A stretch of 64,000 nucleotides of DNA from an uncultured Eggerthellaceae bacterium (GCA_944321455.1 CALULI010000004.1:186001-250000), one strand, 5' to 3'. Shown: positions 1 through 64,000, counted from the stretch's first letter. The notes: generated from the sequence alone by a model not told the origin. Made by a program: numbers and translations.

Positions 1-1
1 G

Positions 2-1501
2 CTCGGTTTGTTAGCAGAAGACATAGGACACATTCAAAACCTTTATTTGCGCACCATCTTCCCTACTGTAATTGCGTGGATTATTGGTCTTGGTCTGGTA
101 ATTGGTCTGGGATGTTTCACCTGGTGGATAGCGCTTGTCTTTCTTTTGCTCGTTGTGATTGAAATGGGCGTTGTCCCTTATGTATCTGCGCTTATTAATG
201 GTGCGCGCCAGCAGCAGAGAAAACACCTTACTACCCAGCTCTATGCCGACCTGACGGACAACATCATTGGTATTTCTGACTGGATTTCTTCTGGTAGAGA
301 ACATGACTTTATGAACAGAACGCAAGATGTGCTGGACGACATGCGCCACATCGAGCGAAAAGCCCACCGCTTTGACCGCAATCGTGATCTTATTCTCCAG
401 TTCGTTTTTGCCCTTGGATCGGTTGCTATCTTTGCCTGGGCAGCGTGGTATTTTGGTGGATCTGTTGGCGGCTCTTCAAACTGGATTTTGGCCTTTGTTT
501 TGGGTTATTTCCCCCTGATTGATGCCGTTACTCCGCTTCCTCAGGCAGCAACAGAAGCATCGGCTCATTTTGATGCCATTAAACGTATGAACAATATTGG
601 AACAACTGACAGTAAGACAGCTGAAAGTAAGACTCATGCCAGTAAGTCTGACAGCAAGAAGTCTACTGGCAAAAAAACTACGAATAGTAAGCCCTCTGAA
701 AGCAAGACGCCAGTCAGCACGATTACTGAAATCGAGCCTCCTTACACCATCAAGCTGGATAACGTCAGCTTTTGCTATGGTGCTACCCCTCTGATTGAAA
801 ACCTGTCTCTTGAGATTCCCCAAGGGCAACATCTGGTTTTGTTAGGTAAAAGTGGCACAGGTAAATCAACCCTTGCTTCTCTTATTCGCGGCGACCTTGT
901 TCCTCAACACGGATCAGTCACGCTTGGCGGCCTCGATACCCGTCTGCTTAAAGACGAAGCGCCTCGTTGGTTTGGTGTCATTCAACAACAAACCTATCTG
1001 TTTAATACCACCTTGCGTGAAAACCTCTTATTGGGAAAGCCCGAAGCAAGTGACCAGCAGCTCATAGACATCCTTGATTCGGTGGGCTTATCCGCACTTC
1101 TCAAACGACTTGATCACGGCCTTGACACCATGGTTGATGAAGCAGGCAAGCAGTTTTCAGGCGGAGAGCGCCATCGCATTGCACTTGCCCGCGTTCTTCT
1201 TCAGGATTGCCCCATTATCATTCTTGACGAACCAACGGTTGATCTTGATCCCAAGACAGAAAAAGAAGTGCTTGAGACCATCTTTACTACCCTTCGGGAC
1301 AAAACCATTATCATGATCACCCATCATCTTATGGGTGCAGATTATGCTGACCGCATTCTCTTCATACAAAAAGGCTCCATCCTTATGGACGGAGCCCCTG
1401 AACACTTAAAAGAAACGAACCGCTACTATCAAAAGCTGTGGGCCTTCGATAAGGGTTTATCAATCAATACGAATTCACCAACAACCTCGGCTGATCGATA
1501 A
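2..1501 (+). CDS. cydC: CydC-type ABC exporter (permease-ATPase), 5' end cut off
   Basis: This is the C-terminal part of a half-size ABC exporter; the reading frame is already open at the window edge, so the TTG at 8 is not a real start. Membrane helices fill about the first 180 visible residues. The nucleotide-binding domain follows, with Walker A GKSGTGKST near residue 280, signature FSGGERHRIALARVLL, Walker B IIILDEPTVDL and the H-loop HH. The opening LLAEDIGHIQNLYLR resembles the CydC coupling region. CydDC exports thiols (cysteine, glutathione) and supports cytochrome bd assembly in the inner membrane. A Ser/Lys/Thr-rich linker (about residues 200-235) between membrane and ATPase domains is unusual. 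A CydD partner would be expected upstream, outside the window. An unrelated multidrug half-transporter is possible. Confidence 0.75.
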   Translation, partial: LGLLAEDIGHIQNLYLRTIFPTVIAWIIGLGLVIGLGCFTWWIALVFLLLVVIEMGVVPYVSALINGARQQQRKHLTTQLYADLTDNIIGISDWISSGREHDFMNRTQDVLDDMRHIERKAHRFDRNRDLILQFVFALGSVAIFAWAAWYFGGSVGGSSNWILAFVLGYFPLIDAVTPLPQAATEASAHFDAIKRMNNIGTTDSKTAESKTHASKSDSKKSTGKKTTNSKPSESKTPVSTITEIEPPYTIKLDNVSFCYGATPLIENLSLEIPQGQHLVLLGKSGTGKSTLASLIRGDLVPQHGSVTLGGLDTRLLKDEAPRWFGVIQQQTYLFNTTLRENLLLGKPEASDQQLIDILDSVGLSALLKRLDHGLDTMVDEAGKQFSGGERHRIALARVLLQDCPIIILDEPTVDLDPKTEKEVLETIFTTLRDKTIIMITHHLMGADYADRILFIQKGSILMDGAPEHLKETNRYYQKLWAFDKGLSINTNSPTTSADR

Positions 1502-1555
1502 GAATTCGTCAACACCCTCGGTTGATCAGCACAAATTCATAAACACCTCAGGCTA
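1471..1555. repeat. Three imperfect tandem copies of a 31-bp unit
   Basis: Units start at 1471 (GAATTCACCAACAACCTCGG...), 1502 (GAATTCGTCAACACCCTCGG...) and 1533 (AAATTCATAAACACCTCAGG...). The spacing is exactly 31 bp and the third copy is partial. The first unit codes for the last residues of the CydC-like protein, including most of its stop codon; the third runs into the stop codon of the opposing FNT gene. No strong hairpin is seen in this convergent gap. Confidence 0.7.
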
Positions 1556-2395
1556 CTTGTTCTTCTTGTGATAAATAGCCCAATACATCATGCCAACAAA
1601 GAGCGCGCCACCAACAATATTGCCTGGCACGGTTGCTGACCAGTTGTAAAGCATTCCCGTAAAGGAAAGCGTCGCAGGATCAAGACCTGCAGGAGCAATG
1701 CCAAAGGAAGCAAGCAAAAGACCCATAGGCAAAAAGAACATGTTTGCAACGCAGTGCTCAAAACCACATGCAACGAACGCTGCAATAGGCAAGAGGATGC
1801 CTAGCATCTTATCAGCAATACTGCGTGAAGCATAAGCAATCCATACCGCTAAGCACACCAGGAAGTTGCACATAATACCTTTAGCGAAAAGGGTCAGCCA
1901 ATCTGGTGTCATCTTGCCAGCAGCAACACTCACCATAGTCTCACCCACAATGCCGCTGTTCATGGTGGTCATGCCTGAGAGATAGACCAACCCAACAATA
2001 ACGAGCGAACCAATCAAGTTACCAACAAAAACAACAACCCAGTTTTTAAGAACAGCACCCCAGCTAATGCGCTTGCTTGCTGCCGTCATAACAATCATAG
2101 TGTTGCCCGTGAAAAGTTCGGCACCGCAGGTAACAACCAACAACAGACCCGTGGAGAACAATGCGCCGCCCAATACGCGCTGAACAGCAAACGGTAGATC
2201 AGGGTCTCCGACTACAAGACAGAAAAACATAGCGCCCATAGCAATAAAAGCGCCAGCCATCAGTGAGAGCCCAAACGACTGCCCCAAAGACATTGACGTT
2301 TTTGACACACCTAAATCCTCTGCCTTAGCTTCGATTTCTGCAGGCGCTAATGCGTCGTTTTTTGGAAAAGCCGCTTTTAACTCTTCAATCGTCAT
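1553..2395 (-). CDS. Formate/nitrite transporter family channel (FocA/NirC-like)
   Basis: A 280-residue FNT-family membrane protein, normal length for the family. These pentameric channels move formate, nitrite, hydrosulfide or similar small anions across the cytoplasmic membrane. The N-terminal 35 residues are cytoplasmic, followed by about six hydrophobic segments. The region with LVVTCGAELFTGNTM and the later KNWVVVFVGNLIGS match FNT hallmark segments (GAELFTGN, NW..V..GN..GS). The start ATG at 2395 has an excellent GGAGG ribosome site. It is divergent from the SCP2-like operon and convergent with the CydC gene. Formate export would fit a fermenter, but substrate cannot be told from sequence alone. 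Confidence 0.9.
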   Translation of the reverse strand: MTIEELKAAFPKNDALAPAEIEAKAEDLGVSKTSMSLGQSFGLSLMAGAFIAMGAMFFCLVVGDPDLPFAVQRVLGGALFSTGLLLVVTCGAELFTGNTMIVMTAASKRISWGAVLKNWVVVFVGNLIGSLVIVGLVYLSGMTTMNSGIVGETMVSVAAGKMTPDWLTLFAKGIMCNFLVCLAVWIAYASRSIADKMLGILLPIAAFVACGFEHCVANMFFLPMGLLLASFGIAPAGLDPATLSFTGMLYNWSATVPGNIVGGALFVGMMYWAIYHKKNK

Positions 2396-2433
2396 AAGAC
2401 CTCCTCACATCCGCAGCTTGTTGTCCTTTCTCT

Positions 2434-2452
2434 CTGATTACGTATCAATCAG
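2434..2452 (-). promoter_or_regulatory. Small palindrome in the FNT leader
   Basis: CTGATT (2434-2439) and AATCAG (2447-2452) form a short inverted repeat 39 nt upstream of the FNT start. It vaguely resembles an FNR/Crp-type site (TTGAT....ATCA), but the spacing is one base too long. No other strong signal is seen in the 260-bp divergent gap (2396-2655). Confidence 0.25.
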
Positions 2453-2655
2453 ATATTTTGACCCTACCATTCTTTTATTTTCACAATGCCCAAGTAACTT
2501 TTCTTTTGGATATACGGCGCTAATTATGTTTTCACGGTAGGTAAATGCCTTCTTGCCCACTACCTAATCCCGCTTTTGCCCCATAAGAGGTAAGATCAAA
2601 GGTGCTCAATTTCAGCTAGTATTCACTCGTACGACCAGATTGAAAAGGAGTTTAC

Positions 2656-3087
2656 GTGGCAAACAATTCTTCACAACAAAGAAGCGCATGGAAGCGCTTA
2701 TACGTTTCTGTGCTGATGTTTTTCCTGCCACTCCTGCTTAAGGTAGGCAATCTTTTGTCAAAGAAGATTCGCAACGAAACAACCTACCTTGGTGATGACT
2801 TTTCTTTTGCTCTTGTCATTGATAATTACCCTGCCAAGGCAGTATTTAAGCAGGTCAACGGTTCATGGAAAAACGCCAAAACTCAGGTTTTAAGGCCAAA
2901 ATATACCATTACCTTCCGTGATCTTGACTATGCCTACGACGTCTTCATTGGCAATATGTCTCTGCAGGATGCCCTTGCGGCACGCCTGTTTACCACCCGC
3001 GGCCCTAACAATGCGGGTGTATCAATCACGTATCTATTTACCGTTATATTGAAGGCTTTCTTTGGTTGGCGCAAAGCCTACCGCTAG
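2656..3087 (+). CDS. SCP2-like putative lipid-binding protein
   Basis: A 143-residue protein starting at GTG 2656 behind AAAGGAG. Residues about 14-35 are hydrophobic (LYVSVLMFFLPLLLKVGNLL) and may anchor it to the membrane. The remainder resembles the small sterol-carrier-protein-2 fold: a strand ending in YTITFRDLDYA, then a segment like the SCP2 helix (MSLQDALAARLFTTRG), then a hydrophobic C-terminus. SCP2 domains bind acyl chains or other lipids. The assignment is my motif-level reading and is weak. The gene heads a tight set with an alcohol dehydrogenase (14-nt gap), an aldehyde dehydrogenase and an acyl carrier protein, so a role in presenting a fatty substrate is a reasonable inference. 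Confidence 0.5.
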   Translation: MANNSSQQRSAWKRLYVSVLMFFLPLLLKVGNLLSKKIRNETTYLGDDFSFALVIDNYPAKAVFKQVNGSWKNAKTQVLRPKYTITFRDLDYAYDVFIGNMSLQDALAARLFTTRGPNNAGVSITYLFTVILKAFFGWRKAYR

Positions 3088-3101
3088 AAAGGAGAACACT
3101 G

Positions 3102-4280
3102 GTGAAACCATTTGAATTCCACTGCCCCACAAAAATTATTTGCGGAAAAGAATCTCTGCATAAACTTCCTGATGCTCTTGAAGAACACAGCGTCAAAAAG
3201 CCTCTCTTGGTTACTGATGGCAACCTGGTAAAGCTTGGCATTGCTAAGCATGTTACCGATCCTCTTGAAGAAGCTAACATTCCCTATGTCACCTACGATA
3301 AGGTGCCGCCTGATTCTTCTTTGGATGTTGTTAATGAAGTAGCCAAGCTCTATCGTGACAACGAATGTGATGGCTGGATTGCACTTGGTGGCGGATCAGT
3401 TATTGACACCACAAAGGGTGCAGCAGCGTCAATTTCGGTTGGTGGTAAGGACTTCGCCACCCTCCAAGGTGCTGAAATTCTTAAAAACCAACTAGACCCT
3501 TTCATTGCTATTCCAACAACAGCTGGAACCGGTAGTGAAGTTACCTTGGTTGCCGTTATTGCTGATACGCAGGCACAAGCAAAACTAAGCTACACATCCT
3601 ATCGTCTGGTACCACACGTTGCTATTCTTGATCCTGCATTGACTTCTTCTCTTCCTCCCCGCCTTACCGCTACAACGGGCATTGATGCACTGACTCATGC
3701 TATTGAGGCCTATACCTCAATCCAGAAAAACCCGATTAGTGATGCGCTAGCACTCTATGCTATTAAGATCATCAATCAAAATCTTGCGAAGGCATGCGCT
3801 GAACCAGGAGATCTTGATGCTCGCACCAATCTTGCTATTGGCAGCTTAATTGCAGGCGCTTCATTCTCTAACGCAATGGTCGGAGTTGTTCATGCGCTTG
3901 GTCATTCGCTTGGCGGTTTGTGTCATATTCCTCATGGTCATGCCATGATGTTGTTGCTGCCACACTGCATCCGCTACAACATTAGCCACGGCTACCATGC
4001 AGGCCTGTATGGCGAATTGCTTTCTTCGCTTTGTCCTGACAAAGACCTCACGGGTCTAACCGCTTCTGATAAGGATCATCTCTTTGAAACGGAACTTTTT
4101 GCAATCAATGAGTTCTATCACAATACCTATGGCGTTGCTATTACGCTCTCTGAATTAGGCGTTACCAAAGAAGATCTTCCTGCTGTTGCCAAACAAGCAC
4201 GCTACGATGGCGCTGCCCTCTACAACGAACAAGAAATTACCGAAGAAGTAGCGATGAGCATTTTGGAGGCTGCATTCTAA
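3102..4280 (+). CDS. Iron-containing alcohol dehydrogenase
   Basis: Group III metal-dependent NAD(P)-linked alcohol dehydrogenase, 392 residues. I place the start at GTG 3102, not further upstream, because AAAGGAG lies just before it and the first residues VKPFEFHCPTKIICGK align with the family. The nucleotide-binding motif is WIALGGGSVIDTTKG and the conserved IPTTAGTGSEVT follows. Metal ligands are expected in GIDALTHAIEAYTS (Asp, His) and in the His-rich stretch VVHALGHSLGGLCHIPHGHA. It converts an alcohol and an aldehyde into each other. Its stop codon overlaps the ATG of the aldehyde dehydrogenase by one base (TAATG), so the two are probably translationally coupled and act in sequence. 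The substrate is unknown; a long-chain alcohol would fit the ACP and SCP2-like neighbours. Confidence 0.9.
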   Translation: MKPFEFHCPTKIICGKESLHKLPDALEEHSVKKPLLVTDGNLVKLGIAKHVTDPLEEANIPYVTYDKVPPDSSLDVVNEVAKLYRDNECDGWIALGGGSVIDTTKGAAASISVGGKDFATLQGAEILKNQLDPFIAIPTTAGTGSEVTLVAVIADTQAQAKLSYTSYRLVPHVAILDPALTSSLPPRLTATTGIDALTHAIEAYTSIQKNPISDALALYAIKIINQNLAKACAEPGDLDARTNLAIGSLIAGASFSNAMVGVVHALGHSLGGLCHIPHGHAMMLLLPHCIRYNISHGYHAGLYGELLSSLCPDKDLTGLTASDKDHLFETELFAINEFYHNTYGVAITLSELGVTKEDLPAVAKQARYDGAALYNEQEITEEVAMSILEAAF

Positions 4281-5701
4281 TGACAGAACAAATCGTACAA
4301 ACTGATACCTTTAATTCTGCCGATGATGTTCAGGCGGTTATTGATCGCATGAGCGCCTATTTCCGCACGGGATGCACGCGCAGCACAGACTTTCGCATCA
4401 AGCAGCTTCAAAAGCTTCGCACGTACTTAATGGAACACGAAGCAGAAGCCCTTGAAGCGCTTAATAAGGACTTGGGCAAGACTGATTTCGAAGGATACGC
4501 AACCGAACTGGGTATTGTTTATGACGAACTGTCTTTGTGCCTCAAAAAGATTCGTAAGTGGAATCGACCTAAGCGCGTCCCAACACCCATCACGCATTTC
4601 CGTTCTTCTTCTAAGGTCTATCCTTCACCTCTTGGTGTAGCGGCAGTTCTTTCACCTTGGAACTACCCTATTCAGTTAGCATTAGTGCCTATGGTTGACG
4701 CTATCACGGCAGGTAACTGCGTTGCGCTGAAACCTTCACGTACCTCAGTCCACACTAGCCACTTCCTGCAGAAGCTGTGCCGAGAAGTTTTTGATCCTCG
4801 CTTTGTCTATTGCTTCCCAGGCAGTGGTCAGATGAACGATTGGCTTTTGCAGGTACGTTTTGACAAGCTGTTCTTTACCGGTAGTCCCCGCGTGGGTCAT
4901 CAGATCATGCACGCAGCTGCAACGAATCTTACCCGCGTTACCTTAGAGCTTGGCGGCAAGAGTCCCTGCTTTATTGACAAGAGCGCTAATTTAAAACGTA
5001 CTGGCCAGCGCATTGCCTGGGGCAAGTGCATTAATTCAGGTCAAACGTGCGTTGCTCCTGACTATTTCTTGGTCCACGAAGATGTTGTCGATGGCTTTAT
5101 AGAAGCGTTTAAAGATGCACTCCACTCCTATTACGGCGATGACATGGTTCACAATAATGAATACGCTCATATGATTAACGAGCATCACTTTGATCGCGTC
5201 TGTGGTCTTATTGATAACCACAATGAAAACGCCACCATTGCTTTCGGTGGTCGCCGTGACAGGGAAACGCTGCGTATTGAACCTACCGTTATGATCGGTG
5301 TTAGTCTTGATGACCCCGTAATGGGTGAAGAAATCTTCGGTCCTGTTCTTCCTATTATCACGTGGAAAACGCTTGATGAAGCCATTGCCTTTACTGACAA
5401 CTTTGCGCATCCTCTGGCCTGCTATGTCTTTGCCGAAAACAAAGCAGTACAAGAGCGGGTAATTCAAGAAGTTCCTTTTGGTGGTGCCACTATCAATGAC
5501 GTCATTATTCACCTTGCCAACAACAACATGGGCTTTGGTGGATTTGGTGATTCAGGTCTTGGAGCTTACCATGGCAAAGTTGGTTTCGATTGCTTTACGC
5601 ACTACAAATCAACCCTTAAAAAGGGCACCTGGTTGGAGTTACCCGTCCGTGTACCACCGTTCAAGGACAAAATCAAAATCCTTCGTCTCCTTATGCGCTA
5701 G
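4280..5701 (+). CDS. Aldehyde dehydrogenase, class 3-like (fatty aldehyde type)
   Basis: A 473-residue NAD(P)+-dependent aldehyde dehydrogenase. The catalytic cysteine is C257 in SGQTCVAPDY, the general base Glu lies in LELGGKSP, and the cofactor region FTGSPRVG is present. The short length and the NNNMGFGGFGDSGLGAYHG segment match the class 3 group (AldH3/YwdH-like), which includes fatty aldehyde dehydrogenases. The C-terminus is basic and hydrophobic (KIKILRLLMR), as if it touches membrane. A GGAGG site at 4265-4269 within the previous gene precedes the start. With the coupled alcohol dehydrogenase it could carry alcohol to aldehyde to acid. The exact substrate is not shown by the sequence. 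Confidence 0.9.
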   Translation: MTEQIVQTDTFNSADDVQAVIDRMSAYFRTGCTRSTDFRIKQLQKLRTYLMEHEAEALEALNKDLGKTDFEGYATELGIVYDELSLCLKKIRKWNRPKRVPTPITHFRSSSKVYPSPLGVAAVLSPWNYPIQLALVPMVDAITAGNCVALKPSRTSVHTSHFLQKLCREVFDPRFVYCFPGSGQMNDWLLQVRFDKLFFTGSPRVGHQIMHAAATNLTRVTLELGGKSPCFIDKSANLKRTGQRIAWGKCINSGQTCVAPDYFLVHEDVVDGFIEAFKDALHSYYGDDMVHNNEYAHMINEHHFDRVCGLIDNHNENATIAFGGRRDRETLRIEPTVMIGVSLDDPVMGEEIFGPVLPIITWKTLDEAIAFTDNFAHPLACYVFAENKAVQERVIQEVPFGGATINDVIIHLANNNMGFGGFGDSGLGAYHGKVGFDCFTHYKSTLKKGTWLELPVRVPPFKDKIKILRLLMR

Positions 5702-5727
5702 AATAACCCGAGACGAAAGGACCGTTT

Positions 5728-5955
5728 ATGGCAGCTACACTAGATTCGCTTAAAGAGGTGCTTAAAGATAATCTGGGGATCGACCCTTCATTGGTAACGA
5801 AAGAATCCACCTTTGATGAACTCGAGATTGATTCGCTGGATATGGTTGAACTTATTTGCGATCTAGAAGAAGCCCTTGATATTGAATTCGGCGAACCCGA
5901 AGGATTGAAAACGGTCGGTGATTTTGTCGCCTATATTGAGTCGCTTCGTGCCTAG
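5728..5955 (+). CDS. Acyl carrier protein
   Basis: A 75-residue acidic four-helix carrier protein. The phosphopantetheine attachment serine is S36 in the canonical IDSLDMVEL motif. The start ATG follows GAAAGG. It closes the SCP2-like/ADH/ALDH operon, 26 nt after the aldehyde dehydrogenase, and is followed at once by a strong terminator. It is therefore not in a fab cluster, and may be a dedicated carrier for this pathway instead of the housekeeping ACP. Whether it carries fatty acyl groups, D-alanine or another acid is open. Confidence 0.92.
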   Translation: MAATLDSLKEVLKDNLGIDPSLVTKESTFDELEIDSLDMVELICDLEEALDIEFGEPEGLKTVGDFVAYIESLRA

Positions 5956-5975
5956 CGGTGACTTTACCCATTCAT

Positions 5976-6008
5976 ACGGATGAGGCAATCCCTCATCCGT
6001 GTCTTTTT
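5976..6008 (+). terminator. Rho-independent terminator after the ACP operon
   Basis: Perfect 10-bp stem ACGGATGAGG / CCTCATCCGT with a 5-nt loop, followed by GTCTTTTTTT. Confidence 0.92.
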
Positions 6009-6061
6009 TTGTGACCTCTTTCTAATGTCACACCTATACAGACGAAAGGTATAGCTAACGT

Positions 6062-7489
6062 ATGATTGATATTGTAGAAGTCCTCAACCAAATAGATGCC
6101 TTTGTATGGGGACCTGTCATGATTGTGTTTCTCTTGGGAACGCATCTGTTCATGACATTCCGCACAGGCTTCATTCAGCGCAAATTGCCTGCTGCTATTA
6201 AATTATCCCTTTCAAAGGACGAAGGCGAAGGTGATATCTCGCACTTTGGTGCACTAGCAACAGCCCTTGCAGCAACCATTGGCACCGGATCAATTGTTGG
6301 TGTAGCTACCGCTATTCTTTCCGGCGGACCTGGTGCGGTATTTTGGATGTGGCTTACCGGCGTTTTTGGTATTGCAACAAAGTATTCAGAAGTTTATGCC
6401 GCTATCAAATATCGCGTTAAGGACCACAACTCAAACATGCTTGGTGGTGCTATGTATGCATGGCAACGAGCATTTACTAAAAATGGCAAAACACCGTGGT
6501 GGGCTAAGCTTGGCGCTGTTTCATTTGCCTTGTTTGCCGCTATTGCTGCAATTGGCACGGGATCAGCGGTTCAATCATCTGCTATGACAGGCATTATTAC
6601 GTCAAGCTTTCAAAACGTTCAGCCATGGATTATCGGTCTTGTTATTGTTGTTTTAACCGCAGCAGTAATTTTTGGTGGCGTTAAGTTCATTTCTAATGTC
6701 TGCGAAAAGCTTGTTCCCTTCATGGCAATTGCCTATGCAGGCGGCTGTATTATTATCTTGATTCTGAACTGGGCATTTGTTTGGGATGCGGTTGTTCTTA
6801 TCTTCGAATGTGCCTTCACGGCTAAGGCTGCTTTTGGTGGCGCTGTTGGTTCAGGCATTATGGTAGCTCTTCAATTTGGCTGTGCTCGCGGTTTGTTCTC
6901 TAATGAATCTGGTCTTGGTTCGGCGCCAATTGTTGCTGCTGCTGCTAAAACCCCTAATCCTGCAGAACAGGCATTGGTGGCTATGACCGGTACCTTCTGG
7001 TCAACCGTCGTTATCTGCGCCCTTACGGGTGTTGTTTTGGTTTCTACCATGCTTGCTTACCCTGATATTCAGCAAGAAATCCTTACCAATCCAACTATCT
7101 TTACTGGTGCCGAGCTGGCAAGTCTTGCCTTTGCAAAGATTCCTCTTATTGGCACTCCTATCCTGGTCTTGGGTATGGTGTTATTTTCGTATTCAACTAT
7201 TCTTGGTTGGTCGTATTACGGAAGCCGCTGCATCACGTACTTATTTGGCAAGCGTGCCATTGTTCCCTATCAGATTATCTACGTTATAGTTGCGTTCTTA
7301 GGATCAATTGGCGTTGGCGACATAGTGTGGACAATTTCTGACATCGGTAACGCATTGATGGCAATTCCGAACATCATTATGGTTTTGTTGCTATCAGGCT
7401 TAATTGCACGCGAGACAAAATACTATGTCTACGAAGATCGCTTAAGCGAAAAAGACGAAACACCTATTCCTATTGTGGAATCAAAATAG
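6062..7489 (+). CDS. Sodium:alanine/glycine symporter (AGCS family)
   Basis: A 475-residue multi-pass membrane protein of the AGCS family (AlsT/DagA/YaaJ-like), which imports alanine or glycine with Na+ or H+. About ten to eleven hydrophobic helices are visible. Family motifs include ALATALAATIGTGSIVGVA near residue 65, GPGAVFWMWLTGVFG, and the FSNESGLGSAPIVAAAAKT region near residue 280. It stands alone behind the ACP terminator. Its stop lies only 6 bp from the opposing DUF5662 stop, and its terminator is inside that gene (7507-7566). Confidence 0.93.
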   Translation: MIDIVEVLNQIDAFVWGPVMIVFLLGTHLFMTFRTGFIQRKLPAAIKLSLSKDEGEGDISHFGALATALAATIGTGSIVGVATAILSGGPGAVFWMWLTGVFGIATKYSEVYAAIKYRVKDHNSNMLGGAMYAWQRAFTKNGKTPWWAKLGAVSFALFAAIAAIGTGSAVQSSAMTGIITSSFQNVQPWIIGLVIVVLTAAVIFGGVKFISNVCEKLVPFMAIAYAGGCIIILILNWAFVWDAVVLIFECAFTAKAAFGGAVGSGIMVALQFGCARGLFSNESGLGSAPIVAAAAKTPNPAEQALVAMTGTFWSTVVICALTGVVLVSTMLAYPDIQQEILTNPTIFTGAELASLAFAKIPLIGTPILVLGMVLFSYSTILGWSYYGSRCITYLFGKRAIVPYQIIYVIVAFLGSIGVGDIVWTISDIGNALMAIPNIIMVLLLSGLIARETKYYVYEDRLSEKDETPIPIVESK

Positions 7490-7495
7490 CGACTC

Positions 7496-8209
7496 TTAAT
7501 AATGACGGCGAGAAGGCTTGACTATAGCGCGCTTAATATGCGCAAATGCAACCTTCTCGCCTTTTTCAGCTACCAAAGTCAGCATATATTCAAGCAAGGC
7601 TGCTGTTTCGGGATGCAGTAGTAACGTTCCTTCGACTGATTGTTCCAACCTAAAGTAGTCAAGCGCTGATTGATCAGTATAGCGGCTGCCACTATAAACT
7701 TTGCTTGCTGCTAAGCGATCACACAGCATTTCAACTACATAACGAACGGGCATTTTCTTACCTTCGAGGGTAGCATCCCCATTAGCTTTCATATCTATCC
7801 AGTATTCGAAATGATGCTTGTTGCGCCCCTTATGATGAAGCCAAGATGCTGAATATCCTTTAGCTGTTCGCTCAGCAGTATTAGGACTTCGTGTCCCTTG
7901 ATAGAAGCGCGCACCTACCAAAAATTCAGTCGGTGCATACTTAGAAAGATCGTGTGTCAAACCTTGCTTATAAAGTCCAACCTTAAAGCAGTGAACCATA
8001 ACAAGGATTTTATGATGCGTGATGGTTTTAAAGTGATGCCACATACGTGAAGCAGTAATGGGAGGAACCTCTACGTTGAGCGACATTTCATAGGCTTCTC
8101 GATCAAACCCATTGCGCAGAATTTCTTGACGGTGCTCAGGCGTATCGGCCTTACGAAAGGCCTTAAACCATTCCTCGCTAAATTTAGGATATGCTTCTTT
8201 TTCGCTCAT
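7496..8209 (-). CDS. DUF5662 family protein
   Basis: A 237-residue soluble protein. The segment HHKILVMVHCFKVGLYKQGL followed by THDLSKYAPTEF is the hallmark of DUF5662 as I remember it, and later HHKGRNKHHFEYWID adds more histidines and acids. The pattern H..K...CF..G....GL.HDLSK suggests a metal-binding helical fold, but no activity is established that I know of. I start at ATG 8209, since it overlaps the stop of the upstream HAD gene as ATGA and has GGGTGG upstream; a GTG at 8221 is less likely. The coupling suggests joint expression with the HAD phosphatase. Confidence 0.75.
   Translation of the reverse strand: MSEKEAYPKFSEEWFKAFRKADTPEHRQEILRNGFDREAYEMSLNVEVPPITASRMWHHFKTITHHKILVMVHCFKVGLYKQGLTHDLSKYAPTEFLVGARFYQGTRSPNTAERTAKGYSASWLHHKGRNKHHFEYWIDMKANGDATLEGKKMPVRYVVEMLCDRLAASKVYSGSRYTDQSALDYFRLEQSVEGTLLLHPETAALLEYMLTLVAEKGEKVAFAHIKRAIVKPSRRHY
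7507..7566 (+). terminator. Terminator for the symporter, embedded in the opposing gene
   Basis: GGCGAGAAGG (7507-7516) pairs perfectly with CCTTCTCGCC (7552-7561); TTG/CAA extends the stem past a bulged C, and an inner GCGC/GCGC stem sits in the loop. TTTTT follows on the plus strand. The whole element lies within the 3' coding end of the DUF5662 gene. Confidence 0.75.
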
Positions 8210-8994
8210 TGGGCAATCCACCCAAAATGCTTACATGCCTTCATGATGCCGTCCTTGTCAACATCATCGGTAATATAGTCAGCTCGCTCTTTTAGCACGT
8301 CACGAGCATTCCCCATAGCAATGGATGTCCATTCAGGACGAAACATAGTTAGATCGTTCATACCATCACCAAACACGACTACATCTTCGTACGGCGCGCC
8401 AAATTCATCCATCATCATTTTAATACCAATATGCTTATCCATAGGCTCAACAAAAATAGTGTCGGGGTTATAGCGTACCGAAGGCACGCCTTCAAGAGCA
8501 CCTTTAGCCCGAAGGTCTTCTTCTGAACCGAGCTTGCAGGGAATATAGACCTTGTATACCTCGGTCAGAGAATCAATACTGAGATCTTCAACATAACGTG
8601 TTGGCACGTAATAGTCCCCCGCAATACGTTCAAAATCAGGATTATTGGAATAGCGAACAAGCTCATTTGCCGTGGTAACAGCCCACGGGACATCAAGAGC
8701 ATCAAGACGGCGCAAGCACGCCTTGACGGGTTCAAGATCCAAGGGGCGCATCCAACGCAGTGTGCCGCCAATAGTAACTGAATAGCCGCCATCAGCCACA
8801 ATATTGTCAATGCCAGCAGTTGAAATATAGTTAAGCGCATTGATCTGCAAACGTCCTGTTGCTAGAGCTACCATATGACCTTCAGCACGGAGCTGATCAA
8901 GTGTTTCTATCGTAGTCTGAGGAATTTCACGGGTGCGTGGAATTGCAAGCGTACCATCATAATCAAAGAAGAAATACTTCTTGCGGTCCGACAT
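8206..8994 (-). CDS. Cof-type HAD-IIB sugar/nucleotide phosphatase
   Basis: A 262-residue haloacid-dehalogenase superfamily phosphatase of the Cof/IIB subgroup. Motif I is FFFDYDGTLA at the N-terminus (nucleophile Asp, general acid Asp), motif II ALATGR, and motif IV FGDGMNDLTMF near the C-terminus; the IIB cap lies between them. Such enzymes remove phosphate from sugar phosphates, FMN or pyridoxal phosphate; the substrate is not predictable here. I start at ATG 8994 because AAGGAGAAAGG precedes it; the upstream in-frame extension has no such site. The last bases overlap the DUF5662 start. Confidence 0.88.
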   Translation of the reverse strand: MSDRKKYFFFDYDGTLAIPRTREIPQTTIETLDQLRAEGHMVALATGRLQINALNYISTAGIDNIVADGGYSVTIGGTLRWMRPLDLEPVKACLRRLDALDVPWAVTTANELVRYSNNPDFERIAGDYYVPTRYVEDLSIDSLTEVYKVYIPCKLGSEEDLRAKGALEGVPSVRYNPDTIFVEPMDKHIGIKMMMDEFGAPYEDVVVFGDGMNDLTMFRPEWTSIAMGNARDVLKERADYITDDVDKDGIMKACKHFGWIAQ

Positions 8995-9054
8995 AGCCCT
9001 ACCTTTCTCCTTGCTGACATAACATGGCTTGTCTTGTTCTCCTATTGTACACAG

Positions 9055-9089
9055 AGACAAAAATACCCCCGCAAATAAGCGGGGGTATT
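9055..9089 (-). terminator. Terminator after aspS
   Basis: Perfect 11-bp stem AATACCCCCGC / GCGGGGGTATT (9062-9072 with 9079-9089), 6-nt loop, followed on the minus strand by TTTTTGTC. Confidence 0.92.
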
Positions 9090-9108
9090 AAACATACTTA
9101 AATTATAT

Positions 9109-10887
9109 TTACAGAAGGCGTAAGTTAACTTCCTTGAGCTGACGAGCCGCAACTTCGCCCGGCGCACCCGTCATAGGATCAGATGCAGAGCTGGTCTTAG
9201 GGAAGGCAATAACGTCACGAATTGATTGCTTGCCTGCCAGCAACATAACCAGACGGTCAAGACCCAAAGCAATACCACCATGAGGAGGAGCGCCCAACTC
9301 AAGAGCGTGAATCAAATGGCCAAACTTGATATCAATTTCTTCATCGGTCAAACCACAACGGCGAAGAACACGACGCTGAAGCTCTGCATTGTGAATACGG
9401 ATAGTACCACCACCAACTTCAAAACCGTCCATTACCAAGTCGTAGGAATAGCTACCGCATTCAAGAGGATTCTCTTCAATCATGTACTGCTGATCTTCAG
9501 GAATCATCGTGAAGGGGTGATGCTCTGCTGCATACTTCTTTTCTTCTTCGTCATAGCGAAACATGGGGAAGTTCACAACCCACAAAAGCGCATGACCTGA
9601 TCGCTCAATACCCAAAGCGTCAGCCATGTGAAGACGAAGAGCTGCCAAAACTGCATTAGCGGTATCGAAGGTATCAGCAGCGAAGAGCAGCAAGTCTCCT
9701 GGCTGTGCATCAGCCGCTTCTTTGATCTTTGCGTAGGTTTCGTCATCAAAGAACTTGATGATAGGGCTCTTTTCCTTACCATCGGAAGTAAATGCAATCC
9801 AAGCCATACCCTTAGCGCCATTGTCTGCAGCAATGTCACCAAGCTTTTCGATTTCGCCACGACTCCAGTCGCCTGCACCCTTAGCATTGATGCACTTAAC
9901 AATGCCACCCGACTGAGCCACGCTTGAAAATACCTTAAAGCCGCAATCCTCAACAATATCGGTTAGGTCTACCAGCTCCATACCAAAGCGGACATCAGGG
10001 CGGTCACAACCAAAGCGGTCCATGGCTTCAGAATACTGCATTCTTTGCAATGGGAACGCATGCTCAACACCTACTGCCTTGAGCGTTTCTTCCATGACGC
10101 CTTCCATCATATCCATGATGTCTTCGTTCTGAACGAAACTCATCTCAATATCAACCTGAGTGAATTCAGGCTGACGATCAGCGCGAAGGTCTTCATCGCG
10201 GAAGCAACGAGCAATCTGATAGTAGCGTTCAATGCCTCCAACCATCAGCATCTGTTTAAACTGCTGAGGGCTCTGAGGCAGTGCGTAAAACTTACCAGGA
10301 TTTGGACGGCTAGGAACAATATAGTCACGAGCGCCTTCAGGCGTAGAATTTGCCAAGATAGGAGTTTCAACTTCCAAGAAACCACGTTCGTTAAGAGCGC
10401 CACGCATAGCCTGGGCAACCACATGGCGAAGATGAAGAGCCTGATACATTTCAGGGCGGCGAAGATCAAGATAGCGCCATTTCATGCGCGTGGTTTCGTC
10501 AGTTTCAATACCGTCTTCAATAGAGAAAGGAGGAGTAACGGATGTGTTGAGAACTTTAACAGAGCTTGCCAAAACCTCAATTTCGCCCGTTGCCATATTA
10601 GGATTAACGGCTTCTTCCATACGAGCGCGAACTTTACCCTTAACCTCAATCACGTATTCGCGGCCAAGATGCTCAGAAACACTGAAATCTTCTGCGCTCA
10701 CGCAGTCAGGGTCAACAACACACTGGGTGTAACCAGAACGATCGCGCAAGTCAATGAAGATCAACCCGCCATGGTCGCGATTGTGCCATACCCATCCGGT
10801 AAGGGTTACTTCCGTATCAACATCGTCTGCACGCAACTGACCACACGTATGTGTGTGCATGCAGTACTCGTTAAGATAATCGCTCAT
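9109..10887 (-). CDS. aspS: Aspartyl-tRNA synthetase
   Basis: A 592-residue class IIb synthetase that charges tRNA-Asp (or Asp and Asn if it is non-discriminating). The N-terminal OB-fold contains TLTGWVWHNRDHGGLIFIDL. The class II motifs are LDLRRPEMYQALHLRH (motif 1), FRDEDLRADRQPEFTQVD (motif 2) and GIALGLDRLVMLLAG (motif 3). The inserted GAD domain typical of bacterial enzymes accounts for the length. ATG 10887 has AAGAGGAGAG upstream. It lies downstream of hisS, a common bacterial pairing, but with a 197-bp gap that holds its own possible promoter. Confidence 0.97.
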   Translation of the reverse strand: MSDYLNEYCMHTHTCGQLRADDVDTEVTLTGWVWHNRDHGGLIFIDLRDRSGYTQCVVDPDCVSAEDFSVSEHLGREYVIEVKGKVRARMEEAVNPNMATGEIEVLASSVKVLNTSVTPPFSIEDGIETDETTRMKWRYLDLRRPEMYQALHLRHVVAQAMRGALNERGFLEVETPILANSTPEGARDYIVPSRPNPGKFYALPQSPQQFKQMLMVGGIERYYQIARCFRDEDLRADRQPEFTQVDIEMSFVQNEDIMDMMEGVMEETLKAVGVEHAFPLQRMQYSEAMDRFGCDRPDVRFGMELVDLTDIVEDCGFKVFSSVAQSGGIVKCINAKGAGDWSRGEIEKLGDIAADNGAKGMAWIAFTSDGKEKSPIIKFFDDETYAKIKEAADAQPGDLLLFAADTFDTANAVLAALRLHMADALGIERSGHALLWVVNFPMFRYDEEEKKYAAEHHPFTMIPEDQQYMIEENPLECGSYSYDLVMDGFEVGGGTIRIHNAELQRRVLRRCGLTDEEIDIKFGHLIHALELGAPPHGGIALGLDRLVMLLAGKQSIRDVIAFPKTSSASDPMTGAPGEVAARQLKEVNLRLL

Positions 10888-10969
10888 CGTGATTATGCTC
10901 TCCTCTTATCTTTCTTTACCATCTTTGGCTTGACCCCGCACATAAGCCCCGGTATCAAACCAGTCTTTT

Positions 10970-11023
10970 ACTATACCCTACAAACGCATCTTGCGTGAAA
11001 CGTTTATGACAACGATCACGCAA
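10970..11023 (-). promoter_or_regulatory. Possible aspS promoter with upstream inverted repeat
   Basis: On the minus strand a TATAGT box (10970-10975) lies about 80 nt before aspS; no good -35 is seen. Over the -35 zone sits a perfect 8-bp inverted repeat, TTGCGTGA (10991-10998) and TCACGCAA (11016-11023), with 17 nt between the arms. It could be an operator. I see no T-box features. Confidence 0.35.
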
Positions 11024-11084
11024 TTCACTCTTTGTTCATCTTAGCTTGGGTTTTTTAGCGTGTCTTTGTTTTTCTTAGCGCGGC

Positions 11085-12443
11085 TTACTTTTCATCTAAC
11101 GAAGAAACTAACGCAGCAAGTGATGTAGAAGCTGCACGGTTTTCGGTCAATGCTGCGCGAAGAGCGTCAAGTGAAAGAGCCACTTCAGTATGCTCTTCCA
11201 TATTGCGACACGTTACCTTACCTTCGCTCAATTCATCAGGACCTAACACCAGCGCAAACGAAGCATTCATCTTGCCAGCCTGCTTAAATTGGCTCTTCAA
11301 GCTGCGGTGCTGATGGTCCATATCTCCGCAATAGCCCGCATCACGCAGCGCCTGAACCAAACCAAATGCCGTTGATTTGACTGAATCATCAACGCACGCA
11401 ACGTAGAAATCTACCGTTGCCTTGCTATCAAGTTCAAACCCTTGAGCTTCAAGCGCCAAAAGGCAGCGTTCGTAACCAAGCGCAAAGCCAAAGCCTGGGG
11501 TATCGCTACCCCCTACCTCAGCCATCAATTTGTCGTAGCGACCGCCACCACCAATGGCGTTTTGAGAACCCATGCCTTCGGTAACCTGAACCTCAAACAC
11601 GGTGCGCGTGTAATAGTCCAAGCCACGAACAAGGGTGTGGTCTTCAATAAAATCAAAGCCTGCTTCAGTCAAATATCGCTTAACCTCGGCATAATGCTCT
11701 TTGCAATCATCGCAGAGCGCATCCGTGATACGAGGCGCTTCCTCCATCACCTTTACGCAGGCTTCTTTTTTGCAGTCAAATGCACGCAAGGGGTTTGTTT
11801 CAGCGCGGTGCTTACATTCGTCGCACAACTCATCAGCGTGTGCCAGCAAGAAATCACGTACCGAATCACGATACGCTGGACGACAATGTTCGCATCCCAT
11901 TGAGTTCACCAACAGGCGCAAGGTATCAAACTTGATACCCAGCGCCTGATAGAAGCGCATCAACATGATGATAGCTTCGGCATCAACGCTTGGATCTTCG
12001 GCACCTAAGCACTCAATGCCAATCTGGTTAAACTGACGCTGGCGTCCTTTTTGGGGACGCTCTGCACGAAACATAGGACCTGCATACATCAGTTTCGCAG
12101 GAGCTCCACCAGGGGTTACTAAATTGTGCTGAGCAATTGCGCGCACGACCGAAGCCGTACCTTCAGGACGCAAGGATAAACGGCTCTTATTTTTAATGGT
12201 TCCACCTGAAAGAAGCTTGTTCATATTTTCGCCTGAAATAGCAACAAACATCTCTTTTGATACAACATCGGTTGCCTCACCAATGCCGCGAACAAACAAT
12301 TCAGTCTGTTCAAAGAGTGGTGTTTCTATTGGCTGATAGCCATAGCGGCTAAAAATATCAGCGGCTGTATTTTGAAAGTACTTCCAAAAACGTGCCTCTG
12401 CGGGAAGAAGATCCCTTGTTCCTTCTGGTGCCTGAAGAGCCAT
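11085..12443 (-). CDS. hisS: Histidyl-tRNA synthetase
   Basis: A 452-residue class IIa synthetase charging tRNA-His. The N-terminus MALQAPEGTRDLLPAEARFW is typical. Motif 2 region YAGPMFRAERPQKGRQRQF, the histidine-specific LVRGLDYYTRTVFE and IGGGGRYDKL, and motif 3 GFGFALGYERCLL are all present, followed by the anticodon-binding domain. A CxxC-rich stretch around residues 185-240 (CEHCR, CDECKHR, CKKEACV, CDDCKEHY) may bind zinc. It is 20-30 residues longer than many bacterial HisRS because of its C-terminal tail. The ribosome site is weak (AGCGATAGGG). leuB is 63 bp upstream. Confidence 0.96.
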   Translation of the reverse strand: MALQAPEGTRDLLPAEARFWKYFQNTAADIFSRYGYQPIETPLFEQTELFVRGIGEATDVVSKEMFVAISGENMNKLLSGGTIKNKSRLSLRPEGTASVVRAIAQHNLVTPGGAPAKLMYAGPMFRAERPQKGRQRQFNQIGIECLGAEDPSVDAEAIIMLMRFYQALGIKFDTLRLLVNSMGCEHCRPAYRDSVRDFLLAHADELCDECKHRAETNPLRAFDCKKEACVKVMEEAPRITDALCDDCKEHYAEVKRYLTEAGFDFIEDHTLVRGLDYYTRTVFEVQVTEGMGSQNAIGGGGRYDKLMAEVGGSDTPGFGFALGYERCLLALEAQGFELDSKATVDFYVACVDDSVKSTAFGLVQALRDAGYCGDMDHQHRSLKSQFKQAGKMNASFALVLGPDELSEGKVTCRNMEEHTEVALSLDALRAALTENRAASTSLAALVSSLDEK

Positions 12444-12462
12444 ACCCTATCGCTTTCTGTAC

Positions 12463-12496
12463 TAACGCTGTTGTTCTTCCGTATAACGCTGTTGTT
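12463..12496. repeat. 13-bp direct repeat between leuB and hisS
   Basis: TAACGCTGTTGTT occurs at 12463-12475 and again at 12484-12496, a period of 21 bp. It is one of several short tandem duplications in gaps of this window. Confidence 0.6.
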
Positions 12497-12506
12497 TACC
12501 CGTGCT

Positions 12507-13619
12507 TTAAGCGCCCAAATGAGCAACGACCAAATCGCCCATTTCCTTGGTGCCAACAACCTTATCTTCGGGCGTGTCAGCGTTTACCAAGTCTTTTGTG
12601 CGCCAGCCTTCGTTAAGAACCTCATCAACAGCACGAGCAATATCGTCAGCTGCGTCGTTCATATCGAAGCTATAACGAAGCATCATTTCAACGGAAAGAA
12701 TCTGAGCCAATGGATTTGCAATACCCTGACCAGCAATGTCAGGTGCACTACCGTGGCTTGGCTCATACAGAGCCGTGCCATCACCAAGAGAAGCGCTTGC
12801 CAACATACCCAAAGAACCCGTAAGCATGGATGCTTCGTCGGACAAAATATCGCCAAACATGTTTTCGGTAACCACAACGTCAAACTGCGTTGGAGCATTA
12901 ACCAGCTGCATAGCGGTGTTGTCTACCAGCATGTCGTTCAGCTCTACATCAGGGTAGTCTTCAGCAATGCGGTGAGTAATTTCGCGCCACATACGGCTTG
13001 ATTCAAGCACGTTAGCCTTGTCAATAGAATGAACCTTTGAGCGACGCTTACGAGCCGTTTCAAACGCATGGCGAACAATGCGCTCAACTTCATATTCGGA
13101 ATACATCAAGGTATCGAATGCGCGCTGACCCTTAGCGCCGTCAACACCTGCACCCTCAACGTCATATTCGCGACCGCGTTCACCGAAGTACAGACCGCCC
13201 GTCAGTTCACGAACGATAACCATATCAACGCCGTCAATTACTTCAGGCTTCAAGGTTGAAGCGTCTGCCAGCGCGTTGAAAATTTTGACAGGACGCAAAT
13301 TTGCATAGAGGCCGAGTGCCTTGCGGATACCCAGCAAGCCCTGCTCAGGACGAGGCTTATTAGGATCAGTCGTATCCCACTTAGGACCGCCAACTGCTGC
13401 AAGCAAAACAGCATCAGAAGCAGATGCAACATCAAGCGTTTCCTGAGGAAGCGCGGTGCCCGTTTCATCAATAGCAATGCCGCCTAACAGCGCTTCGGTG
13501 TATTCAAAGGTTGTATCGTATTTTTTACCAATAGCATCAAGAACCTTTACGCCCTCAGCAATGATTTCTGGTCCAATGCCATCACCTGGTAAAAGACAGA
13601 TTTTATAGGTCTGAGACAT
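12507..13619 (-). CDS. leuB: 3-isopropylmalate dehydrogenase
   Basis: A 370-residue NAD+-dependent beta-decarboxylating dehydrogenase for the third step of leucine synthesis. The start [20 protein letters not shown], the substrate-binding [14 protein letters not shown] and the NAD-site segment [18 protein letters not shown] are all intact and of LeuB type. AAGGAAG precedes ATG 13619. It is the last gene of leuC-leuD-leuB; the 17-nt gap to leuD indicates one transcript. leuA is not in the window. Confidence 0.95.
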
Positions 13620-13636
13620 ATCGCAGACTTCCTTTC

Positions 13637-14134
13637 TTAATCAAGACCCAAAACGCTGCGCGTGCGATTCATCAAACCGCCCTGCTCAATAATGTCAGCA
13701 ATAAATGGAGGGAAAGGCTGTGCGGTAAACGTTTCCCCGGTGGTTTCGTCCACAATTTTGCCCGTTTCAGTATCAACCGATACCACGTCGCCGTCCTTAA
13801 TAGCGTCAACTGCTTCAGGACATTCCATAATTGCAAGGCCCGTGTTGATGGAGTTGCGATAGAAGATGCGTGCGAAGCTCTTTGCGATAACAACATCAAC
13901 ACCTGCAGCCTTAATAGCAATAGGAGCATGTTCACGGGAAGACCCGCAACCGAAGTTTTCTTCGGCAACAATAATGTCGCCAGGAGCTACCTTGTTAACG
14001 AACTCAACGTCCAAGTCTTCCAAGCAATGCTTAGCCAATTCAGAAGGCTCAGAAGTGTTGAGATAACGAGCAGGAATAATTACGTCAGTATCAATATCGC
14101 GTCCGTAGCGATGTACATTTCCTTTGAACTGCAT
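13637..14134 (-). CDS. leuD: 3-isopropylmalate dehydratase small subunit
   Basis: A 165-residue swivel-domain subunit that pairs with LeuC to isomerise 2- to 3-isopropylmalate. The small subunit motif [15 protein letters not shown] and the [19 protein letters not shown] loop are present, as are the RNSINTGLA residues. The length of about 165 is that of the archaeal/short type, matching the short LeuC here. It starts 11 nt after the leuC stop behind AGGAGAA. Confidence 0.95.
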
Positions 14135-14145
14135 GTGCTTTTCTC

Positions 14146-15414
14146 CTAATCCAAATCTTCAGGAAGACCAATGTGACCTAAAACAGCACTTGCTGCTGCA
14201 ACAGCAGGCGAAGCAAGATAAACCTCACTGGTTGGGTCACCCATACGACCGACAAAGTTACGGTTTGTGGTAGCAATAGAGCGCTCGCCCGCTGCCAAAA
14301 TACCCATGTAACCGCCAAGGCATGGACCACAGGTAGGCGTTGAAACGGCGCAGTTAGCATCCAGGAAGATATCCGTTAAGCCCTCTTCGATGCACTGACG
14401 ATAAACCAGCTGGGTAGCAGGAATAACGATGCAGCGAACGTTAGGGTTAACCTTGCGACCCTTCAATACTTCTGCAGCTGCACGCATGTCTTCAATGCGA
14501 CCATTGGTGCAAGAACCAATAATTGCCTGATCAATGGTGATATCACGTGCTTCAGATGCAGGACGAGTATTAGAAGGAAGATGAGGGAATGCTACCGTAG
14601 GAACAATATCAGCAGCATCAATGTTGTAAACGTGAGCATACTGAGCATCAGGATCAGAGTGATACTCAACATAAGGACGCTCAGCGCGGCCATCAAGGTA
14701 TTCACGCGTAATGTCGTCTACTTCAATCAAGCCAGCCTTGCCGCCTGCTTCAATTGCCATGTTAGAAATGGTCATACGACCTTCCATGGACAAGTTAGAA
14801 ATAGCGCTGCCGCGGAATTCCATTGCCTGATACAGAGCGCCGTCAACACCAATCATGCCAATGATGTGCAAGATGATGTCTTTGCCCGTAACACCAGACC
14901 TCAATTCGCCTTCGATATTAAAGAGGAGAGATTCAGGAACCTTAAACCATGCGCGACCCGTTGCATAACCAACCGCTGCGTCAGTTGATCCAACGCCCGT
15001 TGCGAATGCGCCTAAGGCACCGTAGGTGCACGTATGGGAGTCAGAACCAATAATCAGATCGCCAGGAACAACAACACCCTGTTCTGGAAGAAGGGCATGT
15101 TCAACACCCATGCAACCCACTTCGTAATAGTGCGTAATGCCCTGTTCGTGAGCAAAATCACGAACAACCTTAGCCTGTTCAGCACTTTTAATGTCCTTGT
15201 TAGGAACATAGTGGTCAGGAACGAGAGCGATCTTTTCGCGGTCAAACACCTTTTCCAATCCCAGTTCTTTGAATTCCTTGATTGCAATTGGTGCCGTAAC
15301 ATCATTGGACAGGACAAGATCAAGATTACACTCAATCAACTGGCCAGGAACAACTTCGTCAAGACCTGCATGAGCGGCAAGAATCTTCTCTGCCATGGTC
15401 ATAGGACGTGCCAT
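14146..15414 (-). CDS. leuC: 3-isopropylmalate dehydratase large subunit
   Basis: A 422-residue aconitase-superfamily catalytic subunit carrying a 4Fe-4S cluster. Cluster cysteines lie in [13 protein letters not shown] and in [14 protein letters not shown]; substrate residues include [19 protein letters not shown] start at ATG 15414 because AAGGAGAGA is directly upstream; the 12 residues before it have no site. The short length places it in the LeuC2/HacA-type group, which also contains homoaconitase and citraconate enzymes, but leuD and leuB next door make isopropylmalate the likely substrate. Confidence 0.93.
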
Positions 15415-15435
15415 ATTCTCTCCTTCTAAACTCTG

Positions 15436-15459
15436 AGTTGGTAAACTCAATCATTATAC
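15436..15459 (-). promoter_or_regulatory. Probable -10 box for leuCDB
   Basis: Minus-strand TATAAT (within TTGTATAATGATTGAG) lies about 40 nt upstream of the leuC ATG. The -35 is poor. A small hairpin (GAGTT/AACTC) sits in the leader; no leader peptide or T-box is apparent. Confidence 0.45.
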
Positions 15460-15474
15460 AACGCACGCATCGCT

Positions 15475-15495
15475 AAAACCCTTGTTTTACAAGGG
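15475..15495 (-). terminator. Weak terminator after the YbhN-like gene
   Basis: 7-bp stem CCCTTGT / ACAAGGG with a 3-nt loop, followed on the minus strand by only TTTT. It lies upstream of leuC. Confidence 0.45.
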
Positions 15496-15533
15496 ATAGG
15501 CGTGAAAAAACGTGTGTTTTGCAAAGATGAAAC

Positions 15534-16937
15534 TTATTCGTTTTCTTTGTGGCGCGAAAGCTGAATGGATTGCAGCGGTTGATCGAAGGCATCGCGCTTC
15601 CAAAACAGCCACATAGCAATCAAAAGAATAGGAATTGCAACCTTGATAGTGTCGTAGAACAACAGTTCAAAACCTGCAATTAACGTCAGAATAGCAAGCG
15701 CAAAACCCCAGGCAATACGCAATCTAAAGATAAGGCCAACGCCCATGACCAACAGCAAGAATCCCGTAACAATCAAGGATGGTCCTGCAAGCATGTTGCC
15801 AATGTTGACCCACTGGGTAAGCATGCTGTAAGGCTCAAACAGGTTGGGCACTAATACCATGATCATGTTGATAACCGCAGTCACGATAACTAACGTGCCA
15901 CCAATCCAAGCACGATCTTTTTTGCACTCCTGTGGCGTTGTGTCTTTCTTGGACTTGAAAAAGCCCGACTGAGATAAAAGAACCGCACCAATACAGAAGG
16001 GAATCCAGAACATGATGCCACGATAGACAAGGGCAATAGCGGTTGCTACCGAAAGTGAACAACCTGCACTGGTCAACACCGCAGCAATAGCAGCTTCTAC
16101 CACACCAACACCTTGAGGTGTTGGGGACAAAATAACCGAAATTGCAGCAAGGGCAAATGCCGAAATCAACGGACCAATCTGGTCAAAACCAAAGGCATAG
16201 CCAATAGCAACTAAGCACATCATATTGAGGATTGCGGAAGCCGAAGCATAGACAATAGTAATGATGGCGCCTTTTGGGTTTCCTGCCAAAATCTTTGCTG
16301 AACGAATAAAGGAATCAGCAACACCCGCGCCCCAGCCTTGTGGCAATTCACGCTTGAGCAGCTTAAACAATTTTCGTACAGGGATTTCAACCAACGAAAA
16401 AATCTTAATAAGCCAGTAGGGCTTAAAGTAACCAAGGAAGAAGAAACTCAAAAGCGCAAGGAGTGTGCCTGCTAACAACAAACCACCAATTAAGAACACA
16501 ACGTTCATGGTGCCGGTGACCAGCATGGTGACAAAGCCCGTTGCTGAAATAACAAAAACAGCAGCAAAGTATGCAATCTGCGACAAAACAGCACCCGATG
16601 TTGCCGTACCAATGTCACAACCTCTTCTGCGCGCGTCATCAATAATGAACGCAACGCCCGTTGCTCCTGAGAACAGACAAAACGTATTGATAAAAACAAG
16701 ACTAAAGATAAGAACAATGTTGTGCCACAGTCCCGTGCGATGCCCTACCGCATCAAACGCCGCATCATACGACATTGCTTGAACCACATGGCGCGCAATC
16801 ATAACGACAATGGCAACAATAATAGGAATTAACGCGCCCGCTTGGACGGTGGTGACGAATTCCTTGATGTAGTCAATATTGGCACAAATAAAAAACGCCG
16901 CGACGATTGCGACCAGAATGAGAATTGCTTTTTTCAT
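15534..16937 (-). CDS. YbhN/LPG-synthase transmembrane-domain protein
   Basis: A 467-residue polytopic membrane protein with about twelve hydrophobic segments. The pattern VFINTFCLFSGATGVAFIIDDARRRGCDIGTATSGAVLSQ, read in pieces, and SPTPQGVGVVEAAIAAVL match the UPF0104/lysylphosphatidylglycerol synthetase TM family (flippase-like). It lacks the cytosolic aminoacyl-transfer domain of MprF, so it is probably a lipid- or polyprenol-linked substrate transporter, not an aminoacyl-lipid synthase. The extra C-terminal helices (from about residue 345) are longer than in the simplest YbhN proteins. ATG 16937 has GGAAGGGAAGG upstream. It is transcribed alone toward leuC. Confidence 0.75.
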   Translation of the reverse strand: MKKAILILVAIVAAFFICANIDYIKEFVTTVQAGALIPIIVAIVVMIARHVVQAMSYDAAFDAVGHRTGLWHNIVLIFSLVFINTFCLFSGATGVAFIIDDARRRGCDIGTATSGAVLSQIAYFAAVFVISATGFVTMLVTGTMNVVFLIGGLLLAGTLLALLSFFFLGYFKPYWLIKIFSLVEIPVRKLFKLLKRELPQGWGAGVADSFIRSAKILAGNPKGAIITIVYASASAILNMMCLVAIGYAFGFDQIGPLISAFALAAISVILSPTPQGVGVVEAAIAAVLTSAGCSLSVATAIALVYRGIMFWIPFCIGAVLLSQSGFFKSKKDTTPQECKKDRAWIGGTLVIVTAVINMIMVLVPNLFEPYSMLTQWVNIGNMLAGPSLIVTGFLLLVMGVGLIFRLRIAWGFALAILTLIAGFELLFYDTIKVAIPILLIAMWLFWKRDAFDQPLQSIQLSRHKENE

Positions 16938-17018
16938 GACACCTTCCCTTCCTGGTCACTCTCAACCACTATAAAAAATCATTTTACCTTATTATGAGGC
17001 TATCGTAATAATTTAGAC

Positions 17019-17037
17019 CTGCTCTACATGAGAGCAG
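17019..17037. promoter_or_regulatory. Inverted repeat in the divergent gap before the nitroreductase
   Basis: CTGCTCT / AGAGCAG, 7-bp perfect arms with a 5-nt spacer, about 75-90 bp upstream of the nitroreductase start. It may be an operator for the flavoenzyme or a small hairpin. Confidence 0.35.
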
Positions 17038-17109
17038 CATTATTCTATCCACAAGGAAACAGCGCTTCGTTATTCCCTCTACGGATAGTAAAGAGAAAAG
17101 GATGCTTCT

Positions 17110-17688
17110 ATGCCAAGCCATGTTCAACATCTTGCCCGCACCACACGAAGCTTTCGCCGCTTCCGTGAAAACTTTCCCGTTACGCGTGATCTTATGACGC
17201 AATGGGTTGATAACGCACGTGTAACCGCAAGCAGATGCAACCTCCAGCCATTGAAGTATCACCTGGTAACTGACAAGCAGGAATGCGCTCAGGTTTTTTC
17301 AACCTGCGTATGGGCTCGCTATCTTTCTGATTGGGACGGACCCAAAGAGGGAGAGCGCCCCACGGGCTACATCATTTTGTGCAATGACACCACCTTGTCT
17401 TCTAGCAATCTCTCCCATTTTGATGCGGGAATTGCCGCCCAAACCATCATGCTTGCTTCTGTTGAAGAAGGCTTCGGCGGCTGCATGATTATGTCTTTTG
17501 CAAAAGACAAGCTCAAAGAAGAGCTTTCAATTCCTGAGCATCTTGATCCTCTGTTGGTATTGGCGCTTGGTCGACCAATCGAAGACGTTCGTATGGTGGA
17601 TATGGAAGACGGATCTGTCGAATACTATCGTGACGAAAACCAAACACATTTTGTACCTAAGCGCTCTCTTGAAGAAATTCTGTTCTAA
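17110..17688 (+). CDS. Nitroreductase-family flavoprotein
   Basis: A 192-residue FMN-dependent oxidoreductase of the nitroreductase superfamily. The N-terminal RTTRSFRRFRE is the usual FMN-phosphate arginine/serine motif. ASRCNLQPLKYHLV and the C-terminal EEGFGGCMIMSFAKDKL plus LALGRPIEDVRMV (the LGRP-type FMN contact) also fit. These enzymes reduce nitro groups, quinones or enones with NAD(P)H. It is somewhat short but appears complete; AAAAGGA precedes ATG 17110. Its physiological substrate is unknown. Confidence 0.88.
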   Translation: MPSHVQHLARTTRSFRRFRENFPVTRDLMTQWVDNARVTASRCNLQPLKYHLVTDKQECAQVFSTCVWARYLSDWDGPKEGERPTGYIILCNDTTLSSSNLSHFDAGIAAQTIMLASVEEGFGGCMIMSFAKDKLKEELSIPEHLDPLLVLALGRPIEDVRMVDMEDGSVEYYRDENQTHFVPKRSLEEILF

Positions 17689-17798
17689 TGGTTGTGTTGC
17701 GTTGAAGCAAGACAGGCGCACCACCGATTGGGCGAAATAAAACGAGTCACAAACATGCTTAATGCGCGAACGCCAAATGTAAGAGCAACAAACGCACG

Positions 17799-17826
17799 AA
17801 CGCTGAACATGAAACGCTGAACACGA
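17799..17826. repeat. Two tandem 14-bp units upstream of the J-protein gene
   Basis: AACGCTGAACATGA (17799-17812) and AACGCTGAACACGA (17813-17826) differ at one base. Related AACGC/GAACAC pieces occur on both sides, so the whole gap 17760-17840 looks built by slippage. Confidence 0.6.
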
Positions 17827-17851
17827 GAACACTACATAAGGTGAGAGGTAG

Positions 17852-18796
17852 ATGAAAAAGTCAACCGCGCTCCATATATTGGGACTTTCCGATGGCGCAA
17901 GCGATGACGATATTAAGAAAGCTCATCGCAAGCTCATTATTGAAAACCATCCTGATAAGTTTGGAACTGACGAAACAGCTCGCAAAGAAGCTGAAGAAAA
18001 GACGAAGCAGATCAACGAAGCCCGCGATGTGCTGCTCTCCCGCAAATGGGATCCTGAGTATGCCACCGCTGGTACACCGTATGGTGCGCCCTATTCCTAT
18101 CGTCCACAATCAGGTAGCCCTGCTGGTCAAGGCTATGATCCTTTTGCAGGCTGGCCGTTTGCAGGGGGCACCACCTACTACTGGACCTGGGATTCCTCAA
18201 CAGGCACCACCAAAACCAATGCACCTGATGGCGCGAATCCCTTTGATGGCTTTCCCTTTGGCGCAAACCCCTTTGTGGGAGGCTTTCCTTTTGATGATTC
18301 CTTCACCACCAGCCAAACACAGCAATCAGCGCAAGGGGGATCAGCGGGGCCTCATTCAGCAGGATCGCGCCCAACAGGGCCACAGCCTTTTAGCGCTAAT
18401 CCCTTTGATATTCTCAACGATTTTCTTAATCCACGCACTTTGGAAGAAAAACTTGACGATGCCAAAAAGGATCTTAAGCGCGATATTCAACTGATTCTGG
18501 TAAAGCTTTTTATTTTAGCCGTGGCACTTCTGGTAAGCATGCCTGCCGTAGGCTTGTACCTCTACACCATTGTCTCAATTGGTCAGGGTATCTATAAGCG
18601 CCTAGGGATGCTGACCAGCATCTTTATTGTTCCTTTGATCATGCTGGCCATTATTTTCTTGCCTGCAGCAAATGCTGCCGTGGGCGTATTTGGCTTAATC
18701 TTTTTCGTTCTTGCTGCTCTGTTTGATATTCGCAATGTGTATCGCCACATTATCTCAATCAGAGAGCTGAAGGCAGCTATCGGCACAAAGAAGTAG
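17852..18796 (+). CDS. Membrane-anchored J-domain (DnaJ-like) protein
   Basis: A 314-residue protein. The J domain occupies about residues 1-70, with the catalytic HPD at 33-35 and the QINEARDVLLS helix, so it should stimulate an Hsp70 ATPase. A Gly/Pro/Phe/Asn-rich region (about 75-185) follows, with repeats such as GANPFDGFPF and GANPFVGGFPF. About four hydrophobic segments then fill residues 215-300. It lacks the zinc-finger and client-binding domains of DnaJ. The likely job is to bring DnaK to the membrane or to an assembly site. AAGGTGAGAGG precedes ATG 17852. No grpE or dnaK is nearby. Confidence 0.85.
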   Translation: MKKSTALHILGLSDGASDDDIKKAHRKLIIENHPDKFGTDETARKEAEEKTKQINEARDVLLSRKWDPEYATAGTPYGAPYSYRPQSGSPAGQGYDPFAGWPFAGGTTYYWTWDSSTGTTKTNAPDGANPFDGFPFGANPFVGGFPFDDSFTTSQTQQSAQGGSAGPHSAGSRPTGPQPFSANPFDILNDFLNPRTLEEKLDDAKKDLKRDIQLILVKLFILAVALLVSMPAVGLYLYTIVSIGQGIYKRLGMLTSIFIVPLIMLAIIFLPAANAAVGVFGLIFFVLAALFDIRNVYRHIISIRELKAAIGTKK

Positions 18797-18858
18797 TCGC
18801 TACTCAGATGCTCAAGGAGCATCACGACTTGCCAACACGCGCTGAGGCTCACAAATCA

Positions 18859-18894
18859 AAACGGGATGGCACGCTGTAGCGCTCCATCCCGTTT
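18859..18894. terminator. Bidirectional terminator between the J-protein gene and purH
   Basis: Perfect 11-bp stem AAACGGGATGG / CCATCCCGTTT with a 14-nt loop. CAATTT follows on the plus strand and TGATTTG on the minus strand, so the U-tracts are modest on both sides. Confidence 0.75.
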
Positions 18895-18899
18895 CAATT

Positions 18900-18955
18900 T
18901 CATGCACATAGCCTCATGCGCATAGTTTCGTGCACGTAATCTCGTGAACACAGTC
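18900..18955. repeat. Four tandem 14-bp imperfect repeats
   Basis: Units TCATGCACATAGCC, TCATGCGCATAGTT, TCGTGCACGTAATC and TCGTGAACACAGTC run head to tail without gaps between the bidirectional terminator and the purH stop. Confidence 0.75.
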
Positions 18956-18987
18956 GCTTTCTGCTGAAAGCGCCGCCAGTATGTACT

Positions 18988-20565
18988 TTAGTGCCTAAAG
19001 TGGCGATGCCCCGTAAAGACCATTGCGATGCCGTGTTCGTTGCAAGCCTGAATGCTTTCGTCATCGCGAATAGATCCACCTGGTTGAATAATAGCCGTTA
19101 CGCCATAGCTTGCCAGCGTGTCAACGTTGTCGCGGAAGGGGAAGAAAGCATCAGATGCGCATACCAAGCCTTCTGCAGGAACACCCATGCGATCACATGC
19201 TTCATGAGCACGCTCGCACGCCAGCTTCGCTGAGTCAACACGGTTAGGCTGTCCAGGGCCCATACCAATACCCGCATGGTTCTTAGAAACAAGAATTGCG
19301 TTGGACTTAACGCCCTTGCATACCTTCCAGGCAAAGAGCAGTTCATGCATTTCATCTTCGGTTGGTTTGCGATCCGTTGGAACCGTGAATTCTGCAGGAT
19401 CTTCGTTAACACGGTCAATTGATTGCGCAAGCATGCCGCCGTCAACAGAACGGAATTCCAAAGAAGCAGGAGCATCAATGCCGCCTGTGCGCAAAACGCG
19501 AACATTCTTCTTCTGCTGCAGCAAATCTAGAGCACCCTGTTCGTAATCAGGAGCAATAACAACCTCGATGAACTGCTTGTTTTCGTTGATGTGCTCAACC
19601 ATTTCCTGAGAAACCGTAACGTTTGCAGCAATAATGCCACCAAACGCACTCTTAGGATCGCACTCAAAGGCCTTGTCATAAGCTTCTGCAACCGTTGCAG
19701 CGACCGCAGAACCACAAGGATTTTGGTGCTTCAAGATAACAACCGCTGGCTCATCAAATTCACGAACCAAAGTCCAACATGCATCCGTATCAAGAATGTT
19801 GTTGTAGGAAAGTTCTTTACCGTTAAGTTGTTCAGCATTCACCAAGCTATGAGCTGAAGCAAATTCATCTACGCGATAAAATGCGGCATTCTGATGAGGG
19901 TTTTCGCCATAGCGAAGATCCTGCTGCTTGACCAAGTGGAGATCGCGCGTATCAGGAGTAGCGCCCTCAATTTGACCCTGAAGCCAAGAAGCAATTGCGC
20001 CGTCATACGAATTGGTAGTCTGGAATACCTTCAATGCCAGCTTAACGCGCGTATCACGTGTTGTTGCGCCGCCGTTTTGGCGCATTTCTTCAAGAATAGC
20101 GTCGTAGCTTTCTGGTTCGGTTACCACCGCAACGCTTTCGAAGTTCTTAGCGGCAGAACGAAGCATGGAAGGACCACCGATATCAATGTTTTCAATGCAG
20201 GTACCAAAATCAGCACCGCTTTCAACCGTTTTTTCAAACGCATAGAGATTAACAACAACCATGTCAATCATTTCGATGCCATGTTCAGCAGCTTCTGCCA
20301 TGTGCTGAGCATTGTCACGCTTAGCCAAAAGGCCACCATGAACACGCGGATGCAGGGTCTTAACACGACCGTCCATCATTTCAGGAAATTCAGTTACCTC
20401 TTCAATTGGTGTAACAGCAACGCCTGCTTCCTGTAAGGCACGTGCCGTACCACCCGTAGAAATAACCTGAACGCCAAATTCGTTTGTCAGTGCTTGAGCA
20501 AATTCAACAATACCTGTTTTGTCAGTCACTGAAACAAGCGCTCTTTTTACCACAGGATCAGCCAT
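18988..20565 (-). CDS. purH: AICAR formyltransferase / IMP cyclohydrolase
   Basis: A 525-residue bifunctional enzyme catalysing the last two steps of de novo purine synthesis to IMP. The N-terminal MGS-like cyclohydrolase domain has LVSVTDKTGIVEFAQAL, VISTGGTARAL and GRVKTLHPRVHGGLL. The C-terminal transformylase domain has LRYGENPHQNAAFYR, LKHQNPCGSAVA and the ending FTGHRHFRH. I start at ATG 20565 behind AAAGGGG; a TTG 15 nt upstream has no site. It follows purM-purN after a 135-bp gap that contains a TATACT box, so it may also have its own promoter. Confidence 0.97.
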   Translation of the reverse strand: MADPVVKRALVSVTDKTGIVEFAQALTNEFGVQVISTGGTARALQEAGVAVTPIEEVTEFPEMMDGRVKTLHPRVHGGLLAKRDNAQHMAEAAEHGIEMIDMVVVNLYAFEKTVESGADFGTCIENIDIGGPSMLRSAAKNFESVAVVTEPESYDAILEEMRQNGGATTRDTRVKLALKVFQTTNSYDGAIASWLQGQIEGATPDTRDLHLVKQQDLRYGENPHQNAAFYRVDEFASAHSLVNAEQLNGKELSYNNILDTDACWTLVREFDEPAVVILKHQNPCGSAVAATVAEAYDKAFECDPKSAFGGIIAANVTVSQEMVEHINENKQFIEVVIAPDYEQGALDLLQQKKNVRVLRTGGIDAPASLEFRSVDGGMLAQSIDRVNEDPAEFTVPTDRKPTEDEMHELLFAWKVCKGVKSNAILVSKNHAGIGMGPGQPNRVDSAKLACERAHEACDRMGVPAEGLVCASDAFFPFRDNVDTLASYGVTAIIQPGGSIRDDESIQACNEHGIAMVFTGHRHFRH

Positions 20566-20700
20566 AAAAACCCCTTTCAAACTAACGGTTTTAAAAAAGT
20601 ATACTCCGAGAGTTCATCTTTAATGCGCTCGCAATCTCTGACAGGTAGCAACCTCTAAGGTCAGGGGTTTTTACCAAGCGCATGAAAAACAAACGCTTTC

Positions 20701-21363
20701 CTATTGATTATCTGCTGGCAGAATACGAACCGTTCTATCAGGCAAAACGCGCACCCTATTAGCGGCAAGCCATGACAGGACACGTGGATACAGTTCGTGT
20801 TCTACCTTGTGAATACGCTCTTCAAGTGAATCAAGTGTGTCATCTTCGTAAATCTCTACGGCTTGCTGCGCAATAATCGGACCCTTGTCGTAGTCCTCAT
20901 TAGCAAAGTGAACGGTCACGCCTGTCACTTTAGCGCCAAATTCAAACGCATCCTGAATAGCGTGAGCACCCTTAAACGAAGGTAGCAACGCAGGATGCAG
21001 ATTAATAACGCGATCAGGGAACACATCCAACACTTCACTGGTAAGTTTGCGCATGTATCCAGCCATGACCACGTAATCAACACCTGCATGAACCAACTCT
21101 GTTGCTATTGCTTCGTTGGCAACCGAAGGATTTTGGTAGATTTCCTTGTTCAGCGAAATGGTAGGAATACCCGCTTCTTGAGCGCGCTTGAGGCCATACG
21201 CATCAGGACGCGAAGAGATAACAACTGACACTTCAACATCAAGATTGCCTGCAATTGATTCATCAATGATTGCCTGCAAATTAGTGCCGCTGCCACTGAT
21301 GAGAACACCAATTTTGAGCGACTTTCCTGCTGTTTTATTCGCAGTCTCTGAAGCGTTATTCAT
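20701..21363 (-). CDS. purN: Phosphoribosylglycinamide formyltransferase (folate-dependent)
   Basis: A 220-residue GAR transformylase using 10-formyltetrahydrofolate. The motifs are IGVLISGSGTNLQAIID, the catalytic Asn/His/Asp set with VINLHPALLPSFKGAHAIQDA, and GVTVHFANEDYDKGPIIAQ. I start at ATG 21363, inside the end of purM (8-nt overlap) and behind AAAAGGAAG, which gives an N-terminus close to the family length. A much longer in-frame extension upstream lies within purM and is not used. Confidence 0.95.
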   Translation of the reverse strand: MNNASETANKTAGKSLKIGVLISGSGTNLQAIIDESIAGNLDVEVSVVISSRPDAYGLKRAQEAGIPTISLNKEIYQNPSVANEAIATELVHAGVDYVVMAGYMRKLTSEVLDVFPDRVINLHPALLPSFKGAHAIQDAFEFGAKVTGVTVHFANEDYDKGPIIAQQAVEIYEDDTLDSLEERIHKVEHELYPRVLSWLAANRVRVLPDRTVRILPADNQ

Positions 21364-22519
21364 CGGTTGCTTCCTTTTCTTGACCACAGCCAGCAAAAAG
21401 CTGCTCTTTATTTTGGTAGGTAACTTCGCCCGTGCCTTCAACAATGTGACCAACCGTGAAAACAGTTTCGCCCTGTTCGGTCAGTGCCTGCTTAACGGCA
21501 TCAGCTTGATCAGGATCAACAATCAAGATCATGCCAACACCCATATTGAAGGTTTTAAGCGCTTCCGTTTCATCTAAACGAGCCGCCTTGCAAACCCAAG
21601 GAATGATAGGAGGCATGGTCCACGTGCCTACTTCAACTTGAGCATCAACCGAAGAAGACAGAGCGCGGTTTAAGTTTTCCGTAATACCGCCGCCCGTAAT
21701 ATGAGCCAGAGAATGAACAGCGCCTGGAACCTGCTCAAGCACATTGAGCACCTGCTTGACGTAAATACGCGTTGGAGTAAGTAGCGCTTCCAGCACACTT
21801 TGGCCGTTGAGCAGCGGTTGTTCAAGATTGAGTTCGTAAGTGGTTTTTCCTTCAACACACACTTTGCGTGCTAACGAATAGCCATTCGAATGAAGACCTG
21901 AAGAAGCAAGGCCAATCAAAACATCGCCAACCTTGACGCTTTCAGGATCAAGCATCTTAGGACGATCCACCAAGCCCACACAGAAACCTGAGAGGTCATA
22001 TTCATCAGGATCCATAACGCCAGGATGTTCTGCCATTTCGCCACCGATAAGAGCACAACCGCTCATCTGGCATCCATCAGCAACACCAGAAACAATTTCT
22101 GCGACCGCTTCACTCTTCAGCTTGCCGACTGCAATGTAGTCAAGGAAAAACAGCGGTTCAGCTCCCGTAGCCAAAATATCATTTACGCACATGGCCACCA
22201 GGTCAATGCCAACCGTGTCGTGCTTATGAGCAAGTTTTGCCAGCTGGATTTTAGTACCAACGCCATCAGTGCCCGATACCAAAATAGGATCGGTCATATC
22301 TTTTGCGGCTGCCGCAGAAAACAATCCGCCAAAACCACCAATGTCACCACGAACTTCGCTGCGATACGTTCTATGAACTGCATCCTTGATTGCGTCAACT
22401 GCACGAGCACCCTCAGCAGTGTCAACACCAGCAGCAGCGTAGGTTGTTGCTCCCTGCGTGGTCCAGCTTGGCCATTTTGTTTCGCCCTCGGCAGCGTTTA
22501 CTTGTACACGTTCTGTCAT
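21356..22519 (-). CDS. purM: Phosphoribosylformylglycinamidine cyclo-ligase (AIR synthetase)
   Basis: A 387-residue ATP-dependent enzyme of purine synthesis. The N-terminal segment has TTYAAAGVDTAEGARAVD, the glycine-rich FGGLFSAAA, the substrate-binding LVSGTDGVGTKIQLA, and later ALIGGEMAEHPGV and LIGLASSGLHSNGYSL. It is about 40 residues longer than the common form because of a short N-terminal lead and a C-terminal tail. The start ATG 22519 follows GGGAG; it is first in purM-purN-purH. Confidence 0.96.
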   Translation of the reverse strand: MTERVQVNAAEGETKWPSWTTQGATTYAAAGVDTAEGARAVDAIKDAVHRTYRSEVRGDIGGFGGLFSAAAAKDMTDPILVSGTDGVGTKIQLAKLAHKHDTVGIDLVAMCVNDILATGAEPLFFLDYIAVGKLKSEAVAEIVSGVADGCQMSGCALIGGEMAEHPGVMDPDEYDLSGFCVGLVDRPKMLDPESVKVGDVLIGLASSGLHSNGYSLARKVCVEGKTTYELNLEQPLLNGQSVLEALLTPTRIYVKQVLNVLEQVPGAVHSLAHITGGGITENLNRALSSSVDAQVEVGTWTMPPIIPWVCKAARLDETEALKTFNMGVGMILIVDPDQADAVKQALTEQGETVFTVGHIVEGTGEVTYQNKEQLFAGCGQEKEATDE

Positions 22520-22581
22520 AAGAACTCCCATTAGTCTGGCTAGATTGCTCTAGCACGTTTACTTGTTTCTCTTTCAGGCGC

Positions 22582-22627
22582 ATCAAACAGCCAGCGCGCC
22601 AGTAACGCTCAGCTGAGTCTGTTTGAT
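22582..22627 (-). promoter_or_regulatory. Structured inverted repeat in the purM leader
   Basis: ATCAAACAG (22582-22590) and CTGTTTGAT (22619-22627) are perfect 9-bp arms; between them is a second self-complementary CTCAGCTGAG. It lies 60-110 nt upstream of purM. It does not resemble the purine or PRPP riboswitches I know. It may be an operator or leader hairpin. Confidence 0.35.
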
Positions 22628-22749
22628 TGAAGGCTTGGTCTGCCTGCTTTGAAGGTCAACCAAACCCCTTTTGCCATAAGAAACTCTTTGTTCTAATACT
22701 ATCAGGAATAGCCCTTGAATAGGCTCTGTAAGCACATCAGATGCGCGAA

Positions 22750-24042
22750 TTAGTTGCCCACTGAAGCGGCTTCTTCTTCACTCAAGCCTGTTCCTTGCGA
22801 ATCCTGCGCAGTCACGTACGGATTGTCAGGAATGGTGGTTTCAACTACTGCAGCGCAGATGACCGCTCGACCGTTTGTCTGAGAGTATTCGCACGTGGAG
22901 AACATGAATGTTTGCTGCACATCATCAACGCTTAACTGATCCCCCGCTTGTTTTACGGCGCTTCTGTCAAAAAGCTCCTGCACATAGGCGCGATATTCTT
23001 CCTCTGAACCAAAGGTGGTACGAACAAGGGTGTCATCGCCGGTAGTCATAATGCAGGAAAACGTTTTCAAGCGATAGTTTCCTTGAGGAGTTAACAGAAA
23101 GACATCGCGATGTTCGTTGAACGATTCATCGTTAGTCATGTTGGAAAATGCACCAAACATAGAGCCATCATTCATGTAGTGGCCATAGATAGCGCTGTTG
23201 CGATCAAGAAGTTCGGGGTTGTTGCGATAATCCAAAAAGATTGAGCCAGCTGAACCAAGCCAGCCTGTTTCACCCGCAAACGAGGTATGTAGATACGTTT
23301 CGTTATTGTCCGTTTGTACAACGGGATAGTTAATCTTGGTGCCAGGAACATAAATCCACGCAACAATGTCAGGATTAATTGCGCGCAACTCGTCCCAATT
23401 TACCTGCAAATCAGAAAGCGGCACGCTCTGAGCATCTGAGACGTTGACCTTATCTTCCAAGGAAGCATAGGCGTTGTCTTGCGCCCAATACTGATAAGCA
23501 ATTGCTCCAAGACCAATGAGCGAACCAATAAAGACAACTAAAGAAATGACGAAAACAACATTCCAAAAGCGGCGCTTTCCCGACTTTTTTCTGGCAGAAC
23601 GAACTGCTTGTGCCGAATACACTGACGTATCAACAGGACGAACAGGATTCATGCTTTCCGCATTTCTGCGGGTAGCTTCATTTCCGCGTGCAGCTGCGTT
23701 TTTGGGAGCTGCATTTCCCCGTGCCGCAACGTTTTGGCGGGCAGCTGCGTTTTGGCGGGTAGCTTCACTTCTGCGCGCAGCCTCTTGAGGGCGAGGGCTT
23801 CGACGCTGTACAGTTTGTTGCGCTTGCGGCATGTGTGCCGTCGTGCGCGCTGCGGGGTTGCTTTGTGCGGGATTGGTTGGATTCTGCCTACGCGATGCAG
23901 GCATCTGGTGGTGAGCGGCATGGCGCGCAGCTGTTTGCCTTTCGGGCGTTTGTCGCAGCTGATCCGTTTGTCGCAGCTGATCCTCGTGCGAACTTCGGGA
24001 TTCAGAATGGGATGGTCTACTATGTTTGCCGCGTGGTGACAA
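22750..24042 (-). CDS. Class B sortase with a long basic N-terminal tail
   Basis: A 430-residue membrane transpeptidase. Residues 1-150 are rich in Arg, Ala, Gln and Asn with imperfect repeats (RQNAAARQNVAARGNAA), and should be cytoplasmic. One transmembrane helix spans about 158-187. The extracellular catalytic domain contains the catalytic His in AIYGHYMND, Cys384 in FSTCEYS and Arg in NGRAVI. Class B is suggested by IVAWIYVPGTKINYPVVQ and the length between His and Cys. Sortases attach proteins to peptidoglycan or pili; no substrate with an LPxTG-like tail is seen in the window. The start is a TTG with AGAAGGGAAA upstream, and is the least certain part. Confidence 0.85.
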   Translation of the reverse strand: MSPRGKHSRPSHSESRSSHEDQLRQTDQLRQTPERQTAARHAAHHQMPASRRQNPTNPAQSNPAARTTAHMPQAQQTVQRRSPRPQEAARRSEATRQNAAARQNVAARGNAAPKNAAARGNEATRRNAESMNPVRPVDTSVYSAQAVRSARKKSGKRRFWNVVFVISLVVFIGSLIGLGAIAYQYWAQDNAYASLEDKVNVSDAQSVPLSDLQVNWDELRAINPDIVAWIYVPGTKINYPVVQTDNNETYLHTSFAGETGWLGSAGSIFLDYRNNPELLDRNSAIYGHYMNDGSMFGAFSNMTNDESFNEHRDVFLLTPQGNYRLKTFSCIMTTGDDTLVRTTFGSEEEYRAYVQELFDRSAVKQAGDQLSVDDVQQTFMFSTCEYSQTNGRAVICAAVVETTIPDNPYVTAQDSQGTGLSEEEAASVGN

Positions 24043-24160
24043 TCGCGTTTCCCTTCTCTTGCAAAGCGCAGCTGCGAGCTTTCCCTACAAGCATTCGCTC
24101 CCCTACGGGATGCGCTAGCTTTCGTAGGTTTAATAGTAACAAAAACCAAAACAGCAGGTA

Positions 24161-24193
24161 CAAAAATAGATGCGGCACGACCGTACCGCATCT
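24161..24193 (-). terminator. Terminator after the PPK2/PAP gene
   Basis: Perfect 8-bp stem AGATGCGG / CCGCATCT with a 10-nt loop, followed on the minus strand by ATTTTTG. Confidence 0.85.
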
Positions 24194-24218
24194 CTATCAT
24201 CACAAAATATCAAAATCA

Positions 24219-25922
24219 CTAAAACGAATTGAGACGATCCTCAAGTGCTTCGTTAATGATGCGCAGCGCCTTAATGCGTGCATAGTACTTGTTATCGCTC
24301 TCCAGGATATACCAAGGTGCGAATTCGGTGGAGGTCAACCTAAACATATCCTCAATAGCTGCGTAATACTGCGGATTCTTGTCGCGATTGCGCCAGTCTT
24401 CAGCCGTAATCTTCCAGCGCTTTTCAGGATTTTCTTCACGTGCCCTAAAGCGCTCAAGCTGCGTCTCAGGCGAAATATCAACCCAGAACTTCAGCAAGAT
24501 AGCACCCCAGTTAGTCAAGTCACGCTCGAATTCGTTGATTTCGTCATAGGCGCGTGACCACTGAGAAACGCTTGCAAACCCCTCAACGCGCTCAACCAAA
24601 ACGCGACCATACCAGCTACGGTCATAGATACCAACGTGTCCCGCCTTCGGCAGACGCGTCCAGTAACGCCACAGATGAGGATGAGCAAGCTCAATACGTG
24701 ATGGTGCAGGCGAAGGGAAAATGGTATAGGAACGAGCATCAAGTGCTTGAGCCACGCGCTTAATGCTGCCACCCTTGCCCGCTGCGTCCCAGCCTTCATA
24801 CATGATGATCATTGGCACGCGCTTGATATACATATCAAGTTCAAGCCTGCGAAGCTTTTCTTGCTCTGCCTTGAGCATCTTTTTATATTCACGCTTTTCA
24901 TAGTGAAGGGTATGGTCTACCTCTTCTAAGCGCGGATAGTCCTTCACAATAGGAAAACGAGATTCCTTTGGAGCTACCGCAGAAAGTTCTTGTGCTTGCT
25001 GTTGTGCCTGGGCCAACAGACGTGCGTTTTCTTCAGCGCTACGGAAGCGTTCGTCAAGCAAGTTGGCTTCGTCTACCCCAGATGCCGAATTCTTTTGCGC
25101 CTTCTTTTCTGCGGCAAGCGTTTCTTCGTCAACAGGCTTATTGAGTTCTTTTTCAAGCACCTCAACCAGCGTTTTGACTACCTGCAAATTCACGCGGCGC
25201 TTTTCTGCCGCTTCAAGCACAACCCATTCAGCAGAGCCAAAGTTGGAATTTTCAAGCATTTCGTCATAGAGCTTATACATTTGCTCATAGCGATCCACCT
25301 GAGCCAAGTCACGATCAGAAACACGCCAAAACGTTTGAGGGTCGTTATAGAGATCATTTAAGCGTGTACGCTGCGTTTCTTGATCAATGTGAAGGAAGAA
25401 CTTAACCACCAAGTAGCCATCAGCAATGAGCTGCTTTTCAAAGCTTTCCATCATGGGCATAACGCGGTCCATGCTTTCTTCGACCATGGCAGCGTAGCGC
25501 TTGGTGACAGACGTCTTCTTGCGTGGTGCAGCATTAATTAAGTGCTGGGCAACTACCGAATACCAGCCGCGGTCATAAAACGTCATTGAACCGCGAGGAC
25601 CAAGCGCCTTCCAAAACTGCTGCATCATAGGAAAGTAACCCGTCGCGCCAAATGAAGGGTCACGAACAAGGCGCGCTTCATCATCGTGGAAGTCTTCCGT
25701 CACGTATACGGACGTGTCACGAGCATCAAGATGATAGATAAGGTCAGAAATACGGCTTCCCTTACCAGCGCCTTTCCATCCTTCAAACAAAACAACCATG
25801 CCGATATCTTTTTTCTTGGCTTCTTGCTGCAAAACAATAAGACGAGAAATCAACTGATCGAATTGCTCTTTATATTCAGACTTAGAAATATCTGAATCAT
25901 GAAACGTAATGGTTTCTAACAT
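24219..25922 (-). CDS. pap: Polyphosphate:AMP phosphotransferase (two-domain PPK2)
   Basis: A 567-residue protein made of two PPK2 domains in tandem. Each has a P-loop: FEGWKGAGKGS near residue 50 and YEGWDAAGKGG near residue 370, each followed by the lid motif (FYDRGWYSVV; IYDRSWYGRVLVERVEGF). Two-domain PPK2 enzymes (class II, PAP) phosphorylate AMP to ADP with polyphosphate. The C-terminal copy has the better-conserved set and is probably catalytic. A charged linker of about 60 residues joins the domains. GGGGGAG precedes ATG 25922. It is divergent from ppx and close to ppk1, so polyphosphate genes are clustered here. Confidence 0.9.
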   Translation of the reverse strand: MLETITFHDSDISKSEYKEQFDQLISRLIVLQQEAKKKDIGMVVLFEGWKGAGKGSRISDLIYHLDARDTSVYVTEDFHDDEARLVRDPSFGATGYFPMMQQFWKALGPRGSMTFYDRGWYSVVAQHLINAAPRKKTSVTKRYAAMVEESMDRVMPMMESFEKQLIADGYLVVKFFLHIDQETQRTRLNDLYNDPQTFWRVSDRDLAQVDRYEQMYKLYDEMLENSNFGSAEWVVLEAAEKRRVNLQVVKTLVEVLEKELNKPVDEETLAAEKKAQKNSASGVDEANLLDERFRSAEENARLLAQAQQQAQELSAVAPKESRFPIVKDYPRLEEVDHTLHYEKREYKKMLKAEQEKLRRLELDMYIKRVPMIIMYEGWDAAGKGGSIKRVAQALDARSYTIFPSPAPSRIELAHPHLWRYWTRLPKAGHVGIYDRSWYGRVLVERVEGFASVSQWSRAYDEINEFERDLTNWGAILLKFWVDISPETQLERFRAREENPEKRWKITAEDWRNRDKNPQYYAAIEDMFRLTSTEFAPWYILESDNKYYARIKALRIINEALEDRLNSF

Positions 25923-26171
25923 ACGAAACTCCCCCTGATGTGCTAAACGCCCAACGGCGCTTTCCCCAAGACATCAAATTGTAAAAAATTGTTACTTTAT
26001 CTTGTGCTTTCAGTTTACCCTATTGACAGTGGTAAATTTAACACTTGATGAAAAAATCCTGATGCAGCTAAAGAAATGCTTTGATACGCTGGCAAAATCT
26101 TCAGCGCAAACATCACCAAAGCCTGCTAATCTTTGTTTGCACCTTAAGCGCTTTTGAGAAGGAATTTGTAT

Positions 26172-27101
26172 ATGCCTCGTTATGGGATTATTGACCTTGG
26201 TTCTAACACCATTCGCCTTTGTATCTATGAAGTAAACACCTCATCTAAGGGACCGCTTCAGAAAAGAGACATCGAAACGCTTCTCAACTACAAAATCATG
26301 GCTGGTCTCGCCTCCCATGTTCACGATGGCGTTATGACCAAAAAAGGCATCAAGCGCGCCATTAGTACCATCAACGCTCACCTGAAGCGCGCTTCTCATT
26401 TCGACTGCAAACAGATTGATATTTTTGCAACGGCTGTTCTGCGCAACTGCAAAAACAGCGCCGAAGCAACTAAAGCTATCGAAAACGGCTGCGCTATCAA
26501 AATCAATATGCTTTCCAGTACCGACGAAGCTCATCTAGGCTTTGTTGGTGCCCAGCTTGATACCGCCATGAAAAACGGCGTCATCATTGACATCGGTGGT
26601 GGCTCCACTGAACTTTCCCGCATTACCAACGGTAAGGACTCTGACAAGATAAGCATTCCGCAAGGTTCGCTTTCTTCCTATTCGGAATATACCGAAGGCC
26701 TTTTGCCAACCGACGAAGAATTAGGTATTATCGCAGGCCATTTCCTGGGTCTGTTCGAAAGCAAAGCACAGGCAAGCTACTCCACCAAGCAGCTCTACGG
26801 TATTGGTGGCACCATTCGTTCTGCCACTAAAGTGTGGGGCGACATGTTTAACGAAGGAGAGCGCTACAACTACCTTCTGCCTGAACATCTGGATCAGATC
26901 TTGGCTGCCTACCAAGAAAATCCTGGTACTTTCGCCCACAAAGCGCTCCAAACTATCCCTGATCGAATTCACACCTTTATTCCTGGCTGCATCATTATTC
27001 GTGAAGTATTCAAGATCACAGGTGGTCAGCAGCTCACCATTGCTAAGTTTGGTGTTCGTGAGGGATATTTAGCCGAACGCATTCTGGGATACACCCTCTA
27101 A
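26172..27101 (+). CDS. Ppx/GppA-family exopolyphosphatase (first copy)
   Basis: A 309-residue member of the sugar kinase/Hsp70-like fold. Phosphate-1 motif YGIIDLGSNTIRL at the start and the second glycine-rich loop VIIDIGGGSTEL near residue 140 are intact; LYGIGGTIRSATK completes the site. It removes terminal phosphate from polyphosphate or pppGpp. It lacks the C-terminal HD-like domain of E. coli Ppx, as short actinobacterial forms do. ATG 26172 follows AGAAGGAA. It precedes ppk1 on the same strand but a terminator separates them. A second paralogue lies at 47 kb. Confidence 0.9.
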   Translation: MPRYGIIDLGSNTIRLCIYEVNTSSKGPLQKRDIETLLNYKIMAGLASHVHDGVMTKKGIKRAISTINAHLKRASHFDCKQIDIFATAVLRNCKNSAEATKAIENGCAIKINMLSSTDEAHLGFVGAQLDTAMKNGVIIDIGGGSTELSRITNGKDSDKISIPQGSLSSYSEYTEGLLPTDEELGIIAGHFLGLFESKAQASYSTKQLYGIGGTIRSATKVWGDMFNEGERYNYLLPEHLDQILAAYQENPGTFAHKALQTIPDRIHTFIPGCIIIREVFKITGGQQLTIAKFGVREGYLAERILGYTL

Positions 27102-27179
27102 TGGTGTAGAGATGGCGTAGAAATATCCCCTCTATTTTTCGGGATTTATCCACGCCATTATTTTGGGATACACCCTCTA
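27085..27179. repeat. 16-bp direct repeat bracketing the ppx terminator
   Basis: TGGGATACACCCTCTA occurs at 27085-27100, where it codes for the last residues of the Ppx protein, and again exactly at 27164-27179. The 63 bp between the copies contain the terminator stem. Confidence 0.8.
27113..27163 (+). terminator. Terminator after ppx
   Basis: A 17-position stem (27113-27129 with 27141-27157) with three mismatches, loop CTCTATTTTTC, followed by TTATTTT. Confidence 0.7.
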
Positions 27180-27359
27180 CATAGAACTTATTTACACAAT
27201 TTCACACGATTACATTAAATAAGTGCAACTAGATTGCATGTCATGCTGCCATGCAGGCAAAAAACGTAATAAAATAGAAGTTGTGAAAATAAACGTGTCT
27301 CACACAATGACAGGCATTTTCAACTACACGTAATACGAGATTAGAGACAGGGGACAAGA

Positions 27360-30098
27360 GTGAAGCAGGGAAAAAAGCCTTTGCCTTACATGCAGAACCG
27401 TGAGCTATCATGGCTTGAATTTAACAAGCGTGTTCTCGATCAAGGAGAAGACCACAACGTACCTCTTCTTGAACGTTTGACACGCATTTCAATTTTTGGA
27501 AGCAACCTTCAAGAATTCTTTATGGTTCGCGTTGGTAGTCTTACTGACCTTTCTTTTGTAAAGAAAGAAATTCGCGAAAACAAAACCCTCATGACGCCTG
27601 ATGAACAGCTTGATGCTATTTATGAGCGCTGTCACGAACTCTATCCAGAACAGGAACGCATTTTCCATAAGATCCTTGATCAGCTTGGTGCATATGGCAT
27701 CAAGCAGCTTCTCCCTAAAGAACTCAACGAAGAACAAGCTGAATACTTGCATGCGTATCTGCAAAATCAGGTTGTACCTTTCTTGTCACCTCAGATTATT
27801 AATTCTCGCCACCCCTTCCCTCACCTGGAAAATGGTGCGCTCTACGTTTTGCTTCGCTTGGATGAAGAACGCACCCGCGAAAAGGTAAAGGAAAGTTCCA
27901 AGAACAAAAAGAAGGCAAAGAATGTTGGTGCTGATGATGCAACCTTTGGTTTGGTTCCTCTACCCCGCCAAGCAAACCGCGTCATTAAGCTTCCTGGCGA
28001 AGGTTTCCAGTTCATCTTGCTTGAAAATGCACTGAAGACCATTGTTGATGAAATCTTTTCCATGTACATCACCAAACGCGCAAGCGTTATCTGCGTAACC
28101 CGTAATGCAGACATTGACGCTAATGACGGTGTTGATGATATTGATTATGACTATCGTGAGCATATGAAGCGCATCTTGAAGAAGCGTGCGCGTCTGGCTC
28201 CTGTTCGTCTTGAATCAGACCTTCCTCTTTCGGCAGTTACCGAAAAGTTTTTGCTCAGCCGCTTAGAGCTGAAGCCTCATCAGGTTTTCATCACCGATGT
28301 TCCTCTGGATATGGACTATGCATGGGGTCTTTATGGCATGGTAAGCAAGGACCTTCAAGCAGAGCTTACGCCTAAGCCCTTCAGCCCAACGTGGCCTGCT
28401 TGCCTTGATCGCAGACGTCCTATTATTGAGCAGGTATGCGAACACGACGTGCTGCTTTCTTATCCGTATGAAAGCATGGATCCATTTGTTACTATGCTGC
28501 GTGAAGCTGCTAATGACCCATCAGTTCTTTCCATCAAGATCACGCTCTACCGCTTAGCAAGCCAGTCTCACTTGGCTGAGGCACTGCTTGCCGCAGCAGA
28601 AAACGGTAAAGAAGTAACTGCCCTGTTCGAGCTGCGTGCACGCTTCGACGAATTCAACAACATTGAATGGTCACAGCGTTTTGAGCAGGCGGGCGCCAAT
28701 GTTATTTATGGCTTCCATGATTTCAAGGTTCACTCAAAGATCTGCGTTATCACGCGCCACACTGATCAGGGCTTACAGCACATTACCCAGCTTGGTACAG
28801 GTAACTACAACGAAAAGACTTCAAGACTCTATACGGACTTCTCCTATATCACTACCGATGAAAGCATTGGTAAGGATGCTGCTGAATTCTTCCGCAACAT
28901 GGGTCTTGAAAACACCTCAGATAACTACCGCACCCTTTCTGTTGCACCATTGCAGATCAAGCCAATGATTCTGAACAAGATTGATGAACAGATTGCGCTT
29001 GCTCAAGAAGGTAAGCCAAACGGCGTTGTCTTCAAGAGCAATTCTGTGACTGACAAAGAAGTTATTGACAAGATTGCCGAAGCATCCCAGGCAGGCGTTG
29101 AGGTAACACTGTTTATCCGTGGCATTTCCTGCATTATTCCAGGTGTTGAAGGTTACACCGACAACGTCAAGGTTGTCTCTATTGTTGGCCGCTTGCTTGA
29201 GCACAGCCGCATCTACGGCTTCGGTCCTCATGATGACATGGAAATCTACCTGGCAAGTGCTGACTTGATGACGCGTAACATGGACAAGCGTATTGAAATT
29301 GCATGGCCTATTCGCAATCCAGAACTTAAAGCACAAATTGTTGAATACCTTGACATTTCCTTGTCTGATACCGCTAAACTTCGCATGCTTAAGAGCGATA
29401 AAACCTACACGCCTCTTGAGTACTTTGCTGATGTTGATGAAAACGGCCAGGTTGACTCCTTCGATTCCCAGGAATACCTGATCAAGAAGGCTCGCGAAGA
29501 CTACGAAATGTCCTTAAAGGAAAAGGAAGAAGAACAAGCACGTCGCAGCGCTAAGGCTCGTGCTCAGCGCTTGTTGGATGAAGAGCTTATTCCTCACGTA
29601 GCCACCGTTAAGGTCCAAGAGGAAGCTGAAGCTACTCCTGTTGTTGAGGAAGAAGCACCTGCAGTAGAAGCAGTTGAAGTTACCGAAGAACCAGTTGTTG
29701 AACAAGCAGCAGCAGAAGAATCTCCTGCTGCTGAAGTAGTTGAAGCTGCAGCAGAGCCCGTAGAAACCACTGAAGAACCTGTTGCTGAAACTCCTGCGGA
29801 AACAATCGAAACCACCGAAGAGCCAGCTGTCGAAGAAGCAACTGCCGAACAAACACCTGCCGCTGAAGCCACTGAAGAGCCAGTTGCTGAAGCTCCCACA
29901 AAAGCAGTTGAAGTAACAACGGAACAAGCAACCGCTGAAGAAGTAGTTGAGCAGACCGCTCCTGTAGCTGAAGCACCTGTTGCAGAAGTTGTACAAGAGC
30001 CTGCACAACAAGCAGCACCTATCCAGTTGGTAGAAAAGAAGCAGCCACGTGCAGGGTTACTTGCTCGCTTGAAGTTCCTCTTCACTGGACGCCTTTAA
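27360..30098 (+). CDS. ppk1: Polyphosphate kinase 1 with an acidic repeat tail
   Basis: A 912-residue enzyme that makes polyphosphate from ATP. Residues 1 to about 725 are a normal PPK1: N-terminal LSWLEFNKRVLDQ, the autophosphorylated histidine H458 in FKVHSKICVI, and the second conserved histidine H615 in LEHSRIYGF. After a basic linker (ARRSAKARAQRLLDEE), residues about 748-890 are an Ala/Glu/Pro/Val/Thr tail built of imperfect TEEPVAE / VVEAAAEP repeats. It ends in a basic-hydrophobic tip (RAGLLARLKFLFTGRL). The tail is not part of known PPK1 structures and may tether the enzyme. The start is GTG 27360 behind AGGGGAC. Confidence 0.96.
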   Translation: MKQGKKPLPYMQNRELSWLEFNKRVLDQGEDHNVPLLERLTRISIFGSNLQEFFMVRVGSLTDLSFVKKEIRENKTLMTPDEQLDAIYERCHELYPEQERIFHKILDQLGAYGIKQLLPKELNEEQAEYLHAYLQNQVVPFLSPQIINSRHPFPHLENGALYVLLRLDEERTREKVKESSKNKKKAKNVGADDATFGLVPLPRQANRVIKLPGEGFQFILLENALKTIVDEIFSMYITKRASVICVTRNADIDANDGVDDIDYDYREHMKRILKKRARLAPVRLESDLPLSAVTEKFLLSRLELKPHQVFITDVPLDMDYAWGLYGMVSKDLQAELTPKPFSPTWPACLDRRRPIIEQVCEHDVLLSYPYESMDPFVTMLREAANDPSVLSIKITLYRLASQSHLAEALLAAAENGKEVTALFELRARFDEFNNIEWSQRFEQAGANVIYGFHDFKVHSKICVITRHTDQGLQHITQLGTGNYNEKTSRLYTDFSYITTDESIGKDAAEFFRNMGLENTSDNYRTLSVAPLQIKPMILNKIDEQIALAQEGKPNGVVFKSNSVTDKEVIDKIAEASQAGVEVTLFIRGISCIIPGVEGYTDNVKVVSIVGRLLEHSRIYGFGPHDDMEIYLASADLMTRNMDKRIEIAWPIRNPELKAQIVEYLDISLSDTAKLRMLKSDKTYTPLEYFADVDENGQVDSFDSQEYLIKKAREDYEMSLKEKEEEQARRSAKARAQRLLDEELIPHVATVKVQEEAEATPVVEEEAPAVEAVEVTEEPVVEQAAAEESPAAEVVEAAAEPVETTEEPVAETPAETIETTEEPAVEEATAEQTPAAEATEEPVAEAPTKAVEVTTEQATAEEVVEQTAPVAEAPVAEVVQEPAQQAAPIQLVEKKQPRAGLLARLKFLFTGRL

Positions 30099-30124
30099 GA
30101 CAACGCAAACAGACCAATCAATCT

Positions 30125-30154
30125 AAGAGCAGGACACAAGTCCTGCTCTTTTTT
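30125..30154 (+). terminator. Terminator after ppk1
   Basis: Perfect 10-bp stem AAGAGCAGGA / TCCTGCTCTT, 6-nt loop, then TTTT. Confidence 0.9.
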
Positions 30155-30193
30155 GGGCTATATGCCAGTAATAGCAACTATTCAGGTCAAGCG

Positions 30194-30227
30194 AAAACAA
30201 GGGAAACCAAAGCACTTCCCTTGTTTT
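30194..30227. other. Perfect 12-bp hairpin in the ppk1-asd gap
   Basis: AAAACAAGGGAA / TTCCCTTGTTTT with a 10-nt loop. The A/T ends make it terminator-like in both directions. It is the middle of three hairpins in the 326-bp gap 30099-30424, which shows no gene. Confidence 0.7.
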
Positions 30228-30272
30228 ATCCGCTCTCCTCGTCGTAAGCGGTAGCGTGGTTTGCGTGCAAAA

Positions 30273-30308
30273 TCAGCCGAGTAATTTTTACTCGGCTGAG
30301 CTTTTTTG
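30273..30308. terminator. Strong bidirectional terminator (asd, and plus-strand readthrough)
   Basis: Perfect 12-bp stem TCAGCCGAGTAA / TTACTCGGCTGA with a 3-nt loop; GCTTTTTT follows on the plus strand and TTTTGC on the minus strand. Confidence 0.9.
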
Positions 30309-30424
30309 GAGCAAAATTCTCTTTAACTTTTTTCCTATAACCCTCAAAAGACCGTTGTAAAATCGACTGTTTTCGCTAACTCGCGAGACTTGAAGCCTTC
30401 GTCGCCAGCACTTGCGCGTGCTCC

Positions 30425-31468
30425 TTAAGCAGGAAGAAGCAACTGCGCAATTTGAACTGCATTAAGAGCAGCGCCTTTGCGAATCTGGTCAGCAACAACC
30501 CAAAAAGCAAGACCATGATCAACTGAAGGATCTTTGCGCAAACGGCCAACATAAGTGTCATTCGTACCTGCCAACAAACCAGGCATAGGATAGACGTTCT
30601 GATCAACGTCATCCATCAACGTAACACCAGGAGCCTTCGCTAAGGCTTCACGTGCTTCTTCTACGCTGATATCAGAATCAAATTCAACGTTAACCGCTTC
30701 GCCATGGCAGCGCAGCACAGGCACACGCACGCACGTAGCCGCTACCTTAATAGCGTCATCACCCATGATCTTTTTGGTTTCCACGACCATCTTCCACTCT
30801 TCTTTGGTAGAAGCATCATCTAAGAATTTATCAATGTGAGGAATGCAGTTAAACGCAATCTGGTGAGCAAAGGCATCAACCGTCAGCTCTTCACCGTTAA
30901 GGAACTGACGGGTCTGAGAATACAGCTCATCCATTGCGGCAGCACCAGCACCAGAAGCTGCTTGATAGGTTGAAACCACAACGCGCTTAATGTGAGACAG
31001 ATCATAGAGCGGCTTTAAGGCAACAACCATCTGAATGGTGGAGCAATTTGGATTAGCAATAACACCGCTATGCCAAGAAAGATCTTGAGGGTTTACCTCA
31101 GGAACCACCAGTGGCACATCTTCATCCATACGAAACGCACTGGAGTTATCAATCATGATAGCACCCGCTGAAACAATGGCGTCGCGGATTTCCTTTGAAA
31201 CGGAAGCACCAGCAGAACAAAGCGCAATGTCAACACCCTCAAAGCTGGCAGGTGTCATTTCCTCAACCGTCAACTGACCAGGAGCAACCTGTCCGCAGCC
31301 CTTGAACTCAAGCGTCTTACCAGCAGAACGCGCACTTGCAAGTGCTTTTACCTGCGAAGCAGGAAAATCAAGGTCGTGCAAGACCTCTAAGAATTCTTTA
31401 CCAACCGCGCCCGTTGCTCCTACAACAGCAACAACAGGGTTTGCAGGCATTTCTTTCGTCCAAGCCAT
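30425..31468 (-). CDS. asd: Aspartate-semialdehyde dehydrogenase
   Basis: A 347-residue NADPH enzyme reducing aspartyl phosphate to the semialdehyde, feeding lysine, DAP, threonine and methionine. The nucleotide motif is VAVVGATGAVGKEF, the catalytic cysteine lies in IANPNCSTIQM, and the later VVSTYQAASGAGAAAMDEL and FNCIPHIDKF segments are family-typical. Its start is 2 nt from the lysC stop, with AAAGGA inside lysC, so the two are translationally linked in the usual lysC-asd order. Confidence 0.96.
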   Translation of the reverse strand: MAWTKEMPANPVVAVVGATGAVGKEFLEVLHDLDFPASQVKALASARSAGKTLEFKGCGQVAPGQLTVEEMTPASFEGVDIALCSAGASVSKEIRDAIVSAGAIMIDNSSAFRMDEDVPLVVPEVNPQDLSWHSGVIANPNCSTIQMVVALKPLYDLSHIKRVVVSTYQAASGAGAAAMDELYSQTRQFLNGEELTVDAFAHQIAFNCIPHIDKFLDDASTKEEWKMVVETKKIMGDDAIKVAATCVRVPVLRCHGEAVNVEFDSDISVEEAREALAKAPGVTLMDDVDQNVYPMPGLLAGTNDTYVGRLRKDPSVDHGLAFWVVADQIRKGAALNAVQIAQLLLPA

Positions 31469-31470
31469 AA

Positions 31471-32751
31471 TTAACGTCCTTTGTTCATCTTTGCAGCTAT
31501 CTCTTCAGCGGAGAGCTGGGTTTCTTCAAAAATAGTGTCAGAATCAAGACCAAAAGCGGTATGTAAGCAACGAACCGCTGCTTCAACCTGGCTTCCGTCA
31601 ACAACAACCGAAATACGAATAGGACTGGTAGAAATCATCAAAATGTTGATTTCGTTTTCGGCAAGGGTCTTAAAAGCACGAGCAGCAACACCAGGGCTTG
31701 ACTTCATGCCCGTACCAACCAAAGAAACCTTTGCGATATTTTCATCAATAAGAATTTGAGAAGCATCCAGCATTTCTGCAGCACGATTAACTGCTTCCAT
31801 AGCATTTTCTTTTTGGCTGCCAGGGAACGTAAAGCTGATATTAGCCTTGCCGTCAGTTGAAACATTCTGAATGATCATGTCAACCGACACATTGTTGCTT
31901 GCCAAGATTGAGAAGACCTTAGCAGCAATACCTGGTTCGTCATGAAGACCGCGCATGGTTATTTTCATTTCCGAAGTGTCATGAGCAATGCCCGAAATTA
32001 CTGCCTGTTCCATGGAAGGAGCAACCTCCTTAATCAAGGTTCCCTCTGCATCTGAAAATGCAGAACGCGAATGAATAACTACCTTATATTTACGAGCGAA
32101 TTCAACAGCGCGCGCTTGCAAAACACCTGCGCCTTCGCTGGACAGCTCAAGCATGTCATCGTAGGAAACAACATCTAACTTACGAGCACGTGGGGCAACA
32201 CGTGGGTCAGCCGAATAGATGCCATCAACATCGGAATAGATTTCACACACATCAGCACTAATGCCACACGCAAGAGCAACTGCTGTGGTGTCAGAACCAC
32301 CGCGACCGAGTGTAGTGATATCTCCTTCGGTGGTAATGCCCTGGAAGCCAGCAACAACAACGATGGCGCCCGTTTCAAGGCCTTCGCGAATACGATGCGT
32401 ATCAATGTTGTCAATTTTTGCTGAGGAATAATTATCGTCTGTAGCAATGCCTGCTTGCCAACCGGTATAGCTAACTGCCTGATAGCCGCGTGCTTGAATA
32501 GCCATAGCCAACAGCGCCATACTTACCTGCTCACCCGTGGACAAGAGCATGTCCATTTCACGTTTTGCAGGAGAGGTGTTCACAGAAGCAGCAAGCGCAA
32601 CTAGTTCGTCAGTTGTTTTGCCCATTGCAGATACAACGGCAACAACATCATGACCTTCTTGTTTTTTTGCAATAAGGCGCTGCGCTACTTTTTGAATACG
32701 CTCAGGAGACGCAACAGACGTCCCGCCAAACTTTGCAACAATTAATGCCAT
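31471..32751 (-). CDS. lysC: Aspartate kinase
   Basis: A 426-residue aspartokinase making 4-phospho-aspartate. The kinase domain begins LIVAKFGGTSVASPERI and contains TLGRGGSDTTAVALA and EIYSDVDGIYSADPR. Two C-terminal ACT domains (from about residue 265) give feedback control by lysine or threonine. The length is that of the single-function alpha-type enzyme; an internal start for a separate beta subunit, as in some Gram-positives, cannot be judged. GGGAAGAAG precedes ATG 32751. Confidence 0.96.
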   Translation of the reverse strand: MALIVAKFGGTSVASPERIQKVAQRLIAKKQEGHDVVAVVSAMGKTTDELVALAASVNTSPAKREMDMLLSTGEQVSMALLAMAIQARGYQAVSYTGWQAGIATDDNYSSAKIDNIDTHRIREGLETGAIVVVAGFQGITTEGDITTLGRGGSDTTAVALACGISADVCEIYSDVDGIYSADPRVAPRARKLDVVSYDDMLELSSEGAGVLQARAVEFARKYKVVIHSRSAFSDAEGTLIKEVAPSMEQAVISGIAHDTSEMKITMRGLHDEPGIAAKVFSILASNNVSVDMIIQNVSTDGKANISFTFPGSQKENAMEAVNRAAEMLDASQILIDENIAKVSLVGTGMKSSPGVAARAFKTLAENEINILMISTSPIRISVVVDGSQVEAAVRCLHTAFGLDSDTIFEETQLSAEEIAAKMNKGR

Positions 32752-32813
32752 AGTCTTCTTCCCTTGATGAAAAATGCTTTTCTATCATAGCAAAATTTCA
32801 ATTTACGAAAGCA

Positions 32814-32839
32814 CAATGCGCGTCCAAAAACGCGCATTG
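32814..32839. other. Perfect 10-bp hairpin between the MBL-fold gene and lysC
   Basis: CAATGCGCGT / ACGCGCATTG, loop 6 nt. There is no U-tract, so it is not a classical terminator, though it sits where one is expected after the MBL-fold gene. Confidence 0.5.
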
Positions 32840-32866
32840 GGGCCCTCTTGAAACATGATGTTAACT

Positions 32867-33550
32867 TTAGCAAAAATAGGCAAAAACACGACGCTGTTCT
32901 TCGCCAATGGACGTTGGAGAGTTGTGTCCGGGAAGCACCACCGTATCATCAGGAAGTTGGGAGAGACGGCGCAAGGAAGCACGCATCTGTTTATCATTGC
33001 CACCAGGGAAATCGGTCCTGCCAATAGACCCGCAAAACAGCGTGTCGCCAGAAATGAGCACATTGTCAGCTTCGGGATGATTGGTGTCAGCAGCATCCAA
33101 GAACAGACAGATTCCGCCTTCAGTATGACCAGGTGTCAAAAGAACCTTCCATGGCATAGCACCTAAGGTAATGGTGTCCTTGTCCCCCACCGTTACATCA
33201 ACAGGGCATCCTTGCACGCGCAAAGGACCGTCGCTGCCACTGGGATGTTCAATTTCGGGCGCATCAATTGCCGAAGCGTAGACGGGAGCACCCGTCTTGT
33301 CCTTCAAGTCCTTCAGCGCGCCAATATGGTCAGCATGACGATGGGTAACCACGATAGCATCTAAGGTACGGCCACCAAGCGCATCAACAATACGATCAGC
33401 GCTTGCAGCAGGATCTACCACGAAGGTAGTAGTGCCGTCAGAAATGATATAGACATTGTTTTGGATCATGCCCAATACCATAAATTCAATATCTACACAG
33501 GCACCGTTAATGCGATAGCCTTTTGTTCCGCGTGAAAGTGAATAGCTCAT
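32867..33550 (-). CDS. MBL-fold hydrolase, glyoxalase II-like
   Basis: A 227-residue metallo-beta-lactamase-fold enzyme. The dinuclear metal motif is VVTHRHADHIG near residue 68; further ligands are LTPGHTEGG, LISGDTLFCGSIGR and VLPGHN. The SIGRTDFPGG sequence is typical of the YcbL/glyoxalase II-like group that hydrolyses thioesters such as S-lactoylglutathione. Many bacteria in this group lack glutathione, so the natural thiol may differ. ATG 33550 follows AAAGGGAAG. The gene lies just downstream of rel on the minus strand. Confidence 0.88.
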   Translation of the reverse strand: MSYSLSRGTKGYRINGACVDIEFMVLGMIQNNVYIISDGTTTFVVDPAASADRIVDALGGRTLDAIVVTHRHADHIGALKDLKDKTGAPVYASAIDAPEIEHPSGSDGPLRVQGCPVDVTVGDKDTITLGAMPWKVLLTPGHTEGGICLFLDAADTNHPEADNVLISGDTLFCGSIGRTDFPGGNDKQMRASLRRLSQLPDDTVVLPGHNSPTSIGEEQRRVFAYFC

Positions 33551-33582
33551 TTCTTCCCTTTCAGTTGTGAGATTACGTATAT

Positions 33583-33669
33583 CTTCGTGCGCTTTTCTGT
33601 TTCAGCTTCCTTGTTGTGTATTTCGCATTATGCGCGTTTCTCTTGTGCGTATGCTTTTCTTCGTGCGCT
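33583..33669. repeat. Degenerate repeats in the rel/MBL gap
   Basis: CTTCGTGCGCT occurs at 33583-33593 and 33659-33669, with related TTCGC.TTATGCGCG and CTTGTGCGTATGC pieces between. The stretch is T-rich with a TTGTGCG-like theme and looks like a decayed tandem array. It holds no gene. Confidence 0.5.
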
Positions 33670-33674
33670 GTATT

Positions 33675-36014
33675 TTACTTGTGCTTCTGCGAAGATGCAT
33701 TAGGCATCATGCGACTTGCCTCAAACACACCTTCAATACCTTGCAGTTTCTTCAACAAGCGATCAATAACAGCCGTATCAGAAATCTGGAACAAGAAGCG
33801 CATCTCTACCATATTGTCACGATGCGTGGTTGAACTTGACGAAACAACATTGGCACCATATTCCGAAAAGACCTGTACAACGTCACGCAACAAATTCATG
33901 CGATCAAGCGCTTCAACGAAGATTTCAACATTAAAGAGTGCATCTCCCGTTGGTACATCATCTTCCCAGTGCGCTTCAATGATGCGTTCAGGGTTTTTCA
34001 GCAAATCCTTGGCATTAGGACAGTCACGGCGATGAACCGAAACGCCACGACCACGCGTCACAAAGCCAACAATGTCATCTCCTGGAACAGGATTGCAGCA
34101 GCGCGACAAACGTACCAGCACATCATCAATGCCCTTAATCACAACGCCGTTAGAAGCAGTTTGATGTTTTTTAGGACGCTTAACGCTGGTAAGCATAGGA
34201 GGCATCTTGCCTGTTGACATCTTCGACGATCCAATAACGGGCTTTTCCGCATCATCGGTGGCGTTATCAACCAACAGCTTCAGCATACGGTTGGCCACAT
34301 GGGTCGCACTTTCTTTGTTGTTACCCACGTTAACCAACATGTCATCAGCGTCTTTGAAGCCAAGGGATTCAGCAACCTGCTTCATGGCACGCATGCTTTG
34401 AGCGGACGAAAGACCCAAGCCGTGCTTGCGCATTTCGCGCGTCAGCTTATCGCGTCCCTTTTCCAGGTCATCCCCACGACTCATCTTTGAGAAGTAGGAG
34501 CGAATCTTAGAACGTGCCGAAGGGGTTTTGACAATGTTGAGCCAGTTGCGTGACGGAGAAGCACTCTTCTGCGTCAGAATCTCAACACGATCACCCAGCT
34601 GGAGGGTATAACTCAACGGAACAATAGAGCCGTTAACTTTCGCACCAACACAATGGTGGCCTACTTCGGTATGGATAGCATAAGCAAAGTCAACAGGTGT
34701 TGATCCTGTACGCAAGCTCATCGCTTTGCCCTTCGGCGTAAAGACGTAGACTTCTTTTGGATCAAGATCAACCTTGAGCGACTTCAAGAATTCACGCGAA
34801 TCCTTCGTTTCGTCTTGCCAGTCAACCATTTCGCGCAGCCAGGCAATCTGCTTATCAAGATTAGTTTCGGCGCCCTTGCCGCCCTTTTCCTTGTAGCGCC
34901 AATGAGCTGCAACGCCATATTCGCTCATGCGGTGCATTTCTTCGGTACGAATTTGCACCTCAAGCGGACGACCCGCAGGACCAATAACCGTTGTATGCAA
35001 GCTCTGATACATGTTGAACTTAGGCATAGCAATGTAGTCCTTGAAGCGCCCTGGCATTGGATGCCACAAACTATGAACAGCACCCAAGGCGGAATAGCAG
35101 TCCTTCACGGTATCCACAATAATACGGACCGCAATTAAGTCATAGATTTCAGAGAAGCCTTTGCCCTTTTTGGACATCTTCTGATAGATGGAATACAGAT
35201 GCTTTGGCCTGCCCATAATTTGAGCTTGAACGCCAATCTTGTTCATTTCCCCGTGGAGAATATCAATCACGCTTTGCAGGTATTCTTCGCGTTCATGGCG
35301 CGTTTCAGCAACCATGCGTGAAACCTGCTTAAACTTGGAAGGCTCTAAATAGAAAAAAGCAAGGTCTTCAAGTTCCCACTTAATTGAGTTGATTCCCAAG
35401 CGATGCGCAATAGGAGCATAGATTTCAAGCGTTTCACGTGCCTTGAAAATACGACGGTCTTCGCGCAGTGCCGAAAGCGTTCTCATGTTGTGCAAACGGT
35501 CAGAAAGCTTAATAACCATGACGCGAATGTCTTTGCTCATGGCAATCAGCATTTTTCTGAAGGTTTCGGCCTGTTCATCGGTTAAGTCTTCTACTTCAAG
35601 TTTGGTAATCTTGGTAACGCCATCAACCAGTTCAGCAACGGCACTGCCAAACTCTTCGGCCACTTCCTCTTTCGTTGTTGACGAATCCTCAACAGTGTCA
35701 TGCAAAAGAGCAGCGCACAGCGTTTCCACGTCCATGTGCAAATCTGCAAGGATGATAGCTACTTCAACAGGATGAATAATGAACGGCTCACCTGATTTAC
35801 GCTTTTGACCATTATGAGCAGCCGATGCAAAGGTAAACGCCTTCTCAAGCATTTTGAGATCTGCGTCATTCAAATAGCTGCTCGCAAGCGTCTCAAGCGC
35901 CTGAAAACGCTCTTCGGGCGTTGCCCCCACAGGAGCAGTGGTTGCAGACCTGATTGTCAGATCTATAGAAGAAGCCTGCGATTGGTGCTGCTCGGTGGCA
36001 CTATGTTGAGCCAT
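33675..36014 (-). CDS. rel: Bifunctional (p)ppGpp synthetase/hydrolase (Rel)
   Basis: A 779-residue RSH enzyme controlling the stringent response. The N-terminal HD hydrolase has GQKRKSGEPFIIHPVEVA and HDTVED. The synthetase domain follows, with IMGRPKHLYSIYQKM and GRFKDYIAMPKFNMYQSLH; the RFKD form is the one seen in bifunctional enzymes. Then come TGS (VYVFTPKGKAMSLRTGSTPVDFAYAIH), a zinc-finger/helical region (RLSRCCNPVPGDDIVGF) and a C-terminal ACT domain. All domains are complete. ATG 36014 has AAAGGAGGA. It starts 16 nt after the RecJ-RecQ stop. Confidence 0.96.
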   Translation of the reverse strand: MAQHSATEQHQSQASSIDLTIRSATTAPVGATPEERFQALETLASSYLNDADLKMLEKAFTFASAAHNGQKRKSGEPFIIHPVEVAIILADLHMDVETLCAALLHDTVEDSSTTKEEVAEEFGSAVAELVDGVTKITKLEVEDLTDEQAETFRKMLIAMSKDIRVMVIKLSDRLHNMRTLSALREDRRIFKARETLEIYAPIAHRLGINSIKWELEDLAFFYLEPSKFKQVSRMVAETRHEREEYLQSVIDILHGEMNKIGVQAQIMGRPKHLYSIYQKMSKKGKGFSEIYDLIAVRIIVDTVKDCYSALGAVHSLWHPMPGRFKDYIAMPKFNMYQSLHTTVIGPAGRPLEVQIRTEEMHRMSEYGVAAHWRYKEKGGKGAETNLDKQIAWLREMVDWQDETKDSREFLKSLKVDLDPKEVYVFTPKGKAMSLRTGSTPVDFAYAIHTEVGHHCVGAKVNGSIVPLSYTLQLGDRVEILTQKSASPSRNWLNIVKTPSARSKIRSYFSKMSRGDDLEKGRDKLTREMRKHGLGLSSAQSMRAMKQVAESLGFKDADDMLVNVGNNKESATHVANRMLKLLVDNATDDAEKPVIGSSKMSTGKMPPMLTSVKRPKKHQTASNGVVIKGIDDVLVRLSRCCNPVPGDDIVGFVTRGRGVSVHRRDCPNAKDLLKNPERIIEAHWEDDVPTGDALFNVEIFVEALDRMNLLRDVVQVFSEYGANVVSSSSTTHRDNMVEMRFLFQISDTAVIDRLLKKLQGIEGVFEASRMMPNASSQKHK

Positions 36015-36029
36015 GTCTATCCTCCTTTC

Positions 36030-39000
36030 CTAGGGAAGAAGGGGTTTTCGTATACGATTCTGCAAGTCAGTTGCAGAACTTGATAATACCCATTCTTTGA
36101 ACGAGATGAATGAATCTATTTCATCAAGCCCCTCACGATAGCGAACGCTATCTACCAGCTCTACTTTTCCTTTATAGTCTACGACACAAACCATGCAGCT
36201 TGATTCAGTTTTCGCTGGTGTGTGCTTAGTTTTAATAAGTCCCAGCTCCTCAAATACCGTCAAACCGCACTGAATTTGCGAAGGGGTAATAGATGATGCA
36301 GGAAATGGTGCAGAAATCTGCTTTGCGAATTCCTGAGGATCCACCAAGAAATAGTCCGTATCACTTTTGCGCTGGCAGGCGCGCAGTGAACGATAGATCT
36401 GCGCCATATCATCGTGGTTAGGAGTAGCGCTGTTAAGAAGTGACCGGTTAATATCAGCGTCTTCCCTACCGAAAAGCAAATGGATGGTAGCTTCGTGACC
36501 GTCACGCCCTGCGCGGCCGCTCATCTGGTTAAATTCCACCTCGCTGAACGGCAGATGATACAAAATAACGTGACGAATGCCAGGAATATCAATGCCTTCA
36601 CCAAACGCTGAGGTAGCTACCAAAATCTGCAGCTCTCCTACCCTAAACATCTCTTCAACATAGGCACGCTCGTCTCGCGCAAGACCTGCGTTATAAAAAC
36701 CAATAAGAGAAGCAATATGAGGAACGTGCTTGCGCAACTCACGAGCAAGCGCGATGGATTCATAGCGCGAATTGACGTAGATAATGGTCTTTTCGCCTGC
36801 AGACACTAAGTTAGTCAGATAGCGTTCACGCTTCTTGATATTGCGCTGATCATCAATGGTTAAGTTAAGGCGGGGCGTCTCATCAAACACGTGACGGGTG
36901 ATGTTGAAGGCATCCATAATGTGATGAGCAACCGCTTCATCAGCCGTCGCCGTCAGCGCCAGCACGGGTGGAGCTCCCAACAACGCAACTGCTTCAGACA
37001 AGCGACGATACGCAGGACGATACCCTGCCCGTGACAGTGCCACATGATGCGCTTCGTCAACAACCACAAAACCAAACGAAGTTGTCTGGGAAAGATCTTC
37101 ACAGTGAGCATCAAGATATTCAGGCGTTGTTAAAACAATATCAACCTCCTTGCGGCCAAGCGCCTGCATAACAACTCTTCGTTGCTCCTGGTTGCATGAT
37201 CCATCCAGAACAGCAACGGCAATACCAAAATCACGAAGCTTTTCTTGCAGATGAAATGCCTGGTCAGCAATGAGTGCTCGCAGTGGATAAATAAACAAGC
37301 TGGGGCGCTGATGGACAAGCGCTAATTCAACGGCATGAATATAAAAGATGAGTGACTTGCCGCGTCCGGTGCCCATGACACTGAAAACTGACGTGTTGCG
37401 ATCCAACTGATCAAGAATTGCCTTCTGCGCATCGTGCAAATCGTGATCACCAATAAAGGCCTTAACCACTTCACGACGCAGGCGATCAACATCGCGCTTG
37501 GCTACTTCCTGCCAATAGTCACGCCCATCAAGGCGATCAATTTCTTCTTCTACTTCATGAAGAGATGTTGTCCACGTTTCTTCGTCAAAATCATCAAAGA
37601 GATTCGTGATGAACTGATGGTCTTCTTCGCACAAACACGCCTCGAGTGCACAGCAGGGCTCAACGGGCGTGAGCGATGAAATCATAGCCTTAACGGAACG
37701 GCGTCCTTTCCATTCATCAATCTGAACTTCAAACACCGCATCAAGCACCGTAGCGGGAGCAAGCAATTCGTCAATGTTGGAGCAATGGAACATGATGCCT
37801 GAAACCGCGTGCTTGCCATCGGTAAGCTGACAAGAAAGATGATTTTTATCGGCACCAACCGCACGACCATTGGCCAGCATGACGCTGTGAGCTAAATAGC
37901 GCGGCGTGGGGTTTTCCTGGCCAAAGGGGGCCAGTATATCAAGCTTGCCAACATTTGCCAGGGTTAATTCGCCAAGATCAATTTGGGCATCCACGGTAAT
38001 ACGCGGGATGAAACTATCGGCAGGAAGCGTGTCCATATACGCGCATAAGCGCTCACGGAACGCGTCAATGTTTTTGGTTGGAAGGGTTACCCCAACAGCG
38101 GCTTCGTGGCCACCAAAGCGCGTCAGAAGATCTGAACAGGACTCAACTGCCTTGAAGAGGTTTACCTGACCAACGCTGCGGCCAGAACCATGCGCTTCAT
38201 CACCATCAATAGTAAAGAGAATCGAAGGCACGCCGTAGATGTTTACTAAACGCGACGCAACAATGCCTTTAACCCCTTCATGCCAGCCTTCGCCAGCCAC
38301 CACTAAGGCACGTTGTCCGTGATAGATCTGAGCAGCTTGTTCTTTTGCCACATCAGCAAGCTCCGCCTCAATTGAACGGCGCCTGTTGTTGGTTTTTTCA
38401 AGCTCTAAGGCAAGCGAGGCAGATTCAACGTAGTCATCACACATAAGCAGATCAAGAGCAAGCTGAGCATTACCCATACGCCCTGCCGCATTGAGACGCG
38501 GAATAATGGTAAAGCTTAAATTGGTGGACGAAACATCTTCATCCGAACAACCTGCCTGGGCAAGCAGTGCCGCCACACAGGGGCGCGGATTCTTTTTGAT
38601 CATCTCAATGCCGTGCGCCACAAGAGCGCGATTTTGATCGCGCATAGGCATTAAGTCCGCTACCGTACCAAGCATGGCAAGATCAATAAGACTTTGCCAC
38701 AGATGAGGCTTGCCGAAGCGTGCACCTAGCGCCTGAATAACTTTGAGGGCCACCCCTGCACCTGCTAAAAGCGAACTTTCATTGTTGGTGCATTTAGGAT
38801 CAACTACCACCACGTTTTCAGGAACTAAATCTGACGGCTCATGGTGGTCGGTCACAATTAAATCCACACCCGCTTCTTGCAAAAGAGGGGTTTCGTTCTT
38901 ACACGCAATGCCGTTATCAACGGTGATAATCAAATCAGGCTTATAGGTAAGAGCACGCTTAATTGCCGCTTCGGACAATCCGTACCCCTCTTCAAAACGC

Positions 39001-39341
39001 AGCGGAATAAACGGTGTTGCCTGCGCCCCTACCGCCCGTAGTCCGCGCGTCATGATAGACGTTGCAGAAATGCCGTCTAAGTCAAAGTCTCCAAAAACAA
39101 GAATGTGCTTGTTGTCCACAATTGCCTGATAGAGCTGATCAACCGCTTCCTGCATCTGATCAATGTCATAGGGATTGAGCCAGTCACGATCAAGGGAGGG
39201 GTTCAAAAAATGGAGCGCCTTATCAAGCGTGTCAAAGCCACGCGCAGCAAGCGTTGCACCAATAAATTGCGGAATATGAAGATGAGAGCACAACTCATCA
39301 ACAACGTCAGGACGAGCCGTGCGAAGATTAATACGCGCACT
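36030..39341 (-). CDS. RecJ exonuclease fused to a RecQ-like helicase
   Basis: A protein of about 1103 residues with two enzyme halves. Residues 1 to about 575 are RecJ: motif I GDFDLDG at 84-90, TVDNG, the DHH triad at 165-167, LAMLGTVADL, and the DHHA1 part with FGGHEAAVG. RecJ degrades 5' single strands. After a Glu/Asp-rich linker a superfamily 2 helicase begins: Walker A GTGRGKS at 657-663, DEAH at 762-765, SAFGEGIDIPG, and QMSGRAGRDG near 945. It resembles RecQ but shows no RQC zinc cysteines or HRDC domain; a winged-helix-like tail follows. RecQ and RecJ cooperate in the RecF repair pathway, so the fusion is sensible. Start: ATG 39341 with AAGG nine nt upstream; ATG 39377 is the alternative. 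Confidence 0.88.
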   Translation of the reverse strand, partial: SARINLRTARPDVVDELCSHLHIPQFIGATLAARGFDTLDKALHFLNPSLDRDWLNPYDIDQMQEAVDQLYQAIVDNKHILVFGDFDLDGISATSIMTRGLRAVGAQATPFIPLRFEEGYGLSEAAIKRALTYKPDLIITVDNGIACKNETPLLQEAGVDLIVTDHHEPSDLVPENVVVVDPKCTNNESSLLAGAGVALKVIQALGARFGKPHLWQSLIDLAMLGTVADLMPMRDQNRALVAHGIEMIKKNPRPCVAALLAQAGCSDEDVSSTNLSFTIIPRLNAAGRMGNAQLALDLLMCDDYVESASLALELEKTNNRRRSIEAELADVAKEQAAQIYHGQRALVVAGEGWHEGVKGIVASRLVNIYGVPSILFTIDGDEAHGSGRSVGQVNLFKAVESCSDLLTRFGGHEAAVGVTLPTKNIDAFRERLCAYMDTLPADSFIPRITVDAQIDLGELTLANVGKLDILAPFGQENPTPRYLAHSVMLANGRAVGADKNHLSCQLTDGKHAVSGIMFHCSNIDELLAPATVLDAVFEVQIDEWKGRRSVKAMISSLTPVEPCCALEACLCEEDHQFITNLFDDFDEETWTTSLHEVEEEIDRLDGRDYWQEVAKRDVDRLRREVVKAFIGDHDLHDAQKAILDQLDRNTSVFSVMGTGRGKSLIFYIHAVELALVHQRPSLFIYPLRALIADQAFHLQEKLRDFGIAVAVLDGSCNQEQRRVVMQALGRKEVDIVLTTPEYLDAHCEDLSQTTSFGFVVVDEAHHVALSRAGYRPAYRRLSEAVALLGAPPVLALTATADEAVAHHIMDAFNITRHVFDETPRLNLTIDDQRNIKKRERYLTNLVSAGEKTIIYVNSRYESIALARELRKHVPHIASLIGFYNAGLARDERAYVEEMFRVGELQILVATSAFGEGIDIPGIRHVILYHLPFSEVEFNQMSGRAGRDGHEATIHLLFGREDADINRSLLNSATPNHDDMAQIYRSLRACQRKSDTDYFLVDPQEFAKQISAPFPASSITPSQIQCGLTVFEELGLIKTKHTPAKTESSCMVCVVDYKGKVELVDSVRYREGLDEIDSFISFKEWVLSSSATDLQNRIRKPLLP

Positions 39342-39441
39342 CATAGCAATTTGCCTTATCAGGATTGTTTTTCGCATCTATTGTCGCACACTTGAGAGGT
39401 GAGCGCGCTCATAAATGCCAATTATGGAGCTCTATTGAGTG

Positions 39442-40020
39442 CTAAGAGGCATTAAACTTCGATTGCGTTTTGTTCAAGCCCACTTCCAAATACGAAATTG
39501 CCGCATCATGCGCCAATGAGCAGGCCTGTTGAAAGTCCTCTAAGTCCTTCTTTTTAGGAACAGAAAGCACAAAATCAGGCACTTTCATTCTTCCAGGAGG
39601 ACGACCAATGCCAACGCGAATACGGGTAAAGTCACGCGTGCCACACTTATCAATAATAGAGCGCAGGCCATTATGCCCCGCATGTCCCCCACCTTTTTTG
39701 ATACGAACCGTTCCAGGGTTAATGTCCAGTTCGTCATGAATAACCACCAAATCTGAAGGATCTTGCTGATATTCCTTGCAGATGCGAGAGACAGGACCGC
39801 CAGAAAGATTCATATAGCTTTGAGGTTTAGCCAAAAGAACTTCTTCAACTGATCCATTTCCCAGGCGAATTTTGCCCGTACCTAACAGGCAACCGCAGAC
39901 GGTTTTCCAATAGGTTACGCCTGCGGTTTCTGCTAAAAGATCAATGGTTTCAAACCCCGCATTATGACGGGTATGAGAGTATTCATCTCCTGGATTGCCA
40001 AGACCAATAAAGACTTGCAT
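39442..40020 (-). CDS. pth: Peptidyl-tRNA hydrolase
   Basis: A 192-residue Pth1 enzyme that recycles peptidyl-tRNA. The N-terminal FIGLGNPGDEYSHTRHNAGFE supplies the catalytic His, and LLAKPQSYMNLSGGPV, VVIHDELD and KGGGHAGHNGLRSI supply the other conserved residues. Its ATG overlaps the prs stop by one base (TAATG), so it is coupled to prs. The glmU-prs-pth order is typical of actinobacteria. Confidence 0.96.
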   Translation of the reverse strand: MQVFIGLGNPGDEYSHTRHNAGFETIDLLAETAGVTYWKTVCGCLLGTGKIRLGNGSVEEVLLAKPQSYMNLSGGPVSRICKEYQQDPSDLVVIHDELDINPGTVRIKKGGGHAGHNGLRSIIDKCGTRDFTRIRVGIGRPPGRMKVPDFVLSVPKKKDLEDFQQACSLAHDAAISYLEVGLNKTQSKFNAS

Positions 40021-40991
40021 TACAGTGCAAACTCCGGATCAAACAAGCTTGCAACTGATTCGTTGGAATAAACGTTGCGGATAGCGTTTGCCAGAAGTGG
40101 AGCAACGGAAATAACGGTAATCTTGCCCGTCTGACGTTCCTCAGGAACAAAGACGGTGTTGCAAACAACCACTTCATCAATTTGTGAGTTTTCAAGACGA
40201 TCATAAGCAGGACCAGAAAAGATTGGATGCGAAGCGCAAACGAATACCCTATTAGCACCCTTTTCCTTCAAGGTAGCAACAGCAGCGCAAAGCGTGCCAG
40301 CGGTGTCAATCATGTCGTCATTGACAATACAATCCTTGCCTTCAACATCACCAATCAGTGCGGTAATTTCGGCCTTGTTATGACCAGGACGACCCTTGTG
40401 CATAATTGCCAAATCAGCAGACAGCATGTCGGAGAGTTTCTTAGCTGCCTTAGCGCGGCCCACGTCAGGGCTGACAACGCAGAGGTTTTCAGGATCAAGA
40501 TTCTTCTTCTTGAAGTAGTCAGCAAAAATAGGAAGAGCGGTCAGATGATCAACAGGCGTGTCAAAGAAGCCCTGAATCTGGCCCTGATGAAGGTCAATGG
40601 TAATCATGCGGTTAAAGCCAGCTGCCGTCATAAGGTTAGCAACCAATTTTGCGGTAATAGGTTCACGCGCTGCAGCCTTGCGGTCCTGCCGAGCATAGCC
40701 ATAGCAAGGAACAACGGCGTTGACCGTACGAGCTGATGCGCGCTTTGCAGCGTCAGCCATAATGAGCAATTCCATCAGTGCATCGTTAACATTTGGCGTG
40801 GAGGTTGACTGAACAATAAAGACGTCTGCGCCACGAACACTTTCTAAATAGCGTGCATAAATTTCACCATTGGAAAACTTTTCCAGCTTTACATTACCCA
40901 GCGAGGTGCCCAACGCTGTTGCGATATCTTCGGCAGGTTTTGGACAGGTAGAACCTGAAAAGATTGCCATGGTTTTGGTCATATTGCTCAT
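40020..40991 (-). CDS. prs: Ribose-phosphate pyrophosphokinase
   Basis: A 323-residue PRPP synthase supplying purine, pyrimidine, His and Trp synthesis. IFSGSTCPKPAEDIATAL starts the protein; NDALMELLIMADAAKRAS, the Mg-binding ITIDLHQGQIQGFFD and the PRPP loop CIVNDDMIDTAGTLC are complete. AAAGGA precedes ATG 40991. It lies between glmU and pth. The 103-bp gap to glmU has a TATCAT box but no convincing -35. Confidence 0.96.
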   Translation of the reverse strand: MSNMTKTMAIFSGSTCPKPAEDIATALGTSLGNVKLEKFSNGEIYARYLESVRGADVFIVQSTSTPNVNDALMELLIMADAAKRASARTVNAVVPCYGYARQDRKAAAREPITAKLVANLMTAAGFNRMITIDLHQGQIQGFFDTPVDHLTALPIFADYFKKKNLDPENLCVVSPDVGRAKAAKKLSDMLSADLAIMHKGRPGHNKAEITALIGDVEGKDCIVNDDMIDTAGTLCAAVATLKEKGANRVFVCASHPIFSGPAYDRLENSQIDEVVVCNTVFVPEERQTGKITVISVAPLLANAIRNVYSNESVASLFDPEFAL

Positions 40992-41094
40992 ATTGAATCC
41001 TTTACCCTTCGCTTAAGCGCCTGTGGCGCACCTATTGATTAACCGTTTCTATGATAACGAATTGTTGCCGCTTGAAACCTAAAATCCCCAAGCG

Positions 41095-42468
41095 TTAATC
41101 CTGTTTTTTGTTCTTCTTGTTTTCGTTCCAGTGCGCAATTTCAACCTGGCGTGCACGGCCAAGCCCCAAAGCACCCGCAGAAACATCCTTGGTGATAACT
41201 GAACCAGCACCAAGCAGTGAATTTTCTCCGATTGTGACAGGAGCTACCAGCATGCAGTCGCTTCCGATAAAGCAGTCGTCCCCAATAACCGTTGACCACT
41301 TCTTTTCTCCGTCATAGTTACAGGTAATAGTACCTGCACCAATGTTGACGTTGCTGCCAACCGTTGCATCGCCGATATAGGATAAGTGAGGAACTTTCGA
41401 GCCCTTGCCAATGGTTGATTTTTTGATTTCAACATGCGTGCCTGCCTTAGCGCCTTCACACAGATGGGCACCAGGGCGAAGATACGCGCGAGGACCGCAG
41501 GTAGCTTCATCATCAATCTGAGCTTCTATAGCAACGGTTTCCTCAAGGGTACAGTTGCGACCAACCGTGGTATCCGTTAAACGGGAATTTGGTCCCACCA
41601 CAGAGCCTTCCTTGATAGAGGTAGTGCCATACAAAAACGTCACAGGCAAGATTTCTACATCAGATTCAATGGTGACATCAGGACCAATCCAGGTAGTGCG
41701 AGGATCCATAATGGTAACGCCCGCATCCATGTGAGCGCGATTGATGCGCTGCTGCAGATGGGCCGTAGCTTCTGCCAGCTGAGAGCGCGAATTAACACCC
41801 AAGCACTCGGAGGAATCCTGTGCCTCAACACCAATCACCTTCATACCGCGCTCATAGGCAAGCGCCAAAACATCGGTGAGGTAGTATTCATTTTGCGCAT
41901 TGTTGGTAGAAACTTCTTCCAGCACTTCAAAGAGCACCTTTGCGTCAAAGCAGTAAAAGCCTGAATTGCATTCGGTAATCTGGGTTTGTTCGGGCGTGCA
42001 GTCCTTTTGTTCAACAATGCCACACACCTGGCCTGCCTCATCACGAATAATGCGGCCGTAGCCGAAGGGATTGTCAGCGTGCATGGTCAGCACAACAACA
42101 GCTGCCTGTTCGGCTTGCTGCGTATCAATAAGAGACTTGATGGTTTCTGCCGTAATAAGCGGAGAGTCGCCCGTCAACACAACAAGGGAGCCTTCTGCTA
42201 GCTCGATAGCGCTCTGCGCAATCCGTACGGCATGAGCAGTACCCAACTGTTCTTCCTGAACAACAACGCTCGTATCAGAAACCAGTGGCTCAACCACATC
42301 ACGTCCGTGGCCTACCACCGTAACCACTTCATCAACACCAGCTGTTTTAGCGGCGTCAATAACCCAACGAACAAGGGGTTTTTCCATAATGGTATGAGCA
42401 ACTTTGGGCTTAGAAGATTTCATGCGAGTGCCAGCACCCGCAGCAAGAATTAAAGCTGAGGTTTTCAT
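41095..42468 (-). CDS. glmU: Bifunctional UDP-GlcNAc pyrophosphorylase / GlcN-1-P acetyltransferase
   Basis: A 457-residue enzyme making UDP-GlcNAc for peptidoglycan. The N-terminal uridyltransferase domain has ALILAAGAGTRMKSSKPKV and EEQLGTAHAV; the C-terminal part from about residue 250 is a left-handed beta-helix of hexapeptide repeats with GAYLRPG-like and HLSYIGDATVGSNVNIGAG segments for acetyl transfer. I choose ATG 42468, nine nt after AAGGA; ATG 42477 touches that site. A TATACT box (42508-42513) lies about 40 nt upstream. Confidence 0.96.
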   Translation of the reverse strand: MKTSALILAAGAGTRMKSSKPKVAHTIMEKPLVRWVIDAAKTAGVDEVVTVVGHGRDVVEPLVSDTSVVVQEEQLGTAHAVRIAQSAIELAEGSLVVLTGDSPLITAETIKSLIDTQQAEQAAVVVLTMHADNPFGYGRIIRDEAGQVCGIVEQKDCTPEQTQITECNSGFYCFDAKVLFEVLEEVSTNNAQNEYYLTDVLALAYERGMKVIGVEAQDSSECLGVNSRSQLAEATAHLQQRINRAHMDAGVTIMDPRTTWIGPDVTIESDVEILPVTFLYGTTSIKEGSVVGPNSRLTDTTVGRNCTLEETVAIEAQIDDEATCGPRAYLRPGAHLCEGAKAGTHVEIKKSTIGKGSKVPHLSYIGDATVGSNVNIGAGTITCNYDGEKKWSTVIGDDCFIGSDCMLVAPVTIGENSLLGAGSVITKDVSAGALGLGRARQVEIAHWNENKKNKKQD

Positions 42469-42525
42469 GAATTCCATTCCTTACCAGTTTCAAGAAAGTA
42501 CTACCTCAGTATAACAAAGCGCAGC

Positions 42526-42549
42526 AAAAGACCTGCACAGAAGAGCAGG
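42526..42549 (-). terminator. Weak terminator after the peptidoglycan-binding protein gene
   Basis: 5-bp stem CCTGC / GCAGG with an 8-nt loop and TTTT on the minus strand, directly after the stop codon. Confidence 0.4.
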
Positions 42550-43473
42550 CTAGAGTGCTTCGTCGCGAAGTGCAAGTGCAGAACAAAGCGCATCAAGAAG
42601 CACAATAGCGTAGTGCTGTGCAGAGCGTGTCTCTCCCGCATCTTCCCAACCTTCTGCAGGAAGACGCAGTGCCAAACGAGCAGGCTTTGACTTGACTACC
42701 AAAATTGCTTGGCTCAAACGCAGCGGAAGCGAATCTTCTGGCAAGAAGTCAACAACCAGCACTTCACGGGAGGGCTTTTCGTCGCCCGCCAAAATCTGAA
42801 TGAACATGGTTGAATCATCAGGAGCAACCAACAAAGAATCAGCGCTTGTCACCGTAGAGTTAGGGCTGGTTGCCAGCGCAAGGTTTGACATACGCGCTGC
42901 AACAGAGCGGGTAAAGTCCGTTGTTCCAAACAGGCACAGATAGTTCGTTTCCAACACCTTTGCAGCACGGGCAAAACCAAGACGAGGAATAGACGAAGAA
43001 ATGTCTTTTCCCTTCCAGGAGTGCTGCAAGTTATTGATCACGCGATAGGTAAACGCGCCGGCAATACCATCATGTGGAAGGCCCATGTTGAATTGGAACT
43101 TGCGCAGCGCATCTTCAGTATGAGGACCAAAGTAGCCGTCCACACCGCCACAGGAAAAACCAAGAGCGCTCAGGGCCTCTTGAAGGGTTTTAACGTCGTT
43201 ACCGTGAAAGAATGGAACGCGCAGATACAAAGAACGATCACCGAACTCAAATGACGCATCAACAAGGCGAGACCACACGTCATCGTCTACTTCTTCGCGT
43301 TCTTTCAAGGCGTAATCGCGGCAGAAATCTTTTACCGCTTCAGCCGTCACATCATCAAAAACGCTGGTGATTTCAGATTCGTTCAGATAACCAAGAGCCG
43401 CTAAACGGTGCTGAATATCTTCAACAGCAGCACCCGTATCATTTCTTGTAATTGTTTCCAATCCCACTACCAC
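42550..43473 (-). CDS. Protein with two peptidoglycan-binding domains and an unknown C-terminal domain
   Basis: A protein of up to 307 residues. Two PG_binding_1 repeats are visible: NDTGAAVEDIQHRLAALGYL at about 10-70 and GNDVKTLQEALSALGFSCGG with DGYFGPHTEDALRKFQ at about 90-150. The remaining 150 residues (LGFARAAKVLETNYLCLFG onward) I do not recognise; no amidase zinc ligands are evident. The domain order recalls actinobacterial CwlM, where an inactive amidase follows two such repeats, but that is speculative. There is no signal peptide, so it would act in the cytoplasm. The start is uncertain: GTG 43473 has no good site, while TTG 43461 is eight nt after AGGTGG. It lies between glmU and a polyprenyl synthase. 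Confidence 0.75.
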   Translation of the reverse strand: MVVGLETITRNDTGAAVEDIQHRLAALGYLNESEITSVFDDVTAEAVKDFCRDYALKEREEVDDDVWSRLVDASFEFGDRSLYLRVPFFHGNDVKTLQEALSALGFSCGGVDGYFGPHTEDALRKFQFNMGLPHDGIAGAFTYRVINNLQHSWKGKDISSSIPRLGFARAAKVLETNYLCLFGTTDFTRSVAARMSNLALATSPNSTVTSADSLLVAPDDSTMFIQILAGDEKPSREVLVVDFLPEDSLPLRLSQAILVVKSKPARLALRLPAEGWEDAGETRSAQHYAIVLLDALCSALALRDEAL

Positions 43474-43571
43474 CTAACACAGTGATGTTTACGTATTGCA
43501 CCTTTTAGGTAACACCTTAAGGATAAAAGGCATTGTCTCAACGATAAAGTCGTTCATAGATATGACATAAA

Positions 43572-43605
43572 GATAGCGGGTTGTGTCAACACATTTCCCG
43601 CTATC
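43572..43605 (-). terminator. Hairpin after the polyprenyl synthase gene
   Basis: GATAGCGGG / CCCGCTATC, 9 bp, with an inner TGTG/CACA stem. Only a short TTTA follows on the minus strand, so termination is uncertain. Confidence 0.5.
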
Positions 43606-43620
43606 ATGCCTTGTTCGTTT

Positions 43621-44733
43621 TTATTTGAGGCGGTCAACAAACCAATCTGCCATTGAAATGAGCAAGTCACGCGCTACAGAAGGTTCGATTTCTTTAAGCA
43701 GGCGCTCCTTTGCTGCCTTAGTTAATCGAGAAGCATAGTCACGTGCATAATCAATGCTGCCTGCTTCTTGCATTATCTGAACCGCTTCTTCTAAGACGGC
43801 AGGATCTTTTTCTTTTGAGGAAAGGATTTCAATCAAGCGTTCACGACGTGGCGAATGCTCAAGCGCGTGAACCACAATAAGGGTACGCTTGCCTTCGGTA
43901 ATGTCGTTGCGGAAATCCTTTTTCGTGGATTCGCCTTCGCCCACCAAATTGAGCAAGTCGTCCTGAATCTGGAAAGCAAGACCCGTATCAAGACCATAGC
44001 TGCGAAGTGCTTCAACCTGTTCGGGCGTGCCGCCACCTACCATAGCGCCAACTGCCAGTGGCGTTGCGCCTGAGTAGTGAGCCGTCTTGTGAATTGCCAT
44101 GACCAAGTAATCTTCAGAGGTGATGTCATAGCGACCATCACGCGCCCAACCAATATCAAGCGCCTGACCTTCAACGGTGCTCTGGGCCATGGACACCAAT
44201 TCAAGTGCAACGCGCACCTTCATAGAGTCATCCAACAGTGGGTCGCGCATCACAATGCCGTTGACAATAGAAAGCGCCAGGTCGCCCACGTTAATGGCAA
44301 TGCCTTCGCCTTCCGTTAGATGCATGCAAGGCTCACCACGGCGCAGCTCTGCTTCATCAGCAATATCATCATGAATGAGCGCTGCCGTATGGAAGTGCTC
44401 AATTGCAGCGGCCGAAGAAAATGCCTTGCGGTAATCTCCGCCGACTGCCTTACAAGCAGCAACGCAGATGAGAGGACGGTGGCGCTTGCCGCCGTTTTCG
44501 CTATAAGCCATAAGCGGACCATACAGATACGTTTCCATGCCAGGATGCGTACCACGAGGAATAAACAGATTGATAATTTCGCCTACTTTTTCAGCATAGC
44601 GCTTAAGGAAATCTTCAAAGAGGACAGGAGAAGCTTCGTTTTCTTCTACACCAAGTTCGATTTCACGCTGTTTAAGATCATCGAACATGTTGAGGATCTC
44701 GTCACTGTTAAGATACTGATCAATTGTCTCCAT
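43621..44733 (-). CDS. Polyprenyl diphosphate synthase
   Basis: A 370-residue trans-isoprenyl diphosphate synthase. The substrate motifs are GGKRHRPLICVAA, the first Asp-rich motif LIHDDIADEAELRRG, and the second motif FQIQDDLLNLVGEG; KKDFRNDITEGKRTL follows. It condenses isopentenyl diphosphate with an allylic primer in the cytosol, giving a chain for quinones or carriers; bulky residues just before the first motif (AAAIEHFHTAA) suggest a short to medium chain such as geranylgeranyl, but this is uncertain. The N-terminus is about 40 residues longer than in IspA/IspB. GGGAAGC precedes ATG 44733. Confidence 0.92.
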   Translation of the reverse strand: METIDQYLNSDEILNMFDDLKQREIELGVEENEASPVLFEDFLKRYAEKVGEIINLFIPRGTHPGMETYLYGPLMAYSENGGKRHRPLICVAACKAVGGDYRKAFSSAAAIEHFHTAALIHDDIADEAELRRGEPCMHLTEGEGIAINVGDLALSIVNGIVMRDPLLDDSMKVRVALELVSMAQSTVEGQALDIGWARDGRYDITSEDYLVMAIHKTAHYSGATPLAVGAMVGGGTPEQVEALRSYGLDTGLAFQIQDDLLNLVGEGESTKKDFRNDITEGKRTLIVVHALEHSPRRERLIEILSSKEKDPAVLEEAVQIMQEAGSIDYARDYASRLTKAAKERLLKEIEPSVARDLLISMADWFVDRLK

Positions 44734-44821
44734 GAGTTAGCTTCCCACACGATAAGAATAATTACTGCACACTTGCCTTGACGAATACGGCGTTACACCA
44801 AGGATAATCTGCTTAGTGAAC

Positions 44822-44906
44822 TGGTAGGAGCGGTGGGACTCGAACCCACAAGCCCGAAGGCGGCGGATTTTAAGTCCGCTGCGTATGCCAATTCCGCCAC
44901 GCTCCC
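44822..44906 (-). tRNA. tRNA-Leu (anticodon UAA)
   Basis: An 85-nt class II tRNA with the CCA end encoded. The acceptor arm GGGAGCG pairs with CGCTCCT (first pair G-U), the anticodon stem-loop carries CTTAAAA with anticodon TAA, the variable arm is long (CGCCTTCGGGC region), and the T-loop has GGTTCGAGTCC. A possible TATGAT -10 box is 19 nt upstream on the minus strand. The rest of the surrounding 338-bp gap (44734-45071) shows no gene. Confidence 0.96.
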
Positions 44907-45071
44907 ATTCATAAAAGCAAGCTGAACTATCATAGCAAAAGTTTAACGCTATGTTTGCGCTATGTTGCAAACAGGACAGCAATTTAAGGGGACGAAAGAG
45001 ATATCTTCTCCCGCGAGAACGCTTGAAATAATACCACGTTCACCTGAGATGGTGTAGCCAGAATTTAGCTG

Positions 45072-45701
45072 CTACATATTAGTCATAATGATTTCGTCCA
45101 TGCGTGATGCCGTTATTTCACATGCGTCAATGGCATCCTCAAATTCCTGATAGACCTGCGCTAGGGCGAAGCAATCGCGCGATGCAAGAGATGAGTCAGG
45201 CGCAAACAAGCGATGCGTTGCCTCCAAGAACAAGCGGTCCCCTTCTTCTTCGGCATCATTGACAGCACCAAGCAGCTCAACAATGTCTTTGCTCTTTTTT
45301 CTAAAACGCGGAAGCTCGCGCACGGCTTCAGCAAGCGACTGAGCACCACGGTTCAAGATGCGCGCCATGGCACGCATGTCATCGTTGACGGTATCAATGT
45401 GATACATGTACATGCACATCAAAATGTCTTCAGTCTTGTCCAAAACATCATCAAGCAGCAAGGTAAACTGCGCTATGTCATCGCGCTCAAGAGGCGTTAC
45501 AAAATCATGGCGAAGGTGAGCCTTTACTTCGCGATTGAGATCGTCTCCCTTGCTTTCGATGGCATGCATTTCGCTCAACGTGGAGCGAAGATTGGAAAGA
45601 TCGTAGGCATCAAACGTGTTAATCAAAAACTCTGCCGCTTCTTTGGCATACTCTGCCTGCATACTAAACGCGTCAAAGTAGTTAAACTTGCCTTTACCCA
45701 T
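45072..45701 (-). CDS. DUF47 (PhoU-like) phosphate transport regulator
   Basis: A 209-residue all-helical protein of the DUF47/PhoU-like family. It begins KGKFNYFDAFSMQAEYAKEA and contains ESKGDDLNREVKAHL and DALDACEI-like helices with repeated E/DxxxD metal sites (DVLDKTEDILM, EFEDAIDACE). DUF47 genes usually sit next to Pit phosphate permeases and modulate them; here it is 87 bp downstream of pit, on the same strand. GAAAGGGAA precedes ATG 45701. Confidence 0.9.
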   Translation of the reverse strand: MGKGKFNYFDAFSMQAEYAKEAAEFLINTFDAYDLSNLRSTLSEMHAIESKGDDLNREVKAHLRHDFVTPLERDDIAQFTLLLDDVLDKTEDILMCMYMYHIDTVNDDMRAMARILNRGAQSLAEAVRELPRFRKKSKDIVELLGAVNDAEEEGDRLFLEATHRLFAPDSSLASRDCFALAQVYQEFEDAIDACEITASRMDEIIMTNM

Positions 45702-45714
45702 GACTGTATTCCCT

Positions 45715-45785
45715 TTCAGTACGTATGTTGATCACCGTGTTGTGCTGTGTTGCGATGCGTTATGCCGTGTTGTACCGTTTGTGTT
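45715..45785. repeat. GTGTTG-rich decayed repeats between pit and the DUF47 gene
   Basis: CCGTGTTGT occurs twice (after ATCA and after ATG) with related CTGTGTTGCGATGCG and CCGTTTGTGTT pieces between and beyond. The gap seems built from a short repeating unit and has no gene. Confidence 0.45.
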
Positions 45786-45788
45786 CAG

Positions 45789-46835
45789 CTAAAACATGAT
45801 GAAGATCTTTGCCAATATAAAGCCGATGATGCCGCACCCAGGAAACGTCAAAATCCAGGTCAAGACCATGTTGCCAACCAGATTCCACTTAACCGCGCGA
45901 AGCCGTCGTGATGCACCAACACCCATAATGGCCGTTGTTTTTGTGTGAGTTGTTGATACGGGCATGCCCGTAAACGTAGCTAAACCAATACAAAACATGG
46001 CAGAAAGACAGGCAGAAAAGCCTTGGTAGGGCTCCATCTTTACCATATCCATGCCAACCGTTTTAATGATGCGTTTTCCGCCAACAGCCGTACCAAGACC
46101 CATGGTCAAAGCACACAGAAGCACCAACCACAGGGGGAATTCAACGCTGCTCATATCGCCTGATCCAAGGCAGAGCATGATGCCAAGCATACTGACAGAG
46201 AGAAACTTCTGGCCATCTTGGGCGCCGTGCATAACCGCAACGCCAGCGCCCGCGATAATTTGCGCCCAATGCCAAAATCCCGTAGAACGTCGGCGGTCAA
46301 TGTTGACGCAGAGCTTTTCGATGATTTTGGTGAAGAGCCAGCCCGTGCCAAAACCAAGACCCGTTGAGATAACAAGGCCGTAGATTACCTTGACCCATTC
46401 AGCACCATTAACACCGCCAATACCACCTTGCAATGCAATAGCGGCACCCGTGATACCAGCAATCAGCGAATGACTTTGAGAAGATGGAAGGCCGAAAATC
46501 CAGGTAACAACACCCCACACAATAACGGAAACCATAGCCGCTGCTAGCGCTTGAAGCGCCGCTTCGTTATCGCCGCCGAAATTAACCATGCCAAAGATAG
46601 TGTTGGCAACAGCGGCACTAATTGCCGTTACGCCAACAAGACCAACAAAGTTGCAGATTGCAGCCATGATGATGGCGGGACCTGGCTTCATACAACGCGT
46701 ACCAACAACGGTTGCAATAGCATTAGGAGCGTCAGTGGCTCCATTTACCACGGTGGCGCCAAGAGTGAGAGCTAAAATGACAATCAGCAATGGATTTCCT
46801 GCAAGCATGACTAAAAAGGATCCAAAATCAATCAT
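45789..46835 (-). CDS. pit: Inorganic phosphate transporter, Pit family
   Basis: A 348-residue membrane carrier importing phosphate (probably as metal-phosphate) with protons or sodium. The duplicated family signature is visible as TDAPNAIATVVGTRCMKPG near the N-terminus and GMPVSTTHTKTTAIMGVGAS near the C-terminus, with GLPSSQSHSLIAGITGAA between. About nine to ten helices. GGAGGGG precedes ATG 46835. It precedes the DUF47 partner gene, and a Ppx gene lies upstream. Confidence 0.95.
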   Translation of the reverse strand: MIDFGSFLVMLAGNPLLIVILALTLGATVVNGATDAPNAIATVVGTRCMKPGPAIIMAAICNFVGLVGVTAISAAVANTIFGMVNFGGDNEAALQALAAAMVSVIVWGVVTWIFGLPSSQSHSLIAGITGAAIALQGGIGGVNGAEWVKVIYGLVISTGLGFGTGWLFTKIIEKLCVNIDRRRSTGFWHWAQIIAGAGVAVMHGAQDGQKFLSVSMLGIMLCLGSGDMSSVEFPLWLVLLCALTMGLGTAVGGKRIIKTVGMDMVKMEPYQGFSACLSAMFCIGLATFTGMPVSTTHTKTTAIMGVGASRRLRAVKWNLVGNMVLTWILTFPGCGIIGFILAKIFIMF

Positions 46836-46883
46836 GGATTCTTGCCCCTCCCACTGCTGAAACAGCGATTAACCGTAGTTCAT

Positions 46884-46990
46884 TTGTTAAAAAATTCTTA
46901 CGGAAATAAAGAATAATGAATTTTATGTAACATTTGGATGCAATTTCTAAGATTTTTGTAAGAAATATTTAACATTTGAGCTAAAAAAGG
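46884..46990 (-). promoter_or_regulatory. AT-rich leader upstream of pit
   Basis: About 100 bp of very AT-rich sequence in the 210-bp gap before pit. AAATGTTA (minus strand) occurs twice about 41 bp apart. TAAAAT and TATTCT could be -10 boxes. I cannot define a Pho box with confidence. Confidence 0.3.
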
Positions 46991-47045
46991 GTTTTTTGTC
47001 CTACAAGTACTCAGCAAGACAGACAAACACTAAACAAGGCAGGCA

Positions 47046-47978
47046 CTATGAAGGATTATTGCTGGTAATAATGCCCTGCAAAATGTCAGATTCGCTTACC
47101 GTAAATTCCTGTTTGCCCGTTAGTTCTAAAACAACCTCTAGAATAATCAAACCAGCCACAATCACCGAAGCACGGGCGGGCTCTAACCCAATAACCTGCT
47201 TACGTTCATCAAGTGGCATAGCAGCAAGGTTTTGATAGATGCGCGTAACCGTCTCTCGCGGAACAACGGTCTTGTCTACTTCAGCGGAATTATAGATGCG
47301 CATTTCTTTATCAATAGAAACAATACTGGTGGCGGTGCCTGCTACCGCAACAATGCGATCCACAATGCAGCCCTGTTCAAATGCTTCATCAAAAAGCGGC
47401 TTCATAGTCTCATAGATCCAGGTAAACGCCTGATCTTTTTCAGCGGCAGTGGGCGGATCACTGTGAAGGAAGCGCTCAGTCACGCGCCTGCAACCAATAT
47501 CAAATGAATGGCTGAATGAGATTGCCTGGCCACCAACACCAAAAATTGCTTCGGTGGAACCACCACCAATATCAAGAACCATCAAGTTTTTGCCTTGGAA
47601 TGCGTGAGAAGCACCTTTGAAAGAAAGTTCTGCCTCACGCGCTCCAGGGATAACCGAAAGCGTTACGCCAAGTTCGGCCAAGCGATCAATCAGCTCTTGG
47701 CGATTTGCAGCATCACGAGACGCGCTTGTTGCAATAGCATCAATGTGAATACGGGGATGATCTGCATCTTTATACGAATCAATGATCTGGAAATACTGAG
47801 CAATTTGATCAGCAACGCGCTCAATGGCATCAGGCTGCAAAACACCCGTCTTGTCTACCCCAATACCTAAATTGGTGATAGCGCACTGGCGATTGAGTTC
47901 TTCCAAACGACCATCATCATAATCAGCAACCAGCAATCTGCAGGTTACCGTTCCAATATCAATTGCAGCACATCTCAT
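47046..47978 (-). CDS. Ppx/GppA-family phosphatase (second copy)
   Basis: A 310-residue paralogue of the enzyme at 26 kb. CAAIDIGTVTCRLLVADY at the start, LDIGGGSTEAIFGVGG near residue 130 and AVAGTATSIVSIDKEM give the complete nucleotide/phosphate site. The first loop has GTVT in place of the usual GSNS/T, which is common in actinobacterial Ppx2. It begins 5 nt after the ftsB-like stop, a gene order known from actinobacteria (ftsB, DUF501, ppx), but here no DUF501 gene intervenes. AAGGTTAAG precedes ATG 47978. Confidence 0.9.
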   Translation of the reverse strand: MRCAAIDIGTVTCRLLVADYDDGRLEELNRQCAITNLGIGVDKTGVLQPDAIERVADQIAQYFQIIDSYKDADHPRIHIDAIATSASRDAANRQELIDRLAELGVTLSVIPGAREAELSFKGASHAFQGKNLMVLDIGGGSTEAIFGVGGQAISFSHSFDIGCRRVTERFLHSDPPTAAEKDQAFTWIYETMKPLFDEAFEQGCIVDRIVAVAGTATSIVSIDKEMRIYNSAEVDKTVVPRETVTRIYQNLAAMPLDERKQVIGLEPARASVIVAGLIILEVVLELTGKQEFTVSESDILQGIITSNNPS

Positions 47979-47983
47979 ATGTC

Positions 47984-49321
47984 TTAACCTTGGTATCCGA
48001 ACAGTGTATCTAATACACCAGAATACCAGGTGTCAGGCGCTTTGACATTATCAGTAGGTACCGTGCTTAATTCGCTGCTTGTATCCGAAGCAGATTGAGA
48101 CTGCGCAGAAGGACTGAGCCCCTCAACGGTCATCATATGCTCATCAGATCTGATCCAGCCCAGTTCGCTGCGGATGTATTCCTCCATGCCTTCATCGGTG
48201 TTCAGGTAATCAATCTGGGATTGCATTTCCTGATTGTATTCCTGAAGCGCTTCGTATTCGGCTTGGAGTTGTTGGACCGAACGAACTTCGGTGTAGTAGC
48301 TTGCGCAAGGACCGTAGAGCATAACGCAGGCAAACACGACGCCACACACACAAAGAAATACGCGTGTTGCCCGTTGCGAAGAGGCAATACTGGCTAAGAG
48401 CGCCAAAGGAGAAAAGGTAAACGAACGTGACTTTCCGCCCTTGCCGTCTGCGCTATCCTGCATCCGTGATGAGCGACGATGGGTGCGACCCATACGCATT
48501 TCATACAAAGCAGCGCGCGACGTTTCAGGCGCAGAAGCATCTTGAGACCCAAACACCTTGTTGTAGGCACGTGACGCTTTAAGCCCACGCAAGCGTTGAG
48601 CAAGAGTTTTCTTACGTTTGTCCTGAACGGGCGTTTCCTCTTCTTCGTTGAGACGCTCTTTTTCGCGATCAGCCAAATAATCTTCGCGCTGCGCTTGCTG
48701 AAGGGCGCTATCGCGTGAAACACTCCTTAAACGATTATCTGACCTGCGATAACGCGAATGGCTTGCATCCGCCCGCGCATCCATACGAGAATCCCTACGT
48801 GCAGTGGTACGCAAATCGGTGCGCTCATCACCACGAATATCGTAGCGAGTACCCAAACGGGAAGCATCGCGGAAATCAGTGCGGGAATCACTACGAGCAT
48901 CCATGCGCGCAGCGTGATCACGCACAAAGGAAGCGTTTGCACTTTGATGGGAACGAGACTTGCGTGCTTGTAGCGACACTCCCCTACCTGATTCACGACG
49001 AGCAGGATAATCTGTTGAAAGCGTATGTGAGCGAGAACGCCCTGATGGAGCGCTTGCAGCTTGAGAACGCGCAGGTGAAAGGGCAGATCGTGAACGACCA
49101 GCAAACACATCACTTGATTGAGAACGTACGCGAGAAGACGCACGCTGAGAGGATGCGGACGTGCGCGAAGACGTACGAGAAGTAGAGCGCGAAGAATTTC
49201 GTGAGGAAGACGAAGAACGACGTGAAGCGTACGATGGGCGGGAATACGCGCGCGCATCAGAAGACAAAGCTCCCTGAGCTTTTGCCTCATCAAAAGAAAG
49301 GATATTCCCTTGTCGCGTCAC
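47984..49321 (-). CDS. FtsB/DivIC septum formation protein with an Arg/Ser-rich N-terminus
   Basis: A 445-residue bitopic protein. Residues about 20-250 are extremely rich in Arg, Ser, Ala and Asp, with repeats such as SRTDFRDASRLGTRYD and RRDSRMDARADAS. A transmembrane helix lies at about 318-338 (RVFLCVCGVVFACVMLYGP), followed by a short coiled coil (QLQAEYEALQEYNQEMQSQI) and the FtsB/DivIC signature EEYIRSELGWIRSDEHMM. FtsB joins FtsL and FtsQ in the divisome. Usual FtsB proteins are about 100-230 residues, so the cytoplasmic arm is exceptional. I start at GTG 49321, nine nt after GAGGGG; the upstream ATG 49390 has no ribosome site. Confidence 0.85.
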   Translation of the reverse strand: MTRQGNILSFDEAKAQGALSSDARAYSRPSYASRRSSSSSRNSSRSTSRTSSRTSASSQRASSRVRSQSSDVFAGRSRSALSPARSQAASAPSGRSRSHTLSTDYPARRESGRGVSLQARKSRSHQSANASFVRDHAARMDARSDSRTDFRDASRLGTRYDIRGDERTDLRTTARRDSRMDARADASHSRYRRSDNRLRSVSRDSALQQAQREDYLADREKERLNEEEETPVQDKRKKTLAQRLRGLKASRAYNKVFGSQDASAPETSRAALYEMRMGRTHRRSSRMQDSADGKGGKSRSFTFSPLALLASIASSQRATRVFLCVCGVVFACVMLYGPCASYYTEVRSVQQLQAEYEALQEYNQEMQSQIDYLNTDEGMEEYIRSELGWIRSDEHMMTVEGLSPSAQSQSASDTSSELSTVPTDNVKAPDTWYSGVLDTLFGYQG

Positions 49322-49433
49322 GCTATTGTTCCCCTCAAGCATCGTGGTTTGTTTAAGTAGTGTGTGTAATGCTGAAAGTCCTTCAATCATAACACAGAGA
49401 CAACGCGAAACTGCCGCTATCTCTGGGAATAAT

Positions 49434-49475
49434 TAAAAGAAAAGGCTAAAGAGGGTAAAATCCTCTTTAGCCTTT
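49434..49475 (-). terminator. Terminator after yebC
   Basis: Perfect 14-bp stem AAAGGCTAAAGAGG / CCTCTTTAGCCTTT, 7-nt loop, followed on the minus strand by TCTTTTAATT. Confidence 0.93.
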
Positions 49476-49580
49476 GTAAATTGCCTGATCACAAGAACAA
49501 TTTGAAATAAGCAAATCTTGTGATTGCGTAAACCGCGAGTTGAAGTTTAAACAAAGAGAACCATGTGTTCTCTTGGGTGT

Positions 49581-50378
49581 TTACTCTTCGTCTAATGCAT
49601 CTGCAATTTCATCAGTGATGTTCATGGTGTGATAAACGTTCTGAAGGTCTTCAAGTTCTTCAAGCTTATCAACAAGACGCATAACCTTTTTAGCGTCAGC
49701 TACCGTAACATCCGTTGGAGTGGTTGGCTCCATAATGAATTCGGCACCCTTAACTTCAATGCCCTGTTCTACCAAAGCATTCTTAACGCCCATCAGATCA
49801 GTTGGAGCGGTGTAGACAATCCACTCTTCACCTGCGTCTTCGTAGTCAGAGCCGCCTGCTTCAGCAACTGCCATCATGAATTCATCTTCATCAACAGCGT
49901 TTTCCTTGTCTGGAACCTTCTTTTCGTCGCTCTTGATGATCTTTTCAACAAGGATCTGACCCTTGCGCTCAAACTGGAATGCAACAGAACCTGAAGTGCC
50001 CAGGTTGCCACCGTGGTGGTTGAATGCCGCACGAACGTCTGCAGCGGTGCGGTTGCGGTTGTCAGTCAAAGCTTCGCAATAGATAGCGACGCCGCAAGGA
50101 CCATAGCCTTCGTAAACAACAGACTCATAGTTTGCTGCATCTTTGCCTGAACCGAACGCCTTATCAATAGCGGTCTTGATCTTGTCCTTAGGAAGAGAAT
50201 AACTCTTCGCTTTATCGATAGCTGCTGCCAAAGAAGCATTGTTGTCGGGGTTAGGATCTCCCCCTTCTTTAGCTGCTACCGTAATGTTACGGGAGAGCTT
50301 GGAAAACAATGCGGAACGTTTTGCGTCCTGCGCAGCTTTACGATGTTTAGTTGTTGCCCATTTTGAATGGCCTGACAT
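49581..50378 (-). CDS. yebC: YebC/PmpR-family regulator
   Basis: A 265-residue member of the TACO1/YebC family, which acts in transcription control or, in recent work, as a factor helping ribosomes through difficult (proline) motifs. It begins SGHSKWATTKHRKAAQDAKR and continues with NNASLAAAIDKAKSYSLPKD and YEGYGPCGVAIYCEALTDNRNRT. It is slightly longer than the usual 240-250 because of a charged insert (about 150-165). GAAGGGTAGG precedes ATG 50378. It stands alone with a strong terminator. Confidence 0.95.
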   Translation of the reverse strand: MSGHSKWATTKHRKAAQDAKRSALFSKLSRNITVAAKEGGDPNPDNNASLAAAIDKAKSYSLPKDKIKTAIDKAFGSGKDAANYESVVYEGYGPCGVAIYCEALTDNRNRTAADVRAAFNHHGGNLGTSGSVAFQFERKGQILVEKIIKSDEKKVPDKENAVDEDEFMMAVAEAGGSDYEDAGEEWIVYTAPTDLMGVKNALVEQGIEVKGAEFIMEPTTPTDVTVADAKKVMRLVDKLEELEDLQNVYHTMNITDEIADALDEE

Positions 50379-50492
50379 ACAAAGCCTACCCTTCTAGCAA
50401 AGTCATAACGAATAATCACTCTATGTGCGACTAGAAATTGTAACACATTGATCAAGATTACTGAGCAGCGGTTATATAAAGGCTGGTAAGTC

Positions 50493-51095
50493 CTATAAAG
50501 AATCCAGGTTTACCACACGCGTTGCCAAGCGATCTTGCAGTGCCTGCGAATGCGTCACCAAAATTAAACCCACCTCATGCTCATCACAATACGAGCACAG
50601 GAAGTCCCAGATTTGAACCTGCGTGAGAGCATCAAGCATAGTTGAAATTTCATCAGCAATCAGAAACTGAGGATGCACGGCAAGCGCACGCGCAATACAA
50701 AAACGCTGCATTTCTCCGCCCGAAAGTTCTCGCGGATAACGGGTGAGCCATTCAGGCTTAATGCCAAGACGATGGAGCACGTCTTCTTCGAGAGGGCCCG
50801 CCTCTTGAAGAGAGGTTTGCATGCGAAGGAGTGGATCAAGCGCTTGTTCAGGGTGCTGCCAAATGAGCTGAACAGGACACGGACCCATTTGAGGAAGCGG
50901 CTGTCCATCGAGCAACACCTGTCCTGCCTGAGGCTTGCTATAGCCTGCTAAAAGGCGGCACAGCGTTGTTTTTCCTCTACCCGATGGCGCATAAAGAGCA
51001 ACGCGCTCATGAGAATCAAACGAAAGCGAGCAGTTGGCGAAAACGGTTTTCGCGCCATATGAAAATGAAACCTGTTGCAGTTCTAGTACGCTCAT
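50493..51095 (-). CDS. ABC importer ATPase, NikE/DppF-like
   Basis: A 200-residue ATP-binding subunit, one of two for the adjacent importer. Walker A is APSGRGKTTLCRLLAG, signature ELSGGEMQRFCIARAL and Walker B FLIADEISTMLDALTQ. It is short: the C-terminal oligopeptide-type extension present in DppF is absent, as in NikE. The ATG overlaps the stop of the previous ATPase gene by 4 nt (ATGA). It ends the five-gene set; no clear terminator is seen before yebC. Confidence 0.9.
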   Translation of the reverse strand: MSVLELQQVSFSYGAKTVFANCSLSFDSHERVALYAPSGRGKTTLCRLLAGYSKPQAGQVLLDGQPLPQMGPCPVQLIWQHPEQALDPLLRMQTSLQEAGPLEEDVLHRLGIKPEWLTRYPRELSGGEMQRFCIARALAVHPQFLIADEISTMLDALTQVQIWDFLCSYCDEHEVGLILVTHSQALQDRLATRVVNLDSL

Positions 51096-52033
51096 AGCTC
51101 ACCCTCAAACGAAAAGTCATGTTCAGGCAATGCATGCCAAAGCGCCCTGCTGAACGGGTGATTCAAAAGATGCGGTGCAGCAAAGTTAGCAACCGCCGTT
51201 TCTTCAACAACGGTGCCATCCTTAAAGACCGCCACTCTATCAGCAACACGCAGCGCCAATTCAATATCATGGGTAATCAGCAGCACACCTTTGCCTTCGT
51301 CAGCAAAGGTGCGGAAATCTTTCATAGCTTGAACCGCAAGCTCAAGATCAAGGCCAGGTGTAGGTTCGTCAGCAATAATCAAACGGGGATTGCCCATGAG
51401 TGCCGTGCACAACAACACGCGACGCGCCATACCGCCAGAAAGCTCAAACGGATACAAACCCTCAACATCGGTGGACAAAGAATAACGCTCAAACAGTTCT
51501 GCACGTCGTGCGGGATCGCCACCAATTTGCTTGCCAATTTTCATCAACGGATCAAGCGATTTGACGCTTTGGGGAACAAAGGCAATTTCGCTTCCCCGAA
51601 GCGCGGTCAAACTTGAGGCATCCTGCTTAACGCCATCGTAGTAAATGACCCCTTCAACACAGGTATTGGTGTCATAGAGGCCCATGATGGCATCGGCAAG
51701 AAGCGTTTTGCCTGATCCCGAAGCACCCACGACCGCAAGAATTTCGCCCGTATGCACCGAAAGGCTCAAGTGATCAATAACCCACTGCATGGTCTGACGG
51801 GTAGTGGTACGAGAAAAGAATCCGAAGCGTTTTGTTTGCTTTTCTTTGCACGCGATCCCTTTTGCTGGTGAAGACTGTTGTGGCAGTGTTTCATACATCT
51901 GAAAGCCGACACACAAGTTTTCTACCTGAAGCAGATGATGACCACCCGCATGGTGGCTCACCGATGCATGCGTATGACCATGATGCGCTTCTTCGTGCGT
52001 ATGAACCGAGGAAAGATGTTGTTGGGTATCCAT
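51092..52033 (-). CDS. ABC importer ATPase, NikD/DppD-like, with His-rich N-terminus
   Basis: A 313-residue ATP-binding subunit. The first 33 residues hold 11 histidines (for example HTHEEAHHGHTHASVSHH), which I read as a metal-binding or storage tail. The ATPase domain then starts LLQVENLCVGFQMYE; Walker A is GASGSGKTLLADAIMG, signature LSGGMARRVLLCTAL and Walker B LIIADEPTPGLDLE. A short insert (about residues 55-80) splits the first strand. GGAGGTG precedes ATG 52033. Together with NikE it should power the two permeases; the His tail supports nickel or another transition metal as cargo. Confidence 0.9.
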   Translation of the reverse strand: MDTQQHLSSVHTHEEAHHGHTHASVSHHAGGHHLLQVENLCVGFQMYETLPQQSSPAKGIACKEKQTKRFGFFSRTTTRQTMQWVIDHLSLSVHTGEILAVVGASGSGKTLLADAIMGLYDTNTCVEGVIYYDGVKQDASSLTALRGSEIAFVPQSVKSLDPLMKIGKQIGGDPARRAELFERYSLSTDVEGLYPFELSGGMARRVLLCTALMGNPRLIIADEPTPGLDLELAVQAMKDFRTFADEGKGVLLITHDIELALRVADRVAVFKDGTVVEETAVANFAAPHLLNHPFSRALWHALPEHDFSFEGEL

Positions 52034-52047
52034 GAATCACACCTCCC

Positions 52048-53013
52048 CTATTCCTGGGCACGCGCAGGATCAAGCAAGCGGCGCAAGCCCTGACCCGCCC
52101 TATCAAACAGCAGCACAACCAAAAGCAAGGCAAGACCAGGAAAGACCGCAAGCCACCACATGCCAACCGAAAGATAGCTCATTGATTCGCTCAAAATAAT
52201 GCCAATAGCAGGCTGTTCGGGCGGCAGGCCAAACCCAAGGAAGGTAATGGCGGCCTCATGCAAAATAGCATGAGGAAACATCAAGATAAGACCAACCAAA
52301 TACTGTGGCAACACTGCTGGCAGCACGTGATGCAGCGCAATATATAACGGACTGCGCCCCAGCGAACGCGCAACGGCAACATACGAGCTTTGCTTTACCT
52401 GAAGAACTTCGGCACGAATGACACGGCAGAGGCTTGGCCAATGCGTAAAAGCAACACCTAAGGCAACGCCCCAAAAGCCTTTACCTAAGGCATATGAAAT
52501 TAACAGCAGAAACACAATGTGCGGAATACCCAGCATCAAATCAGTAAGCCAGGTTATGCACGCGTCTGCCTTCTTTCCGCCAAGAGCGGCTACCGTACCC
52601 AAGATCAGTGCAATGATCGAAGAGACAAGGGCGGCGAACAAACCAATGCCGATACTGGTCGACAAGCCAGCAACCGTTCGGATAAGCATATCGTGACCAA
52701 GATTGTCGGTACCGAAGGGATGTTCAAAGCTAGGTGCTTGGCGCGCCTGCGAAAGATCACTTTCCATAGCAACAGGCATCAAAAGCACACCGATAAGCGC
52801 TATTGCCACCAGAATTGCCGCCGACACAAGACAGATTAGCTTAGTTTGACGGCGATTATTGAACCGTCGTACTGCAGGACGATGAAACACCGTGGGCAGT
52901 TCAAACCCCTGAGCGCTCAGTGTTGCTGCCTGGACAGAAGCTGCTTGTAACGAAGCGTCATTTCCTTCATGAAGAGCAGACTCTTCATTTGCAAAGAGGT
53001 GTTTGCGGCTCAC
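52048..53013 (-). CDS. ABC importer permease, NikC/DppC-like
   Basis: A 321-residue inner-membrane permease. After an N-terminal cytoplasmic segment of about 75 residues it has a first helix (LICLVSAAILVAIALIGVLL), then HPFGTDNLGHDMLIRTVAG, the DppC-family hallmark, and the ATPase-coupling loop VARSLGRSPLYIALHHVLPA. About six helices. It starts at GTG 53013, overlapping the NikB stop by 4 nt (GTGA) behind GGAGAGGTG. The long N-terminal lead (over 50 residues more than the usual form) is odd. Confidence 0.9.
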   Translation of the reverse strand: MSRKHLFANEESALHEGNDASLQAASVQAATLSAQGFELPTVFHRPAVRRFNNRRQTKLICLVSAAILVAIALIGVLLMPVAMESDLSQARQAPSFEHPFGTDNLGHDMLIRTVAGLSTSIGIGLFAALVSSIIALILGTVAALGGKKADACITWLTDLMLGIPHIVFLLLISYALGKGFWGVALGVAFTHWPSLCRVIRAEVLQVKQSSYVAVARSLGRSPLYIALHHVLPAVLPQYLVGLILMFPHAILHEAAITFLGFGLPPEQPAIGIILSESMSYLSVGMWWLAVFPGLALLLVVLLFDRAGQGLRRLLDPARAQE

Positions 53014-53993
53014 AATGCATCACCTCTCCGCTTGATGCGCGGATCAATAACGCGATAGAGGATGTTCGCAATAAGATTGCCACCAAACACAATTGCTGCT
53101 GACACCAAGGTAATGCCAACCAACAAGGCAACATCGCTCCCGACCCCTGCATTCACGGCGGCTTGCCCTAACCCTGGATAGGAAAACACCTGTTCAACCA
53201 AGACCGAACCACCAAAAATTTCGGAGATTGAAGCAAACTGAAGCGAAATAGCAGGAAGCGCTAAATTGCGTAAACCATGCTTTCGTGCCGCCTGTAAGCG
53301 TGACATTCCACGCGCCTGGGCAAAACGAATGTAATCGCTTTCCATGATGTCTATTGTTTTTTCGCGCGTATGAAGAGCAACATTTGCAACGCCCACCACT
53401 GAAAGGGTTAATGCAGGCAAAATAATATGGTGAAGCAAATCAAAAATGGTTATGTCAGCAGCGCTTTTGCCAATAGGCGCCGAAAAACCAATAGGAAACC
53501 ACCCAAGCCAAACGGCAAACACCATAAGAACAATCAGCGCAAGCCAAAACGTTGGTGTAGAAGCCAACACAAAACAATAGCCCTTAATAATGCGATCAAT
53601 CAGCGTTCCCTGCTTGATGCCCGCCACAATACCCATGGCAAGTCCAAAGATGCCGCTTAAAACCCACGCAAGCGCCATCAAAGCAAGCGTGTTAAACGAT
53701 CGATTGACAAGAACTTCACTCACAGGAGCATTAAAGCGAAGAGAAGTGCCCATATCCCCCTGAATAAAGGCGCTTGCCCAATTGATATAGCGCTCAAACA
53801 GCGGAGTGCCAGTACCCCAATAGCGTGCCAGATCAGCACGCTGATCTTCGCTCATGCTGGCATAAGCACTCTGACCAACATTTGCTTGAACAGGATCAAT
53901 AGGAGAAATGCCTACCAAAACAAACGTTACCACGCTCACGGCAAACATGAGCACAATAAACTTCACTATGTTGCGTGCAACCAGAGAAGCCAT
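53010..53993 (-). CDS. ABC importer permease, NikB/DppB-like
   Basis: A 327-residue inner-membrane permease. It begins SLVARNIVKFIVLMFAVSVV and has the family loop RYINWASAFIQGDMGTSL, a GRFFAL-like TPTFWLALIVLMVFAV segment and the coupling motif YIRFAQARGMSRLQAARKHG. About six helices. I start at ATG 53993, which is five nt after the substrate-binding protein stop, with GGAGCTGG upstream; the GTG at 54011 is less likely. The tight spacing shows a single operon. Confidence 0.92.
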   Translation of the reverse strand: MASLVARNIVKFIVLMFAVSVVTFVLVGISPIDPVQANVGQSAYASMSEDQRADLARYWGTGTPLFERYINWASAFIQGDMGTSLRFNAPVSEVLVNRSFNTLALMALAWVLSGIFGLAMGIVAGIKQGTLIDRIIKGYCFVLASTPTFWLALIVLMVFAVWLGWFPIGFSAPIGKSAADITIFDLLHHIILPALTLSVVGVANVALHTREKTIDIMESDYIRFAQARGMSRLQAARKHGLRNLALPAISLQFASISEIFGGSVLVEQVFSYPGLGQAAVNAGVGSDVALLVGITLVSAAIVFGGNLIANILYRVIDPRIKRRGDAL

Positions 53994-53998
53994 GCAGT

Positions 53999-55642
53999 CT
54001 ACCAGCTCCACGCATCCACATTGTTAACCAGCGACCAACCGTGACCATGAGGATGCGGCTTTTGTTCAGCAATGCTCAACCCTGAGCGTTTGAAATACAG
54101 ATGGTCCACATTGACCAACCACACCCACGAGGCACCGCCCTGAGGAGCAACCCCTTCTGTACCGTCCCACTGAGCGCGTTTCCATTGGTCATAGGAGTCT
54201 TCAACGTGCGTCATGGCAAGAGCGGCATCAATGTGGCTGTCAACCGTTGCGTTTTCATACGTTGAATAGTTGCCCACGCCTGCTGAATAAATAAGGTTAT
54301 ACATTTCGGTAGGGCTGTTTGAACCCCAGCCCCACAAAAGAGGATCAGCGAATTCGCGTGGATACAGATCATCCCAGCCACCGCCATGGATGGTAACTTC
54401 AATGCCAAGCTGAGCCATCTGGTTGCTGAATTCAGTAGCAAGCGCTTGGCGAACAGAATCGTTAGAGCTGTAATACAGATCAAACTGTGCGCGGGTACCA
54501 TCTTTAACCAGAACGCCATCTTCACCAGCAATCCAGCCGCCCTGCTCAAGAAGACCGCGCGCGTATTCAGCATCAGTTTGGACAATCATATCTTCCGATG
54601 CCCACGGCGTACCATCGGAAACGCTATAAGCAGGACTACCATAGCCTGAAAGCACGTTGTTGATCATAGTTTCGCGATCCACGGCATAATTCATGGCGCG
54701 GCGCAGGGTAAGATCGCTCGTGACATTGTTGCCTAGTGGATACTCATTTTCTCCGTCCGCTTTTGTGCCTCCCGCAGGAACACAGGGAAACGAAATACCG
54801 CGGCTGTCCACCGAATCACAGACAAAGAGTTCATAGTGTTCTGGAACAGAAGACGCAAACGTCGCAGCCGTGTAGGCAACATCTACCTCTTGGGAATTAG
54901 CTGCCGCAAGTGAGGCGTCCTCTTCCATAAACACCACAATTACGCGCTCCATCGTTGGAGCCTGGCCATAGTAATCAGGATTTGCCTTAAAGATAACCTG
55001 CTGACCTTGGTCCCACTGTTCAAGCACATAGCGGCCAGAACCAATAGGCTGAGCGCCATAGGTTGCCGAATCATACGCATGTTCAGGCACAATGCCTACC
55101 ACCGCCAGCGTATAGAGCAGCGCATTAAATGGCTTGTTGAGGCGAATTTCTACCGTTGTCTCATCAAGGGCCACCGCTTCATCAACCATTGAAAGGTCAG
55201 CCTGAGCTGAAGGGGAATTATTGATGCCGTTGAGCGTAAAGGCAACATCAGAAGCACTCAGCTGCTCCCCGTCAGTAAAGTACGCATCATTGCGAAGCGT
55301 AAACGTCCACGTAAGACCATCAGGACTGCATTCGTACGACGTTGCAAGATCGTTGACAAAGTTAAGGTCCGTATCGGTAGTAATCAGGGTCGACTGGATC
55401 AGCGGTTCATGGACGTGCTCACCGCAACCCCAGGTAAAAAACGGATCAAATCCCGACGCAGGTTCAGAGGTGGTAGGCATAGAAATAACAACTTCATTGC
55501 TATTTCCCGTAACGGAAGCGCCTTCGGCAGGTGCTGAATCTGTCGAACATCCTGAAAGAATGCTTGACAGCAAGCCGCCAAAAGCAACCGTAGCAGCACC
55601 TGCACCACCCAGTTTGATGAAATTGCGTCGGGATAGATCCAT
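53999..55642 (-). CDS. Extracellular substrate-binding lipoprotein, NikA/DppA-like, Tat signal
   Basis: A 547-residue SBP_5-family protein. The N-terminus has a twin-arginine motif SRRNFIK (residues 4-10), a hydrophobic stretch and a lipobox LSGC with Cys32, so it should be exported folded by Tat and lipid-anchored. The body has the cluster 5 pattern (DGLTWTFTLRNDAYFTDGEQ, VEIRLNKPFNALLY, GSGRYVLEQWDQG). The C-terminus has EQKPHPHGHGWSLVNN, a histidine cluster not needed for peptides. Family members import peptides or nickel; I favour nickel (or a nickel chelate) because of this cluster, the His-rich ATPase and the NikR-like palindrome at the promoter. AGGAGA precedes ATG 55642. Confidence 0.85.
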   Translation of the reverse strand: MDLSRRNFIKLGGAGAATVAFGGLLSSILSGCSTDSAPAEGASVTGNSNEVVISMPTTSEPASGFDPFFTWGCGEHVHEPLIQSTLITTDTDLNFVNDLATSYECSPDGLTWTFTLRNDAYFTDGEQLSASDVAFTLNGINNSPSAQADLSMVDEAVALDETTVEIRLNKPFNALLYTLAVVGIVPEHAYDSATYGAQPIGSGRYVLEQWDQGQQVIFKANPDYYGQAPTMERVIVVFMEEDASLAAANSQEVDVAYTAATFASSVPEHYELFVCDSVDSRGISFPCVPAGGTKADGENEYPLGNNVTSDLTLRRAMNYAVDRETMINNVLSGYGSPAYSVSDGTPWASEDMIVQTDAEYARGLLEQGGWIAGEDGVLVKDGTRAQFDLYYSSNDSVRQALATEFSNQMAQLGIEVTIHGGGWDDLYPREFADPLLWGWGSNSPTEMYNLIYSAGVGNYSTYENATVDSHIDAALAMTHVEDSYDQWKRAQWDGTEGVAPQGGASWVWLVNVDHLYFKRSGLSIAEQKPHPHGHGWSLVNNVDAWSW

Positions 55643-55652
55643 GATGTCTCCT

Positions 55653-55675
55653 GTTACGAATTACTAATTCGTAAC
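55653..55675 (-). promoter_or_regulatory. Perfect 11-1-11 palindrome, NikR-like operator
   Basis: Arms GTTACGAATTA and TAATTCGTAAC flank one central base. With flanks it fits GTGTTAC-N13-GTAACAC, the NikR consensus I recall for delta-proteobacteria and relatives, with one mismatch. It covers the expected transcription start, 11-33 nt upstream of the substrate-binding protein ATG. Confidence 0.75.
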
Positions 55676-55677
55676 AC

Positions 55678-55705
55678 ATCCTATCAAAGAAATGTTACCG
55701 ATCAA
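55678..55705 (-). promoter_or_regulatory. Probable promoter of the nik-like operon
   Basis: Minus-strand -35 TTGATC (55700-55705), 16-nt spacer, -10 TAGGAT (55678-55683). The palindrome lies just downstream. A second inverted repeat, GTTACCGAT / ATCGGTAAC (55694-55730), overlaps the -35 and may be a second site or a hairpin after the P-ATPase-side gap. Confidence 0.55.
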
Positions 55706-55765
55706 GATTTTGTATCACTCAATCGGTAACTGGAGGCTCTTTTGTATGAAATTGTTGTATAGAGG

Positions 55766-57682
55766 CTAATCCCTAAACTGCTTTACATTCATGCAACGCA
55801 TAGCGTTCAGGATGGCAAGAATAGCAACACCGACATCGGCAAAGACCGCCATCCACATATTGGCAAGACCGACCGCAGCAAGAATCAGCACAGCAAACTT
55901 GATCACAAGAGCGAAGACAATGTTTTGGTGCACGATGCTCATGGTCTTGCGGGCAATACGAATAGCTTTCGCGATGTTTGAAGGCTTATCATCCATCAAG
56001 ACAATATCCGCAGCTTCAATAGCAGCGTCAGAGCCCATAGCACCCATCGCAATGCCAATATCAGCACGCGTCAAAACTGGCGCGTCGTTAATACCATCGC
56101 CCACAAAAGCAAGCTTGCCCTTTTCTGACGTGGTGCTAAGAAGCTTTTCAACTTCTTCAACCTTATCTTGAGGCAAGAGCTGGGCACGGAATTCGTCAAT
56201 ACCAAGCTTGTGCGCAACCGCAGCAGCAACCTCTTGGCGGTCTCCTGTCAACATGACGGTTTTCTTGACGCCAGCAGCGTGGAGATCTGCAATAGCAGCT
56301 GCAGCATCTTCCTTGACAACGTCTGCAATAACAATATGACCGCTGTAAACCCCATCAAGGGAAACATGCAAAATAGTGCCCGTCAGATCGCAGTCATGAT
56401 AGGAAATGCCGCCTTCGCTCATCAGCTTGTCATTGCCCACCAATACAACGCGTTCGTCAAGCAAGGCACGAACGCCATGACCGCCTGTTTCTTCTACCTG
56501 CTGAATGCGCTTTTGGTCAATGGTTCCTGAATAGGCTTCCTTAATAGAAAGCGCAATGGGGTGGTTTGAATAGGCTTCGGCATGCGCTGCAACAGACAAC
56601 AGCCAATCAGGATCAACATCGGCTTCAGGATGAACAGCAACAACATTGAAGGTGCCATCGGTAAGCGTACCTGTTTTGTCAAAGACAACGGTTTCGCTAT
56701 GGGCAAGGGTCTCTAGATAGTTGCTTCCCTTCACCAAAATACCCAGACGCGATGCACCGCCGATGCCTCCGAAAAACGATAGAGGAACCGAAATAACCAG
56801 CGCACAAGGACACGACACAACCAAGAAAATCAAACCGCGTTGTACCCAATCAGACCAGCTTTGAGCAAACAGCAGCGGTGGTACCAGTGCAAGCAGCAAG
56901 GCGACACCTACAACAACAGGGGTATAGTAGCGCGCGAATCGCGTAATAAAGTTTTCCGTGCGCGCCTTCTTTTCGCTTGCGTTTTCCACCAACTCAAGAA
57001 TGCGCGAGACCGTGGATTCGCCAAACGGTTTGGTCACGTTGATTGTCAAAACACCCGTCAGGTTGACGCAACCAGAAATAACTTCAGAACCGCTATCAAC
57101 ATGACGCGGAACTGATTCGCCAGTCAGCGCAGCGGTATCAAGCTGCGACGTTCCTTCAAGAACAATACCATCCAACGGAATACGCTCACCTGGTTGAACG
57201 ACAATTTCATCCCCCACCGCAACGTCATACGGATCAACCTTCACCAGGGCGCCATCTTTCATAATGTTGGCGTAATCAGGGGCAATGTCCATCATCTCCG
57301 CGATAGATTTACGCGAGCGATCAACCGCATAATCTTGGAAGAGCTCACCCACCTGATAGAACAGCATCACAGCAGCACCCTCAGCAAAATGAGGATCCGT
57401 ATCAGGGAACAGTACCAGGGCAAACGCTCCCACTGTTGCAATACTCATCAAAAAGTTTTCGTCGAAAACTTGACCGTGACCAATATTGCGAACTGCACGC
57501 CACAAAACATCATAGCCAGCAAGAATATAGGGAATAAGAAAGAGTACAAACTCTAAATAGATAGTATTTGGCTCAGAAACAAGCGTATTCAACGGCAGCA
57601 ATTCCGTTGTAGCATACACGCCTACGAAAAGAACAATGGCAACAACTATGCGGACGAGCGTTCTTTTTTGCTTTGTATTCAC
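55766..57682 (-). CDS. Zn/Cd/Pb-type heavy-metal P1B ATPase
   Basis: A 638-residue metal-exporting P-type ATPase. It has the CPC motif at 291-293 (SCPCALVISVPLSFFGG), the phosphorylated Asp335 in FDKTGTLTDG, LTGESVPR, and GDGINDAPVL. The last helix carries DVGVAILAILNAMR, whose Asp is typical of Zn/Cd (ZntA/CadA) pumps, not Cu. There is no N-terminal HMA domain; a separate HMA protein is encoded just upstream. It starts at GTG 57682 with AAGGA six nt upstream. Part of the SmtB-like operon, likely induced by zinc or cadmium. Confidence 0.93.
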   Translation of the reverse strand: MNTKQKRTLVRIVVAIVLFVGVYATTELLPLNTLVSEPNTIYLEFVLFLIPYILAGYDVLWRAVRNIGHGQVFDENFLMSIATVGAFALVLFPDTDPHFAEGAAVMLFYQVGELFQDYAVDRSRKSIAEMMDIAPDYANIMKDGALVKVDPYDVAVGDEIVVQPGERIPLDGIVLEGTSQLDTAALTGESVPRHVDSGSEVISGCVNLTGVLTINVTKPFGESTVSRILELVENASEKKARTENFITRFARYYTPVVVGVALLLALVPPLLFAQSWSDWVQRGLIFLVVSCPCALVISVPLSFFGGIGGASRLGILVKGSNYLETLAHSETVVFDKTGTLTDGTFNVVAVHPEADVDPDWLLSVAAHAEAYSNHPIALSIKEAYSGTIDQKRIQQVEETGGHGVRALLDERVVLVGNDKLMSEGGISYHDCDLTGTILHVSLDGVYSGHIVIADVVKEDAAAAIADLHAAGVKKTVMLTGDRQEVAAAVAHKLGIDEFRAQLLPQDKVEEVEKLLSTTSEKGKLAFVGDGINDAPVLTRADIGIAMGAMGSDAAIEAADIVLMDDKPSNIAKAIRIARKTMSIVHQNIVFALVIKFAVLILAAVGLANMWMAVFADVGVAILAILNAMRCMNVKQFRD

Positions 57683-57695
57683 CGCAGTCCTTCCC

Positions 57696-57914
57696 CTAGC
57701 GAAGAATAATCATGTCAGGTTCAACCTTCTTGCAAGCAATAACAACCTGATCCATGATTTCATCGAAGCGCTCATCGTCAGCATCAATCGTTAGTTTTTG
57801 CGTCATAAAATTCATGCGTGCACTGGAAACACCCTCAATCTTGTTAATAGAATGCTCCATTTTGGCAGCACAGTTAGCGCAATCAAGATCTTGCAGTTTA
57901 AATACCCTATGCAT
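57696..57914 (-). CDS. Stand-alone HMA heavy-metal-binding protein
   Basis: A 72-residue ferredoxin-fold HMA domain. The metal site is DCANCAAKME (CxxC near residues 12-15), followed by SINKIEGVSSARMNFMTQKL. The acidic residue before the first cysteine (LQDLDCANC) is seen in Zn/Cd-type domains. I start at ATG 57914 behind AAAAGGA; the TTG two codons earlier is unlikely. It lies between the repressor and the pump (13-nt gap to the pump) and probably hands metal to the pump, which lacks its own HMA domain. Confidence 0.92.
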   Translation of the reverse strand: MHRVFKLQDLDCANCAAKMEHSINKIEGVSSARMNFMTQKLTIDADDERFDEIMDQVVIACKKVEPDMIILR

Positions 57915-57932
57915 AATCAAATCCTTTTCTTG

Positions 57933-58256
57933 TTATTCGCAAATATGGTTCATACCCTGGGCAAGAATGGTTGCCACATGATTGTCGGAAAGCGAATAAA
58001 TGACATTTTTTCCATCACGCTTTGCGCGCACAAGCCGTGACTGTTTGAGCGTACGCAGCTGATGAGAGACAGCACTTTGCGTAGCTCCAATGGCCTCTGC
58101 CAAATCAGCAACGCAATGATCTTCCACCATCAAGGCGTACAAAATTTTGATACGAGTTGTGTCGCCGAATACCTTGAAAAGATCCGCCAAATCATAGAGA
58201 AGCTCTTCGTCAGGTATGACGTCACACATATCGTTATCAGTAGTTGTGTTTGTCAT
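57933..58256 (-). CDS. SmtB/ArsR-family zinc-sensing repressor
   Basis: A 107-residue winged-helix repressor. The recognition helix region is GATQSAVSHQLRTLKQSRLV. The C-terminal helix holds D91, H93, H104 and E107, exactly the spacing of the SmtB alpha-5 zinc site (D104, H106, H117, E120). C11 near the N-terminus and C48 in VEDHCVADLAE could form an alpha-3N-type site too. I start at ATG 58256 behind AAAGGTGA; ATG 58274 lies in the operator. It should release DNA when zinc (or cadmium) binds, switching on the HMA and pump genes downstream. Confidence 0.95.
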   Translation of the reverse strand: MTNTTTDNDMCDVIPDEELLYDLADLFKVFGDTTRIKILYALMVEDHCVADLAEAIGATQSAVSHQLRTLKQSRLVRAKRDGKNVIYSLSDNHVATILAQGMNHICE

Positions 58257-58272
58257 ATAGTCACCTTTCAAC

Positions 58273-58292
58273 ATATGAACATCTATTCATAA
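58273..58292 (-). promoter_or_regulatory. 12-2-12-type operator at the repressor promoter
   Basis: TGAACA-TC-TATTCA (58276-58289) in an extended ATATGAAC...TATTCATAA palindrome, matching the SmtB/ArsR-type consensus. It follows directly after the -10 box. Confidence 0.85.
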
Positions 58293-58319
58293 GTATAAGA
58301 ATAAAATACCGAATTACAA
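58292..58319 (-). promoter_or_regulatory. Promoter of the smtB-like/HMA/pump operon
   Basis: Minus-strand -35 TTGTAA (58314-58319), 16-nt spacer, -10 TATACT (58292-58297). Confidence 0.75.
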
Positions 58320-58355
58320 CCGTTTGAGAGAAAATAAATTAAATTTTTGAACATA

Positions 58356-58369
58356 TGAGTAATTATTCA
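58356..58369 (-). promoter_or_regulatory. Second SmtB-type operator upstream of the promoter
   Basis: TGAGTA-AT-TATTCA, 80 bp from the first site and 37 bp upstream of the -35. The rest of the 254-bp gap (58257-58510) shows no gene. Confidence 0.65.
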
Positions 58370-58510
58370 GATGAATGACAGTAAAGAAAGTTTCAGGAGC
58401 ACAGTTTACCCATGCGCACACATAATCACGTAAAGTTATTGGGACGTAGTGCGCTTCTTCCCTTTGTTCAAACCAGCAAGCAATGCGCATGCATTGAGCC
58501 TATTTGTGAA

Positions 58511-58828
58511 TCAAACACCGCTTAAGCGCAGTCCAATTACACCCACCAATACACAACCCAAGAAAACGAGCTTCAAAGGACGCTTGCTTTCCTTAAACAC
58601 CGCAATGCCAAACAGCGTAATGAAAATAGTCCCCAACCCTGTCCATACCGCATAGGCAATGCCTAAAGGCAATTCGGTAGTGGCAATTGAAAGCAAACCA
58701 ATGGAACAGATGCTGGAAAGAATACAGAGAATAGTAAATTTCTTCTTTTTGAAGCCTTCAGAGAGCTTCATGAATGCCGTGAAACCCAATTCAAAAATGG
58801 ACGAGCAGAACAAAACAAGCCACATCAT
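58511..58828 (-). CDS. Small multidrug resistance (SMR) transporter subunit
   Basis: A 105-residue four-helix protein. The first helix carries the essential Glu in SSIFELGFTAFMKLSEGF, and the family pattern GIAYAVWTGLGTIFITLFG spans helices 2-3. SMR proteins exchange protons for cations such as quaternary amines or guanidinium. Its ATG overlaps the stop of the larger SMR gene by 4 nt, so the two are probably subunits of a heterodimer (like EbrAB or YkkCD). AGGTGA precedes the start. Confidence 0.92.
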   Translation of the reverse strand: MMWLVLFCSSIFELGFTAFMKLSEGFKKKKFTILCILSSICSIGLLSIATTELPLGIAYAVWTGLGTIFITLFGIAVFKESKRPLKLVFLGCVLVGVIGLRLSGV

Positions 58829-59361
58829 TGCGCATCACCTGATTGTGCCTGTTCATTATCGCGACGTGTTTGTGAGGCCTGAGTGCATGCTTCCTTAAAA
58901 CTGCCGTCAACGCTTGTCTGCGTGCGCGCTTCCTGGTGGCCGCTATCACTCTGTGATTTTTGCTGACGAAGTTGTTCGTTGTAGGCATTAGCCATCTGTG
59001 CCACTGCCTGTTTCGCCTCTTGGCTGTCACAATACTTAAGCCCGATGACACCTATCATCAAAATGGCAATGGACGCTATCTTAAGAGCACTAATAGATTC
59101 TCCAAGACCAATAATGCCAACTAGGGTTGTACCTACAATACCAAGCCCTGTGAACACACCGTAGGACACACCAATACCCAAAACGCTCACAGGCTTTTCT
59201 AGCAAGAACAAATTAGCCGCCAAAATAGCAATCGTAATTGCGGTATACAAAGGAACCGTAAACCCATGCGAAAGCTTCATAGTGTAGGCCCACAGCACTT
59301 CAAGCACGCCACAAACTAGAAGAAAAAGCCACGATACTGCATGTTTTTGCGCAAGATCCAC
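58825..59361 (-). CDS. SMR transporter subunit with a C-terminal tail
   Basis: A 178-residue SMR protein. The Glu of helix 1 is in VCGVLEVLWAYTMKLSHGF, a sequence close to SugE/Gdx and paired SMR proteins; GVSYGVFTGLGIVGTTLVG and the final IGVIGLKYCDS helix complete the four-helix unit by about residue 105. About 70 further residues are a charged, Gln/Ser/Ala-rich cytoplasmic tail with no recognisable domain. I start at GTG 59361, since GGAGGAGG is right before it; ATG 59376 precedes that site. It pairs with the following subunit. Confidence 0.88.
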   Translation of the reverse strand: MDLAQKHAVSWLFLLVCGVLEVLWAYTMKLSHGFTVPLYTAITIAILAANLFLLEKPVSVLGIGVSYGVFTGLGIVGTTLVGIIGLGESISALKIASIAILMIGVIGLKYCDSQEAKQAVAQMANAYNEQLRQQKSQSDSGHQEARTQTSVDGSFKEACTQASQTRRDNEQAQSGDAQ

Positions 59362-59396
59362 GCTATCCTCCTCCATTTACAAACAAATCTCATGGC

Positions 59397-59443
59397 AGAA
59401 AAAAACCTGTTTCGTGGCAGCATACCATCCACCACGAAACAGG
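59397..59443 (-). terminator. Strong terminator after the osmolyte-type transporter operon
   Basis: Perfect 13-bp stem ACCTGTTTCGTGG / CCACGAAACAGGT, 14-nt loop, followed on the minus strand by TTTTTTT. Confidence 0.95.
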
Positions 59444-59470
59444 TATTATACCGATCAATTATGAAGCGTT

Positions 59471-60259
59471 CTACAGACGATGGCCCGCCATCAAACGCTC
59501 AACATACGGTGTTGCAGGGTTATTCACCACTGCCTCAGGACTATCAAACTGCTCAACCTTGCCCTTATCAAGAACACACAGCTTGGTACCCAATTTCAAA
59601 GCCTCACCCACATCATGCGTAACAAACACAATAGTGACGCCTGTTTCCCTGTAAATGTGCAGAATTTCATCCTGCAAGGAAGTACGGGTGATGGTATCAA
59701 CTGCACCAAATGGTTCATCCATCAACAAAAGACGTGGCTGATTTGCCAAAGCGCGTGCAATGCCAACACGCTGTTGCTGACCACCCGACAACTCATGAGG
59801 GAATTTCTTTAAGTATGAATCGTCCAGACCAACCATTTCAATGAGCGTATGAACGCGCTCTTTAATAAAGGCTTTATCAGCCTTTTCAAGCTTCATAACG
59901 TAGGCGATATTGTTGGCAACCGACATATGGGGGAACAAAACACTTCCCTGAATGGAGTAGCCAATGTGGCGACGAAGATTGATGAGGTCAAAATCCTGAA
60001 CATTGTGACCTGCTACCTTAACCACACCTGAAGTAGGCTCAATCAATCCGTTAACCATCTTCATCATGGTGGTCTTACCACCACCAGAGCTACCAACCAA
60101 CATGACGAATTCGCCCTGCTGAATAGACAGCGTCAAATCATCCAAAGCAAGGACGCCACTTCCCTTTTCATATTCCTTAGAAACATGATCGTATTCAATC
60201 GCGGGAATAGAAGGGTCAATTGCATCAGCTTTGATTTCTTCAAAAGTCAGAGTTCCCAT
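59471..60259 (-). CDS. ABC importer ATPase, OpuA/EgtV-like
   Basis: A 262-residue ATPase of the quaternary-amine uptake family. Walker A is GSSGGGKTTMMKMVNGL, signature ELSGGQQQRVGIARAL, Walker B LLLMDEPFGAVD. It lacks the C-terminal CBS domains found in many OpuA/ProV osmosensing ATPases, which argues somewhat against a classical osmolyte pump. It starts 5 nt after the permease-binding protein fusion gene and should energise it. Confidence 0.9.
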   Translation of the reverse strand: MGTLTFEEIKADAIDPSIPAIEYDHVSKEYEKGSGVLALDDLTLSIQQGEFVMLVGSSGGGKTTMMKMVNGLIEPTSGVVKVAGHNVQDFDLINLRRHIGYSIQGSVLFPHMSVANNIAYVMKLEKADKAFIKERVHTLIEMVGLDDSYLKKFPHELSGGQQQRVGIARALANQPRLLLMDEPFGAVDTITRTSLQDEILHIYRETGVTIVFVTHDVGEALKLGTKLCVLDKGKVEQFDSPEAVVNNPATPYVERLMAGHRL

Positions 60260-60264
60260 CTTAG

Positions 60265-61806
60265 CTACCCTTCTATTAATCCAGCAGAAACTAAGAAGTC
60301 GTGAGCAACTGTCTCAGGATCTTCACCATTAGAGTCAACGCGATTGTTCAGCTCTGCCATCGTGGTTTCGTCGAGGCAATCATTCAGGCGAGCAAGAACT
60401 TCATTGAGGTCTGGATGCCTATCAAGTACTTCTTGGCGAACAACAACGCCAGCCTGATAAGACGGGAAGAAGTTGCGGTCGTCTTCGAGTACTACTACAT
60501 CAGCTGAGCCAAGCTGACCGTCGGTAGTAAAGATTTCAATAACATCAACTTCGCCCGCATTGATGGTGTTGTACTTAAGACCTGTATCAAGGTCGATCGT
60601 GCTTGCGAATTCCATACCATACTCTTCGCAAAGAGCCGAATAACCGTCACCTTGGCGCTCCAAGAATTCTGGGTTGCCACCAAACTTAAGCTCCGAGGAT
60701 ACCGCTGCCAAATCAGAATACGTCTTCAGGTTGTATTGCTCGGCAACGTCTGTTCGAACCGCAATGCCATAGGTGTTTTCATAACCAAGCATTGATGTCC
60801 AGGTAATGCCCTTGCTATTGTATTGAGCTTGCAGGTCTTCGAATTGATCTTCTTGATAGACGCCTTCATTGTGCAGAACTTCAGCCCAGCCAGTACCCGT
60901 GTATTCGACATACATGTCATATTCGCCACTTTCAAGACCAGGCTGAATAGTGGAAGTACCCGCTGCAGACGTTAACTCAATATTGTAATCAGTGTTCTCA
61001 TCAACATATTGGGAAAGAATTTCGCCCATAACTAGCTGTTCAGTAAAGGCCTTGCTGGTAACACGAATGGTGTCCTGCTGCTGCATGCTTGAAAATGCGG
61101 TGCCACCAATCAGGGCAATAACGGCAAGAACAGCAACGCCAAAACCAATGAGCGTATGACGACGAGAGCGCTCAGAACGCTGACGACGAACGCGACGCTC
61201 TACGACACCAAGCAAAAGGTCAACAGCAACCGCGAGTAAAGCAGTCAAGATTGAACCAACCAAAACCATAGCCATGTTATTGGTAGAGATACCACGGAAG
61301 ATAGCCGTACCAAGACCACCAGCGCCAATGTAGGCTGCGATACTGGTGAGCGAAATGGTCATGGTAACCATGTTGCGGAAGCCCGACATAATAACCGGGA
61401 AAGCAAGGGGTAACTTGATCTTGAACAACATCTGCCAACGAGTTGAGCCCATGCCGCGGGCCGCTTCAATAATAGCAGGATTGATATTGCATATGCCGGT
61501 ATGCGTGTTTTTAACAATAGGCAACAATCCATACGCAGTAAGCGCAATAATAGCCGTTGTCTGGCCAGCACCCGTAAATGGAATCAACAAACCAAGCAAC
61601 GCCAAGGACGGAATAGTGTAGAGGAAGTTTACGACACTAAGCGTTGGTTTGGCGGCTCCCATCTTTTCACTAATCAAAATGCCTAAGACAAGACCAATTA
61701 CGCAGGCAAAAAAGATAGAGATCAGTGAGATAACCATGTGCTGAACGAACAACTCAAAAAAGAAGTCAGATCGCTCAAACAAGAGATTAACTGCGTCTGT
61801 TAGCAT
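60265..61806 (-). CDS. ABC permease fused to a substrate-binding domain (OpuB/EgtU-like)
   Basis: A 513-residue fusion. Residues 1 to about 210 form the permease (six helices) with the coupling loop EAARGMGSTRWQMLFKIKLP. After a basic linker and one more helix (TLIGFGVAVLAVIALIGGTAF), residues about 240-513 are a glycine-betaine-type binding domain starting IRVTSKAFTEQLVMGEILSQY, with GEYDMYVEYTGTGW and LKYNTINAGEVDVIEIFTTDG. This layout is used by osmolyte importers and by the ergothioneine importer EgtU described in streptococci. The substrate cannot be settled by eye. I start at ATG 61806 behind AAGGGG; GTG 61812 is too close to that site. Confidence 0.88.
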   Translation of the reverse strand: MLTDAVNLLFERSDFFFELFVQHMVISLISIFFACVIGLVLGILISEKMGAAKPTLSVVNFLYTIPSLALLGLLIPFTGAGQTTAIIALTAYGLLPIVKNTHTGICNINPAIIEAARGMGSTRWQMLFKIKLPLAFPVIMSGFRNMVTMTISLTSIAAYIGAGGLGTAIFRGISTNNMAMVLVGSILTALLAVAVDLLLGVVERRVRRQRSERSRRHTLIGFGVAVLAVIALIGGTAFSSMQQQDTIRVTSKAFTEQLVMGEILSQYVDENTDYNIELTSAAGTSTIQPGLESGEYDMYVEYTGTGWAEVLHNEGVYQEDQFEDLQAQYNSKGITWTSMLGYENTYGIAVRTDVAEQYNLKTYSDLAAVSSELKFGGNPEFLERQGDGYSALCEEYGMEFASTIDLDTGLKYNTINAGEVDVIEIFTTDGQLGSADVVVLEDDRNFFPSYQAGVVVRQEVLDRHPDLNEVLARLNDCLDETTMAELNNRVDSNGEDPETVAHDFLVSAGLIEG

Positions 61807-62199
61807 AATCACCCCTTATCAGAAGTAAAAAGTGGCTCATAACTGTTCTTTTGTAAGACCAGCAAGGAAGGTGGATATAAATAAGGAACTACATTGCAAT
61901 TTTTATATCCGCGTCATACGCAAATGAGACAAATCTGCATCATTGTACAAATATGACGAAAAAATGGCGCAAAAGTGCGAAAAAATCTTATCAGATACTG
62001 GGTTTTTGTTAATGGTGAAAAGTCAACAATACTGTTACCGATTGTTAATTGTCGGCAAACGGTTCCTTAAAGCACTAATTCCAACAAATTAAGGCGCTTG
62101 TTTAATAACAATAGCTAGCTATCAATTTATCGAATGACCAAACACCGCAAATGCCCTCTACAATATGGAGGTAACATCAATTCAAACTAAGGACTAACT
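61807..62199. promoter_or_regulatory. Divergent control region between the transporter and the methionine synthase
   Basis: 393 bp without a gene. For the transporter (minus) a -35 TTGTCT and -10 GATATA are 17 nt apart; a 9-bp inverted repeat GGATATAAA / TTTATATCC (61873-61881, 61902-61910) overlaps the -10, and CGTCATA / TATGACG (61912-61918, 61952-61958) flanks the -35. For the methionine synthase (plus) a TACAAT box lies 35-40 nt upstream of the start. I see no SAM riboswitch or T-box consensus. Confidence 0.4.
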
Positions 62200-63312
62200 A
62201 TGACTAACATCAAAGGACCTTTTCGCTATGACATCGTTGGTAGCTTTTTGCGTCCACAACGTTTAAAGGAGGCTCGCCAGCAGTATGCACAAGGCAGCCT
62301 TTCACAAAGCGAATTAACTGCTATTGAAAACGAAGAAATTACTACCCTTGTAACAAAGGAAAAAGCTGCGGGCCTTCATGCTGTAACTGATGGCGAATTT
62401 CGCCGCCGCTGGTGGCATCTTGATTTTCTTGCATCCCTTAACGGCATTTCGGTCTATGACTTTGAGGCAAGCGGATTTGGTGTTAAACGCACCATGCAAA
62501 ACACCTATGTTTCTGCTCCCCTTTCGTTTAACAAACAGCATCCCTTCCTTGACCACTTTGCTTTCACGAAAAGCGTCGCGGGTGACACGCTGGTAAAGCA
62601 AACCATCCCTGGCCCAAACATGGTCACCTTAGATTCAGTGGTTCTTTCTGCCCAATACCATGAAAACCCCGTTTATGCCAACCTTGAAGACCTCAAGGTT
62701 GACCTTGCTCAAACCTATCAAGACGCAATCCAGGCCTTCTATAACGCAGGGTGTCGCTACCTGCAACTTGACGACACCAGCTGGGGTGCTCTGTTTTCAG
62801 AAACACATCGCGACCGCATTAAGAGCTGCGGCTACGATCCAGACGCATTGATTGACACCTTTGCTGACATCACCACTGAAGCTTTGAAAAATCGCCCCGA
62901 AGATATGACCATCACCACTCATATGTGTAAGGGTAATTTCATGTCTCACTGGCTCTATGAAGGCACCTATGAGCGCATTGCTGAGCGCCTTTTGGGCATT
63001 GAAGGTTTTGACGGATTCTTCCTTGAGTATGATGACGAGCGCTCAGGTAGCTTTGAACCTCTTCGTCACCTTAAAAACCAGAAACTTGTTTTGGGATTGG
63101 TTACCACCAAGACAGGAACGCTTGAAAATCCCGACGATGTCAAACGCCGCATTGATGAAGCCAGTCGCTACGTTTCCTTAGATCAGCTTTGCTTGAGTCC
63201 CCAGTGTGGTTTTTCGTCCACCGAAGAAGGCAATGCTATTACCGACGAAGATCAATGGAATAAGCTTGCTCTGATTAAAAGCATTGCCGAAGATGTTTGG
63301 AAAGACGCATAA
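62200..63312 (+). CDS. Cobalamin-independent methionine synthase-like protein (YxjG/MetE C-terminal type)
   Basis: A 370-residue single-barrel relative of the MetE catalytic domain. Zinc ligands appear as His and Cys in THMCKGNF, a Glu in FFLEYDDERSG and Cys in LCLSPQCGFSST; the start RYDIVGSFLRPQRLKEAR and LQLDDTSWG are typical of YxjG/YxjH. Such enzymes transfer a methyl group to homocysteine from a methyl donor that is not always folate-polyglutamate. AAGGA precedes ATG 62200. It is followed after 9 nt by a spermidine-synthase-like gene, so aminopropyl or methyl metabolism may be linked. Confidence 0.92.
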   Translation: MTNIKGPFRYDIVGSFLRPQRLKEARQQYAQGSLSQSELTAIENEEITTLVTKEKAAGLHAVTDGEFRRRWWHLDFLASLNGISVYDFEASGFGVKRTMQNTYVSAPLSFNKQHPFLDHFAFTKSVAGDTLVKQTIPGPNMVTLDSVVLSAQYHENPVYANLEDLKVDLAQTYQDAIQAFYNAGCRYLQLDDTSWGALFSETHRDRIKSCGYDPDALIDTFADITTEALKNRPEDMTITTHMCKGNFMSHWLYEGTYERIAERLLGIEGFDGFFLEYDDERSGSFEPLRHLKNQKLVLGLVTTKTGTLENPDDVKRRIDEASRYVSLDQLCLSPQCGFSSTEEGNAITDEDQWNKLALIKSIAEDVWKDA

Positions 63313-63321
63313 TAGAGCACT

Positions 63322-64000
63322 ATGAGCGTTGTTCCTATCATAAAATCAATCGCAAAGCGCGTAGCTCCTGCAGCTCTTGGCTTTGCGGCTACTACTATCG
63401 TTAATCGAGGGGTTCGCTTCATTCAGGAAGCGGACCCTCATTTTGCGCGCACCAAAGGTGGTACTGCCATCATACGAACCATCACCTTAAACGATGGCAC
63501 CGCCGTGCGTGTCCTTCAGCAAGGTGGCGTTTTTGAATCAGCAACGTATCTTGATGAACAACGCTATACTCCTGTGTTTGCTTACCAAAGGGCGTTTAAT
63601 CGCGTTTTTCAAGCATCTCTGCCCCTTGACGACATCCTGATGCTTGGCGGTGGCGGCTACGCGTGGCCTAAGCAAGTGATAGCCACAAGACCGAATATTC
63701 AACTCGATATTGTTGAAATCGACCCCGCAATCACAGCGCTTGCACGGCGTTGGTTTTTCTTAGACCAGCTCTACCAGGACTTCCCTGCCGCCAAAACGCA
63801 CCTCAATATTATTCACGATGATGGACGTGTATTTTTAGAGGAATCCCCTCGTCTGTATTCCGCTATTGTCAACGACACCTTTTCGGGAAAATCACCCGTA
63901 ATGAATTTGGCAACCACTGAAGCGCTTCATCTGATCAAAGAACACCTGGTTGAAGGCGGCATCTACGCTACCAATGTGGTAAGCGAAGACGAAGGCCAAA
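63322..64000 (+). CDS. Spermidine synthase-like protein, 3' end cut off
   Basis: Open from ATG 63322 to the window end (226 codons seen, no stop). The Rossmann-fold signature is ILMLGGGGYAWPKQ, followed by LDIVEIDPAITALARRW, IIHDDGRVFLEE and YSAIVNDTFSG. These match the spermidine synthase / aminopropyltransferase-like methyltransferase family. The usual GGGDG is GGGGY here and the catalytic Asp position reads NDTFSG, so true polyamine synthesis is doubtful. The N-terminus (IIKSIAKRVAPAALGFAATTI) is weakly hydrophobic. It lies 9 nt after the methionine synthase-like gene; the ribosome site is poor. Confidence 0.8.
   Translation, partial: MSVVPIIKSIAKRVAPAALGFAATTIVNRGVRFIQEADPHFARTKGGTAIIRTITLNDGTAVRVLQQGGVFESATYLDEQRYTPVFAYQRAFNRVFQASLPLDDILMLGGGGYAWPKQVIATRPNIQLDIVEIDPAITALARRWFFLDQLYQDFPAAKTHLNIIHDDGRVFLEESPRLYSAIVNDTFSGKSPVMNLATTEALHLIKEHLVEGGIYATNVVSEDEGQ

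Follow-up and report, generated by a model that had tools for sequence, protein, structure and literature searches.

A RecJ nuclease joined to a RecQ-like helicase, and RecJ tails that look like decayed copies of its motor

Introduction

RecQ and RecJ divide the labour of DNA resection in E. coli as two proteins, according to a passage in PMC4846377 that cites Morimatsu 2014. A 64,000-nucleotide stretch of DNA from an uncultured Eggerthellaceae bacterium, called the window here, raises the question of whether the two can also be one: a sequence-only reading had placed a complete RecJ and a RecQ-like helicase in a single polypeptide and had guessed at a lineage trait. Is the fusion real, how far does it extend, and how does it relate to the C-terminal extensions of other RecJ proteins?

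Results

The open reading frame concerned runs over positions 36030..39377 of the minus strand and encodes 1115 aa beginning with ATG; it is a single ORF in relatives as well, and the plus strand over it is full of stops. Because the relatives begin with 'MSA(R/Q)', the protein more probably starts at Met12 (codon 39344-39342). The end at 39341 given by the sequence-only reading lies one codon short of this probable start, and its residue numbers run 12 below the longest-ORF numbering used here, in which every motif that it named was found.

Pfam and NCBIfam domains bear out the claim of two enzymes in this one minus-strand frame (all coordinates below are on the same strand). The N-terminal half is a RecJ with a DHH domain (aa 91-238, 38664..39107; PF01368, 72.6 bits; GDFDLDG at 96-102 and DHH at 177-179), a DHHA1 domain (aa 356-448, 38034..38312; PF02272, 52.4 bits; GGH at 422) and an OB domain (RecJ_OB; aa 462-567, 37677..37994; PF17768, 83.2 bits), and the recJ model TIGR00644 matches aa 36-568 at 485.5 bits against a cut-off of 396.9. 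A linker (aa 570-634, 37476..37670) leads into helicase lobe 1 (aa 635-837, 36867..37475; DEAD domain PF00270 at aa 650-816, 77.6 bits), which bears the Walker A motif GTGRGKS at 669-675, DEAHH at 774-778 and TAT at 809, and then into lobe 2 (aa 838-975, 36453..36866; Helicase_C PF00271 at aa 853-960, 84.6 bits) with TSAFGEG and, at 954-960, GRAGRDG. The SF2 motifs I, II, III, V and VI are all present in this half. A C-terminal winged-helix-like domain (aa 976-1115, 36033..36452) closes the chain and is followed, as context, by relA/spoT (33675..36014; TIGR00691, 834.6 bits). The window protein is therefore RecJ and a complete SF2 helicase in one chain, and the fusion is real.

In the source genome (1.55 Mb, 99.7% complete) a DHH-family search found no second recJ; it returned two further ORFs of the family, neither a recJ, one of which (L002) we take to be a CBS-type inorganic pyrophosphatase and the other, of 334 aa beside infB, presumably NrnA. 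No second recQ was found in this genome either, the next matches to RecQ models being a DEAD-box protein and weaker SF2 hits; a free-standing RecQ-like ORF is also listed in about half of the 59 genomes sampled from the order. A pair of adjoining PDDEXK_1 ORFs, 1277 and 913 aa long (G000:C4:123575-128232), is very likely AddAB. The relA gene lies directly downstream of the fusion, and the recJ-relA order is common to the Bacillota loci L126 and L128; the order in L124, also of Bacillota, is recJ-apt-relA.

The fusion is recurrent. All 59 of the order's genomes had a match, in a single frame of at least 1000 aa in 47 of them, and most of the remaining frames were shortened by the end of a contig or by a break in the frame. 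At the level of the class, 146 of 149 genomes matched, with frames mostly of 1100-1300 aa among the matches listed, and in a sample of the phylum the fusion also turns up in the families f34 and f87, f34 including Ca. Oleimmundimicrobium (whose L135 sequence is identical to L080). A scan of genomes with the helicase half gave 80 loci, of which 75 encode RecJ in the same frame and five run off a contig end; the 80 loci include Thermincola ferriacetica and MAGs labelled Bacillota, and a fusion confined to Coriobacteriia was rejected on this ground. The guess of a lineage trait thus holds with a wider spread, over Coriobacteriia, Ca. Oleimmundimicrobium and relatives, and Bacillota including Thermincola. 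When Bacillota, the phylum of the Thermincola MAG, was sampled evenly (398 genomes), about 31 had a helicase of the fusion type, at 440-624 bits and in frames of about 1200 aa; below 440 bits there was a gap, and then came ordinary RecQs, none of them above 234 bits. Since both the scan loci and the Bacillota sample show it fused, helicases of this subfamily occur almost only joined to RecJ, with one clear exception (genome G573, described below).

This recurrence also disposes of the artefacts that a fused frame invites. That sequencing or assembly joined two genes has practically no probability, the same ORF appearing in well over a hundred independent genomes, and we reject it; a missed stop or frameshift between the halves, which the sequence-only reading had itself raised, is ruled out by the same single ORF in dozens of independent genomes. 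Its other worry, an isolated fusion with separate recJ and recQ genes elsewhere, is refuted by the recurrence and by the lack of a second recJ or recQ in the genome. Two observations arose alongside. At L070 (genome G063) the RecJ ORF ends at 571 aa, with the stop inside the match, and the sister L114 is an intact fusion; the short ORF reflects a recent loss, a split or an assembly error. GenBank records from phage collections (OR844993.1, OR846632.1, MT838782.1 and similar) contain bacterial recJ genes, probably as contaminating host DNA.

What kind of helicase is joined to RecJ? RecQ models match aa 632-1003 of the window protein below their cut-offs (TIGR00614, 184.3 against 219.8 bits; TIGR01389, 196.7 against 640.2 bits). 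The absence of RQC zinc cysteines and of HRDC, on which the first reading had remarked, is general: the four-Cys pattern is missing from all 167 intact fusions and present in 10 of the 13 RecQ-type controls, and Pfam scans of the window protein and its relatives gave no HRDC. In structural models, the fusion helicase is nearest to the RecQ family in fold. The lobe 1 model (pLDDT 90.9) had WRN as its best VIA match (Z 37.2, rmsd 2.7 over 363 residues), followed for the helicase model by BLM (Z 36.3), RecQL4 (35.9) and D. radiodurans RecQ (34.1), against Z 29.7 for the best DEAD-box match; lobe 2 (pLDDT 93.7) matched RecQ at Z 22.3. The modelled C-terminus runs helix-strand-helix-helix-strand-strand followed by a long helix, an element order that makes it winged-helix-like, and weak sequence matches of the C-terminal profile include winged-helix regulators. 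No Pfam family matched the last about 130 aa of the window protein.

The lack of RQC zinc and HRDC, together with the availability of AddAB for double-strand ends, would suit a helicase half that acts as an ssDNA translocase or as a remodeller of SSB or RecA, clearing the track of RecJ at single-strand gaps only. We consider this fairly unlikely, as the best fold matches, over about 365 residues, are to unwinding enzymes of the RecQ family, and as the fusion does have a winged-helix domain.

The motifs of both enzymes are conserved. Among 153 complete fusions, selected for their Walker A motif and their lobe 1 score, motifs that played no part in the selection were present almost throughout: DE(A/S/C)HH in 152, the RecJ motif GD.D.DG in all 153 and DHH in 151. 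In a helicase tree with few RecQ rows and some long branches, the fused helicases form a single clade (SH-aLRT 100) outside the ordinary and the Bacteroidota RecQs, and do not group inside known RecQs. Bacteroidota have a recJ followed directly by a recQ of the zinc type, as two ORFs (L121:4013-7663 and L122:4001-7616); as the neighbouring RecQ bears the zinc motif and falls outside the fused-helicase clade, this is a separate arrangement. In L122 the recJ and recQ ORFs overlap by 8 bases. An origin of the fusion from such Bacteroidota neighbours was considered and found no support in the helicase tree.

The linker is the site of a HIRAN domain in most relatives. Six fusions (L155, L135, L205, L100, L107 and L103) matched HIRAN (PF08797) at 39-67 bits, and a profile of our own found it in 89 of 167 fusions, including nearly all of those from Bacillota. 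A Pfam scan found no HIRAN in the window protein, whose linker measures 66 aa as against about 157-230 aa in fusions with HIRAN. The window's family and one sister family both lack the domain and have probably lost it.

RecJ proteins that lack a working helicase, about 700-1050 aa long, also bear a C-terminal extension, and in Bacilli and Actinomycetota these tails look, by profile comparison, like dead copies of the fusion helicase. Actinobacterial tails align with lobe 2 and the winged helix of the fusion (hhalign 99%, E 2e-18 to 4e-19, and 98.6% in a further comparison), decayed Bacillota tails with the fusion at 100% (E 2e-45), and Bacilli tails both with the end of lobe 2 and the winged helix (96.0%, E 4e-9) and with the decayed Bacillota set (97.3%). 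Reversed-profile controls reached 1.2% at most, and none of 1470 shuffled and reversed control tails matched at 0.01. Plain BLASTP already connects several decayed tails to the fusion helicase. The Bacilli tails, in Listeria, Staphylococcus, Enterococcus and Paenibacillus, are PF10141 (ssDNA-exonuc_C), and L253 and L295 match helicase profiles and PF10141 together. The relative L100 scored 17.3 bits with PF10141, below its cut-off of 26.4, and the window's own genome gave no match to that family at E<=10. When the decayed winged-helix profile was compared with the PDB, S. aureus RecJ (8y30) ranked first, weakly (E 0.048; the profile holds one Bacilli row).

Within Bacillota, segment profiles reveal a graded series from two dead lobes with a winged helix (L280, L295, L296, L297, L301 and L313), through one lobe with a winged helix, to a winged helix only and finally to nothing. 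The 19 lobe-bearing dead copies (a count that leaves out L299, an intact fusion) lack Walker A, which is partly so by definition, and lack R.GRD of motif VI; the RecJ motifs are kept in all of them. In genome G573 a RecJ (L280) is joined to a two-lobed helicase that is dead, and a separate, intact HIRAN-helicase-winged helix protein of 657 aa (L279) lies elsewhere; the helicases of the two are sisters in the helicase tree. Beyond these phyla, the C-terminal region of Fusobacterium vincentii RecJ (L134, 845 aa) resembles a decayed lobe 1 without lobe 2; it is in the right position ('IGNFEYNSIQKK...DRKRGATT'), with an hhalign probability of only 7.5%, and such an origin is suggestive only. For the tail of D. 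radiodurans RecJ, profiles of the fusion C-terminus and of the decayed winged helices detected no sequence link in searches of the PDB. Structural matches listed by Foldseek and VIA were taken up by helicases, with no RecJ chain among them, and speak neither for nor against such a link.

In which direction did the change run? On RecJ-core trees the intact fusions need 8-9 changes, and an AU test (40 rows, L299 excluded; simple model) rejected a single clade of them at p of about 1e-89. Such scatter might also result if short RecJ tails came first, or if the same helicase was captured several times. We judge this quite improbable: the dead copies L280, L295, L297, L301 and L313 hold lobes 1 and 2 of the subfamily at the same place, some dead copies are sisters of intact fusions (L297 with L276/L278, and L301/L302 with L288/L290), the fused helicases form one clade, and repeated capture of one subfamily at one junction is less simple than loss. 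The dead copy L086, moreover, falls among the f34 fusions. The ancestors of the dead copies were fused, for these copies carry the same helicase, and in the same position; as the intact fusions are not one clade, repeated decay of the motor is the simplest reading.

The patchiness of the fusion in Bacillota (about 31 of 398 genomes) might instead point to gene transfer of the whole fused recJ between Bacillota and Actinomycetota rather than to common descent. This, too, is unlikely, given that the fused gene precedes relA, as do unfused recJ genes of Bacillota, that the actinobacterial fusions cluster together in the helicase tree, and that decayed copies occur in both phyla, which speaks for an old fusion.

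Discussion

We regard it as probable that the fusion is a bifunctional nuclease-helicase which couples 5'-3' digestion of ssDNA by RecJ to a RecQ-like motor, and that in many lineages the motor was later lost, leaving the C-terminal domain of RecJ. The firm part of this reading is the architecture, its spread, the conserved motifs of both enzymes, the homology of tails and helicase, and the repeated loss. Activity, polarity, coupling and SSB docking we infer as follows. By analogy with RecQ, the motor would most likely move 3'-5' on the surviving strand, and the displaced 5' strand could be fed straight into the RecJ active site. The HIRAN domain of HLTF binds 3' ends, and in those relatives that have the domain it could hold the DNA end. 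One polypeptide would in this way do the work of RecQ and RecJ in the RecF pathway, widening gaps and resecting blunt or 3'-tailed ends. The fusion may be the 'single end-resection machine' of the sequence-only reading, although with AddAB in the same genome it would not be alone in resecting ends; because AddAB is present, gap enlargement and the repair of stalled forks are likelier daily roles than resection of double-strand ends. Unwinding of duplex DNA may also be weak, because the strand-separating RQC of RecQ is replaced here.

After the death of the motor, the protein would have shrunk from the motor side, with the winged helix lasting longest, which may have been retained for SSB to dock on. 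In D. radiodurans, SSB-Ct binds the C-terminal domain of RecJ (PMC4846377). SSB is also bound by RecJ and RecQ of B. subtilis and, at a C-terminal region, by RecQ of E. coli (PMC3000357); docking is therefore a plausible reason for keeping the winged helix. A bolder extension, which we put forward tentatively as a possibility, is that the ancestral RecJ of Bacillota and Actinomycetota, and perhaps of a wider group including Deinococcus with its domain IV, was a RecJ-HIRAN-RecQ-like helicase-nuclease, and that every RecJ C-terminal domain there is a motor fossil kept as an SSB docking platform, after many losses or after the HIRAN-helicase became its own gene (as in G573).

The fusion shares its enzyme cores, and the likely 5'-resection labour, with the separate RecJ and RecQ of the RecF pathway in E. 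coli and D. radiodurans. There, however, the two are encoded by two genes and RecQ carries the RQC zinc site and often HRDC, whereas the fusion is one polypeptide with no zinc, another C-terminal domain and, in most relatives, HIRAN. PF10141 of Bacilli and domain IV of Deinococcus occupy the same place after the OB domain as the fusion helicase but, unlike it, have no helicase motifs left; those who described the Deinococcus C-terminal domain found no defined homolog of it with HHpred (PMC4663267). A motor and a nuclease in one polypeptide are also found in WRN (a 3'-5' exonuclease with RecQ) and in DinG with an exonuclease domain (PMC12345164), whose nucleases belong to other families and have 3'-5' polarity, whereas the RecJ of the fusion is a DHH enzyme. 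Our search covered the open-access literature, subscription papers lying outside it, and found there no description of a RecJ-RecQ fusion, of its HIRAN version or of the origin of the tails; Rocha et al. 2005 (PMC1193525) treats RecJ and RecQ and leaves the fusion unmentioned. The sequence databases surely hold such fusions under the name RecJ. Both halves are of known kinds, and what is new here is the view of RecJ tails as decaying helicase copies.

RecQ and RecJ, the textbook example of separate partners, are one chain in whole bacterial classes, so that a single enzyme lends itself to testing how unwinding and 5' digestion are coupled. An origin is also offered, at least for Bacilli and Actinomycetota, for the RecJ C-terminal domain, which in Bacilli bears no other name than PF10141; descent from a decayed helicase predicts where RecJ tails may still be in contact with DNA or SSB. 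The finding also suggests that the annotation 'RecJ' hides helicases.
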